Below the pieces are notes generated by a model, which worked only from the letters and a program-made list of their open reading frames with translations, did no database searches and was not told where the DNA came from. Shown in pieces: positions 1-45,772 of a DNA stretch of 45,772 bases. Made by a program: the position numbers and the translations under genes. Positions within the stretch are counted from its first letter, which is position 1. Each line of letters opens with the position of its first letter. The DNA lies in assembly GCA_905182615.1 (NCBI GenBank), contig CAJJCG010000010.1:1-45772 (forward strand), given 5' to 3'. Source of the stretch: Alphaproteobacteria bacterium UBA2964 (GTDB lineage Bacteria; Pseudomonadota; Alphaproteobacteria; MPNO01; UBA2964).

Positions 1-1
1 T

Positions 2-142
2 GCCGGGCTTCTTTTCGATGCAATGGGCAACTATGACCTCGCCTGGCAAATCGGGGTCGCCATTGGCGTGATCGCAGGGATGGCCCAAATGTTCATGAAT
101 GACACGCCAACACCCCGCATGACCGGCTCGGTCCCCGCGTAA
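2..142 (+). CDS. MFS transporter, C-terminal end (partial)
   Basis: Only the last 46 codons lie in the window; the frame is open from base 2 to the TAA at 140-142. The fragment contains LFDAMGNYDLAWQ followed by a hydrophobic stretch (IGVAIGVIAGMAQMF), the pattern of the loop before the last transmembrane helix of major facilitator superfamily permeases, and then a short polar tail. This would be an inner-membrane secondary transporter. The substrate cannot be judged from this end. Neither the start nor the other helices are visible, so the family call rests on one loop and one helix. Confidence 0.6.
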   Translation, partial: AGLLFDAMGNYDLAWQIGVAIGVIAGMAQMFMNDTPTPRMTGSVPA

Positions 143-174
143 CACAGGCGGGCAATCAATAGCTTAAAAGAAAA

Positions 175-250
175 TGGCGTCCCCTAGGGGAATCGAACCC
201 CTGTTTTCGCCGTGAGAGGGCGATGTCCTAGGCCGCTAGACGAAGGGGAC
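175..250 (-). tRNA. tRNA-Glu (anticodon CTC)
   Basis: The reverse strand folds into a complete 76-nt cloverleaf. The acceptor arms are GTCCCCT (250-244) and AGGGGAC (185-179), followed by discriminator G and an encoded CCA at 177-175. The anticodon stem TCGCC/GGCGA encloses the loop CTCTCAC, giving anticodon CTC, which reads GAG. The T arm has GGTTCGAATCC. The glutamyl-tRNA identity also fits the start of the D arm. It stands alone between the transporter end and a small membrane-protein gene. Confidence 0.95.
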
Positions 251-316
251 GCGGGGACACTTTGGTTTCATAGGCGAGCTATGCCCGACGATCAAGCGTG
301 TTTTACGATATCAGCG

Positions 317-643
317 CTATTTACTGCCATCCAGCCTGATCAAGCCAATCCGTTGACCGGTGCCAATATCAATGAGAAGGAGGGCCTGCCCGCCATCGCC
401 CAGATCGAGCCGGAGGGCCAATCGATTGCCATTGATAATGGTTTCTACCACTTTGGCGCCCTTGGGCATCTGAAATCGCTTTTCACCAAAACCATTTTCA
501 ATAGGGACTGATATGCCGACCGGCGACTTCAGCACCGATGGGCCGTCACTGACCTGTCTTTTAACTACGGTAACAATAACAACCGTCAAACCTACGACGA
601 TCAATACGCCCATCCCAATAACCAAACCCTTGAGCCCACGCAT
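317..643 (-). CDS. Small single-pass membrane protein, DUF6476-like
   Basis: This is a 108-residue protein. Residues 6-27 form one strongly hydrophobic helix (LVIGMGVLIVVGLTVVIVTV), followed by a positive charge and a compact domain ending in GQRIGLIRL. This looks like the short alphaproteobacterial DUF6476 family, whose role is unknown; the family name is from memory. It is expected to be anchored in the inner membrane with the C-terminal part outside or in the periplasm. The gene is divergent from rluD, with only about 22 bp between the start codons if rluD begins at 666. The alternative rluD start at 642 would overlap this gene. Confidence 0.7.
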   Translation of the reverse strand: MRGLKGLVIGMGVLIVVGLTVVIVTVVKRQVSDGPSVLKSPVGISVPIENGFGEKRFQMPKGAKVVETIINGNRLALRLDLGDGGQALLLIDIGTGQRIGLIRLDGSK

Positions 644-665
644 GGTTTATGCTCACTCTCTTTAT

Positions 666-1658
666 ATGACGACATCAAACGATCTACCTACCGACGCTAA
701 CAGCCAACACCACGTCATTGCCGACACCGTCGGCGATCGATTGGACCGAATGTTGGCTACTGCTCTTCCTGACCACTCGCGCACGCGTATCAAAGGCCTC
801 ATTGAAAATGGACAGCTCACCTCAGCGGGCAGGACGATAACCGACCCCTCATACAGGGTCAAATCTGGCGAGGAATTTACGCTCAATATTCCCGCCGCAG
901 AGCCGGCTATTCCTCAGCCTGAAGCGATCGACCTCGAGGTCGTTCACGAAGACGCCGATTTAATCGTTATTGATAAACCGGCCGGGCTTGTCGTTCACCC
1001 TGCACCGGGAAACATCGGCGGTACACTGGTGAATGCTCTCCTCGCCCATTGCGGGGAGAGTCTCTCCGGCATTGGCGGTGTGAAACGGCCCGGCATCGTC
1101 CATCGTCTCGATAAGGAAACCAGCGGACTAATCGTCGTCGCAAAGAATGACCGCACACATATTGATCTATCGGAGCAGTTTGCGGCGCGCACGATAGACC
1201 GGGCCTATCAGGCACTGGTTTGGGGAATCCCCCGCCCCCTCACGGGGAATATCGAAGGGAATATCGGCCGTAACCGGCATAACCGAAAGAAGATGGCCAT
1301 CGTACCGAGCGGCGGCAAACATGCCAAAACGGGCTATAAGGTGGTAAAGCGCTTTGGTGATTTCGCCACTCTCGTAGAATGTCGGCTCGCCACCGGGCGC
1401 ACTCACCAAATTCGTGTGCATATGGCGCATATTGGTCACCCGGTGATTGGCGACACCACCTATGGAGGTGGCATCAGCGGCGCACGACGCGCCGCCTTAA
1501 ATGAAGAAACATTAATTTTTATCAAAAAGTTACAGGGGCAAGCGTTGCATGCATTTGAGCTGGGTTTTCGTCACCCCGGCAGCACCGAGAGTGTCAAATT
1601 TTTGTCACAATTACCCATTGAAATGAGCAAATTGATTGCTTTGTTAGAAAGCCTTTAA
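666..1658 (+). CDS. rluD: 23S rRNA pseudouridine synthase RluD
   Basis: This RluA-family pseudouridine synthase isomerises uridines 1911/1915/1917 in helix 69 of 23S rRNA. From the start at 666 it has 330 residues, close to the usual 320-330. Residues 20-85 form an S4 RNA-binding domain. The catalytic motif HRLDKETSG places the active aspartate at residue 149, and RTHQIRVHMAHIGHPVIGD closes the domain. The frame is open further upstream, with an ATG at 642. I chose 666 because the 642 start would overlap the divergent gene and because the protein length fits; no strong ribosome-binding site separates them. The arrangement rluD-rpoH is common in alphaproteobacteria. Confidence 0.93.
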   Translation: MTTSNDLPTDANSQHHVIADTVGDRLDRMLATALPDHSRTRIKGLIENGQLTSAGRTITDPSYRVKSGEEFTLNIPAAEPAIPQPEAIDLEVVHEDADLIVIDKPAGLVVHPAPGNIGGTLVNALLAHCGESLSGIGGVKRPGIVHRLDKETSGLIVVAKNDRTHIDLSEQFAARTIDRAYQALVWGIPRPLTGNIEGNIGRNRHNRKKMAIVPSGGKHAKTGYKVVKRFGDFATLVECRLATGRTHQIRVHMAHIGHPVIGDTTYGGGISGARRAALNEETLIFIKKLQGQALHAFELGFRHPGSTESVKFLSQLPIEMSKLIALLESL

Positions 1659-1661
1659 TTC

Positions 1662-1690
1662 CTTGAAATAGACAAATCAAGTTCCTATTT
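1662..1690 (+). promoter_or_regulatory. Candidate sigma-32 (heat-shock) promoter of rpoH
   Basis: CTTG at 1662-1665 is followed after 18 bp by CCTATTT at 1684-1690. This matches the alphaproteobacterial RpoH consensus CTTG-N17/18-CYTATNT. It lies just after the rluD stop and about 85 bp before the rpoH start, so rpoH may transcribe itself under heat stress. The match is seen in the sequence; the activity is inferred. Confidence 0.5.
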
Positions 1691-1775
1691 CTAAGACTGA
1701 ACACAAAATTGCCGGATTTGTCGTCTAGTCGATGTATAACACATCGCATAGGCATTAATAGAAAGGGTAACGGGT

Positions 1776-2651
1776 ATGGCCACTAATCTTCCAGCACTGA
1801 CCGGACTAGATCCCAGCACTAATCTTTCACGCTATCTTTCAGGAATTCGTAAATTCCCAATGCTTGAACCGCAGGAAGAATTTATGTACGCCAAAAACTG
1901 GGCTGAGCGGGAAGATACCGAATCTGCCCATAAGCTCGTCACCAGCCACCTCCGATTGGTCGCGAAGATCGCGATGGGTTATCGCGGCTATGGCCTTCCT
2001 TTGGGAGAATTGATCTCCGAAGGGAACGTTGGCTTAATGCAAGCGGTAAAGCGCTTTGACGCGGATAGAGGCTTTCGCCTGTCGACATATGCGAGGTGGT
2101 GGATTAAAGCATCTATCCAGGAATATATCCTGCACACGTGGTCGCTGGTCAAAATTGGCACGACTGCAGCCCAGAAAAAACTCTTCTTTAACCTGCGCAA
2201 ACTGAAAGGTCAGTTGCAGGCGATCGATGAAGGCGACCTCTCACCGGAGAACGTCCAAAAGATTTCTGAACGATTAAACGTTTCGGAGACTGAAGTCGTC
2301 AATATGAACCGACGTCTCGCTGGACCAGACAATTCCCTCAACGCCCCACTGAGGGCGGAGGGAGATGGTGAATGGCAGGATTGGCTGGTTGATGACTCTG
2401 CCAATCAGGAAGAGGTCCTTGGAGACCAGGAGGAACTCGCCGGTCGACGCAAACTACTCGCGAATGCCCTCACAGGCCTGAACGACCGGGAACGTCATAT
2501 CTTTGTCGAACGGCGCCTTACTGAAGGCCCCAAGACCCTTGAGGATCTCAGCGAAGAATATAACATTTCGCGGGAGCGTGTGCGGCAGATCGAAGTCCGA
2601 GCATTTGAAAAAGTCCAGAAGGCTATCAAGTCAGCAGCGTTAGCGGCCTAG
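1776..2651 (+). CDS. rpoH: RNA polymerase sigma-32 factor RpoH (first copy)
   Basis: This heat-shock sigma factor directs core RNA polymerase to chaperone and protease promoters. It has 291 residues, normal for the family. Region 2 spans about residues 50-125 (GNVGLMQAVKRFD, RLSTYARWWIKASIQEYI). The RpoH box, diagnostic for sigma-32, is QKKLFFNLR at 133-141. Region 4 ends with the helix-turn-helix ISRERVRQIEVRAFEKVQ. It follows rluD by 117 bp, and a sigma-32-like promoter sits in that gap, suggesting autoregulation. Its last 12 bp overlap the convergent kinase-like ORF. A second RpoH-type factor is encoded at 15184-16065. Confidence 0.95.
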   Translation: MATNLPALTGLDPSTNLSRYLSGIRKFPMLEPQEEFMYAKNWAEREDTESAHKLVTSHLRLVAKIAMGYRGYGLPLGELISEGNVGLMQAVKRFDADRGFRLSTYARWWIKASIQEYILHTWSLVKIGTTAAQKKLFFNLRKLKGQLQAIDEGDLSPENVQKISERLNVSETEVVNMNRRLAGPDNSLNAPLRAEGDGEWQDWLVDDSANQEEVLGDQEELAGRRKLLANALTGLNDRERHIFVERRLTEGPKTLEDLSEEYNISRERVRQIEVRAFEKVQKAIKSAALAA

Positions 2652-2984
2652 TCGATCCACTAACGTGAAACGACGCTCTACACCTCCCGGCCAAATGACA
2701 CTTTCTCCTTCAACCGGCCGAAGCCGGTTGGCGTCCATCAAATGTTTTGCATTGTTGAGTATTTCTAAGCGCGGAACCGCATCAGCCGGACAAATGCGTG
2801 CAAAAAGAAGCTCCTTAGGGCTTTTGTCGTCGCGCGTGACGTAAGCCTTGGCATCACCCAAATTCAAATCCGACAAAGGAGATTCCGCCAAAATCCGATA
2901 CCGGTTGGCAACAACTATCTCTTGCCCGCCAGCTTCAGCCGAATTTTGGTCCTCTTCCTTTTGTGTTTTCTTGGCCTCAGCCAT
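2640..2984 (-). pseudogene. Truncated protein-kinase-like ORF (N-terminal fragment)
   Basis: This 114-residue ORF begins with a charged lysine/glutamate-rich leader of about 22 residues and continues with RYRILAESPLSDL, ICPADAVPRLEILNN and VIWPGGVERRFTLV. These resemble the first segment of a much longer kinase-like protein known to me from Rhodospirillales; I recognise it from memory, with moderate certainty. The reading frame stops exactly where it runs into the convergent rpoH gene, overlapping its last 12 bp, so the rest of a kinase domain is absent. No glycine loop, catalytic lysine or HRD motif is present. It could also be an intact small protein of unknown function. The start at 2984 carries no strong ribosome-binding site. 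Confidence 0.5.
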
Positions 2985-3054
2985 AATTCTTTTAACCCAG
3001 TAAAACTACCCGGCTAAGACTAGATTAGTGATGCAAAGCAACCGTTAACGTCGA

Positions 3055-3069
3055 ATTCCGAAACGGAAT
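3055..3069. repeat. Perfect short inverted repeat between purA and the kinase-like ORF
   Basis: ATTCCG-AAA-CGGAAT is a perfect 6-bp inverted repeat with a 3-bp spacer. It lies in the 131-bp gap downstream of purA and about 70 bp upstream of the kinase-like ORF start. It lacks a T tract on either strand, so it is not a standard terminator. It may be an operator or chance. Confidence 0.3.
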
Positions 3070-3115
3070 AAAACTGATGTAATTGCACCGGAATCGAGGA
3101 TATTTCACGTGACAG

Positions 3116-4408
3116 TTAGGTCGAAAAGGGGTCATGCACTAAAATCGTGTCGTCCCGCTCGGGGCTCGTCGAAAGCAACGCGACCGGCGTTTCAATGAGT
3201 TCTTCAATTCTTCGAATATATTTGATCGCCGTCGCCGGCAACTCCGCCCAGCTTCGCGCACCACGAGTACTCTCAGACCAACCTTCGAGAGTTTCGAAAA
3301 TTGGTTCAACACCCGCCTGAGCGTCTCTCCCAGCTGGAAAGAAGTCGTATTCTTTGCCCTGATAACGATACCCAATACAAATATCTAAGGTCTCAAAGCC
3401 GTCAAGAACATCGAGTTTCGTCAATGCGATCCCGTCAATACCACCGACTTTAATTGCTTGCCGTACCATCACTGCATCAAACCAACCACAACGGCGGCGG
3501 CGGCCCGTCACCGTGCCAAACTCGTGTCCACGCTCGCCGAGTTTCTGCCCAACTTCATTATCTTGTTCTGTTGGAAAAGGACCGCTTCCCACTCTCGTTG
3601 TATAGGCCTTGGTAATCCCCAATACATAGCCCACCGATTTTATGGATGCCCCGGATCCAACTGCCGCTTGCGCCGCATGGGTATTTGAAGAAGTAACAAA
3701 AGGATATGTGCCGTGATCAACATCGAGCATGGCTCCTTGAGCCCCTTCGAACAGGACCCGCTTCCCGGTACGGCGCGCTTCATCCAAAAGCTGCCAAACA
3801 CTATCGGCGTAAGGCAATAAACGTGGCGCTAAATCTAGAAGCTGAGCCAGAAGCTCTTCTCGATCGACCAAAGGGGCACCAAGTCCTTTTAGCAAAGCAT
3901 TATGATGCATCAATAACTGGTCAACTCGTTCGCCCAGAGACTCTGGCTCGGCAAGATCACAAACACGAATTGCCCGGCGCGCCACCTTATCTTCATAGGC
4001 CGGGCCAATACCCCGTCCGGTTGTTCCAATTTTATCGCTGCCGCGTGCTTCCTCACGCGCCCGATCCAACGCCCCATGTAATGGCAGGATTAAAGAAGCG
4101 TTTTCAGCAACCCTCAAGGTTTCCGGCGTTACCTCGACACCCTGACCGCGTATACCCTCTATTTCAGAAAGCAACGCCCAGGGGTCAACAACAACTCCAT
4201 TACCAATTATCGACAGCTTTCCTGGACGTACAGATCCAGAAGGCAAGAGACTAAGTTTGTAGGTCACATCATCGATCACCAGCGTATGACCTGCGTTATG
4301 CCCCCCTTGAAATCGAACGACGACATCGGCCCGGCTCGATAACCAGTCTACAATTTTGCCTTTTCCTTCATCGCCCCATTGTGAGCCGACGACTACTACA
4401 TTTGCCAT
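3116..4408 (-). CDS. purA: Adenylosuccinate synthetase
   Basis: PurA makes adenylosuccinate from IMP and aspartate with GTP, the first committed step to AMP, in the cytosol. The protein has 430 residues, the standard length. The N-terminal P-loop-like signature is [17 protein letters not shown], followed by [24 protein letters not shown] and the switch region [11 protein letters not shown] clear ribosome-binding site, TAGGAG, precedes the ATG. It lies 8 bp behind hisZ on the same strand, so the two are probably co-transcribed; this pairing is common in alphaproteobacteria. Confidence 0.97.
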
Positions 4409-4416
4409 TGTGGCTC

Positions 4417-5577
4417 CTACCCTTTTACCGGTTCAGGACCGGTTTCTCCCAAGAAATGCGAACACGCCAATTGATGCGCCTCCAAAGCAAGATCCGCCTG
4501 ATCATCCAGCGCAGAAACAGTGACCCAACCCTCACTCTGCAGGTCAGATTTAACATCACGTGACGTCGAATTAGGTACCAGAATCCGTCGGATAGCTTCA
4601 GTTTTTGACAACATTCCGAGAATAGTATCAACGTATAGCGTCACACCGGTCGCACGCTCACCGGCATCATCATCAACATTCCCCTGAACGCGATATCGAC
4701 CACCCCGCGCTAATTCGCCAGATATGCCACGCGCGAAAATCGTAAAACCTATCCCGGTATGATATTCGAAACCCCGATTCTCGACTGGATCTAGCGTCAA
4801 ACACAAGTCAGGTGCGTCGCGCCGCAATCGAGCAACAACCACTTCCAACCGTTCACGTTCGACATGGGCTGTTTCGGGCAAGGTTAGTGCCTTTAGCTGT
4901 TCCAAGGCATTATCCACAGCTCCAGTTGCCTCCAGCAAAGCGGCTAATGTTTCAGTCGCTTCGCCTGCCACAGATTTAACAGCTTCCGGATCTTTTCGAT
5001 CTAACGCCGCTCTAACTGCGACAACATCGTCATCGGACAATCCATATTGACCCAGGATGCTTGGAACGAGCCTGGGAACTGTCAGATCCACGCTAAAGTC
5101 ACTAATGCCTAACGCACCAATAGCATCGGCAGCCAATTCAATAATTTCTGCATCAGCGGATGGCGATGCGGAGCCGATCAGCTCCGCTCCTACTTGTAAA
5201 ATCTGCCGTTCCGGTCGCAACTGACTACCACGAACCCTCAACACCTCACCGGCATAAGAAAGGCGCAGCGGCCTTGGTGCGCGGCCTAAACGGGTGCGGG
5301 CGATTCTCGCAATCTGTGGCGTGATGTCGGCGCGAACACCCATCATCCGCTGTGAAACCGGATCCATAAGCCGGAAGGTTTGTGGTGCCAACGCAACACC
5401 GGCCCCGCTGAGCAACCCATCCTCAAATTCAATTAGAGGTGCCTTCACACGATCATAGCCGTTTTGGCCAAAAAAAGCGACGATTTGCTCAACGATCTTC
5501 GCCTCAAACGCGGCGTCGCTTGGCAAAACATCTCTCAAGCCTGCGGGGAGCAGGGCATTTTTTTCATTCTCAGTCAT
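4417..5577 (-). CDS. hisZ: ATP phosphoribosyltransferase regulatory subunit HisZ
   Basis: HisZ is a catalytically inactive paralogue of histidyl-tRNA synthetase that binds short-form HisG and enables the first step of histidine synthesis. The protein has 386 residues. It starts with [14 protein letters not shown], carries the class II synthetase-like core ([24 protein letters not shown]), and ends without the anticodon-binding domain of true HisRS. It is the first gene of a likely hisZ-purA operon. The catalytic partner hisG is not in this window. HisS is the alternative, but the length and the missing anticodon domain argue against it. Confidence 0.9.
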
Positions 5578-5690
5578 GTTATCCCGCCACAGGCGGCTGT
5601 TACAACTTTCAGACGATGGTAGTGTACCGCGCGTGCCGCGGGCTATCTACCGGGTTTAGCCATTTTGCGCAAACGGTAATGAGATTTCTA

Positions 5691-6182
5691 TTAGAGCAAT
5701 GTTGTTATCCCTTCCAACATGCCATCAGAATTTACAAGATTGATACGCTTCCCTTGAATTACAAACCCCACATCTTCGGGCCTTAAGACGTGCCGCATTG
5801 AGCCCGCAAACAGCCGCTGTTTATCACCCCGAAACTCGACGAGCTGAAACCTGGAGGAGATATCATAATTTCCTGCGGCTTGATCGACGTTTTCGAGTAT
5901 AACATTGCCAATAATTCTGCTGGTACGCGGTGGCGGACTTTCGGCATGAATATTGACGTTATTTAGCCGTCTAACGCGGGTTTCCAAGAGCTTGCGATCG
6001 TCGTAGATGATCGAGACGGTATCGAAAGGGTTGTCTTGATCTGCCGTAATCGGAACCCAATACCATCCATTGTCAGAGAATAGAGAAAGCCATTCGTTAA
6101 AACGGCGATCATCAAGCATCTGTGCCTCGTCGAACAAAAATCGTTCGATGAGTCGAATGTCGGGATCAATTTGGTGTGCCAT
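5691..6182 (-). CDS. Aromatic-ring-hydroxylating dioxygenase, small (beta) subunit
   Basis: This 163-residue protein of the SnoaL/NTF2-like cone fold is the structural beta subunit of Rieske non-heme iron oxygenases. The start ERFLFDEAQMLDDRRFNEWLSLF and the middle part (YDDRKLLETRVRRL) match the family pattern, and the length is typical (155-190). It follows the alpha subunit by 5 bp and must be translated from the same message. It has no catalytic residues of its own; it holds the alpha subunits in a hexamer. The substrate is not apparent. Confidence 0.88.
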   Translation of the reverse strand: MAHQIDPDIRLIERFLFDEAQMLDDRRFNEWLSLFSDNGWYWVPITADQDNPFDTVSIIYDDRKLLETRVRRLNNVNIHAESPPPRTSRIIGNVILENVDQAAGNYDISSRFQLVEFRGDKQRLFAGSMRHVLRPEDVGFVIQGKRINLVNSDGMLEGITTLL

Positions 6183-6187
6183 CGGTC

Positions 6188-7492
6188 TTATGCCACCATA
6201 TAGCCTGACCAGGCGTCAAACATATTCCGAATATGCAGTTCACTCAGTCCGTTTTCCGCACAGCGCCCACCATCAGCTTCTTCTGTATCGCGTCCCAAGC
6301 CTCTCGCCATGGCGATCCAATCATTACCATTCGTTGTTAAACCTCGGCGTATTCGAGCATAGGTTTCAAGATCATCGGTCAAAACCGGTGATGCAACAGC
6401 GTTCGTAATGTTGGCAAACCGGATGGTGTCGTGAAACATTTTCTCCGGCGCGCCTTTTAACCGGAAGCAAAAACCAAGCACTTCCGTCTTATCAACACTT
6501 ACAGGCCGAATAACCCGAAGCTGTCGAAACTGGCTCATGAACGAAATCGTTGGATAAATATTTGTATTCCAGCGTGTCACCCCAAGAATTTCTTGGGTCC
6601 GTTCCTTGCCTTTCGCGGCTTCCATCGCCTTGAAATAATCAGCAAAGGACGGGTCAAACCGGGCAGCAACCAGCTTTGCATCATCATGGTAATCACCGAG
6701 ATAGCTGTGTCCAAACTGGTAGGCCCACGACCCCACTTGATTCTCCCAAAATTCCCATGGTGCTCCGTTTTGACGCATCTGGCGAACACCAATCTCACCG
6801 GCGCCATCCGAAAAAACAGCGTCGTCTTGTTGTTGTGCAGCCTCAATCGACGACTGGTGAACACAGTTGGGGTGCAGACCATCGCAAAGGTTCTCAAAAA
6901 CCAGCTTCCAGTTCCCGTGATAGAGATGACGAGCTATCCCACCAGCAACCTCAATCTCACCGTCTGGCGACCGGTCAACCATGTCATCTATCGAACTGGC
7001 GATGGGGCCGAGAAACTCCGGCAACGAAGTGCCCGTTAGGGAAAGCGATGCAAAGACAAATCCACGATACTCGGCAACCCGTGGTACTGGAGCCATGCCA
7101 TAGGCGGGATCACCTGGCCGCACGTTGCTTTCTTCATATCCGCGCGGTTGCGGCACAGCCAACAGCTTACCATCCATCGCGTACTCCCAGCCGTGATAAC
7201 AACACCGGAAAGTTTCCGCGCTACCGCTTTCAGGACTTACGACCTGCGCGCCGCGATGACCACATCGGTTAAAGAGGACTTTGACTGCGCCATCATTGTG
7301 GCGGGCCATGACGACAGGCTGTCGCGCAATGTCTGTACAGAAGAAATTGCCTGGGTTGGGGACCTGACTGACATGCCCCACAAATATCCACGTTACCGAG
7401 AAAATTTTCTCCAACTCGCGTTCAAAAATTTCCGGGTCGTTATATACACGACGGTGTACCCTCTCGGGCTGCACCAGCTGGTCAATATCCAT
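6188..7492 (-). CDS. Aromatic-ring-hydroxylating dioxygenase, large (alpha) subunit
   Basis: This is the catalytic subunit of a Rieske non-heme iron oxygenase, 434 residues long. The Rieske [2Fe-2S] cluster ligands are C77-x-H79 and C97-x2-H100 (motifs RCGH and CCYH). The mononuclear iron site is D204-x2-H207-x4-H212 in ENLCDGLHPNCVH. AGGGTGGAAAG just before the ATG is a fair ribosome-binding site. The beta subunit follows by 5 bp. No ferredoxin, reductase or ring-cleavage gene is nearby, so electrons must come from proteins encoded elsewhere. The substrate cannot be named; benzoate-, anthranilate- or salicylate-type compounds are possible. Confidence 0.92.
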   Translation of the reverse strand: MDIDQLVQPERVHRRVYNDPEIFERELEKIFSVTWIFVGHVSQVPNPGNFFCTDIARQPVVMARHNDGAVKVLFNRCGHRGAQVVSPESGSAETFRCCYHGWEYAMDGKLLAVPQPRGYEESNVRPGDPAYGMAPVPRVAEYRGFVFASLSLTGTSLPEFLGPIASSIDDMVDRSPDGEIEVAGGIARHLYHGNWKLVFENLCDGLHPNCVHQSSIEAAQQQDDAVFSDGAGEIGVRQMRQNGAPWEFWENQVGSWAYQFGHSYLGDYHDDAKLVAARFDPSFADYFKAMEAAKGKERTQEILGVTRWNTNIYPTISFMSQFRQLRVIRPVSVDKTEVLGFCFRLKGAPEKMFHDTIRFANITNAVASPVLTDDLETYARIRRGLTTNGNDWIAMARGLGRDTEEADGGRCAENGLSELHIRNMFDAWSGYMVA

Positions 7493-7616
7493 CTTTCCAC
7501 CCTATTTTCGACCAGATCATGAAGCGTCCGCTCCACCGGAGCAAGCCTGAGAGGCTTGGCCTGACACGACATATAAGTTAACTCATGCTGGGGAAATAAT
7601 TCTGGAACATAGCGAC

Positions 7617-8252
7617 ATGGCAAACTGCCCAATTGATGGCTGGATAGAGCACGCAAAACACGTGGCCGAGTCCAGTCCGCTATTAAATATTTCAGTAAAA
7701 GCCAATCGGCTTGAAAAACCTTTGGCCGCCATTGTAACAGCGGCTGACTTTCCAATCGATCCACATCATCTCACCGGTGCAGAACCAGGGTCGTTTTATA
7801 CGATTCGCAATACGGCTGGGCTGGTTCCTCCTGGCGCCGGGGATGGGGTAGATTTTTCAGTCGGCGCTAGTTTGGAGTTCGCTGTACAGGTACTGGGCGT
7901 ACAGCACGTCATTGTCATGGTCAGCCCCAATTGCGGGCTCCTGAACTGCCTCCTCGACGAGGATGCTGATGGAATTGCTTCGATCGTTGATGGCCAGTAT
8001 CTGCCCAACTGGGCCCAGCTGACAGCGTCCGCCATTAACCGCGTTGGCAGCGCTAATATCCCCGCAAAACAAAGGATAAGTATCTGTAGTCAGGAACTCT
8101 CCCGAATTTCATTCGAAAACCTGATGACATACCCCTGGATACTCGACCGCGTTTTTAGCGGGTCACTTGCCTTGCATGGCTGGTATTATGACGAAGACAA
8201 CGGGGTCTTTTCGTGGTTTGACCCCGCGGCCGACGAATTTGTTAGCGGCTAA
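7617..8252 (+). CDS. Beta-carbonic-anhydrase-like protein lacking zinc ligands
   Basis: This 211-residue protein has the beta-carbonic anhydrase backbone: EPGSFYTIRNTAGLVPP corresponds to the PGDLFVVRN segment, and SVGASLEFAVQVLGVQHVIVM to the helix-strand before the second metal motif. The catalytic residues are mostly missing. The CxDxR motif reads A42-A-D44-F-P46, so the zinc cysteine and the dyad arginine are lost. The HxxC motif reads S103-P-N-C106, so the zinc histidine is lost and only the last cysteine remains. Hydration of CO2 is therefore unlikely; a binding, regulatory or structural role is inferred. It is divergent from the Rieske oxygenase (124-bp gap) and overlaps the serA stop by 4 bp. 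The reading frame is intact. Confidence 0.75.
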   Translation: MANCPIDGWIEHAKHVAESSPLLNISVKANRLEKPLAAIVTAADFPIDPHHLTGAEPGSFYTIRNTAGLVPPGAGDGVDFSVGASLEFAVQVLGVQHVIVMVSPNCGLLNCLLDEDADGIASIVDGQYLPNWAQLTASAINRVGSANIPAKQRISICSQELSRISFENLMTYPWILDRVFSGSLALHGWYYDEDNGVFSWFDPAADEFVSG

Positions 8253-9847
8253 CTACTGGCTTCGATTGACGAGAAGCTCAGCTGCGTCACCTCGAGGACA
8301 TGAGGAACACTGCGGATCTTGTCCATCACGTCGTCACTAATTTCCTTATCGAGCTCAAGCAACGCAACGGCATCGCCGCCAGGCTTCGTTCGCCCAAGAA
8401 TGAAATTCGCTATGTTCACGCCCTCATCAGCCATAGCCATACCCAAAGCACCGATAATACCCGGCATGTCATTATTCACGGTGTAAATCATGTGACGGCC
8501 AAGTGACGCTTCCATGGGGACACCACCAATATCGACGATCCGAGGCTTGTCTCCACCGATAAGCGTCCCCGCGACTGAAAGCTGGCGCTCTTCAGTTGTG
8601 ACGGTAAGGCGTACAAGCGTTTGATATTCGCATTCGCGCTCGTGACTGACGATCGAGACTCCAATATCCCGGTCTCTCGCGATCACAGGGGCATTCACCA
8701 TATTCACCGATTCCATGGCCGGTGACATGACACCTTTCAACGCGCACGCTGTTAGCGGCTTGATATTAAGTCCGGCAGCGTGTCCCTCATACTCGATCGT
8801 GATGGATTGCAGGCCGGTCTGAATTACCTGTCCGGCAAAACCACCCAAAAGTTCTGCAAGGTGCATATAAGGTTTTAATTTTGGTGCATCTTCCGCCGAC
8901 ACCGATGCCATATTAATAGCATTCACAACAGCGCCACTGATCAGATAGTCGGACATTTGTTCCGCAACCTGCAGCGCTACATTTTCCTGTGCCTCAGCAG
9001 TCGCCGCGCCCAAATGGGGCGTTGCAACAACGTTTTCCATGCCAAACAGACTATAATTTTCTGGCGGCTCAGTCGGGAACACATCGACCGCAAAACCACC
9101 GACCCTGCCCACTTCGAGAGCGGCTTTAATGTCTGCCTCGACAACCAATTCACCACGAGCACAGTTGATGATCAAAATGCCATCTTTCATCTTGGCGAAG
9201 GCATCCTTGTTGAGAACGTCGCGGGTCGCATCAGTCAGTGGCGTGTGCAGCGTAATGACGTCGGCGCGCTGAAACAGTTCTTCTAGCTCTAATTTTTCAA
9301 CACCGAGATCCTGCGCTCGATCTGCAGTTAGAAAAGGATCAGACGCCACGACGCGCATTTTAAGACCAAGCGCTCGCTCCGCGACACGTGAGCCAATATT
9401 GCCACAACCAATGATCCCGAGCGTCTTACCCGTAAGCTCTGTCCCCATAAAACGAGACTTTTCCCACATACCCGCCTGAGTCGTTTGGTCGGCGGCCGGT
9501 ATTTGACGCGCCAGAGAAAACAACATAGCGATGGCATGTTCCGCCGTGGTAATGGCGTTCCCAAACGGTGTATTCATAACCACAACACCATTTGACGAGC
9601 ACGCGTCGACATTGATGTTATCGACGCCAATTCCGGCCCGGCCAACCACCTTCAGGTTCGTCGCAGCTTTTAGGACCTCTGGCGTGACTTTAGTAGCCGA
9701 CCTTACTGCCAACCCGTCATAATCGCCGATGCAGGCGATGAGTTCTTCTGGGGCCATTCCGGTTATAACGTCTACGTCGAGACCACGGTTCTTAAAGATC
9801 TCGACCGCACGGGGGCTTAAGCTGTCAGATATTAGTACTTTTGGCAT
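8249..9847 (-). CDS. serA: D-3-phosphoglycerate dehydrogenase
   Basis: SerA oxidises 3-phosphoglycerate with NAD+, the first step of serine synthesis. The protein has 532 residues, the long type. In order it has a substrate-binding lobe (GRAGIGVDNINVDACSSNG), the NAD-binding fold (GIIGCGNIGSRVAERALG), the catalytic Arg/Glu/His segments (NCARGELV and TPHLGAATAEAQ), an intervening allosteric domain, and a C-terminal ACT domain (MIYTVNNDMPGIIGALG) that likely senses serine. It lies 7 bp after serC, so the two form an operon. Confidence 0.97.
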   Translation of the reverse strand: MPKVLISDSLSPRAVEIFKNRGLDVDVITGMAPEELIACIGDYDGLAVRSATKVTPEVLKAATNLKVVGRAGIGVDNINVDACSSNGVVVMNTPFGNAITTAEHAIAMLFSLARQIPAADQTTQAGMWEKSRFMGTELTGKTLGIIGCGNIGSRVAERALGLKMRVVASDPFLTADRAQDLGVEKLELEELFQRADVITLHTPLTDATRDVLNKDAFAKMKDGILIINCARGELVVEADIKAALEVGRVGGFAVDVFPTEPPENYSLFGMENVVATPHLGAATAEAQENVALQVAEQMSDYLISGAVVNAINMASVSAEDAPKLKPYMHLAELLGGFAGQVIQTGLQSITIEYEGHAAGLNIKPLTACALKGVMSPAMESVNMVNAPVIARDRDIGVSIVSHERECEYQTLVRLTVTTEERQLSVAGTLIGGDKPRIVDIGGVPMEASLGRHMIYTVNNDMPGIIGALGMAMADEGVNIANFILGRTKPGGDAVALLELDKEISDDVMDKIRSVPHVLEVTQLSFSSIEASS

Positions 9848-9854
9848 TTTATCC

Positions 9855-11036
9855 TCACTCCGCTTCCGTTAGGTCGGCTTTCACCGATGCATAGGCCCAA
9901 TCAAGCCACGGAAACAAATCTTGTAAATCCTGAGTTTCAACAGTTGCTCCTGCCCAGATCCGTAATCCTGGTGGGGCATCGCGATAACCGTTGATGTCAT
10001 ACGCGACGTCTTCTTTTTCAAGAATAGCGTCGATCTTCTTAGGCACGCTGGCCTGAACATCTGTTGGCAATTCCAAGAACCAAGGATCAACGATATTCAA
10101 ACAAACCGACGTATTCGATCTAATCTCCGGCGTAACCGCTAAAAACTCTGCCCATTCGCTTTCATCTACCCAGCGCGCAATCGCGTTTAAATTATTATCC
10201 GATCGACCGATAAGGGCATCGGCACCGCCAAGCGATTCCGCCCACTTCAGTCCATCAAGAGCATCCTCGACACAAACCATCGATGGCGTATTGATCGTTT
10301 CGCCCCGGAAGATGCCCTCAACCAGCTTTCCGCCCGAGGTTAGCCGGAAAATTTTCGGCATCGGCCAGGCGGGAACATATGTCTCCAGGCGCTCCACCGC
10401 GCGAGGGCCCAAGATCAGGACGCCGTGCTGGGCTTCGCCGCCCATGACCTTCTGCCAGGAATAGGTAACAACATCGAGCTTTTCCCACGGCAAAGGCATC
10501 GCAAATGCGGCGGACGTTGCATCGCAAATCGCGAGACCATCCCGGTCCGCTGCGACCCAGTCAGCATTCGGGACCTTTACGCCCGAGGTCGTACCGTTCC
10601 AGGTAAAGACGACATCCCGGGACCAATCGGCCTGTTCAAGGTCCGGCAACTCACCGTATGGTGCTTTGATGACACGGACATCTTCAAGCTTGAGCTGTTT
10701 AGTCACGTCGGTCACCCAACCAGAGCCGAAACTCTCCCAGGCCAGGACATCGACACCACGCGCTCCGAGAAGCGACCATAGGGCCATTTCAACGGCACCG
10801 GTATCAGAGGCCGGGACAATACCTATTCGATAGTCATCAGGAAGGTTCAGTATTTCGCGTGAGCGCGACAATACTTCGCCGAGTCGTTCTTTACCGGGAC
10901 CAGATCTGTGTGATCGTCCGACAAGCGCATTTTTCAGCACCGCCGCATCCCAACCGGGACGTTTGGCACAAGGGCCCGAAGAAAAACATGGATTACTTGG
11001 TAGCCGCGCAGGACGCGCGAAGCTTTCATTCGTCAT
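9855..11036 (-). CDS. serC: Phosphoserine aminotransferase
   Basis: SerC is a PLP enzyme that converts 3-phosphohydroxypyruvate and glutamate to phosphoserine; it can also serve pyridoxine synthesis. It has 393 residues and is the alphaproteobacterial long variant. The PLP lysine lies in [15 protein letters not shown], the N-terminal signature is [15 protein letters not shown], and [13 protein letters not shown] follows. The ribosome-binding site GAGGGAG stands 8 bp before the ATG and is part of a structured leader (see 11041-11103). It is the first gene of the serC-serA operon. Confidence 0.96.
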
Positions 11037-11040
11037 AATA

Positions 11041-11103
11041 ACTCTCCCTCACAGAAGAGGCGCAACCCGTTGGGGGGTTGTAGCCCACCGTCCTTTTAGT
11101 GAG
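11041..11103 (-). promoter_or_regulatory. Structured 5' leader of serC (candidate serC-type leader RNA)
   Basis: Reading the minus strand, CTCAC (11103-11099) can pair with GTGAG (11052-11048), enclosing a perfect hairpin CAACCC...GGGTTG (arms 11080-11075 and 11068-11063, loop of six). A competing arm, CCTC (11060-11057), can also pair with GAGG, which is part of the ribosome-binding site. Two exclusive pairings over the ribosome-binding site suggest switch-like control. Rfam holds a serC leader in alphaproteobacteria; whether this is it needs a covariance search. Confidence 0.4.
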
Positions 11104-11318
11104 ATGTCTTGCATCGGGCAATGAAAGAATGGCGGTGGGCGATTTTGTCGCATCCAATTTCACAATCTGCGGAAGACATCAGAGCCGTAGCCGGAAGTAC
11201 GTAGGAACGATCTTTCCCCCTCCGGCCTAAATATGGGTATGCTAAGCGAAATCGCGGAGGCGCGGAAACGCTTCGTCGACCTCTTAGAACAACGGCATTT
11301 CGATAGAGTAAAAAGAGA

Positions 11319-12005
11319 TTGTCTGACTCACCGCACATATTAGTCGTAGATGACGACACGCGATTGCGTGACCTTTTGCAGCGTTATCTCAGCGAAAACG
11401 GGTTTGCAGTCTCAACGGCATCAAGTGCCGACGAAGCCCGAAAACTGTTAGCAGGGCTGGCTTTTGATCTTATTGTGCTTGATGTGATGATGCCCGAAGA
11501 AGACGGCTTGACCTTCACAGAATGGCTCAGACCCCGCAACGATGTACCCATTTTAATGCTGACGGCACGGGGCGAAGTGCAGGACCGCATTGCCGGCCTC
11601 GAGCGCGGCGTCGATGATTACCTGTCCAAACCGTTTGATCCACAGGAACTCTTGCTACGGATCACGACAATCCTTAGACGGGTCGCAAGTGCCGCTCCTG
11701 TAGAACCAGCGTCATCTATTCGGTTTGGGGCGTGTCATTATCAGAGGGAAAGAAAGGAGTTGTGGCAGAACGGTCAGCGTATTCACCTGACTGAAATGGA
11801 GGGAAGCTTGCTACATAGTCTAGCCGAAAAATTAGGGTCGCCGGTAAGTCGCGAAACGCTTATTCGGGATTGTGAGATAAGCGGCGGCGTGAGAACCATT
11901 GATGTACAAGTAACAAGGCTACGCAGAAAAATTGAACCCGATACCCGCAACCCTCGATATCTTCAAACGATACGGGGGCGCGGGTATATATTGCGGCCTG
12001 ATTAG
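11319..12005 (+). CDS. OmpR-family response regulator
   Basis: This 228-residue two-component response regulator has a receiver domain (residues 5-120) with the acidic pair in VVDDD, the phospho-accepting D55 in LIVLDVMMPE and the conserved lysine in YLSKPFDP. A winged-helix DNA-binding domain follows (about 135-226), ending RKIEPDTRNPRYLQTIRGRG. The start is TTG at 11319; a stop lies a few codons upstream in frame and no ATG is available, so a rare start codon is forced. The sensor kinase gene follows after 12 bp. It is EnvZ/OmpR-like, but the regulated genes are unknown. Confidence 0.9.
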   Translation: MSDSPHILVVDDDTRLRDLLQRYLSENGFAVSTASSADEARKLLAGLAFDLIVLDVMMPEEDGLTFTEWLRPRNDVPILMLTARGEVQDRIAGLERGVDDYLSKPFDPQELLLRITTILRRVASAAPVEPASSIRFGACHYQRERKELWQNGQRIHLTEMEGSLLHSLAEKLGSPVSRETLIRDCEISGGVRTIDVQVTRLRRKIEPDTRNPRYLQTIRGRGYILRPD

Positions 12006-12017
12006 AAAATTGAACCT

Positions 12018-13331
12018 ATGTTGTCCATAAAACAGTTCCTACCTCGCACGCTATTCGGGCGATCCGTGATGATCATTGTAACCCCGCTGGTCCTGTTGCA
12101 GATTGTTTCCACTTGGGTTTTCTATGATCGTCATTGGGCAACCATGACTAGACGACTAGCTTCGGCAGTGGCTGGTGAAATTTCAAGCGTCATAGACAAT
12201 CGTCGAAACTTCCCAGGCGAGGAGAACCAGAGCTGGGTATTCTATTCCGCCGGTGCAAATCTAGGACTCCGTATCAATATCCGAAAGGACGACATTCTTC
12301 CCAACTCATCGCGAACCACTGGCTCATCTACTCTCGACCAATTACTTGGTAACGCGTTACGCGAACGCGTCCGGCGACCTTTTCATATGGATACTCTCAG
12401 CCATAAAAGAGAGGTCCGCATACAGGTTCAGCTACCCGATGGCGTCATGGATGTCGTCGTCGACCGAGAACGATTATTTAGCTCGACGACATATATATTT
12501 GTAATGTGGATGGTTGGCACATCCCTTCTACTGTTTGCCATCGCAACCATATTCATGCGCAATCAGGTGCGCCCGATTCGTCGTCTGGCGACCGCCGTCG
12601 ACAACTTCGGCAAAGGCCGTGAAGATTTGGATTTTAAGCCCGAAGGCTCTACCGAAATTCGACAGGCCGCGGCAGCTTTCAACCTCATGCGCGAACGCAT
12701 CCAACGCACCATAAATCAGCGCACTGAAATGCTCGCCGGCATCTCTCATGATTTAAGGACGCCGCTTACCAGAATGAAGCTCCAACTCGCGATGGTAAGC
12801 GACTCACCCGGAATCGCCGGCCTCAGGTCAGATGTCGAAGAGATGGAAAAAATGGTGGAGGAGTATCTCGCCTTCGCACGAGGAGAAAGCGCTGAACAGG
12901 TAGCGACAACTAACGTGTCGGCGATACTCCACGATGTCGTCAATGGTGCCCGTATTAGCGACACCCCCGTCACTCTGGAAACTAAAGACCGAATATTCAT
13001 TCCGCTAAAACCAAATGGGTTCAAACGTGCCATCACCAATCTCGTCAACAACGGTATTCTATATGGCGGCAATGTCGTGGTCGCGATGACGGAAATAGCT
13101 GGCGCCATACAAATCACTGTCGATGATGATGGCCCTGGCATTCCTGAAGAAGAACGCGAGGAAGTTTTCAAACCGTTTTATCGACTTGATAGCGCCCGCA
13201 GCCCGGATACAGCGGGTAGCGGGCTTGGGTTGACAATAGCCCGGGACGTTATACGCGCCCATGGCGGCGAGTTGATCATTGAGGATTCAACGCTTGGCGG
13301 CACCAAGATTCGGGTTCGCCTTCCGATATAG
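12018..13331 (+). CDS. EnvZ-like sensor histidine kinase
   Basis: This 437-residue membrane-bound sensor kinase pairs with the preceding OmpR-type regulator. A first transmembrane helix (about 17-35) is followed by a periplasmic domain of about 120 residues, a second helix (about 159-180), a HAMP linker (181-230), and the dimerisation domain with phospho-accepting H244 in GISHDLRTPLTRMKL. The ATPase domain follows with N box NLVNNGILYGG, DDDGPGIP, and GSGLGLTIARDVIRAHGG. The signal sensed is unknown. Its last 45 bp overlap the tail of an antisense pseudogene. Confidence 0.92.
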   Translation: MLSIKQFLPRTLFGRSVMIIVTPLVLLQIVSTWVFYDRHWATMTRRLASAVAGEISSVIDNRRNFPGEENQSWVFYSAGANLGLRINIRKDDILPNSSRTTGSSTLDQLLGNALRERVRRPFHMDTLSHKREVRIQVQLPDGVMDVVVDRERLFSSTTYIFVMWMVGTSLLLFAIATIFMRNQVRPIRRLATAVDNFGKGREDLDFKPEGSTEIRQAAAAFNLMRERIQRTINQRTEMLAGISHDLRTPLTRMKLQLAMVSDSPGIAGLRSDVEEMEKMVEEYLAFARGESAEQVATTNVSAILHDVVNGARISDTPVTLETKDRIFIPLKPNGFKRAITNLVNNGILYGGNVVVAMTEIAGAIQITVDDDGPGIPEEEREEVFKPFYRLDSARSPDTAGSGLGLTIARDVIRAHGGELIIEDSTLGGTKIRVRLPI

Positions 13332-14362
13332 CAGTTGATCGCGGACAACCTCTTGAAGTTTATCAAACGAAAACACCGCAATTTTATCTGAGCCACTAGG
13401 GGTCGTATGTATCCGGTCGAAGAAATCAGTCTCCAACAATAAGATTTTGTTTGCGAGATCGATACGAATTGCCTCGAAAGACCTGCAAACAGGCAGCATT
13501 CCATTATTATATAAGTTTTGAATTTGACGATTTTTAGCGACCCCACTATCGGAGACAAACAAGACTCCGCTTCGTAAAAATGCATCACCTCGACGTTGCG
13601 AAACAAAGACCAGCAATGCACCCATATCAATCGTAAGGTCGAAAAGACTCTTTACGCGAGTTCCGTAGTCCGAGAGCTGACGGCGACAAAGGGCGGAATC
13701 AATTTTCGGATAGCTGCTCTGCCGCACGGGCGGCGATGAAACCGTATGATATGCAAGCCGCAGTTTCGCGCCTTTATTGAACCACGAATGACCCGTATCA
13801 AACGGACTAACGCACTATTGTTGATAATATAGCGACGCATACGGGGTCCTATCCCAACAGCCAAAATTACATCATGCCCTGCTTCGGAGGGCAATGCGGC
13901 ATCATTGATGTCTAAATAGTACAAAATAACTTTTGGATTTAGTTGGGGAATTCTATTGAGTCAGGACTCCAGACTATAAATCTGACCGACCGTCGAATGA
14001 CCGTTGATGCCCGCGTTACCAACAATCGCTGATATGCCCGCGCGCGTAAATCGATCCTGCAAACGCGCATTCCATGTTTCAGTATCGTTGCTATACAACT
14101 CGTCCGTGGTACTACCGCCAATGGTGAGAATGTTGATTTCAGACGGATCCTTATGACTGACACGCAAACCCCATCTGTCGCGGCAATACCGGACTGCATC
14201 GCCACCGGGACGGAATTTACTGACATTATGCTGCAAGACGAGGTCACGCGGCACATGACCGAAACCGAGGCCACCGCCAAAAATCAAGAAACCGAACACT
14301 AGTTCACAGACAAGCAGGCCTGAAAACAGCAAGGCCAAATTCTAACCTACGATTTTTTTCAT
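13287..14362 (-). pseudogene. Decayed SGNH/GDSL-type hydrolase gene
   Basis: Three reading segments on the minus strand together make one SGNH-hydrolase-like protein. The first (ORF 13961-14338) has a membrane anchor and block I, ILTIGGSTTDE. A TGA at 13963-13961 interrupts SLES*LNRIP where relatives have tryptophan. The same frame then runs on with YYLDINDAALP (block III). A one-base loss near 13780-13783 shifts the frame; the rest (FNKGAKLRLAYHTV and onwards) ends with FDRIHTTPSGSDKIA, the catalytic Asp-x-x-His block. A likely original ATG at 14362 is followed by a TAG at codon 7. The catalytic blocks survive on both sides of the lesions, which makes recent loss the best reading. A sequencing error could explain one lesion but hardly three. 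The tail after about 13340 runs antisense to the kinase gene. Confidence 0.8.
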
Positions 14363-14422
14363 TTTCTGGAATGCCGATCCAAATTAGCGCGTGCCGCGCG
14401 ACACCGAAGTCATTGTGCAGCG

Positions 14423-15034
14423 CTAGTCTGTTTGATTTTTAGAAGCCCGATCTACAACCCCAAAGGGAAGGTAGACGGCAAGTTGAACCGCCTGCTTAAG
14501 CCGACGGTCCAGAAAGGACATCGTTTTCGTCATATCAGGGCTATCGTCGCGCATCCAAACGCCCAAGGCCCCGAGGTAAATCGCAGCGAGGCCCTTAGTA
14601 CGAATTCGTCCAGCTATTCCAGAAGAGTTGATACCTGCAGATTCGAGGGTCCACGCCATGGAATCCAGAAAGCTCGGAACAAGGCACAGAGTTCTTACCG
14701 GATCGAAAGGCATATCTCTCAGGATTGACGTAATCGCTGCTCTATTTGCTTCCAAAGAATCAAACCGCCGTAATATCACATCGAGTACCCGGTCATGGGG
14801 CGACTCATCACTGGCCGATGGGTCCGTCCCCGCAACGACTGTTGTGGTCGTCTGATCCACGATCGCCGCCACGATTGCCGTCTTAGATGGAAATTGGCCG
14901 TGCAACTGACTGAGAGAAAGACCGGCAGCGTCCGCTATTGTTGCCAGCGAAATATCCTGCCAACGGGCATCTGCCGCACATGCCAGAGCAGCATTGATAA
15001 TTTTGCCACGGATGTTGGTCGGCCGTTTTGCCAT
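14423..15034 (-). CDS. TetR-family regulator with COQ9-like C-terminal half
   Basis: This 203-residue protein has an N-terminal TetR-type helix-turn-helix (residues 8-55: IINAALACAADARWQDISL, then IADAAGLSLSQLHGQFPSK). The C-terminal part (RIRTKGLAAIYLGALGVWM, then DDSPDMTKTMSFLDRRL) resembles the COQ9 family, itself a TetR-fold lipid-binding protein of ubiquinone synthesis. It may be a transcriptional repressor, or a COQ9-like protein that kept its DNA-binding domain. It is divergent from the second rpoH gene, with an inverted repeat in the 149-bp gap. The ligand is unknown. Confidence 0.82.
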   Translation of the reverse strand: MAKRPTNIRGKIINAALACAADARWQDISLATIADAAGLSLSQLHGQFPSKTAIVAAIVDQTTTTVVAGTDPSASDESPHDRVLDVILRRFDSLEANRAAITSILRDMPFDPVRTLCLVPSFLDSMAWTLESAGINSSGIAGRIRTKGLAAIYLGALGVWMRDDSPDMTKTMSFLDRRLKQAVQLAVYLPFGVVDRASKNQTD

Positions 15035-15101
15035 CTTCGATACGATCCTGTTTGGGCCTTATCCTATGCGGTTAGAATGGGTATTCCAAGTATTCAAAAT
15101 T

Positions 15102-15126
15102 AATCTAAAAAAAGACGGATTAGATT
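15102..15126. promoter_or_regulatory. Inverted repeat between the TetR gene and rpoH2 (candidate operator)
   Basis: AATCTAA (15102-15108) and TTAGATT (15120-15126) form a perfect 7-bp inverted repeat with an 11-bp spacer. It lies 67 bp from the tetR start and 57 bp from the rpoH2 start. Size and position fit a TetR operator controlling both genes. The repeat is seen; the function is inferred. Confidence 0.45.
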
Positions 15127-15183
15127 GAAACGACGCGCGCGCTATGCGACCTTAAATTATCTCGAAGCTGAAATGACTTCACC

Positions 15184-16065
15184 ATGCCACGTGCCACCCT
15201 TCAAAATTTAATGCAATTAATCCTGCGCCAACCACGATTGAGCCGGTCGCGCGAGCAGGAATTGTTGAAAAAATTAAAAGACGGCGACAACAGCGCGGCA
15301 CACGAATTAGTCGCAAGCCACCTTCGTTTCGTTCTACATATTGCCCGGCGGTATAAAAGCCACGGCCACCCGCTTACCGATCTTGTTCAAGAAGGTACCG
15401 TCGGATTGATGGAGGCCCTGAAACGATTCAACCCCGAACAAGGCACGAGACTCTCTACCTATGCCATGTGGTGGATCCGTGCAGCTATTCAGGATTACGT
15501 TGTCCGGTCTCGGTCACTGGTAAAAATCGGCACTACAGCAGCCCAAAAATCTCTCTTTTTCAATATTAGACGACGGATGGCTGAACGCCCCTGGGAAGAC
15601 TCTTTGCCAGAAGAATTAGCGCGAAGCCTGGCGGCCCGATTTAACACCTCTGTAGCAGACGTCGTAAAGTTCGGCCGACGCATTAGAGGAACCGATCAAT
15701 CTCTGGATGTCCCCGCGGCGCGTGAGACCTTGGAAACACTCGTCGATCAGGTGATAGATGAAAGACCGACACCTGAAGATACCGTTATTAAAGAAAAAGA
15801 TGGGCGTCTTTGGCGCGATCGCCTAGTTAAAGCCCTTTCAACATTGCCAGCACGTGAATCATTAATTATCAGGCGCCGGTTCTTGGCAGAACGAGTCCCA
15901 AGCCGCGCAGATCTGGGTGCAGAACTTGGCCTGTCGAAAGAACGTGTGCGCCAGCTCGAATTAAGAGCCTTGGCCAAGTTAAAGGGTTTGCTCCAGCCCC
16001 TTCGCGACCACGCAGAAGCTGCCAGCGGCAATCCCTTCTCGGGCAACCCAACGCGCACCGCATAG
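15184..16065 (+). CDS. RpoH-family sigma factor (second copy, RpoH2-like)
   Basis: This is a second sigma-32-type factor of 293 residues. It carries region 2 (GTVGLMEALKRFN, RLSTYAMWWIRAAIQDYV), the RpoH box QKSLFFNIR at 121-129, and region 4 with LGLSKERVRQLELRALAKL. It diverges widely from the copy at 1776-2651 and lacks that copy's first 15 or so residues. In Rhodobacter and Rhizobium, second RpoH copies serve singlet-oxygen or other stress responses; that role here is inference. It is divergently transcribed from a TetR/COQ9-like gene, and no sigma-32-type promoter was seen upstream. It ends 14 bp before the convergent proC stop. Confidence 0.9.
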   Translation: MPRATLQNLMQLILRQPRLSRSREQELLKKLKDGDNSAAHELVASHLRFVLHIARRYKSHGHPLTDLVQEGTVGLMEALKRFNPEQGTRLSTYAMWWIRAAIQDYVVRSRSLVKIGTTAAQKSLFFNIRRRMAERPWEDSLPEELARSLAARFNTSVADVVKFGRRIRGTDQSLDVPAARETLETLVDQVIDERPTPEDTVIKEKDGRLWRDRLVKALSTLPARESLIIRRRFLAERVPSRADLGAELGLSKERVRQLELRALAKLKGLLQPLRDHAEAASGNPFSGNPTRTA

Positions 16066-16079
16066 CCTTAAAGTTTTAT

Positions 16080-16889
16080 TCAGCTCGCTAGTTCACGAGA
16101 CCGCTCCTCTGCGGCTTCTACTGCTCGGCTCATCAGTTTCTGCAATCCATCTTCTGCCATCAGCACCTCCAGAGCGGCCGCTGTCGTTCCCCCAGGGCTT
16201 GTAACGTTTTCCCGGAGTGTCGCGGCACTCTCACTCCATTGACGGGCCAGCTCGCCGCTCCCAGCGACAGTCGCCCTGGCCAACCGCTCGGCTAGGTCGG
16301 GGTCGAGACCGACCTCTATACCAGCCTTCGCCAAACATTCGATCATTAGAAACACATAGGCAGGACCACTGCCAGACACCGCCGTAACGGCATCGATTAA
16401 TCCTTCACCATCGACCCAACCGACCTCTCCAACGGCTTCGAGCAATTTCGTTGCGACCGACTTTTGAGCACCACTAACTGTGGCGTTTCCGAATGCAACC
16501 GTAATCCCTCTGCCGACTGCTGCCGGCGTGTTGGGCATGCTGCGGACAATTGCGGCGCCATCGCCCAGCAGTTTTTCAAAATATGAAGACGGTTTCCCTG
16601 CCGCGATCGACAGAAACATAGTTTCAGGCTGTACGAACTCGGCGTAGAGCGGAACGATATCGTCCATCGCCTGTGGCTTGACTGCAAAGACAATGATGTT
16701 GGGGATAAATGCAGACTCTAATTCCTCCAGCGATTCGATAACCTTAACACCGAACTGTTCGCGAAGGGCATCACCACCATACGGTTCCACGACAACAACG
16801 TTGGCGCGTGACATGTCACGACCGAGCCATCCCGCGAGCAAAGCACCGCCCATTTTCCCGCAACCGACGAGGAGTAATTTCTGTTCCAC
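16080..16889 (-). CDS. proC: Pyrroline-5-carboxylate reductase
   Basis: ProC reduces 1-pyrroline-5-carboxylate to proline with NAD(P)H, the last step of proline synthesis. The protein has 269 residues, the usual size. The N-terminal Rossmann motif is LLVGCGKMGGALLAGW, FAVKPQAMDDI follows, and the C-terminal signature (around 155-240) has TAVSGSGPAYVF and ENVTSPGGTTAAALEVL. It is followed at 17503 by the YbjN-type gene upstream on the same strand, 107 bp away, and may be read from that promoter. Confidence 0.96.
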   Translation of the reverse strand: MEQKLLLVGCGKMGGALLAGWLGRDMSRANVVVVEPYGGDALREQFGVKVIESLEELESAFIPNIIVFAVKPQAMDDIVPLYAEFVQPETMFLSIAAGKPSSYFEKLLGDGAAIVRSMPNTPAAVGRGITVAFGNATVSGAQKSVATKLLEAVGEVGWVDGEGLIDAVTAVSGSGPAYVFLMIECLAKAGIEVGLDPDLAERLARATVAGSGELARQWSESAATLRENVTSPGGTTAAALEVLMAEDGLQKLMSRAVEAAEERSRELAS

Positions 16890-16996
16890 TATACCTTCTC
16901 CACAATTTTAGAGTGGCGCTACGACCAAGAGCCGACCGCCCCGTTAAACAGGCTCCCCTAGTAGCATAGATTGAATTGCAGAAAAATTGTTGTCGG

Positions 16997-17503
16997 TCAG
17001 GCTTCGCCGACAGTGTCAATCATTGCGGCGTCAAAAGCTTCTTCCGGGGTCTTGCCACCCCAGACAACATAATTAAAAGCCGGATAAAATCTCTCGCTTT
17101 CAACGAGAGCAATCTCCACCAGGTCTTCGACTTGTTCTACGCTCGCACCAGAGGCGCCACGCAACAACATAGAATGTCGAAATACCGGCAAACCGCGGTC
17201 TGCCCACAAATCAAAATGACCAACGGCCAACTGCTCATTCACCCGTGCCATAAGATCATTAAATGGCGCCCGTCGATGGTCCGGCACCGTTAGTTCAAAG
17301 GCACAGGCAAAATGCATCGCGCTTATATCATCCAACCAGGAAAAAAACAGACGATAGTCCGTCCACCGACCTGTAATTTCGGCTGCTATTTCGTAATCCG
17401 CCGATCGTTCAAAGGTCCACCCCTGCGCTCCCGCTATCTGTTCAATCAGATCCATCGGGTTCGTGGTAACCTGAATCGTGTCTTTTACTGCGGTTACCGC
17501 CAT
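16997..17503 (-). CDS. YbjN-domain protein
   Basis: This 168-residue cytoplasmic protein has the YbjN fold, related to type III secretion chaperones. Features include the N-terminal helix NPMDLIEQIAGAQGW, then RLFFSWLDDISAMHFACAFEL and the acidic C-terminal helices. E. coli YbjN affects motility and stress responses; the biochemical role is not settled. I chose the ATG at 17503 because AGGGGA stands 7 bp before it; the frame is open to 17542. It sits between ubiK and proC on the same strand, an order I recall as common in alphaproteobacteria. Confidence 0.82.
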   Translation of the reverse strand: MAVTAVKDTIQVTTNPMDLIEQIAGAQGWTFERSADYEIAAEITGRWTDYRLFFSWLDDISAMHFACAFELTVPDHRRAPFNDLMARVNEQLAVGHFDLWADRGLPVFRHSMLLRGASGASVEQVEDLVEIALVESERFYPAFNYVVWGGKTPEEAFDAAMIDTVGEA

Positions 17504-17677
17504 TTGAGATCCCCTAAATACGCGAAATAGATCAGATACCAACCTTAATCTGTGAAGATATTGTGCCAGTATGATCGCCCACTACCAGATATAGGGTGCC
17601 AAAAGCAGAGTTGAGGTGCAAGGGCAGATTGGACTTCTGCCGTCGGTTTCTGTGGAAAACTATGAAATAATTTTAGA

Positions 17678-17980
17678 TCAGGTCTTTTTTGATTTCGGCG
17701 TTTTACGCGTCGACATACTTTTATCTACGGTCGGCTTGGCCTGCGAAGCCTCTAACGTCTCCAGCCTTTGGGCGAGTTCCTCCTGTTCTGCCCGGGCTCG
17801 CGCGGCCATTTCTTTTACCGCATCAAACTCATCACGCGTCACAAGATCAAACCTGGATAAAATACGTTCGACCTGCTGCCGAACCAGCCCCTCGATTTCT
17901 CGCCGAACACCCTCCAAAGTGCCGATAGCCCCACCGGCCAACTTAGCCGCATCATCGAAAATCCGGTTCCGCGTTTGCAT
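17678..17980 (-). CDS. ubiK: Ubiquinone biosynthesis accessory factor UbiK (BMFP protein)
   Basis: This 100-residue protein has an amphipathic N-terminal helix (NRIFDDAAKLAGGAIGTLEGV) and a coiled coil from about 35 to 80 (LVTRDEFDAVKEMAARARAE), followed by a basic tail rich in K, T and S. This is the BMFP family; UbiK helps the ubiquinone-synthesis complex work under aerobic conditions and binds lipids. I chose the ATG at 17980, preceded by AGGAG at 7-8 bp. It is divergent from fhs across a 193-bp gap. Confidence 0.83.
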   Translation of the reverse strand: MQTRNRIFDDAAKLAGGAIGTLEGVRREIEGLVRQQVERILSRFDLVTRDEFDAVKEMAARARAEQEELAQRLETLEASQAKPTVDKSMSTRKTPKSKKT

Positions 17981-18173
17981 GTTCGTCGCTCCTAGTCTTA
18001 TCAACGTCGTCGCTCAAGTATGTCCCCCACCTAAACGTGGGGCAAGCGATCCTCAGTACAATGTTAAATCACATTGATGTTAGACACTGTACAATTTAAT
18101 TTCCCCGTGCTTAATCACGACAAACGCGACATTTTTCTTGAAATTTGACCTTGCTGGGGCGGAACGAAAAACC

Positions 18174-19865
18174 ATGGCACAAACAGAATACAAATCCGAT
18201 ATCGAAATTGCCCGCGAAGCCAACATGCGGCCTGTTATTGAAATGGCTAAAGAACGCTTTGGCATTCCGGCCGAACATCTCGACCCCTATGGTCACTACA
18301 AAGCGAAATTGTCGCTCGACCATGTCGCGACATTACCCGAACGTCCGGGTGCCAAACTTATCCTGGTAACGGCGATGACCCCGACCGCTGCCGGGGAAGG
18401 CAAGACCACAACCACGGTTGGGCTGGGCGATGGGCTCAACAGGATTGGGAAAAACGCGTCAATTTGTTTGCGCGAACCGTCCCTTGGTCCTTGTTTCGGG
18501 ATGAAGGGTGGTGCCGCTGGCGGTGGTTATGCACAGGTCGTTCCGATGGAGGAGATTAATCTCCACTTTACAGGAGACTTTCATGCCATCGGTACAGCCA
18601 ATAACTTGCTCTCTGCCCTAATAGACAATCACATTTACTGGGCGCAGGAGCCCGCTTTGGACCTGCGTCGGGTAACCTGGCGGCGCGTCGTTGATATGAA
18701 TGATCGGGCGCTGCGTTCAATTGTTACGTCACTAGGCGGCGTTGCGAATGGCTTTCCAAAAGAAGCCGGGTTCGACATCACGGTGGCTTCAGAGGTCATG
18801 GCTATTTTCTGCCTCGCGACAAGTATCGAAGACTTAAACACACGTCTGGCAAAAATTGTTGTTGGCCAGACACGGGATCGCAAACCGGTGTATGCAAGTG
18901 ACCTGAAAGCAGATGGCCCCATGACGGCGCTGCTTAAAGATGCGATCAAACCAAACTTGGTTCAAACTTTGGAAAACAACCCTGCCTTCGTACATGGCGG
19001 CCCATTTGCCAACATCGCGCATGGTTGCAACTCAGTGATCGCAACCAAGACCGCCCTGAAGCTGTCGGATTATGTCGTGACAGAAGCAGGATTTGGCGCC
19101 GATTTGGGCGCTGAGAAGTTTTTCGATATTAAATGCCGCAAAGCCGGGCTTACGCCCCATGCAGCGGTCGTCGTCGCAACAGCGCGTGCTTTAAAGATGC
19201 ATGGTGGAGTCAAAAAGGAGGATCTCGCCAATGAGAACCTCGACGCATTGCAAAAGGGCCTCGACAACCTGTCTCGTCACGTTAGCAACGTGACGAGTTT
19301 CGGTGTTCCCGCCGTCGTGGCCATCAACCGCTTCGTTACCGATAGCGATGCAGAGATCAACATGATCCGCGATCGCTGTGCCGAGCAGGGCGTCAAAGCC
19401 ATCGATTGTACGCATTGGGCAAATGGCGGTGCCGGCACCGAAGAGCTGGCGCACAAGGTCGTCGAACTCGCCGAAGGCAATGACGGATCATCTTTCAAGC
19501 ATCTATACGAAGATGATATGCCGCTTTGGGACAAGATTGAGACCATTGCGCAGAAAATTTACGGCGCCAGAGAGATCGTTGCCGACCAAAAAATCCGGGT
19601 GCAAATTCGGGACCTTGAAAAAGACGGTGCTCGCAAATTCCCAATTTGTGTCGCCAAGACACAGTACAGCTTCTCGACGGATCCTAATCTAAAGAACGCG
19701 CCGAGTGATCATGTCGTTCAGATCAAAGAGGTCCGACTTGCAAACGGCGCCGAGTTCCTCGTCGTCGTCTGCGGCGATATTATGACGATGCCAGGTCTGC
19801 CACGCGTTCCAGCGGCCCATGACATCAAGGTCGACGAAAAAGGCAACATCACGGGTTTGTTCTGA
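18174..19865 (+). CDS. fhs: Formate-tetrahydrofolate ligase
   Basis: Fhs makes 10-formyl-tetrahydrofolate from formate, ATP and tetrahydrofolate. From the ATG at 18174 it has 563 residues, near the family norm of 557. Key motifs are the P-loop [17 protein letters not shown], the segment [20 protein letters not shown], and the C-terminal [15 protein letters not shown]. The frame is open upstream to 18138, but the 18174 start fits the family and has GGCGGAACG upstream. It links formate or serine-derived one-carbon units to purine synthesis, consistent with serA/serC and purA nearby. Confidence 0.97.
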
Positions 19866-19910
19866 GTTTTAGGCCGTCGCTACATAGCCTCTTCTTGAAG
19901 CAAAGCACGA

Positions 19911-19934
19911 CGACCCCTATAATTTAAGGGGTCG
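19911..19934. repeat. Perfect hairpin between fhs and hldD
   Basis: CGACCCCT-ATAATTTA-AGGGGTCG is a perfect 8-bp stem with an 8-nt loop, 45 bp after the fhs stop and 22 bp before the hldD ATG. No T tract follows on the plus strand, so a simple terminator is doubtful. It could be a processing or 3'-stability hairpin, or an operator for hldD. Confidence 0.5.
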
Positions 19935-19956
19935 CAATGCGTGATGGACAGAAAAC

Positions 19957-20949
19957 ATGATCCTAGTTACTGGTGGAGCTGGCTTTATTGGGTCCAACCT
20001 TGTCGCGGGGCTTGAAGCCGCCGGGGCAGAAAATATCGTCGTCTGTGACCGGCTTGGTACAGACGACAAATGGCGTAATATTGCCAAACGCGACTTAGCC
20101 GATTTGATCACGCCCGAAGACTTGCTGCCATTTTTGGATGACAACGCAAATCGGGTCGAAGCGGTTTTCCACCTCGGGGCGATCTCAGCAACGATCGAAA
20201 CTGATGCCGATTTAATCGTCGAAAATAATTTTCGGCTGTCCTGCGAGCTTTGGACACGCTGTGCAAAATATCGCGTCCCTCTTATTTATGCCTCGTCCGC
20301 TGCGACCTACGGAGACGGCGCGGCGGGTTTTATCGATAACGCCACGAGGGATCACCTGTCCGGCCTACGGCCCCTTAATGCCTATGGTTGGAGTAAGCAC
20401 CTATTCGACCGCTGGGTCGCCCGTATTTTGGAAACGGGTTCTGCGGACCAGTCACCACCACAATGGGCGGGGCTAAAGTTCTTCAATGTGTATGGCCCAA
20501 ACGAATATCACAAAGAGGGACAGGTCAGCGTTGCCCTGAAAAACTACCGGGAAATATCCGCTGGTGGACCGGCAGTCCTGTTCCGATCTCACAACCCTGA
20601 TTATAGAGATGGTAGTCAGAGCCGCGATTTCGTCTGGGTCGCGGATTGTGTAGACGTCATGCTTTGGCTCAAAGAGAATCCGTCAACTTCGGGTCTGTTT
20701 AATCTTGGGACCGGGAAAGCCCGCAGCTTTGCCGATTTGGCCTCGGCCATATTCAATGCCACTGGTATCGCCCCTGAAATTCAGTTCGTCGACACACCAA
20801 CCGCCATCCGCGACAAGTATCAGTATTTCACCGAGGCCCAAATGAACCAGCTACGTGAGGCGGGTTACACCGCATCATTTACAAGCCTGGAAGATGGTGT
20901 TTCACAATACGTTCGTAACTTCCTTGCTACTGAGGATCCCTATCTTTAA
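19957..20949 (+). CDS. hldD: ADP-L-glycero-D-manno-heptose-6-epimerase
   Basis: HldD (RfaD) converts ADP-D-glycero-D-manno-heptose to the L-glycero form used in lipopolysaccharide inner core. The 330-residue protein is an extended short-chain dehydrogenase: the NADP-binding GGAGFIGSNL starts at residue 7, the catalytic YGWSK follows, and the middle carries KFFNVYGPNEYHKEGQVSVA and SRDFVWVADCVDV, typical of HldD rather than of other NDP-sugar epimerases. No other heptose gene is near. The start is supported by GATGGACAG about 8 bp upstream. The lgt gene follows after 30 bp. Confidence 0.92.
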   Translation: MILVTGGAGFIGSNLVAGLEAAGAENIVVCDRLGTDDKWRNIAKRDLADLITPEDLLPFLDDNANRVEAVFHLGAISATIETDADLIVENNFRLSCELWTRCAKYRVPLIYASSAATYGDGAAGFIDNATRDHLSGLRPLNAYGWSKHLFDRWVARILETGSADQSPPQWAGLKFFNVYGPNEYHKEGQVSVALKNYREISAGGPAVLFRSHNPDYRDGSQSRDFVWVADCVDVMLWLKENPSTSGLFNLGTGKARSFADLASAIFNATGIAPEIQFVDTPTAIRDKYQYFTEAQMNQLREAGYTASFTSLEDGVSQYVRNFLATEDPYL

Positions 20950-20979
20950 TGCCGCTTCAGGCAAGAAAGTTATAAGGCC

Positions 20980-21771
20980 ATGTTTGCATTAGCGTTTCCG
21001 GCCATTGACCCAATCGCACTGGAACTCGGCCCTGTCGTCATCCGCTGGTATTCCCTTGCCTATATCGCGGGAATATTGCTTGGCTGGCGTTACATCATCA
21101 TCCTCGCAGCCAAAGCTGCAAATGGGGTCGAACGCGTTCATGTCGACGACTTCATCATCTGGGCCACTCTCGGCATAATATTAGGTGGCAGGCTCGGTTA
21201 TGTCGTTTTCTACAACCCAGGTTACTTCGCAGAAAATCCCATGCTAATTTTCGCGATGTGGAAAGGCGGCATGTCTTTTCATGGGGGTTTAATCGGCGTT
21301 ATCACCGTTACATGGCTATTTGTCCGCAAACGTGGCCTCACCTTCTTGGCATTGGGCGACATGGTTTGCGCTGCCGCCCCTATCGGACTCTTTTTTGGCC
21401 GTATAGCAAATTTCATTAATGGCGAACTATTTGGCCGCGTCAGCGACGTTCCCTGGGCCATGGTTTTTCCACGCGGCGGGCACGCGCCACGACATCCGAG
21501 TCAGATCTATGAAGCCGGCCTTGAAGGATTATTACTTTTTAGCGTTCTCGCGGTCTTGATATACCGGTTTAAAGCACTCGACCGACCGGGAATGCTCATC
21601 GGCACTTTTATGATGGGATACGGCTTTTCGCGCTACCTGGTAGAATTTGTGCGCGAACCGGACGCAAATTTAGGAACGCTGTATGGCATCGCGACAATGG
21701 GCCAGCTCTTATCTCTCCCACTGATCCTTATCGGTGCATGGTTGATCCGCAGAGCCTGCCCGCAAACGTGA
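20980..21771 (+). CDS. lgt: Prolipoprotein diacylglyceryl transferase
   Basis: Lgt transfers diacylglycerol from phosphatidylglycerol to the lipobox cysteine of prolipoproteins, at the inner membrane. The 263-residue protein has about seven transmembrane helices. Conserved segments include IRWYSLAYIAGILLGW, GGRLGYVVFYNPGYF, MSFHGGLIGVI and the Lgt signature GRIANFINGELFGR. The stop at 21769-21771 overlaps the probable GTG start of the next gene by 4 bp, so translation is likely coupled. The lipoproteins at 23729-24649 and 28198-28560 would be substrates. Confidence 0.96.
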   Translation: MFALAFPAIDPIALELGPVVIRWYSLAYIAGILLGWRYIIILAAKAANGVERVHVDDFIIWATLGIILGGRLGYVVFYNPGYFAENPMLIFAMWKGGMSFHGGLIGVITVTWLFVRKRGLTFLALGDMVCAAAPIGLFFGRIANFINGELFGRVSDVPWAMVFPRGGHAPRHPSQIYEAGLEGLLLFSVLAVLIYRFKALDRPGMLIGTFMMGYGFSRYLVEFVREPDANLGTLYGIATMGQLLSLPLILIGAWLIRRACPQT

Positions 21772-22877
21772 CCCCGCTCCACACCAAAATCCGAGATCGC
21801 ATAAAAACCGACGGCCCCCTCGCGGTTTCAGAATTTATGGAAATCGCTCTCGGCGACCCCAATCACGGTTATTATCGAACGCGCGACCCGCTTGGCAAAG
21901 CTGGTGACTTCATCACATCCCCCGAGATCAGCCAGGTTTTTGGCGAAATCGTCGGGTTATGGTGTGCCGTCACGTGGCAAAACACAGGCGCCGCCAAGAA
22001 TATCCACCTGGTCGAGCTTGGCCCCGGTCGTGGAACCCTCATGGCCGATATTCTGCGAACTGCCCAAAACGTCATGCCAGCATTTACCGAAGCCATTGAC
22101 GTACATTTGGTTGAGACCGGCAAGGTGTTACGGCAACAACAACAGGAAGCCTTAAATGGCTATTCAGTGGACTGGCACGACAGGTTTGAGACAGTCCCTC
22201 CCGGTCCGGTCCTGATCGTCGCGAATGAATTTTTCGATGCCCTTCCGATAGACCAATACATAATGACCAGAGAAGGCTGGCAAGAACGACGAATCACAAC
22301 CGATCAGAAACAAGACGGTTTTTTGTTTAAGCCATGTGATCCACCGTCCGAGAACAATCCAATCATTCCTGATGAGCTAGTCGACTCGCCTATCAATTCC
22401 ATATTCGAACGTTCTTCGGCGGGAGAACAGATTGCTAGTGATATAGCCAAACGAATTGCGACTGATGGCGGTGCCGCGTTAATCATTGATTACGGTCATG
22501 TCCGGCACGGGCTGGGCGACACCCTACAGGCCGTAAAATCTCATAATTACCATTGCCCGCTCGCAACCATTGGAGAAGCAGACCTGACTGCACATATCGA
22601 TTTTGCCGCCTTGGAAAATGCCGCCAAAGCGTCGGGCGCCATCGTGCATGGCCCAGTTTTTCAGGGTGGGCTTCTGACCGCCCTGGGTATCGAGCAAAGA
22701 ACCGAAGCACTCGCCGCCACGGCGACACCCGATCAAGCCGAAATCCTTGAAAGTGCTTCCCGCCGCTTGATTGCCGCAGATGGGATGGGCACATTATTCA
22801 AAGCAATGGCAATAACGTCAGTAGCGGACAGTACACCTGCGGGCTTCGAGGGCTATGCGGTAGAAAGCGTATCATGA
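21768..22877 (+). CDS. SAM-dependent methyltransferase, MidA/NDUFAF7 family
   Basis: This is a class I SAM-dependent methyltransferase (former DUF185). The human relative NDUFAF7 dimethylates an arginine of the complex I subunit NDUFS2. The SAM motif is LVELGPGRGTLMADIL, the N-terminal part carries GPLAVSEFMEIALGDPNHGYY, and ANEFFDALPIDQY follows. The frame is open from an ATG at 21738, overlapping lgt by 34 bp. I prefer the GTG at 21768, which overlaps the lgt stop by 4 bp and gives 369 residues. The next gene starts at 22874 with an ATGA overlap. Complex I as substrate is inference. Confidence 0.88.
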   Translation: MTPLHTKIRDRIKTDGPLAVSEFMEIALGDPNHGYYRTRDPLGKAGDFITSPEISQVFGEIVGLWCAVTWQNTGAAKNIHLVELGPGRGTLMADILRTAQNVMPAFTEAIDVHLVETGKVLRQQQQEALNGYSVDWHDRFETVPPGPVLIVANEFFDALPIDQYIMTREGWQERRITTDQKQDGFLFKPCDPPSENNPIIPDELVDSPINSIFERSSAGEQIASDIAKRIATDGGAALIIDYGHVRHGLGDTLQAVKSHNYHCPLATIGEADLTAHIDFAALENAAKASGAIVHGPVFQGGLLTALGIEQRTEALAATATPDQAEILESASRRLIAADGMGTLFKAMAITSVADSTPAGFEGYAVESVS

Positions 22878-23674
22878 CTCCTATAATTTCTGACGATATG
22901 CCGGTCATTCGGGCCAACGCGCTCACAACAAATTCGATGATTGACCATGCATTCTTTACGCGTCAGGGCGGTGTCAGCACCGGTATTTATAGCTCACTCA
23001 ATTGTGGCTTCGGATCAGGTGACAAAGAGGAAAATGTCAGTGAAAATAGACTCCGCGTCAGTGAGAAGCTCGGTGTCGTCCCGCCATCCCTTGTTTCTGT
23101 CTACCAGGTACACGGTACAAACGTCGTTACAGTCGAAGAATCGTGGGATAAGCACTCTGCTCCACGAGCAGACGGGATGGTGACACGACAAGCCGGTTTG
23201 GCATTAGGCATTTTGACTGCTGACTGCACCCCGGTTCTGTTTGCAGACCAAAATGCTGGCGTTATTGGAGCCTGTCATGCCGGGTGGCGCGGCGCCCTAG
23301 ACGGCATCGTTGAATCAACGATCAGTGCTATGGAAATGATGGGTGCCGCACGGGACAGGATTGTTGCAGCCATCGGCCCCTGTATTGCACAAAAGTCGTA
23401 TCAGGTTGGGCTCGATTTCCGAGATCAATTTACAAACCGTGATGCACAATTTTCTGATTATTTCATCGATGACAACCCCGCCCATCTGCGTTTTGACCTC
23501 GGCGGATTTGTCGAGCTCATGCTGAATCGCGGAGCGATCGCAAATTTTGAGAACGTCAACATCGACAATTGCGCCGAAATCGAAACCCTATTTAGTTACC
23601 GACGGACGACGTTAGCCGGCGAAAAAGACTATGGCCGAGGTATCTCCGCCATCACCCTGAAAAGGTCGAATTAA
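22874..23674 (+). CDS. pgeF: Peptidoglycan editing factor PgeF / LACC1-type purine nucleoside enzyme
   Basis: This 266-residue protein of the YfiH/LACC1 family has motifs FFTRQGGVSTGIYSSLN, LTADCTPVLFAD and ACHAGWRGALDG, which hold the conserved metal-site cysteine and histidines. Members cleave adenosine or inosine phosphorolytically in vitro, and E. coli PgeF removes mis-incorporated L-serine from muropeptide precursors. Older annotation calls it polyphenol oxidase. Start and stop overlap the neighbours (ATGA with the methyltransferase, TAATG with a tiny ORF), so it belongs to the lgt operon. Confidence 0.93.
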   Translation: MTPIISDDMPVIRANALTTNSMIDHAFFTRQGGVSTGIYSSLNCGFGSGDKEENVSENRLRVSEKLGVVPPSLVSVYQVHGTNVVTVEESWDKHSAPRADGMVTRQAGLALGILTADCTPVLFADQNAGVIGACHAGWRGALDGIVESTISAMEMMGAARDRIVAAIGPCIAQKSYQVGLDFRDQFTNRDAQFSDYFIDDNPAHLRFDLGGFVELMLNRGAIANFENVNIDNCAEIETLFSYRRTTLAGEKDYGRGISAITLKRSN

Positions 23675-23742
23675 TGCCACACCTGATAATTTTTGTATTG
23701 GCGTGCATGATTGGATTGGTAGCCAGCTGTGTTATCCTCTGA
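23674..23742 (+). CDS. Possible 22-residue hydrophobic peptide
   Basis: A small ORF begins at the A of the pgeF stop (TAATG) and ends at 23742. It encodes a very hydrophobic peptide containing IIFVLACMIGLVASC, which resembles a lipoprotein signal but stops three residues after the cysteine. It overlaps the GTG start of the following lipoprotein gene by 14 bp. It could be a leader peptide that couples translation between pgeF and the lipoprotein, or chance. Confidence 0.3.
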   Translation: MPHLIIFVLACMIGLVASCVIL

Positions 23743-24649
23743 AATTCATCGAATTTCTTTTCTTCTAACAACATCAGCCTGTCTATTTATTGTTTTGGCT
23801 GCCTGCCAACCTGCTCCAACACCATTTGCCCATACGCCGGGAACAAGTGAACCAATCATCTCCCAACGCCCTGATGTTGCAGGCGTTACTGTTAGGACAA
23901 TTACCGGCCTCACCAAACTTCAATCCGATGCTCTTGCGGAGGCTATGGTCAACGCGTTTATGGTAATGGAAATACCTGCAGCGACCACCGGAGAAAATCG
24001 ACGCAGCAGGTTCGTTGATGGCACAGCCAAAACCTTCAATCTACCCAAAAACCAATCTGCGATTCAAATTGAATGGACACTCACCGATTCGCAAGGTCGA
24101 GCGGTAGAGAACCACAAAAGCCGTCACAAAATAAGCTCCCAGGGCTGGGGACATCCAGATCCGAAAATACTTTCTCCCTGGGTAAATCCTGCGGCACGAC
24201 AATTTGCTCGTCGAATTCTGGGATCACGCCCCGACGCAGAACCTGACCGTTCAACCTCTTTACCTCGACTACATGTTTGGCCAGTCGACGGTATCCATGA
24301 AACCAGATCTGCAACTCTAAAAAGCGCGATGGAACGGGCTCTGAAAGTCCGAAAATTTGAGGTTTTAAAAGGACTTGAAGGGGCTGCACTCATCATTGCC
24401 GGGTCGGTTTCTTTAGGATCGGCCAGAGAAGGAAAACAACCAATTGAGATTAGTTGGTCTGTTCTCAACACCAAAGGCAAACAGGTCGGCAAGCTCGATC
24501 AGCAAAACTCTGTCGCGGTATCAACTATTATAAATGGCTGGGCAAACCTGTCTTCAATTATCACCCGGAACGCTGCAGGCGGTGTCAGCGAGATCGTTAG
24601 CCGCCTGCCCCCAAAGAGTTTTCCACAGGGCAAAAAAACACATCGTTAA
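23729..24649 (+). CDS. Lipoprotein of unknown function with two similar halves
   Basis: This 306-residue protein has a signal peptide and lipobox LAAC (cysteine near residue 26), so it is likely an outer- or inner-membrane lipoprotein. Its two halves look alike: one has ITGLTKLQSDALAEAMVNAF then IQIEWTLTDSQGRAV; the second has VDGIHETRSATLKSAMERAL then IEISWSVLNTKGKQV. This suggests an internal duplication of a domain of about 120 residues. I do not recognise the family. The start is GTG at 23729; no upstream ATG exists in frame. It is the last gene of the lgt-methyltransferase-pgeF run. Confidence 0.75.
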   Translation: MLSSEIHRISFLLTTSACLFIVLAACQPAPTPFAHTPGTSEPIISQRPDVAGVTVRTITGLTKLQSDALAEAMVNAFMVMEIPAATTGENRRSRFVDGTAKTFNLPKNQSAIQIEWTLTDSQGRAVENHKSRHKISSQGWGHPDPKILSPWVNPAARQFARRILGSRPDAEPDRSTSLPRLHVWPVDGIHETRSATLKSAMERALKVRKFEVLKGLEGAALIIAGSVSLGSAREGKQPIEISWSVLNTKGKQVGKLDQQNSVAVSTIINGWANLSSIITRNAAGGVSEIVSRLPPKSFPQGKKTHR

Positions 24650-24758
24650 ACCAGGACGGATCGTTTACACACTTCGTGAGCACTGGTAACTTTCGCGTGC
24701 CTTTGGCATTCGCAATTTTGTCGCCTCCGGGGGGGATGGCGACACGGGGAAAGTCGGG

Positions 24759-25703
24759 ATGAAAATCGTTGCATGTAATAGTAATCGTCCGCTAGCGGAA
24801 GCGATTTCTGCCTATCTAAATCTATCACTTTGTAAAGCCACCATTCGCCGTTTTTCGGACATGGAATGTTTTGTTGAAATTGACGAAAACGTCCGCGGTG
24901 AGGATGTATTCGTCATCCAGTCAACCTCCTACCCAGCGAATGATAATCTAATGGAGCTGCTGGTTTGTATTGATGCGCTGCGACGTGGGTCAGCACGACG
25001 TATCACGGCCGTCATTCCTTACTTTGGCTATGCCCGGCAGGACCGTAAGTCTGGGCCTCGAACGCCGATCTCTGCCAAATTGGTGGCCAATCTAATTACT
25101 GAAGCAGGCGTAGACCGCGTTTTGACGCTTGATCTGCATGCCGGACAGATTCAGGGTTTCTTCGATATCCCAGTCGACAATCTGTTCGCCGCACCGGTTT
25201 TTCTGCGCGACATCAAGCAAACTTATGACTGTGAAAATTTAACGATGGTATCGCCAGACATCGGTGGTGTTCTTCGGGCACGGGCCTTGGCAAAACCGCT
25301 GGGTGCCGATCTCGCCATCATCGATAAACGCCGCGAACGTGCTGGTGTTTCAGAGGTTATGCATATCATTGGTGATGTCACGGGTGCTGACTGTATCGTT
25401 GTCGATGATATTGTCGACTCCGCCGGCACACTTTGTAATGCCGCGGCCGCCCTCATGGATGCTGGGGCCAAATCTGTTTCGGCCTATATCACGCATGGCG
25501 TTCTATCCGGCGGCGCAGTTTCTCGGGTATCCTCTTCACCGCTGGAGAATATGGTCACGACAGACAGTATTATGGGCACTGAAGCCGTCCGCGTTTCTCA
25601 GAATGTCAGGCAAATTTCGATTGCCCCCCTTATGGGTGAAGCAATCTCACGGATTAGCGAGGAAAAATCCGTGTCTAGTTTGTTTGACTATTCCGCCGCA
25701 TAA
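24759..25703 (+). CDS. prs: Ribose-phosphate pyrophosphokinase
   Basis: Prs makes PRPP from ribose-5-phosphate and ATP for purine, pyrimidine, histidine and NAD synthesis. The 314-residue protein has the expected length. The ATP-binding region includes [20 protein letters not shown], the divalent-cation site is [18 protein letters not shown], and the PRPP loop is [14 protein letters not shown]. The ATG at 24759 follows AAAGTCGGG. A hairpin terminator follows at 25721. Its product feeds purA and the HisZ/HisG step. Confidence 0.97.
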
Positions 25704-25720
25704 GACTAAAACCCATCGCC

Positions 25721-25743
25721 CCCGTCGTTTCGGCGGGAATTTT
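25721..25743 (+). terminator. Rho-independent terminator after prs
   Basis: The stem CCCGTCG/CGGCGGG (one G-U pair, loop TTT) is followed by AATTTT. It lies 18 bp after the prs stop and ends about 53 bp before the rplY start. The T run is short, so termination may be partial. Confidence 0.55.
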
Positions 25744-25796
25744 ATGCGCCCGCACCCCTGGAGGCAGGCGCTCACAACGAACAATGGAGAAACGGC

Positions 25797-26480
25797 ATGG
25801 CCGAAGTTCAAACCATCGCCGCGGCATCTCGCGATCGGGCTGGAAAGGGGACCGCCCGGGCTGCGCGCCGCGCCGGACAAATCCCAGCTGTTATATACGG
25901 GAACAAAGAAGAACCCCTGTTGATCACCGTCGACCGCACCCGGTTAGAGCAAGAGCTGGGCAAACGCGGATTCTTTATCCGGCTCCTGGATGTTGAAGTC
26001 GATGGCGCAACCCACCGGGTACTGCCTAGAGACACTCAATACCACCCGGTCACAGATCGCCCGCTGCATGTCGATTTCCTACGTTATTCGGCTGATCGCA
26101 AGCTGACCGTTGAAATTCCCGTGCATTTCTTGAACGAGGAAGAGTCTCCTGGCTTGAAATCCGGTGGTGTTCTCAACGTTGTTCGTCATACGATCGAAGT
26201 ATTGTGCGTAGCTGACGCCATTCCTGATGCGTATGAAATTGATCTCACCGGGTTGGAAGTTGGTGATTCGATTCATGCCAGTGCTTTGACGCTCTCAGAA
26301 GGGGTCGAGCTAACGATCACTGATCGCGACTTCACCATCGCAACCATCGCAACGGCGAGTGTCATGGCTGTCGAAGAAGCAGTCGAAGGCGAAGAAGGTG
26401 TCGAAGGCGAAGAGGGTGCCGAGGGCGAAGCAGCCGAAGGTGCAGACGCTGGCAACGACAAAACGGAGGGTGGAGAGTAG
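25797..26480 (+). CDS. rplY: 50S ribosomal protein L25 (Ctc/TL5 form)
   Basis: L25 binds 5S rRNA in the large ribosomal subunit. This 227-residue form has the L25 beta-barrel (residues 5-95: GKGTARAARRAGQIPAVIYG) plus the C-terminal Ctc/TL5 domain (to about 185). A tail of about 35 residues is very acidic, made of GEE/EGE-type units that come from an imperfect DNA repeat around 26385-26445. The ATG has GGAG 8 bp upstream. The pth gene follows after 30 bp; the order rplY-pth-ychF is conserved in many proteobacteria. Confidence 0.95.
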   Translation: MAEVQTIAAASRDRAGKGTARAARRAGQIPAVIYGNKEEPLLITVDRTRLEQELGKRGFFIRLLDVEVDGATHRVLPRDTQYHPVTDRPLHVDFLRYSADRKLTVEIPVHFLNEEESPGLKSGGVLNVVRHTIEVLCVADAIPDAYEIDLTGLEVGDSIHASALTLSEGVELTITDRDFTIATIATASVMAVEEAVEGEEGVEGEEGAEGEAAEGADAGNDKTEGGE

Positions 26481-26510
26481 ATCTCTCCCCTTCCCTAAAC
26501 CGGAGGCACC

Positions 26511-27146
26511 ATGTTGCTCCTGGTCGGCCTGGGAAACCCGGGTCAGGAATATTCTGGAAACCGACACAATATCGGTGCCATGGCAGTGGACGAGATCGTT
26601 CGCCGCCATGGCTTCAGCGCGCCCAACACCCGATCCCGGCCCCAAGGTGTTTTTAGCGAAGGCATCATCGACGGCGTCAAGGTTACAACCCTCAAGCCAT
26701 TGACCTATATGAATGATTCCGGCAAAGCGGTCGGGGACGCTATGCGCTATTGGCGCTTGGAACCTCAAGACATATTCGTCTTACATGACGAGCTTGATCT
26801 GCCGCCTGCTAAGGTAAGGGCAAAACTTGGTGGCGGCCACGCGGGTCACAACGGATTGCGCAGTATTGATTCCCATATTGGAAAAGATTACTGGCGGGTG
26901 CGTCTGGGCGTTGGCCACCCTGGTGACAAGGGACGGGTTACCGGCCATGTTCTGCGCGACTTCTCCAAAGCCGATAAGCAATGGGTAGACAAGACATTAG
27001 ATGCCGTCGCCGATGCTATCCCGCATCTGCTAAACAGCGATAGCTCGGCCTTTACTAGTCGCGTCGCGCTCCTCACCCAACCGCCCAAGGCTACGAAATC
27101 ACAAGACGACGCTGACGCGTCCTCTGAGTCAAAGAAAGAAAGATAA
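26511..27146 (+). CDS. pth: Peptidyl-tRNA hydrolase
   Basis: Pth releases tRNA from peptidyl-tRNAs that have dropped off ribosomes. The 211-residue protein has LLVGLGNPGQEYSGNRHNIG with the catalytic histidine, KPLTYMNDSGKAV, and LHDELDLPPAKVRAKLGGGHAGHNG. A polar C-terminal extension of about 20 residues (KATKSQDDADASSESKK) is longer than in E. coli. CGGAGG stands before the ATG. Its TAA shares one base with the ychF ATG. Confidence 0.97.
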   Translation: MLLLVGLGNPGQEYSGNRHNIGAMAVDEIVRRHGFSAPNTRSRPQGVFSEGIIDGVKVTTLKPLTYMNDSGKAVGDAMRYWRLEPQDIFVLHDELDLPPAKVRAKLGGGHAGHNGLRSIDSHIGKDYWRVRLGVGHPGDKGRVTGHVLRDFSKADKQWVDKTLDAVADAIPHLLNSDSSAFTSRVALLTQPPKATKSQDDADASSESKKER

Positions 27147-28246
27147 TGGGATTCACCTGCGGCATTGTCGGCCTTCCCAATGTAGGCAAATCGACTCTCT
27201 TTAACGCTCTCACCGCAACTATAGCCGCGCAGGCTGAGAACTATCCGTTCTGCACGATAGAGCCGAATATTGGTCGGATAGCAGTTCCAGACCCGAGACT
27301 GGATCAGATTGCGTTCCTCGCGAAGTCAGCGAAGATAGTCCCGACCCAGATCGATTTTGCTGATATCGCTGGATTGGTTCGTGGTGCTAGCACCGGTGAA
27401 GGACTCGGCAATCAATTCCTTGGGCATATTCGGGAGATGGATGCGGTCGCCCATGTCGTCCGCTGTTTCGAAGATGACAACATCACCCATGTCGAAGGCC
27501 GTATCGATCCGATCAGTGATATAGAGACAATCGATACCGAATTAATGCTCGCCGACCTAGAAAGCCTTGAACGCCGAAGTGACGCCCTTGTGAAAAAATC
27601 ACGCGGCAACGACAAAGAAGCAATCACCACCCTGGCCATTGTCGAGACAGTCATCGAAACCCTTAAAGATGGCAAGCCTGCGAGGTCCGTCGCCTCGCAA
27701 TTCGAAGACATCTCTTTATTCAACGGATTGCAGCTTCTAACAGCCAAACCAGTAATGTATGTCTGCAATGTAGGCGAAGAGGATGCAGCAACTGGCAATG
27801 CCTATTCAGAACGAGTTGCTGCACGGGCCACAGAGGAAGGTGCGATAACTGTAGTCATTTCTGCTGCTATCGAAGCAGAAATTGCTCAACTGACAGATCT
27901 AGAAGAACGGGCCGAGTTCCTTGAATCTATTGGACTTGAAACGACTGGTCTTTCGCAGATCTTAGCCGCGGGCTACCAACTGCTCGGTTTGATTACATAC
28001 CTGACTGCGGGCCCAACCGAATCCCGAGCCTGGACAATCACTGAGGGCATGAAAGCCCCCCAGGCAGCCGCCGTAATCCATACCGATTTCGAACGCGGCT
28101 TTATCTGCGCTGAAATCATTGCTTTTGATGACTATATTAGCTGTAAGGGCGAGGTAGGCGCCAAGGAAGCAGGTAAGATGCGCCAAGAAGGTCGCGACTA
28201 TATCGTCAAAGACGGTGACATCATCCTATTCCGATTTAACGTATAA
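27146..28246 (+). CDS. ychF: Redox-regulated ATPase YchF
   Basis: YchF (OLA1) is an Obg-related P-loop protein that prefers ATP and binds ribosomes; it acts in translation and oxidative-stress control. The 366-residue protein has G1 GLPNVGKS, G3 FADIAGLVRGASTGEGLGNQ, a relaxed nucleotide-specificity motif (CNVGEED instead of NKxD), a coiled coil in the middle, and a C-terminal TGS domain (TAGPTESRAWTI to ILFRFNV). It overlaps the pth stop by 1 bp. Its final 49 bp overlap an antisense lipoprotein ORF. Confidence 0.97.
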   Translation: MGFTCGIVGLPNVGKSTLFNALTATIAAQAENYPFCTIEPNIGRIAVPDPRLDQIAFLAKSAKIVPTQIDFADIAGLVRGASTGEGLGNQFLGHIREMDAVAHVVRCFEDDNITHVEGRIDPISDIETIDTELMLADLESLERRSDALVKKSRGNDKEAITTLAIVETVIETLKDGKPARSVASQFEDISLFNGLQLLTAKPVMYVCNVGEEDAATGNAYSERVAARATEEGAITVVISAAIEAEIAQLTDLEERAEFLESIGLETTGLSQILAAGYQLLGLITYLTAGPTESRAWTITEGMKAPQAAAVIHTDFERGFICAEIIAFDDYISCKGEVGAKEAGKMRQEGRDYIVKDGDIILFRFNV

Positions 28247-28560
28247 CGAATGTTTATTTGGACCATCCAAATAAACCGAGCAGACTTGATCATTCTTTCT
28301 GCTTCTTCCGAATATTTATCGTAATAGTACACCGCAGTACCGTATGCCGCGATCAGGCTAAGACATTTTTTATATACAGCGCCGACAAATAGACATTTAA
28401 AATCCAAAATTGGCATAAATAAGATAGAAAGCGGTTTCGGACCACGATCAAACTTTTCCATGTTCCTAATATGCGTCGTAACACAACCGGAAAGAACTAA
28501 CATCGAGCAACAAAGAAACGCTATGCCTCGTACGCTCCGCGATTGAATTCTTATCCCCAA
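28198..28560 (-). CDS. Small lipoprotein of unknown function
   Basis: This 120-residue ORF has a signal peptide and lipobox LSGC (residues 6-26: SRSVRGIAFLCCSMLVLSGC), then TTHIRNMEKFDRGPKPLSILFMP. The start is TTG at 28560, with AGGGA a few bases upstream. The last 16 or so codons run antisense through the end of ychF, which suggests the original stop was lost or that the gene is decaying. I do not recognise the family. The signal peptide is the main evidence that it is real. Confidence 0.5.
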   Translation of the reverse strand: MGIRIQSRSVRGIAFLCCSMLVLSGCVTTHIRNMEKFDRGPKPLSILFMPILDFKCLFVGAVYKKCLSLIAAYGTAVYYYDKYSEEAERMIKSARFIWMVQINIRYTLNRNRMMSPSLTI

Positions 28561-28633
28561 CAGTCCCTAATTTTTATGAATCCTAGAGGCGTCAAAGGAG
28601 ATAGTCGATAGAGACAGCCACAAAAAAAAGAGA

Positions 28634-28651
28634 GTGGCGATTTTTCGCCAC
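28634..28651. repeat. Perfect hairpin upstream of the dienelactone hydrolase gene
   Basis: GTGGCGA-TTTT-TCGCCAC is a 7-bp perfect stem. On the minus strand it is followed by a long T run (RC of 28622-28629), which looks like a terminator, but no minus-strand gene lies immediately before it. It stands about 90 bp upstream of the hydrolase start. The rest of 28561-28740 holds nothing else I can support. Confidence 0.4.
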
Positions 28652-28740
28652 GCATTGCACATGCTGTCATCAACGTTTAAAAAAGCCGATCTATAGTTTT
28701 GCGCCGCGAAACTGTCGCGGGGCCTTCCAGGGAGAGAAAA

Positions 28741-29412
28741 ATGGGATCTATGACTGAACTAACCACGGCCGATGGCCATTCACTTGGTGCTTACAAAGCC
28801 GAGCCATCAGGAGCTGCTAAGGGTGGCGTTGTCGTCATTCAGGAAATCTTTGGCGTAAACCAGCACATCAAGAACCTTGTCGACGAATTTGCCAAGAACG
28901 GCTACGTCGCCATCGCACCGGCCTTGTTTGACCGCAAAGAAAAGGGTCTTGAACTTGGCTATGGTCAGGAAGACTTTGGTAAGGGCCGTGACACGCGCGG
29001 CAGCCTCGACGATGATGGCATCCAGAACGACGTTCAGGCCGCTATCAATGATGTTTCCAGTGCCGGCAAGGTCGGTATCGTTGGATATTGTTTTGGTGGC
29101 TATGTCAGCTGGCTTGCTGCTTGCAAATGCGATGGCCTTTCCGCCGCATCGACGTTCTATGGCGGTGGCATCCATGCCAAGCGCGACGACACGCCTAAGG
29201 TTCCGGTGATCTTCAACTTTGGCGACAAAGATGGTGGGATTCCGCTGGACCAGATTGCAGAGATCAAAGAAGCGCACCCGGACATCCCCTGCTACGTCTA
29301 TGACGATGCGGGTCACGGATTCTGCTGTGATGACCGGGAAAGCTACAATCAGGGTGCCTGCGAGCGCGCTCACAAGCGGACACTGAATCATTTCGGCCAA
29401 AATGTCGGCTGA
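28741..29412 (+). CDS. Dienelactone hydrolase family protein
   Basis: This alpha/beta hydrolase of the DLH family has 223 residues from the ATG at 28741, which is preceded by CAGGGAGAGAAAA. The nucleophile is cysteine in VGIVGYCFGGYVSW, and the catalytic histidine lies in DDAGHGFCCDDR. FGDKDGGIPLDQ holds the acid. True dienelactone hydrolase opens the lactone in chloroaromatic breakdown; many relatives have other, unknown ester substrates. It stands alone, with its own terminator. A link to the Rieske oxygenase 21 kb away is only a guess. Confidence 0.92.
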   Translation: MGSMTELTTADGHSLGAYKAEPSGAAKGGVVVIQEIFGVNQHIKNLVDEFAKNGYVAIAPALFDRKEKGLELGYGQEDFGKGRDTRGSLDDDGIQNDVQAAINDVSSAGKVGIVGYCFGGYVSWLAACKCDGLSAASTFYGGGIHAKRDDTPKVPVIFNFGDKDGGIPLDQIAEIKEAHPDIPCYVYDDAGHGFCCDDRESYNQGACERAHKRTLNHFGQNVG

Positions 29413-29437
29413 TTGCTGCTAAATTATTTTGAGATGG

Positions 29438-29467
29438 AGCCCCAGCCCGCAAGGTCTGGGGCTTTTT
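29438..29467 (+). terminator. Rho-independent terminator after the dienelactone hydrolase gene
   Basis: The perfect 8-bp stem AGCCCCAG/CTGGGGCT (arms 29438-29445 and 29456-29463) with a 10-nt loop is followed by TTTTCTT. It lies 26 bp after the hydrolase stop and immediately before the stop of the convergent mtnA fragment, which it may also serve. Confidence 0.85.
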
Positions 29468-29468
29468 C

Positions 29469-29750
29469 TTACCTTAAAGCTGCCGCAATATTACCGCCGT
29501 CAACCGTGACCTGTAACGCGCCGTCAGAAGCATCCTCACGAACCGCAAAGCACATGCCATAACTTGCCGTCGCACCAATCAGCGGGGCACCACGGACCTG
29601 CATGGAGAGGATCGCATGCGCTGCATCCTCAACTGAATTCAGAGAAAGCGTTATAAACTCATGAGGCAGTCGGGTTTGATCGATAATCTCAACGGTCTCG
29701 CCATTTTCAGCGAGCCAAATAGTCCGGAACGGAACACCATCGACATTCAT
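29469..29750 (-). pseudogene. mtnA: Truncated mtnA (methylthioribose-1-phosphate isomerase), N-terminal quarter
   Basis: The 93-residue ORF matches the start of MtnA: PFRTIWLAENGETVEIIDQT, then MQVRGAPLIGATASYGM. MtnA is normally about 350-370 residues and isomerises methylthioribose-1-phosphate in methionine salvage. Here the family sequence ends near residue 75, after AVRED; a different tail of about 18 residues follows, and the ORF stops at the neighbouring terminator. The catalytic cysteine and aspartate lie in the missing part. The start overlaps the mtnP stop by 4 bp (ATGA), which marks the fragment as the remains of an mtnP-mtnA operon. Confidence 0.85.
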
Positions 29751-30637
29751 GGACGCAACACCCGTCCGGCAATGGCATCGAGCTTTTCAGCCATTTTAGG
29801 GTCACGAGCGTCTGGCGCGGTAATAATCGCAACATCCAATGCTTTGTGGCAACCAGCTTCACAGACATCCGAACGCCCACTGATCAACGGCGCCAAATTG
29901 ACGACCAGCTGCTTAGCGGCGGCAGCATTTTCGATCAACACTTTGATGACGGTTTCTACAGTGACGTCATCATGATCCTGATGCCAGCAATCGAAATCGG
30001 TGACCATCGCGACGGTCGCGTAACACATCTCCGCTTCGCGGGCGAGCTTGGCTTCCGGCATGTTTGTCATACCGATCACATCACACCCCCAACTTCGATA
30101 AAGCTCGCTCTCGGCTCGGGTTGAGAATTGTGGCCCTTCTATAACCAGATAGGTGCCACCGCGTATTGTCTCATTCGACAATCCGCCTGCAGCCTGGCCG
30201 ATCAAACCACCAAGACGCCGACAGGCCGGGTCAGCCATCGACACATGCGCCACCAGTCCGTCGCCGAAAAAACTTTTTTCGCGCGCAAAAGTCCGATCTA
30301 TGAATTGGTCTACGATGACGAATGTGCCTGGCGACAATTCTTCTTTCAAAGACCCAACGGCGCTCAGAGAAATAATCTCCGTGCAACCTGCCCGTTTCAG
30401 AGCTTCGATATTGGCCCGAAAATTCAGTCCGCTCGGCGGGACTTTATGGCCACGCCCATGGCGCGGCAAAAAAACAATCTGCTGTCCATCAAGCTCGCCA
30501 AACAATAGATCGTCAGACGGCGCCCCGAAGGACGTTTCCATGCTTTCCCAACGCGTATTCGAGAGGCCCTCAATTTCGTAAAGACCACTACCACCAATTA
30601 CGCCCAGTACAGGGGTGCTCGCTGTATCTGTCATCAA
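29747..30637 (-). CDS. mtnP: S-methyl-5'-thioadenosine phosphorylase
   Basis: MtnP splits methylthioadenosine into adenine and methylthioribose-1-phosphate. The 296-residue protein has GVIGGSGLYEIEGL at the N-terminus, the phosphate and base site segments FLPRHGRGHKVPPSGLNFRA, and YLVIEGPQFSTRAESELYR and MTNMPEAKLAREAEMCYATV, which are characteristic of MTA rather than other nucleoside phosphorylases. The following mtnA is truncated, so its product may not be recycled to methionine here. No SAM-binding leader was recognised upstream. Confidence 0.96.
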   Translation of the reverse strand: MMTDTASTPVLGVIGGSGLYEIEGLSNTRWESMETSFGAPSDDLLFGELDGQQIVFLPRHGRGHKVPPSGLNFRANIEALKRAGCTEIISLSAVGSLKEELSPGTFVIVDQFIDRTFAREKSFFGDGLVAHVSMADPACRRLGGLIGQAAGGLSNETIRGGTYLVIEGPQFSTRAESELYRSWGCDVIGMTNMPEAKLAREAEMCYATVAMVTDFDCWHQDHDDVTVETVIKVLIENAAAAKQLVVNLAPLISGRSDVCEAGCHKALDVAIITAPDARDPKMAEKLDAIAGRVLRP

Positions 30638-30734
30638 CCTTCAATGTCACACAAAACAAAACCGGCGACGAAATATCACCGCAGGTTCGTTTAGCATAAG
30701 AGAGGCATCAGCACGAGGGCCAACGCCTGTCTAA

Positions 30735-31502
30735 TTAATGGAGGTCAGCCCAGACCTTACGTTTCACGCCATACAACATCCCGGTCAGAATAAGCAGAAA
30801 CAGGATCACTTTGACCCCCAACCGCTTACGCCATTCAAGCTCCGGTTCCGCTGCCCAAGCAAGGAACGTCGTCACGTCGCGAGACATTTGATCAACCGTT
30901 GCTTTGGTTTTATCGGCATATTCAACACCACCTTCACTTAGCGGCGGCGGCATTGCGATCTGATTACCTGCGAAATACAGATTGTAGGACATACCTTCAG
31001 CAAGCTTTTTACCTTTAGGTGCCTCCTTATACCCTGTGAGCAAGGCATGTAGATAATGTGCACCACCAACTCGAGCCTTGGTCATCAGGGTCAAATCCGG
31101 GGGAAAGGCACCATTGTTACCGGCACGAGCAGCCTGCTTGTTCGGAAAAGGTTTTACAAACCGGTCGCTAAGACGGGCAGGACGTTGGAACATCTCGCCT
31201 TCATCATTTGGACCGTCAGTGACTTCCTTGGCGGCGGCGATCTTTTTCACCTGTTCTTCGGTGAAGCCGATATCCATCAGGTTGCGATAAGCCAACAAAC
31301 GGACCGAATGGCAAGCCGAACAGACCTCGTCATAGACTTGAAATCCGCGCTGCAATGACCCACGATCAAACGTGCCAAAGAGACCTGAAAACGACCATTC
31401 CTGTTTGGGTGGTTTTACGACATCACCAGCAGCCATGACGGTACTGGATGTAACAACCGCAACCGAAACCACCACTGCGACGCTAATCAAATACTTGCGC
31501 AT
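30735..31502 (-). CDS. petC: Cytochrome c1 of the bc1 complex
   Basis: This is the electron-transfer subunit of ubiquinol-cytochrome c reductase. The 255-residue protein has a cleavable signal (residues 1-25, ending VMAAGD), covalent heme site C61-SA-C64-H65, the segment GGAHYLHALLTGYKE, a methionine ligand region near GMSYNLYFAGNQIAMP, and a C-terminal membrane anchor (VKVILFLLILTGMLYGVKRKVW). It faces the periplasm. It overlaps the petB stop by 1 bp (TGATG) and is the last gene of petABC. Confidence 0.97.
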   Translation of the reverse strand: MRKYLISVAVVVSVAVVTSSTVMAAGDVVKPPKQEWSFSGLFGTFDRGSLQRGFQVYDEVCSACHSVRLLAYRNLMDIGFTEEQVKKIAAAKEVTDGPNDEGEMFQRPARLSDRFVKPFPNKQAARAGNNGAFPPDLTLMTKARVGGAHYLHALLTGYKEAPKGKKLAEGMSYNLYFAGNQIAMPPPLSEGGVEYADKTKATVDQMSRDVTTFLAWAAEPELEWRKRLGVKVILFLLILTGMLYGVKRKVWADLH

Positions 31503-32803
31503 CAGGCCTCCTCCATCGGCTTGGCATTGGCGGCAGAGGAAGAGCCTCCACCTCCTTTTAGCACCGGCTCACTAATACTCGTTGGCAAAGGTTTGGTCTT
31601 TTCGAAGAAACCCAGTAACGGAATGATGACAATAAAGTGCAGAAAGTAATAAGCAGTCGCGGCCTGGGCGATGTAGGTCCAGGGTGCCCCCGCCGGCTTT
31701 GCCCCGCAAATCCCAAGAATGATGCAGTCAATGATGAGCAACCAGAAAAACTGTTTATACAACGGCCGGAAACGGGCACTCCTGACCGGAGAGTGATCAA
31801 GCCATGGCAAAATAAACAGCACCATGATCGACGCAAACATTGCCAATACACCTGCCAACTTAGCTGACATCAACCATGAGATTGGCAGATAAATCACGGC
31901 ATCTGCGGTAAACGACCGCAAAATTGCGTAGAACGGCAGGAAATACCATTCCGGCACGATATGCGGCGGCGTAACCAATGGGTTCGCTTCTATATAATTG
32001 TCTGGTTCGCCAAAAAAGTTGGGGGCGAAGAACACAAAGCCAAAGAACAGGATCAAAAAGACGCCCAAACCGAACATATCCTTGACTGTATAATAAGGAT
32101 GGAACGGGATCGTATCCTGTGGTGACTTGGTATCGATACCAATCGGGTTATTAGAACCATGCTGGTGTAGCGCCACGATATGAAGCACGACAATACCAAC
32201 CAGAACAAACGGCATCAGATAATGAAGGCTAAAGAACCGGTTCAGCGTCGGATTATCAACTGAGAAACCACCCCAGAGCAGCGTAACAATTGAATCACCG
32301 ACAATCGGAATAGCAGAGAACAAGTTAGTAATAACCGTAGCGCCCCAGAAACTCATCTGGCCCCAGGGAAGCACATACCCAAGGAAAGCTGTCGCCATCA
32401 TGGTCAGCAGGATCACAACGCCCAAAATCCACAAAATCTCGCGTGGCGACTTATAAGATCCGAAATACATCCCTCTGAAGATATGGATATAGACCACTAT
32501 GAAAAAGGCTGAGGCGCCATTCATATGTATATAGCGGATCAGCCAGCCATAATTGACGTCACGCATGATGCGTTCAACGGAGTCAAAGGCAAACGCCGTA
32601 TGCGCTGTATAATGCATCGCCAGCACAATGCCGGTAACAATCATGATGACCAGAATAATGCCGGCCAGAGAACCGAAGTTCCACCAATAGTTTAAATTCT
32701 TGGGAGTTGGGTACTCATGAAGCTCGTGCTCCATGAATGAAAAAACCGGCAGCCGGTAATCGATCCAGGCAACGATTGGGTTTTTAAACTTAGAATCGCT
32801 CAT
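31502..32803 (-). CDS. petB: Cytochrome b of the bc1 complex
   Basis: This membrane subunit carries both b hemes and the quinone sites of complex III. The 433-residue protein has about eight helices; heme-ligand histidines lie in segments such as [20 protein letters not shown] and [17 protein letters not shown]. The Qo motif PEWYF is present (residue about 290), as is [18 protein letters not shown]. It starts 11 bp after petA. The C-terminal tail ([18 protein letters not shown]) is polar. Cytochrome b and c1 are separate genes, unlike the fused bradyrhizobial fbcH. Confidence 0.97.
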
Positions 32804-32814
32804 CCAGTTTTCTC

Positions 32815-33378
32815 CTAACCGATCTTAACAAGCTTGTCCGACAGGAATTCATATGCCGGGACCGGAAGATTTTTGGGTGCAGGTCCTTTGCGGATCCGCC
32901 CTGATGTATCGTAATGAGATCCATGGCAAGGGCAGAACCAGCCGCCAAATTCGCCCTTTAATTCGCCCTGCTTGGTGCCCGATGGAATGCAACCCAAATG
33001 AGTGCAAACGCCAACGACGATTAACCATTCAGGTTTTAGAGCACGCTTTGCGTCTAGTTCAGGATCAGGAAGATTGGCAAGATTCACACTGCTTGCTGCC
33101 TCAATCTGCGCCTTCGTGCGGCGCACGATAAAGACCGGCTTGCCTTGCCATTTAACCAGAACTCGTTGACCTGGCTTGATCGGCGCCAAATTGACCTCAG
33201 TGGTGGATGCCGCCAGCGTATCTGCCGCTGGGTTCATCTGATCAATAAGTGGCCACGCCCCAGCAGCAGCACCAAAGGCACCAAAGGCACCGGTTGCCAG
33301 CATCAGAAAATCGCGTCTAGTTTCGCCTTCTTCAGCGCCATGAGCGCCATCTCCGGCCGTATCAGCAGAACTCACCAT
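32815..33378 (-). CDS. petA: Rieske iron-sulfur protein of the bc1 complex
   Basis: This is the [2Fe-2S] subunit of complex III. From the ATG at 33378 it has 187 residues; GAGGG stands upstream. The N-terminus has a Tat-type signal anchor with [20 protein letters not shown], for export of the folded protein. Cluster ligands are C125-T-H127 and C149-x2-H152, with disulfide cysteines C130 and C151 (CTHLGC, CPCHGSH). The frame is open further upstream to 33423, but that start would lengthen the cytoplasmic tail. It is the first gene of petABC. Confidence 0.96.
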
Positions 33379-33463
33379 TATGTCCCTCTTGGTTGTATCC
33401 GCGCACAGGTCACGGCTCTGCAAAGGTACCTGATATCATTAACGCACCAGCAGATTCAAACAC

Positions 33464-33524
33464 TGCGGCCTTACGCCGCAGCGTGTTCTGAATGCTGGCA
33501 ATACGTGCCCTTATTACGGGGCAC
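33464..33524. repeat. Two hairpins between petA and trmL
   Basis: TGCGGC-CTTAC-GCCGCA (33464-33480) and GTGCCC-TTATTACG-GGGCAC (33505-33524) are perfect 6-bp stems in the 198-bp gap between divergent petA and trmL. Neither has a T tract. They may be operators or transcript-end structures. Confidence 0.3.
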
Positions 33525-33576
33525 GGGTATAATCGAAATTGACCTTAATGCAAAGGTCGTTAACTGATCGTTAACT

Positions 33577-34047
33577 ATGCGAATAGCGCTCTATCAACCA
33601 GATATTCCTCAAAACACCGGCACAATCCTGCGGATGGCTGCCTGCATGGATGTCGGCGTGGACATAATCGAACCCTGCGGCTTTGTTCTCGATGACAAAA
33701 GGTTGCGACGATCTGGCATGGACTACCTCGATCAAGTTGATTTGACGCGACATCTCTCTTGGACCCATTTCCACAAGAACTGCACCGACGCTGGGGATCG
33801 GCTCATTTTACTAACCACGTCGGGGGATCTGCCCTATTGCGACTTTACATTCCAGCCCAATGATAGGCTGTTGTTGGGCAGAGAAAGTGCTGGTGCGCCC
33901 CCAGAAGTGCACGAGGCCGCGCAAGCCAGGCTGTGTATCCTCATGGCAAATGGAACAAGATCGCTAAATATTGCCATGGCCACATCAATGGTATTGGGTG
34001 AAGCCTTAAGACAGACCAATCAGTTCGCCACAGGCAATACAGAATGA
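33577..34047 (+). CDS. trmL: tRNA (cytidine(34)-2'-O)-methyltransferase
   Basis: TrmL methylates the 2'-OH of the wobble nucleotide in tRNA-Leu. The 156-residue SPOUT protein has the N-terminal IALYQPDIPQNTGTILRMAA and the knot signature LLLGRESAGAPPEVHE...RSLNIAMATSMVLGEALRQ. Length and motifs match TrmL rather than the larger TrmH. The start ATG at 33577 lies 198 bp from divergent petA. The next gene, hemF, begins inside its stop codon (ATGA overlap), so translation is probably coupled. Confidence 0.95.
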   Translation: MRIALYQPDIPQNTGTILRMAACMDVGVDIIEPCGFVLDDKRLRRSGMDYLDQVDLTRHLSWTHFHKNCTDAGDRLILLTTSGDLPYCDFTFQPNDRLLLGRESAGAPPEVHEAAQARLCILMANGTRSLNIAMATSMVLGEALRQTNQFATGNTE

Positions 34048-34910
34048 CTCGGACGCTCGACGAAAAAAAGGAGGCTGCCACTAAGTGGTTCGCCGAACTC
34101 CGAGATATGATTTGTGCCGAATTTGAAACCATAGAACTGGAAGGAGGCGCCGAAACTTCTGAAACTACTGCCGGAAAATTCGAGCGTAAAATCTGGGACC
34201 GGCAGGATCATTCAGGCGCCGATGGTGGCGGCGGCACGATGTCAGTTATGCACGGGCGCGTGTTTGAGAAAGTCGGCGTAAATATTTCTGCGGTCCATGG
34301 CGAATTTTCGCCTGAGTTTCGCAAAGAAATTCCCGGAGCAGACGAAAACCCAGAGTTCTGGGCAGCAGGCATTTCTATAGTCGCTCATATGAGTTCACCA
34401 CTGGTGCCAGCAGTCCATATGAACACCCGTTTTATTTCGACCTCGAAATCCTGGTTTGGTGGTGGAACAGATTTAACGCCGATGCTGGCTGACGAAGCGG
34501 CGGCTGAGGAATTCCATGCGTCGCTCAAGGATGTTTGTGACGCTCATGACGATGCGTATTATGAGAAATTCAAAAAATGGTGTGATGAGTATTTCTATCT
34601 TCCCCACCGTGAAGAACCACGTGGCATCGGAGGAATTTTTTACGATTATGTCAATTCCGGGGATTGGGAAGCGGACTTCGCCTTCACCAGGAACGTTGGC
34701 CGTGCATTCCTAAAAACCTACTCGTCCATAATCCGAGCCCGTAAAGACTGGGCATGGACCGACGATCAGCGGGAACAACAGCTGATAAAACGAGGCCGCT
34801 ATGTAGAATTTAATCTCCTGCATGATCGCGGCACAAAATTTGGCCTAAAAACCGGCGGAAATGTTGAAGCAATTTTGATGTCCATGCCACCTATCGCTAA
34901 ATGGCCGTGA
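34044..34910 (+). CDS. hemF: Oxygen-dependent coproporphyrinogen III oxidase
   Basis: HemF oxidatively decarboxylates coproporphyrinogen III to protoporphyrinogen IX with O2 in heme synthesis. The 288-residue protein carries GGGTMSVMHGRVFEKVGVN, VHMNTRFISTSKSWFGGGTD and the C-terminal RGRYVEFNLLHDRGTKFGL. It makes the heme needed by petABC next door and indicates an aerobic life. It overlaps trmL by 4 bp. The stop at 34910 is followed by the pseudogene at 34975. Confidence 0.97.
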   Translation: MTRTLDEKKEAATKWFAELRDMICAEFETIELEGGAETSETTAGKFERKIWDRQDHSGADGGGGTMSVMHGRVFEKVGVNISAVHGEFSPEFRKEIPGADENPEFWAAGISIVAHMSSPLVPAVHMNTRFISTSKSWFGGGTDLTPMLADEAAAEEFHASLKDVCDAHDDAYYEKFKKWCDEYFYLPHREEPRGIGGIFYDYVNSGDWEADFAFTRNVGRAFLKTYSSIIRARKDWAWTDDQREQQLIKRGRYVEFNLLHDRGTKFGLKTGGNVEAILMSMPPIAKWP

Positions 34911-34974
34911 CAGGCTGGCCTACTGACATCGGGTCATTATAGTAGCGATCAGGAAATTAAAATCTGGAGGGGTT

Positions 34975-35520
34975 ATAAGACGGTTCGCAGTACTTACAGC
35001 GACAATATTCTTTGCGGCAATTTCAAGTGAGACGCAGGCTGCGCAACCTAACCTAACGATTGGCGCTTTTTTCGGCAGCTTCAGCGGCGGTGGCAATTCA
35101 GAGAATGAGGATAGCATCTATTTCGCGACCACAGCGCGCGATTTTGATGTAAAAATCGCGCGCGCAGCTAACGGCGTTAAAATCGACTGGACCAGCGTCA
35201 TCCGCAAAGGAGACAACCCCCCAAAACCAAACATCCGCAGACGGCAAAGTTCCAAAACGCTGTGCCCAACAGGCAATGCCAGGGCATTTCATTGCAATTC
35301 GAGCAGTGATCCTCTTAAAGGCTAGGAACTGCGCTGGGCCAATATCCCCAGTTCCACGCTCTCACTCTTTCTTATGCGTGTGAACAAAAAAGGCATTTAT
35401 GCCATACAATAATATGACCGTACGCTTTCGGGTACCGGCATAAAATTTATTTTAAAAAGCACACGTAGTGGCAAGAAGGTCCGGACGGTCACCGGAAGGT
35501 TGGTTAAGAACGCGCGGTAA
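34975..35520 (+). pseudogene. Decayed gene for a small secreted protein of unknown function
   Basis: One continuous plus-strand frame (about 181 codons) reads as a secreted protein but has no valid start and two internal stops. GGAGG at 34966-34970 stands at the normal distance before ATA at 34975, where ATG is expected. A signal peptide follows (RRFAVLTATIFFAAISSETQA), then SIYFATTARDFDVKIARA and KIDWTSVIRKGDN. TAG at 35323 and TAA at 35410 interrupt it, yet the frame continues sensibly with ELRWANIPSSTLSLFLMRVN and YDRTLSGTGIKF up to TAA at 35518. No frameshift is needed. I recall similar intact proteins of unknown role in Rhodospirillales. The end overlaps the CCA-enzyme stop by 17 bp. Confidence 0.8.
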
Positions 35521-36736
35521 CGAACGATTCTAGATGCTTGAGGCAAGATTCTCTATCTGCTGCAAAGTCACCTGCAATCCACCAATCTTCGACCTGACCT
35601 AATAAACCGCCAATTTCGTTTCCGGTCGGCACGCCTAGATCCACAACGTCCTGCCCGGTGATGAAGAACAACGGCACGGAGCTCGTTTGGGGAAACGGAA
35701 ACAAACTCAGCCAATCTTGATCGGGATCCTGCGCCGCCTTGATCAAAACAAGTTCACTGAATAAATCGGGGCCAAGTCGATAAAGCGCTACCCGGTTTTG
35801 TTTCGTATCAACGCCCGGATCAGGGTGGACGACCGGATCGCAAAGGCGGCAAAACTGATCGCGATCAGCGTTCGAAAATTTAAGCCGAGCCGCGAGAGCT
35901 CGAGCACCATCTTTTTCAAGCTCTACAACCGTCGCCAAACGCCTCAAATAGCCAGGCGCTGTATCGGTAGCGATTTCCGCCTTTATCAAAGCAGGTAAGC
36001 GATCACTATGAACGACCTCAGGAAGCAGGTTGGAGAGGACACCATTCGTTGCCATCAGATCAAAGGTCGGGGCCGGATCAGGAGCCATGAGCAAACGCGA
36101 CATCTCTTTCCAAACCCGCTCCACGGATAATGTTTCGATTTGCGGAGCCATCTCTCGGCAAGCGGCAACAGCCTCTGGGTCCGCCGTTCCAACGCCGTAA
36201 TACGCATAGAACCGAAAAAACCGCAGCAATCGTAGGACATCTTCTTCTATCCGCGCACGCGCACCACCGACAAAACGAATGCGTCCTTCTTTGAGATCGA
36301 CCAGACCACCCACCGGATCAAACACCGTTCCATCAAGGTCACAGTAAAGCGCGTTCAACGTAAGGTCCCGCCGGGCCGCATCTTCCTGCCAGTCAGTCGT
36401 ATAGCTCACCCGCGCATGTCGCCCAAAAGTTTCGACGTCGCGTCGCAACGTTGTTATTTCAAACGGAATTCCATCACATATAGCCGTGATGGTTCCATGC
36501 TCTATGCCGGTTGGAATCGCCCGCAGATCAGCCTGCTCAATGAGCTCCATTACGCGACCGGGGGGCTCCGGAGTGGCGATGTCGATGTCTTTAACTGGAA
36601 GACCAAGCAATGCATCGCGGACGCAACCACCGACGAAACGCGCCGGTTGCCCGCCTGCCATTAAAGCTTTCATGACCGCCTGAGTTTGCGCCTGAGCCAT
36701 CCAGCTATTCACACCTATAGAGGTGGCAGGTTTCAT
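35504..36736 (-). CDS. CCA tRNA nucleotidyltransferase
   Basis: This class II nucleotidyltransferase adds or repairs the CCA end of tRNAs. The 410-residue protein has the N-terminal catalytic domain with RFVGGCVRDALLG and the metal-binding DID in PVKDIDIATPEPP, the RRD motif in EDAARRDLTLNALY, and the RNA-binding segment RIEEDVLRLLRFFRF. A helical C-terminal region follows. The DUF6111 gene lies 15 bp upstream, so it is the last gene of a four-gene run with DUF1285 and NUDIX. PcnB (poly(A) polymerase) is a close relative, but the motifs fit the CCA enzyme of alphaproteobacteria. Confidence 0.9.
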   Translation of the reverse strand: MKPATSIGVNSWMAQAQTQAVMKALMAGGQPARFVGGCVRDALLGLPVKDIDIATPEPPGRVMELIEQADLRAIPTGIEHGTITAICDGIPFEITTLRRDVETFGRHARVSYTTDWQEDAARRDLTLNALYCDLDGTVFDPVGGLVDLKEGRIRFVGGARARIEEDVLRLLRFFRFYAYYGVGTADPEAVAACREMAPQIETLSVERVWKEMSRLLMAPDPAPTFDLMATNGVLSNLLPEVVHSDRLPALIKAEIATDTAPGYLRRLATVVELEKDGARALAARLKFSNADRDQFCRLCDPVVHPDPGVDTKQNRVALYRLGPDLFSELVLIKAAQDPDQDWLSLFPFPQTSSVPLFFITGQDVVDLGVPTGNEIGGLLGQVEDWWIAGDFAADRESCLKHLESFVTARS

Positions 36737-36751
36737 TGGCTAAAACCTTCG

Positions 36752-36973
36752 TCAGAAATCAAGAAGTTCGGGATAAGCGATGATTGTAAAAACTGAAATA
36801 ATCACCAACAAACCACCCGACAGAATAAGCCACGGCCAGGGCAAAGGCTCCCAATCCTCACGAGCAATCGCTCTGGAACCTCCGAGTTTGGGTGGGGCAA
36901 AAGCGCGCCACAGTATGAAGAGCCCGGTCGGCGTTACCAGCGGCACTACAAACAATAAAACCAAGCGGATCAT
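36752..36973 (-). CDS. DUF6111-type small membrane protein
   Basis: This 73-residue protein has two predicted membrane helices (about 2-24, VLLFVVPLVTPTGLFILWRAF, and 48-68, WLILSGGLLVIISVFTIIAY) separated by a hydrophilic loop with WEPLPWPW. This matches the alphaproteobacterial DUF6111 family, of unknown role. Its ATG overlaps the NUDIX stop by 4 bp and the CCA-enzyme gene follows at 15 bp, so it is part of one operon. Confidence 0.78.
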   Translation of the reverse strand: MIRLVLLFVVPLVTPTGLFILWRAFAPPKLGGSRAIAREDWEPLPWPWLILSGGLLVIISVFTIIAYPELLDF

Positions 36974-37572
36974 GCGTTCCTCACCATCTTCCCTAACTCA
37001 ACAAGAATGCGGGCCGTCAAACCCCAGATATAGTGATCATTATAGGGCATCACATAATACTCCCGCGATTCTCCGCGTTCGTCACGCTTTTCCAGCCGAT
37101 GATTGGCAGGATCGAGAATGAACTCCATCGGAACTTCAAATACTTTGGCTACCTCCGAGGGATCTGGCGAGAGGGACATGGGCGGCCGAATCAAGCCCAC
37201 AACCGGCATGACCCGATACCCCGTCCCGGTATCCCGAGCGTTCATCCGGCCCAAAACTTCGATCTTTGAAGTGGAAAGACCGATTTCCTCTTCAGTTTCC
37301 CGAAGCGCCGTTTCTTCAGGTGTCACCTCTCCGGGCTCCACGCGCCCACCAGGAAACGCAATCTGGCCAGCATGATCTGACATAGTGTCAGTTCGTTGTG
37401 TTAGCAGCACCGTCATCCCATCCGCCCGATCAATCAGCGGCACAAGAACGGCCGCAGATCGCAATTCTCTCTCCTCACCTGCTGCGAGTGGTGCCGGCCA
37501 TATATTTCCTGCCGCAGAGGGATCTGGTCCAACGCCAGGTCCATCAAAGATTGTACTTAAAATATCACGCAT
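36970..37572 (-). CDS. NUDIX hydrolase, CoA-pyrophosphatase type
   Basis: This 200-residue NUDIX protein likely splits coenzyme A or acyl-CoA to phosphopantetheine and ADP. It has the CoA-family signature LLTQRTDTMSDHAGQIAFPGG directly before the NUDIX box, which ends ALRETEEEIGL. Homologues include NudL (YeaB). It follows the DUF1285 gene by 20 bp and overlaps the DUF6111 gene by 4 bp. The substrate is inferred from the signature only. Confidence 0.88.
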   Translation of the reverse strand: MRDILSTIFDGPGVGPDPSAAGNIWPAPLAAGEERELRSAAVLVPLIDRADGMTVLLTQRTDTMSDHAGQIAFPGGRVEPGEVTPEETALRETEEEIGLSTSKIEVLGRMNARDTGTGYRVMPVVGLIRPPMSLSPDPSEVAKVFEVPMEFILDPANHRLEKRDERGESREYYVMPYNDHYIWGLTARILVELGKMVRNA

Positions 37573-37592
37573 TATTCCTACCGGCGATTAGC

Positions 37593-38168
37593 TCAATCAG
37601 CTGGGCCTAACGTAAAACAAACACCTTCACTCCATACGCCCAAGATCGTTCTACCGTTATTCTGTTCTTCGACAGCCAATTCCACGAGATCATAGAAAAC
37701 TGCTCGCGTGATCAAGGCTTCAATTCCCTCCCGAACCTGGAGATAGGGAGATGGTTCTCCGGTCTCAGAATTAATCACAACTCTGATCTGATTCTCGGGT
37801 CCCGCGATCACAATATCGTCAACATTTGTTCTGAACGAAAGGCGCTGATTTTGTTCTCCACCGTTCACCGACATTTCAACGGCTTGAAACGGTGCGTCTT
37901 CAACCTGAATTCGGCATTTTTCGACTGGTGTTTCGAGCCAAAAATCGCCCTGAACATCCCGCTTTAAAATCGATCCAAACAGTTTTACGAGTTGTCTTCG
38001 TTCAATGGGAGAGCCATGATAATACCAAGTACCGTCACGGGCGATACGCATATCGATATCGCCACAAAATAGCTGACCGTTCGGAACGCAGGATTTGTCT
38101 CCAAGAAGACCGCGCTCAAGCGATTCCTTCAACTCGTCGCTGGGACTACCGGTAAGTGACTTTTCCAT
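37593..38168 (-). CDS. DUF1285 protein
   Basis: This 191-residue cytoplasmic protein contains FCGDIDMRIARDGTWYYHGS and SPIERRQLVKLFGSILKRD, then PVEKCRIQVEDAPFQAVEM, the pattern of the DUF1285 family. The structure of one member is known, but its role is not established. It starts 30 bp from the divergent moxR start, and heads the DUF1285-NUDIX-DUF6111-CCA operon. The start at 38168 has a weak ribosome-binding site; a downstream start would widen the gap. Confidence 0.85.
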   Translation of the reverse strand: MEKSLTGSPSDELKESLERGLLGDKSCVPNGQLFCGDIDMRIARDGTWYYHGSPIERRQLVKLFGSILKRDVQGDFWLETPVEKCRIQVEDAPFQAVEMSVNGGEQNQRLSFRTNVDDIVIAGPENQIRVVINSETGEPSPYLQVREGIEALITRAVFYDLVELAVEEQNNGRTILGVWSEGVCFTLGPAD

Positions 38169-38198
38169 GGTGCACCGCCTGCGTCATGGAGACTCTAT

Positions 38199-39230
38199 AT
38201 GTCTGAAACAGAATCTCTAACTCAATCCCCCGGTTCTGAAGAAGAACCCCCTGCCCGTCTTGTCGCGGAAATCGATTCATTGGGCCAGCGCATAGCCCTC
38301 GTTCGCGAACGGATCGGCCGGATAATCTTTGGCCAAAACCAAGTGATAGAAGAAACACTTATCACGCTGCTAGCCGGCGGTCACGTTTTGTTAATCGGCT
38401 TCCCTGGCCTCGGGAAAACGCGACTGGTCGAAACCCTTGGAACCGTTTTAGGTTTAGATGACAAACGAATTCAATTCACACCCGATTTAATGCCTGCAGA
38501 TATTCTCGGATCCGAGATACTGGATGAAGCAGAGGACGAAACACGAAGGTCTTTTCGGTTTATCGAAGGGCCGGTGTTTTGCCAGCTTCTTATGGCCGAC
38601 GAAATCAATCGCGCTAGTCCAAGGACACAATCTGCCTTGCTGCAGGCGATGCAGGAAAAAACAGTTTCTGTCGCTGGCCAAAATCACGCTTTGCCAAATC
38701 CTTTTCATGTCCTGGCGACACAGAACCCGTTGGAACAGGAAGGCACCTATCCGTTGCCAGAAGCGCAGCTCGACCGGTTTTTGATGCAGGTCGACGTCAG
38801 CTATCCATCGGAAGAAGCCGAACGCGAAATTCTCCTGGCAACAACAGGATCAGAAACGGCGACAGCTGAACAGGTACTGACAGCGGATGAACTGATTGCT
38901 GCACAACAGCTGGTGAGGCAAATTCCGGTCGGCGACAGCGTCGTACAATCGATCCTCAACCTCGTCCGATCAGCACGCCCAACAGAAAGCGCTTTGCCCG
39001 ATATTCGGGATCACGTTGCCTGGGGACCCGGTCCCCGTGCAAGTCAGGCATTGATGTTAGCGTGCCGGGCCCGCGCCCTGCTGGACGGTCGCTACGCACC
39101 ATCCATCGACGATGTCGTTGCACTGTCCAAACCTGTTCTCCGGCACCGCATGGCGCTAAGTTTTGCGGCACGTGCGGATGGTGTAACCATTGACGAGGTT
39201 ATTGAACGGCTGTGCGCTCCTTTGGCTTAA
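38199..39230 (+). CDS. MoxR-family AAA+ ATPase
   Basis: This 343-residue MoxR-type AAA+ ATPase probably acts as a chaperone that matures metal-binding VWA-domain proteins. Walker A is GFPGLGKT at 67-74, Walker B LLMADEIN at about 130-137, and the sensor region includes VLATQNPLEQEGTYPLPEAQ. It starts the MoxR-DUF58-DUF4159-VWA operon; the last 19 bp overlap the next gene. GGAG stands 10 bp before the ATG. Confidence 0.95.
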   Translation: MSETESLTQSPGSEEEPPARLVAEIDSLGQRIALVRERIGRIIFGQNQVIEETLITLLAGGHVLLIGFPGLGKTRLVETLGTVLGLDDKRIQFTPDLMPADILGSEILDEAEDETRRSFRFIEGPVFCQLLMADEINRASPRTQSALLQAMQEKTVSVAGQNHALPNPFHVLATQNPLEQEGTYPLPEAQLDRFLMQVDVSYPSEEAEREILLATTGSETATAEQVLTADELIAAQQLVRQIPVGDSVVQSILNLVRSARPTESALPDIRDHVAWGPGPRASQALMLACRARALLDGRYAPSIDDVVALSKPVLRHRMALSFAARADGVTIDEVIERLCAPLA

Positions 39231-40135
39231 AACTCGCTGGCCTCGGCAACCGAAACGCCGAGCGCCCAGTATCCGTCAGACAACGAGCAGAGGAAACCGC
39301 CGCTCGTTTACCGCCTTTGCTGGTGGCTGCCGAACGCATTGCGGCTACCGTTGCGCAAGGCGTCCATGGCCGTCGTCGCGTTGGTAAAGGCGAGTCATTT
39401 TGGCAATTCCGGCGTTACCAGCAAGGCGACCCTGTTCAAAGCATTGACTGGCGGCAGTCAGCGAAGCGCGAACACCTGTATATTCGAGAGAATGAGTGGG
39501 AAGCAGCCCAAAGCGTATGGGTATGGCTGGATCGCTCCACATCCATGCAATATCACTCCAACGTCGGCTTGCCGGACAAGGCCGACCGTGCTGCTGTTCT
39601 GATGCTGGCACTTTCCTCTCTCCTCATTCGCGGCGGCGAACGCATCACCCTCCTCGGATCAGGTATACCGCCATCGAATGGCCGCGCCGTTATGGACAGG
39701 CTCGTTGCCTCTATTTCCTTAGAAAATTCTGAGGAGCAAAGTGCTCCACCGCTGGAACAGCTACCGCGATACGCCCGGGTTGTCATGATTTCTGATTTCC
39801 TGATGCCGCCCGCAGAAATCGAACAGACGCTGCGGGGATTCGCATCACTCGGGGTCCGGGGTCATCTATTGCAGGTTTTTGATCCCGCAGAGCAAAGCTT
39901 GCCGTTTTCTGGCCGAGTACGCTTTGAAGGGTTGGAAGGAGAAGGTACGGCTCTAATCGGTCGCGTGGAGGCCGTCAGAACAGAGTACATGCGACTCATG
40001 AAAAAACACCGACGCGCGATTGAAGATATAGCCCGCAGTTTGGGTTGGACCTACCTTGCTCATGTTACCGATCAGCCACCGCAAACGGCGTTGCTCGCGC
40101 TCTACCATGCCCTCGTAGAAACGCCAGGAGCCTAG
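39212..40135 (+). CDS. DUF58 protein (VWA-like)
   Basis: This 307-residue cytoplasmic protein has the DUF58 core: GVHGRRRVGKGESFWQFRRY, then GDPVQSIDWRQSAKREHLYI. The adjacent DRSTSM is a metal-binding MIDAS-like DxSxS motif of a VWA fold. DUF58 proteins are standard partners of MoxR ATPases. The start is GTG at 39212 inside the end of moxR, which indicates coupled translation. The exact role is unknown; related Bat proteins of Bacteroides affect aerotolerance and envelope stress. Confidence 0.9.
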   Translation: MRSFGLKLAGLGNRNAERPVSVRQRAEETAARLPPLLVAAERIAATVAQGVHGRRRVGKGESFWQFRRYQQGDPVQSIDWRQSAKREHLYIRENEWEAAQSVWVWLDRSTSMQYHSNVGLPDKADRAAVLMLALSSLLIRGGERITLLGSGIPPSNGRAVMDRLVASISLENSEEQSAPPLEQLPRYARVVMISDFLMPPAEIEQTLRGFASLGVRGHLLQVFDPAEQSLPFSGRVRFEGLEGEGTALIGRVEAVRTEYMRLMKKHRRAIEDIARSLGWTYLAHVTDQPPQTALLALYHALVETPGA

Positions 40136-40138
40136 GGG

Positions 40139-42934
40139 GTGCTAGACTTCGGTCCTCTTGTTTTTACGGCGCCGTGGATTTTAGTAGCCCTCGCCGCGTT
40201 GCCGATTTTGTGTTGGTTACTGCGGGTTACACCTCCTGCCCCACTAGTTCGTGCATTTCCGCCCTTGCAGTTTTTGCTCGCGCTCCAACCTCAGGAAGAA
40301 ACCCCAGCAAAGACCCCGCTATGGCTAATCCTGCTGCGTATACTTATCGCTTCTCTAATCATCCTTGGCCTCGCCCATCCGGTGTGGAATCAGGGCAGGC
40401 AACTATATGGCAGCGGCCCCCTGATTCTCGTTGTCGACGACGGCTGGGCCGCCGCGCCTGTGTGGCAAAAACGCTTGGATACGATTGAAAACCTCGTAGA
40501 CCAGGCGGATCGCGAAGGACGTGCTGTTCAAGTTTTGATGACAGCTAAACGGCTTCGGTCGGAGCCCAGTCATATTAGCGATCTTATGCGCCCTGCAAAA
40601 GCACGCCAGATCCTCCGACGTATCAAGCCAAAACCATGGCCAACAGATCGGCGCGCAGCGTTGGCCGCTCTTAAAAATGTAACTGTTAACGGCTCGGCAC
40701 ACATCGCGTGGTTGTCAGATGGATTAAATGATGCCGGTGCCGCATCACTCATGGATCGGCTGCGAGAACTGGGCGCCCTGCGTCTTTATCGCGAGCCCTC
40801 AACCGCTTTGGCAAAGACCTTATCTCAGCCGCGAACAGTTGCCGGTGGGTTGATCTTTCCGGTTCAGCGGGTGAATGGACCGCTCGGCAAGTCAGAATCC
40901 CAAGTTAGATTGTTTGACGAAGACGGTCGCTTGTTGGCGCGTGAAAAAGCTACCTTTGATCCGGGGAAATCGGTTGCAGAGGCTCGTTTCAAATTGCCTC
41001 CGGATATCCGCAACCGAGCTGCAAGTGCCGAAATAGAGGGGGAAGATAGCGCCGGTGCTGTTTTCCTGCTGGACGAACGGTGGCGTCGGCGCCCTGTGGG
41101 AATTGCGATCGGTGGGCTGACCGAAGGATCGGTCCCGCTTCTGAGCGACGATTATTATCTGAAACGCGCTCTCGACCCTTTTAGCGATGTTAGAACCGGC
41201 ACTATCGGCGACCTTACAAAGCTAAAATTGGCGATGATCGTCTTGGCCGACATCGGGAAGCTTAGCAAACCGCAAACTGACTCTCTGCTCACTTGGTTAA
41301 ACAAAGGCGGCGTTCTCGTCCGGTTCGCGGGCCCGCGCATGGCGCAGGGTACTGACCAACTGGTGCCGGTTCAACTACGGGGAGGCGGTCGTGCGCTTGG
41401 CGGCACAATGTCCTGGACGACGCCTGCCAAACTCATGCCATTCGAAGACAAGGGCCCGTTTTCAGGCCTCAAAATCCCGACTGACATTCGAATTAAACGT
41501 CAGGTGCTCGCACAACCAACGCTGGATTTAAACGAGAAGACCTGGGCACGGTTGACCGACGGAACGCCGCTCGTGACCGCAGAGCGCAAAGGAAATGGCT
41601 GGCTCATTTTAGTCCACACTACAGCCAATACAGAATGGTCCAACCTACCGATTTCAGGCCTTTTCGTTGGTATGATGCAACGCGTTGCCGCCTTGAGCCT
41701 CGGTGTTAAGAGCGATGGCGGCACGATGATTTTTCCGCCGCTTCAGATCATGGATGGGTTTGGTGTCTTAGGAACGCCATCTTCGAAAGCTATCGCGATT
41801 CCAGGAAAAGCATTCTCCAAGGCCGCCGCTGGGCCCCAAACACCGCCTGGTTATTATGGCAAAGGTGAAACACGCCGCGCTCTTAATTTGTCTTCGTCAA
41901 TTCGCAGCCTATCGGCACTGAATAATATTCCATCAGGTGTCGAAACCGTCGATTATATGATTGCTACCGGCTTGGATGCTAAGCCCTGGCTGCTGCTCAT
42001 CGCCCTCCTATTGCTCATGGGTGATTTGATCATCAGCTACATATTGCGTGGGTTGGGAATCAGCATTGTGGCAACGCCAAATGTTAGGACTGCTGGACGC
42101 GCCGCGGGCATTGCCCTTCTTCTACTGTCCGGTCTGACGGTTTTTGCAACGGTGGTCGTTGCCCAAACAACGAAACCTTCACAAACCACAAGCTCACTGG
42201 ACCCAGCAGAAAGATTCGCCCTGCGAGCAACATCGGCAACCCGGCTTGCTTATGTATTAACGAATGACGGGGCGATCGATTCCGTGAGCCGTGCGGGATT
42301 AATAGGTCTCACAGACATTTTGCGCCGCAGAACTGCCGTCGAAGCCGGGACACCGATTGGCGTCGATATTGAGCGAGACGAGTTGGCGTTTTTTCCGTTG
42401 TTGTATTGGCCGGTCTCGCTCCGTCAACGCCCATTGTCGGATCGAGCTATCGAAAAACTCAGCGCTTATCTAAGAACGGGAGGGACCGTCCTGTTCGATA
42501 CACGGGAACAATCAAGGCTCACCTTTGACCCCTTTGGGAGCGGTGGTGCTGAAGCTGCCAAACTCCGCTCGATGTTACGTGAGCTTGATATCCCAGCGCT
42601 GGTCCCGGTACCAACCGATCACGTGATCAATAAAGCGTTTTATTTGCTGAAGGAATACCCCGGGAGATGGCGCGGTGGCACGGTATGGGTAGAACGGCGC
42701 GGTGGTCGTCACAATGACGGCGTGTCGTCCGTTTTGATTGGCAGCAATGATTGGGCTGGTGCCTGGGCTGTCGATCCGCAAGGGTCTCCAATGTTTCCAG
42801 TCTCGTCCGATGGTGAGCGGCAGCGGGAATTTGCCTACCGATTTGGTGTGAATTGGGTGATGTATGCCCTGACCGGCAACTACAAAACCGATCAGGTCCA
42901 TGTACCGTCGATTATTGAACGGCTCGGGCAGTAG
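40139..42934 (+). CDS. DUF4159 membrane protein (BatA-like N-terminus)
   Basis: This is a 931-residue membrane protein. The N-terminus carries a BatA-type pair of helices (residues 9-31 and about 61-80; LWLILLRILIASLIILGLAHP). A long extracytoplasmic VWA-like and GATase-like middle follows. Two further helices lie near 615-640 and 655-680 (LLLIALLLLMGDLIISYILR; AAGIALLLLSGLTVFATVVV). The C-terminal 200 or so residues are the DUF4159 domain (ATRLAYVLTNDGAI, LSAYLRTGGTVLFDTREQ). The start is GTG at 40139 with a very close GGGG; no better start is seen. It is the third gene of the MoxR operon. Confidence 0.88.
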   Translation: MLDFGPLVFTAPWILVALAALPILCWLLRVTPPAPLVRAFPPLQFLLALQPQEETPAKTPLWLILLRILIASLIILGLAHPVWNQGRQLYGSGPLILVVDDGWAAAPVWQKRLDTIENLVDQADREGRAVQVLMTAKRLRSEPSHISDLMRPAKARQILRRIKPKPWPTDRRAALAALKNVTVNGSAHIAWLSDGLNDAGAASLMDRLRELGALRLYREPSTALAKTLSQPRTVAGGLIFPVQRVNGPLGKSESQVRLFDEDGRLLAREKATFDPGKSVAEARFKLPPDIRNRAASAEIEGEDSAGAVFLLDERWRRRPVGIAIGGLTEGSVPLLSDDYYLKRALDPFSDVRTGTIGDLTKLKLAMIVLADIGKLSKPQTDSLLTWLNKGGVLVRFAGPRMAQGTDQLVPVQLRGGGRALGGTMSWTTPAKLMPFEDKGPFSGLKIPTDIRIKRQVLAQPTLDLNEKTWARLTDGTPLVTAERKGNGWLILVHTTANTEWSNLPISGLFVGMMQRVAALSLGVKSDGGTMIFPPLQIMDGFGVLGTPSSKAIAIPGKAFSKAAAGPQTPPGYYGKGETRRALNLSSSIRSLSALNNIPSGVETVDYMIATGLDAKPWLLLIALLLLMGDLIISYILRGLGISIVATPNVRTAGRAAGIALLLLSGLTVFATVVVAQTTKPSQTTSSLDPAERFALRATSATRLAYVLTNDGAIDSVSRAGLIGLTDILRRRTAVEAGTPIGVDIERDELAFFPLLYWPVSLRQRPLSDRAIEKLSAYLRTGGTVLFDTREQSRLTFDPFGSGGAEAAKLRSMLRELDIPALVPVPTDHVINKAFYLLKEYPGRWRGGTVWVERRGGRHNDGVSSVLIGSNDWAGAWAVDPQGSPMFPVSSDGERQREFAYRFGVNWVMYALTGNYKTDQVHVPSIIERLGQ

Positions 42935-42946
42935 GGAGGGAATGGC

Positions 42947-45013
42947 ATGATTACCATCGATTTCTCTCCACTGTTCCCCTGGACCCTTCTCATCACGCTC
43001 GCTGTTCTATCAGCCATTCTTTTAGGCTATGGGATATTGCGCCGAGCTCGAGGAATTGCATGGCGCTCGGCAGCGCTAGTCGGCCTATTGCTTGCTCTAA
43101 CTAATCCGGTCGCTGTTCAGAAAAATCGCGATGCCAAATCTGATATATTAGCGGTCGTTGTCGATGACTCAACAAGTCGAAAATTAGGCGATCGAGCAGC
43201 CGTTTCGGACAAGGCTTTAGCCCATATAGAAAAAACTGTTCACAACCTGCGTAATATCGAATTACGTATTATCAGGGCTGGCGCCTCTGATGCAGCGCGC
43301 GGGCCAGTAGACGGCACACGACTGTTCAAGGCACTGGAACGAGCAACAGCTGATATTGCACAGACCCGAATGGCCAGCACGATCTTTATTACGGATGGCC
43401 AGGTACATGACATTCCTGATGCCAAGACTGGAAACTCGTTAGCTGGGCCCGTTCATGTTCTACTGACCGGCAAGCGCAAAGAATACGACCGCCGAATTAT
43501 TGTTCAGAGTGTTCCGAAATACGGCATCGTCGACAAGGAAGTAGAACTCACGATCCGAATTGAGGATGCCCAAACGCCAGAAGGCACTGCGCCGGTATCT
43601 ATTGTGCAGGATGGTGGACCACCCAAGCAGGTCAGCGTCCCAATTGGACGAGACCATACCGTTAAAGTAACGCTCGGACATGCGGGCGCGAATATTCTTC
43701 AAATGGAAGTCCAGGGCGTCCCTGGCGAGCTCACGCCGATAAACAATCGCGCCGTTGTATCGATAAACGGTGTCAGAGAACGGCTCCGCGTGCTGCTCGT
43801 GTCGGGGGAACCGCATCCCGGCGAGCGAGTATGGCGCAATCTGCTAAAAGCCGATCCTTCGGTAGATTTGGTACACTTCACGATCCTTCGTCCTCCGGAA
43901 AAGCAGGATATGACGCCAGTCCGGGAACTATCACTCATCGCTTTTCCCATCCGCGAGCTCTTCGAAGTTAAGTTAAATGACTTTGACCTGATAATTTTTG
44001 ACCGCTATCGCCGTCGCGGCGTGCTACCGTCGATCTATATCGACAATGTCTCTCGCTATGTCGAAAACGGTGGTGCCGTCCTCGAAGCCGCAGGACCCGA
44101 GTATGCTGGAAACGAGACGCTATACCAGTCTCCGCTAGGCCGCATCCTCCCCGGTGAGCCCACTGGGGTTGTCATGACGGGCGGGCTCAGAGTCAAATTA
44201 ACGAAGACCGGACAACGCCACAGCATAACTGCCGACTTGCCAGGTGCTGGCATCGGTGAGGAGCTCCCCCGTTGGGGTAAATGGTACCGGCAAGTTGAAG
44301 TCATCAAGCGCAGCGGCAGAACTTTGATGAGCGGCACGTCTGGCAAACCAATATTAATCGTCAACCGGGTTCAAAAAGGCCGCGTCGCTCAGCTAACGAG
44401 TGATCAAATCTGGTTATGGGCACGTGGATTGGGCGGCGGCGGCCCTCATGCCGAATTGCTACGGCGACTCGCTCACTGGCTTATGAAAGAGCCTGAACTC
44501 GAAGAGAACTCTTTACGGGCTCAGGTAGAGGGTAACAAGCTCTCGATTACGCGGCGCAGTGTTGATCCGGACAAATCGCCCGTCGAAGTGACTATGCCTT
44601 CCGGCAAAACGACCTCGGTAACGCTTACCCCCGGCGTCGGTGGGCGGGCCAAGGCCCTGATTCCCGTAACAGAAACAGGAATTTATAGGGTCTCTGATCG
44701 CAATCGAACGGCCCTGGCGGCCGTCGGGAATCTTAACCCGCTGGAGTTCTCGGATATGAGGACGACAGGTCGTCGATTCCAAGCGCTCAGCAAAGCGACA
44801 GGTGGTGGCATTATTTGGATGGAAGACGGCGCACCAGATTTACGCCGGGTTAAACCTGAACGCGCCTCTGCAGGGCGTGATTGGCTCGGCCTGCTCGACA
44901 ATCAAAATTTTACCGTGAAGAGTGTAAGCGAAGTGCCACTACTGCGAGAATTTATAATCCTACTTCTCGCGCTCGGCACATTGCTTATGGCATGGCGCGC
45001 TGAAGGCCGTTAA
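42947..45013 (+). CDS. Large membrane protein with VWA-like domain
   Basis: This 688-residue protein has two N-terminal helices (about 9-28 and 38-52), a VWA-like region with MIDAS-type motifs VVDDSTSRK and FITDGQVHD, an Ig-like segment, a GATase1-like region (DLIIFDRYRRRGVLPSIYID; GGAVLEAAGPEY) and a final transmembrane helix (EFIILLLALGTLLMAWRAEG). It is likely an inner-membrane partner of the MoxR/DUF58/DUF4159 proteins, the fourth and last gene, 12 bp after DUF4159. AGGGAGG stands before the ATG. The function is unknown. Confidence 0.82.
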   Translation: MITIDFSPLFPWTLLITLAVLSAILLGYGILRRARGIAWRSAALVGLLLALTNPVAVQKNRDAKSDILAVVVDDSTSRKLGDRAAVSDKALAHIEKTVHNLRNIELRIIRAGASDAARGPVDGTRLFKALERATADIAQTRMASTIFITDGQVHDIPDAKTGNSLAGPVHVLLTGKRKEYDRRIIVQSVPKYGIVDKEVELTIRIEDAQTPEGTAPVSIVQDGGPPKQVSVPIGRDHTVKVTLGHAGANILQMEVQGVPGELTPINNRAVVSINGVRERLRVLLVSGEPHPGERVWRNLLKADPSVDLVHFTILRPPEKQDMTPVRELSLIAFPIRELFEVKLNDFDLIIFDRYRRRGVLPSIYIDNVSRYVENGGAVLEAAGPEYAGNETLYQSPLGRILPGEPTGVVMTGGLRVKLTKTGQRHSITADLPGAGIGEELPRWGKWYRQVEVIKRSGRTLMSGTSGKPILIVNRVQKGRVAQLTSDQIWLWARGLGGGGPHAELLRRLAHWLMKEPELEENSLRAQVEGNKLSITRRSVDPDKSPVEVTMPSGKTTSVTLTPGVGGRAKALIPVTETGIYRVSDRNRTALAAVGNLNPLEFSDMRTTGRRFQALSKATGGGIIWMEDGAPDLRRVKPERASAGRDWLGLLDNQNFTVKSVSEVPLLREFIILLLALGTLLMAWRAEGR

Positions 45014-45311
45014 CCCAACAGATCGACGACTCCAAATAATTCAGATTTGTTATTCTTTAATATCCGCCGCAATTCTGGGCTCGGTAACCATTTGGGCTTG
45101 CGCATACGGTCACTAAAAGACGGGAACATATAGTTGCAGCTGATACTAATGCGGTCTTTGCTCAATTAATTGACGGGCACCCCATGCGTCAGCCACGGGG
45201 AAACATGATCAGCGTTTCAATTTTCCGATTAACCAGCGCGAAGACTTCTTCTTCAAAATCAACGATCCAAAGGGGCATCGGGAACAGATTGTGAATCTTA
45301 AATTCTGACAT
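45010..45311 (-). pseudogene. Relic of a 2OG-Fe(II) oxygenase gene (internal deletion)
   Basis: The first 35 codons (start 45311) read KIHNLFPMPLWIVDFEEEVF and further, like the N-terminus of the TIGR02466 oxygenase family. Near 45208 the frame breaks; the other frame continues HVSPWLTHGVPVN, a stop, then LSKDRISISCNYMF, which resembles the C-terminal second metal-histidine and arginine block of the same family. The final part reads DRMRKPKWLPSPELRR and ends at 45010. About 100 or more central residues, including the HxD iron motif, are missing. The stop overlaps the end of the VWA gene by 4 bp. Confidence 0.7.
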
Positions 45312-45336
45312 TTTCTTACTGAAGTGCGATGAGAAA

Positions 45337-45772
45337 CTAATTACCTCTGCAAACGGACTCGGGCATAAAATAAAGCTGATCCTGCCTGTCTGGCGTCTGG
45401 CTATGATAATCGGCACAGAACCGCATTCTAGAAGCGTTAGAACCCTTCGTTATGCCAACGATCTCGCCACTCAGCTTAATCATCATAAAGAGCCAATCTT
45501 TTGATCGTGGGTTAAACCCTTTCTCCTTTTTTTCTATAAGAAACATGGTCCCCGACATAACCTCGCCCGCCTCAATCACAGCAAAGCTTTCCTTTACGAT
45601 GATCGACCTTTTGGGAAATGGCTTCCCGGATTTAAAGACCCCATAATCTTGCGCTAGGTCGTTCGCATAATGATTCACAAAGCGCTGACCATGAACACCA
45701 GAACGGAATGGCTCTCGGTTTGGCCGCCGCCAGCTCTGAAAGGCCGCTGTCACAGGATTTCCCGAACTCATA
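45337..45772 (-). CDS. Cytochrome P460-like protein with incomplete heme motif (partial)
   Basis: The visible 144 residues match the P460 domain: GVHGQRFVNHYANDLAQDY, KRSIIVKESF, MFLIEKKEKGFNPRSKDW. P460 proteins bind an unusual cross-linked heme and oxidise hydroxylamine or detoxify reactive nitrogen. The C-terminal heme motif, expected CxxCH, reads CADYH: the second cysteine is tyrosine (TAT instead of TGT). The ORF reaches the window edge; the ATG at 45771 may be internal and the signal peptide outside. It lies 25 bp upstream of the oxygenase relic on the same strand. It may be inactive, or bind heme through one cysteine. Confidence 0.6.
   Translation of the reverse strand, partial: MSSGNPVTAAFQSWRRPNREPFRSGVHGQRFVNHYANDLAQDYGVFKSGKPFPKRSIIVKESFAVIEAGEVMSGTMFLIEKKEKGFNPRSKDWLFMMIKLSGEIVGITKGSNASRMRFCADYHSQTPDRQDQLYFMPESVCRGN

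Follow-up and report, generated by a model that had tools for sequence, protein, structure and literature searches.

Pseudoenzymes are well known among the animal alpha-class carbonic anhydrases (CAs). The alpha-class CA-related proteins (CARPs) VIII, X, and XI are free-standing and conserved, have lost their zinc ligands, and act otherwise than as CAs (PMC2873310, PMC13253706). For the beta class, the published pseudoenzyme case that we found is a fused domain, the C-terminal domain of CsoSCA, a beta-CA-derived duplicate of the catalytic domain without the zinc-binding residues (PMC10614612). No description of a free-standing zinc-less bacterial beta-CA was found in the open-access literature, which is no proof of absence.

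Analysis of a 45,772-nucleotide stretch of DNA from Alphaproteobacteria bacterium UBA2964 (the window) revealed a gene of the beta-CA type, designated psCA (Table 1). The open reading frame is complete from ATG through stop; a reverse-strand reading of the same interval was ruled out by several stops. The protein matched the Pfam family Pro_CA (PF00484) with 77.2 bits (cut-off, 25.7; E value, 2e-21) over profile positions 3 to 154 of 156, and its nearest solved relatives in a phmmer search were pea CA (1ekj; 3e-18) and cyanobacterial CcaA (5swc; 2e-16). An AlphaFold2 model of the monomer was generated from an 18-sequence alignment (mean pLDDT, 81; pTM, 0.82). The model matched CcaA 5swc with a Z score of 21.6 over 182 residues at 2.8 A and pea CA with a Z score of 20.2, and carbonyl sulfide hydrolase (3vqj) was among the structure matches. 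These results securely place psCA in the beta-carbonic anhydrase fold family and agree with the intact frame and well-kept fold claimed in the original prediction. The protein consists of a single domain, without the fused live domain of the three-domain CsoSCA architecture, and its ancestry lies in the beta-CA group to which the plant, cyanobacterial, and proteobacterial enzymes belong.

Table 1. Positions in the window of psCA, its altered residues, and the upstream repeat
Feature	Position	Strand	Basis or remark
psCA, zinc-less beta-carbonic-anhydrase-fold protein, 211 aa	7617..8252	+	ORF, Pfam PF00484, fold, orthologues in 13/13 family genomes
Residues 42-46, A-A-D-F-P replacing C-x-D-x-R, without the zinc Cys and the dyad Arg but with Asp44	7740..7754	+	57-sequence alignment
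Residues 103-106, S-P-N-C replacing H-x-x-C; zinc His lost, Cys106 kept	7923..7934	+	57-sequence alignment
Tyr61, replacing Phe of working CAs (pea Phe179 position)	7797..7799	+	Y in 13/13 psCA, F in 36/36 canonical sequences
Leu108, adjoining the HxxC motif, replacing Gly	7938..7940	+	L/I/F in 13 psCA, G in 36/36 canonical sequences
Six-residue insertion relative to closest working CAs, residues 120-125	7974..7991	+	Alignment A1; 94% of canonical rows have a gap at column 121
Imperfect inverted repeat CAAGCCTGAGAGGCTTG in the divergent promoter region (GCAAGCCTGAGAGGCTTGG, 7541 to 7559)	7542..7558	+	Candidate operator

To compare ligand states, 13 psCA orthologues and 44 other CAs were aligned. 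Columns 42, 44, 46, 103, and 106 of psCA correspond to the positions of C-D-R and H-C in working CAs, so the changes in psCA are C42 to A, R46 to P, and H103 to S, while D44 and C106 remain. A functional beta-CA (EC 4.2.1.1) has Cys-His-Cys as zinc ligands and an Asp-Arg dyad; psCA has one of the three ligands (A42, S103, C106) and the aspartate of the dyad beside P46. All five residues are present in 44 of the 44 other CAs. Cys42 and Arg46 are absent from every one of the 13 psCA orthologues, the nine orthologues from the window's genus all lack His103, which is kept in G001, G002, G003, and G012, Cys106 is lost in G002 only, and Asp44 is invariant. The pattern is common to orthologues in 12 further genomes and is therefore not due to chance; sequencing error was ruled out by the same finding. 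The residues given in the original prediction, A42-A-D44-F-P46 and S103-P-N-C106, read exactly so in the translation, and its statement that two zinc ligands and the dyad arginine are gone is true of psCA, with the refinement that the Cys42 and Arg46 losses are family-wide and the histidine loss is genus specific. The homologue search that it suggested for A42, P46, and S103 did yield a conserved clade, which lacks Cys42 and Arg46 throughout. Parsimony on the tree suggests that the loss was stepwise, with Cys42 and Arg46 probably lost first and His103 later; the later losses would be those of H103 in the window's genus only and of C106 in one species.

Searches at the protein level revealed that each of the 13 genomes of the window's family, which consists of marine alphaproteobacteria, has one intact psCA orthologue, with no internal stops and with 36 to 86% identity to the query among the other family members. 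In the tree, a branch with support of 100/100 separates the orthologues from all other sequences. With monophyly, ligand loss shared by all 13 members, and purifying selection, the orthologues qualify as a conserved pseudoenzyme clade. psCA was found in none of 14 genomes of the same order outside the family, nor beyond the family in samples of 385 class genomes and 398 phylum genomes. Matches outside the family in the class and phylum samples reached at most about 145 bits, versus at least 252 bits within it, and those whose motifs were read had canonical ligands. A viral origin or spread of psCA was also considered and rejected, as no relatives were confirmed in IMG/VR and no PHROG match was obtained.

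Pairwise NG86 analysis gave dN/dS values of 0.08 to 0.21 for psCA, with bootstrap intervals within 0.04 to 0.38 (eight usable pairs), and YN00 values agreed (0.09 to 0.22). The working beta-CA paralogue of the window's genus gave similar values (0.07 to 0.15); psCA evolves faster than serA (0.03 to 0.06) and, by a smaller margin, than hisZ and the oxygenase beta subunit gene. psCA has thus been maintained by purifying selection, at a single locus; these ratios represent constraint on the protein without pointing to any one function. Long branches in some members (L013 and L012) and the stepwise loss of catalytic residues might be taken as signs of a decaying pseudogene or a relaxed leftover. 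This explanation is extremely improbable, as the 13 genomes contain no stops in the gene, dN/dS is never near 1, and clade-specific residues are invariant. The decay that the original prediction had named as its alternative, and for which it had proposed a dN/dS check, fails because the ligand loss marks a conserved clade with low dN/dS. Decay is refuted for the genus and could hold only for a single species such as G002.

Comparison of the flanking regions revealed a fixed locus, with psCA positioned between hisZ and serA-serC. The family gene order is rluD-rpoH-purA-hisZ-(oxygenase beta, alpha)-psCA-serA-serC-ompR-envZ-tetR-rpoH-proC, compared as far as the stretches reach (G012 has no hisZ in the stretch read, and G003 ends before serA). 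This kept order across the family indicates that psCA was inherited vertically. Two rpoH-like sigma factor genes, about 41% identical, lie in the flanks (window positions 1776 to 2651 and 15184 to 16065), and both are conserved in the family. The C-terminal part of the TetR-type regulator (window positions 14423 to 15034) matches COQ9 (PF08511). In G010, the matches to oxygenase alpha and to envZ are each split in two (L085 7212-8437 and 12962-14273), which may reflect assembly errors or real frameshifts.

The neighboring Rieske oxygenase has the iron motifs CxH...CxxH and DxxHx4H and resembles benzoate and 3-phenylpropionate dioxygenases, with scores below the cut-offs. It is the divergent neighbor of psCA in 10 of the 13 genomes, and a 124-bp promoter region is shared between the two starts. 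The inverted repeat in this region has its only perfect match in the genome there; it is partly conserved in G010, G009, G008, G011, and G006 and was not seen in G005, G007, and G004. It is possibly an operator that psCA shares with the oxygenase. The divergent arrangement, the shared promoter region, and the conservation of the repeat in several species would fit the proposal of the original prediction that the oxygenase is the functional partner of psCA. However, three genomes keep psCA without the oxygenase at the locus. Two of these, G001 and G002, have only relatives of 37% identity elsewhere. In G004, a deletion of about 1.7 kb left an oxygenase alpha stub of 15 codons (L081 9658-9702) that runs straight into sequence lying beyond the beta subunit in the sister genome G007, and psCA is intact. 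Nonsynonymous:synonymous counts on the psCA branch are 7:9 in G004 versus 8:10 in G007, so no relaxation is visible after oxygenase loss, although the numbers are small. Moreover, oxygenase relatives of 58 to 60% identity occur in the order without psCA, and in six other genomes of the order, relatives are positioned at unrelated loci, with the hisZ-serA neighbors not nearby and psCA not found. Retention of psCA after oxygenase loss and the unrelated loci of the relatives make an obligatory partnership unlikely, and it is largely refuted; we give very little credence to a functional partnership.

A second beta-CA with full ligands is encoded in most family genomes, so the ancestral activity is covered elsewhere; no alpha-CA was found in the family genomes. 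The window's genome (G000) is 73% complete, and the missing second CA there therefore means little. Regulation of paralogues is a frequent role of pseudoenzymes, and psCA might accordingly associate, as a catalytically dead subunit, with the cell's genuine beta-CA and regulate it. This is improbable, as the working CA of the genus is phylogenetically remote (about 25% identity; branch length, 2.8), and G004 (96% complete, 8% contaminated) has psCA with no other beta-CA and no alpha-CA found.

Comparison of the pocket in the 13 psCA orthologues and 36 canonical sequences revealed four fixed switches in the psCA clade, C42 to A, F61 to Y, G108 to L, and L166 to F. Gln33 (its column corresponds to pea Gln151, counted from the motif), Gly102, Ser45, and Arg46, which show little or no variation in working enzymes, are not kept. 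The insertion is clade specific relative to the nearest enzymes (alignment A1). D44, P72, A84, L86, E87, H97, W132, N168, L169, P173, and the HGW motif are invariant in both groups; Cys106 is common to canonical CAs and 12 of 13 psCA orthologues, and Cys111 is new in the clade (10/13). Pocket residues that are small or polar in working CAs have given way to bulkier hydrophobic residues, which, judged by residue size rather than by coordinates, suggests a filled pocket. With Asp44 invariant and Cys106 nearly so, psCA might have acquired a new metal site or might catalyze a different reaction. The kept fold could thus support a metal-independent or differently metallated activity via Asp44, Tyr61, and Cys106/Cys111. 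Asp44 and Tyr61 are invariant in 13 divergent sequences, Cys111 was gained, and relatives with the beta-CA fold have switched reactions before, as in carbonyl sulfide hydrolase (3vqj). Nevertheless, we regard such an activity as unlikely, as Cys106 is lost in G002, Cys111 is absent from three members, and the large hydrophobic changes G108L and S45F suggest a pocket that was filled rather than reshaped. The known reaction-switched relatives, moreover, retain their zinc.

We consider it likely that psCA is a beta-CA pseudoenzyme, inherited vertically, whose pocket is closed and free of metal and which serves as a non-catalytic binding/regulatory or scaffold protein. Judging from the residues at the site, psCA would bind no catalytic zinc and hydrate no CO2. 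The absence of the zinc-holding parts from an intact, retained protein points to a job that is probably other than the CA reaction. psCA probably folds as the usual beta-CA dimer (the dimer is expected from the family), with the former active site closed and mostly hydrophobic, and it would work by binding either a protein partner or a small ligand, in a role analogous to that of the animal CARPs. The partner would not need to be the neighboring oxygenase. The retained non-enzymatic role put forward in the original prediction thus stands insofar as psCA is intact, selected, and probably a non-CA protein, and its oxygenase partnership does not. More tentatively, psCA may represent a universal, family-defining, free-standing non-zinc beta-CA whose new role is that of a ligand sensor, a scaffold, or a metal-free enzyme and whose stepwise ligand loss can be read across living species.

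A zinc-less beta-CA clade with His-keeping intermediates would permit direct tests of the order in which the active site was lost and of how a new role was gained. As its Pfam score is well above the cut-off, psCA will probably receive a carbonic anhydrase annotation, and it represents a practical warning for annotation by Pfam score. psCA shares its fold, length, and core residues with the pea, CcaA, and proteobacterial beta-CAs (PF00484), and the ENLMTYPW and LHGW segments with the nearest proteobacterial enzymes. It differs from them in the loss of Cys42 and Arg46 in all members, in the loss of His103 in the genus, and in several changed pocket positions. The defective CAs of Brucella, with deletions and frameshifts in some strains, are distinct from psCA. 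In carboxysomal CsoSCA, the dead and live domains are parts of one polypeptide, whereas psCA is free-standing and has its own gene, near which no carboxysome genes were noticed. The alpha-class CARPs resemble psCA in ligand loss, but they have the unrelated alpha fold and occur in animals, whereas psCA has the beta fold and occurs in bacteria.
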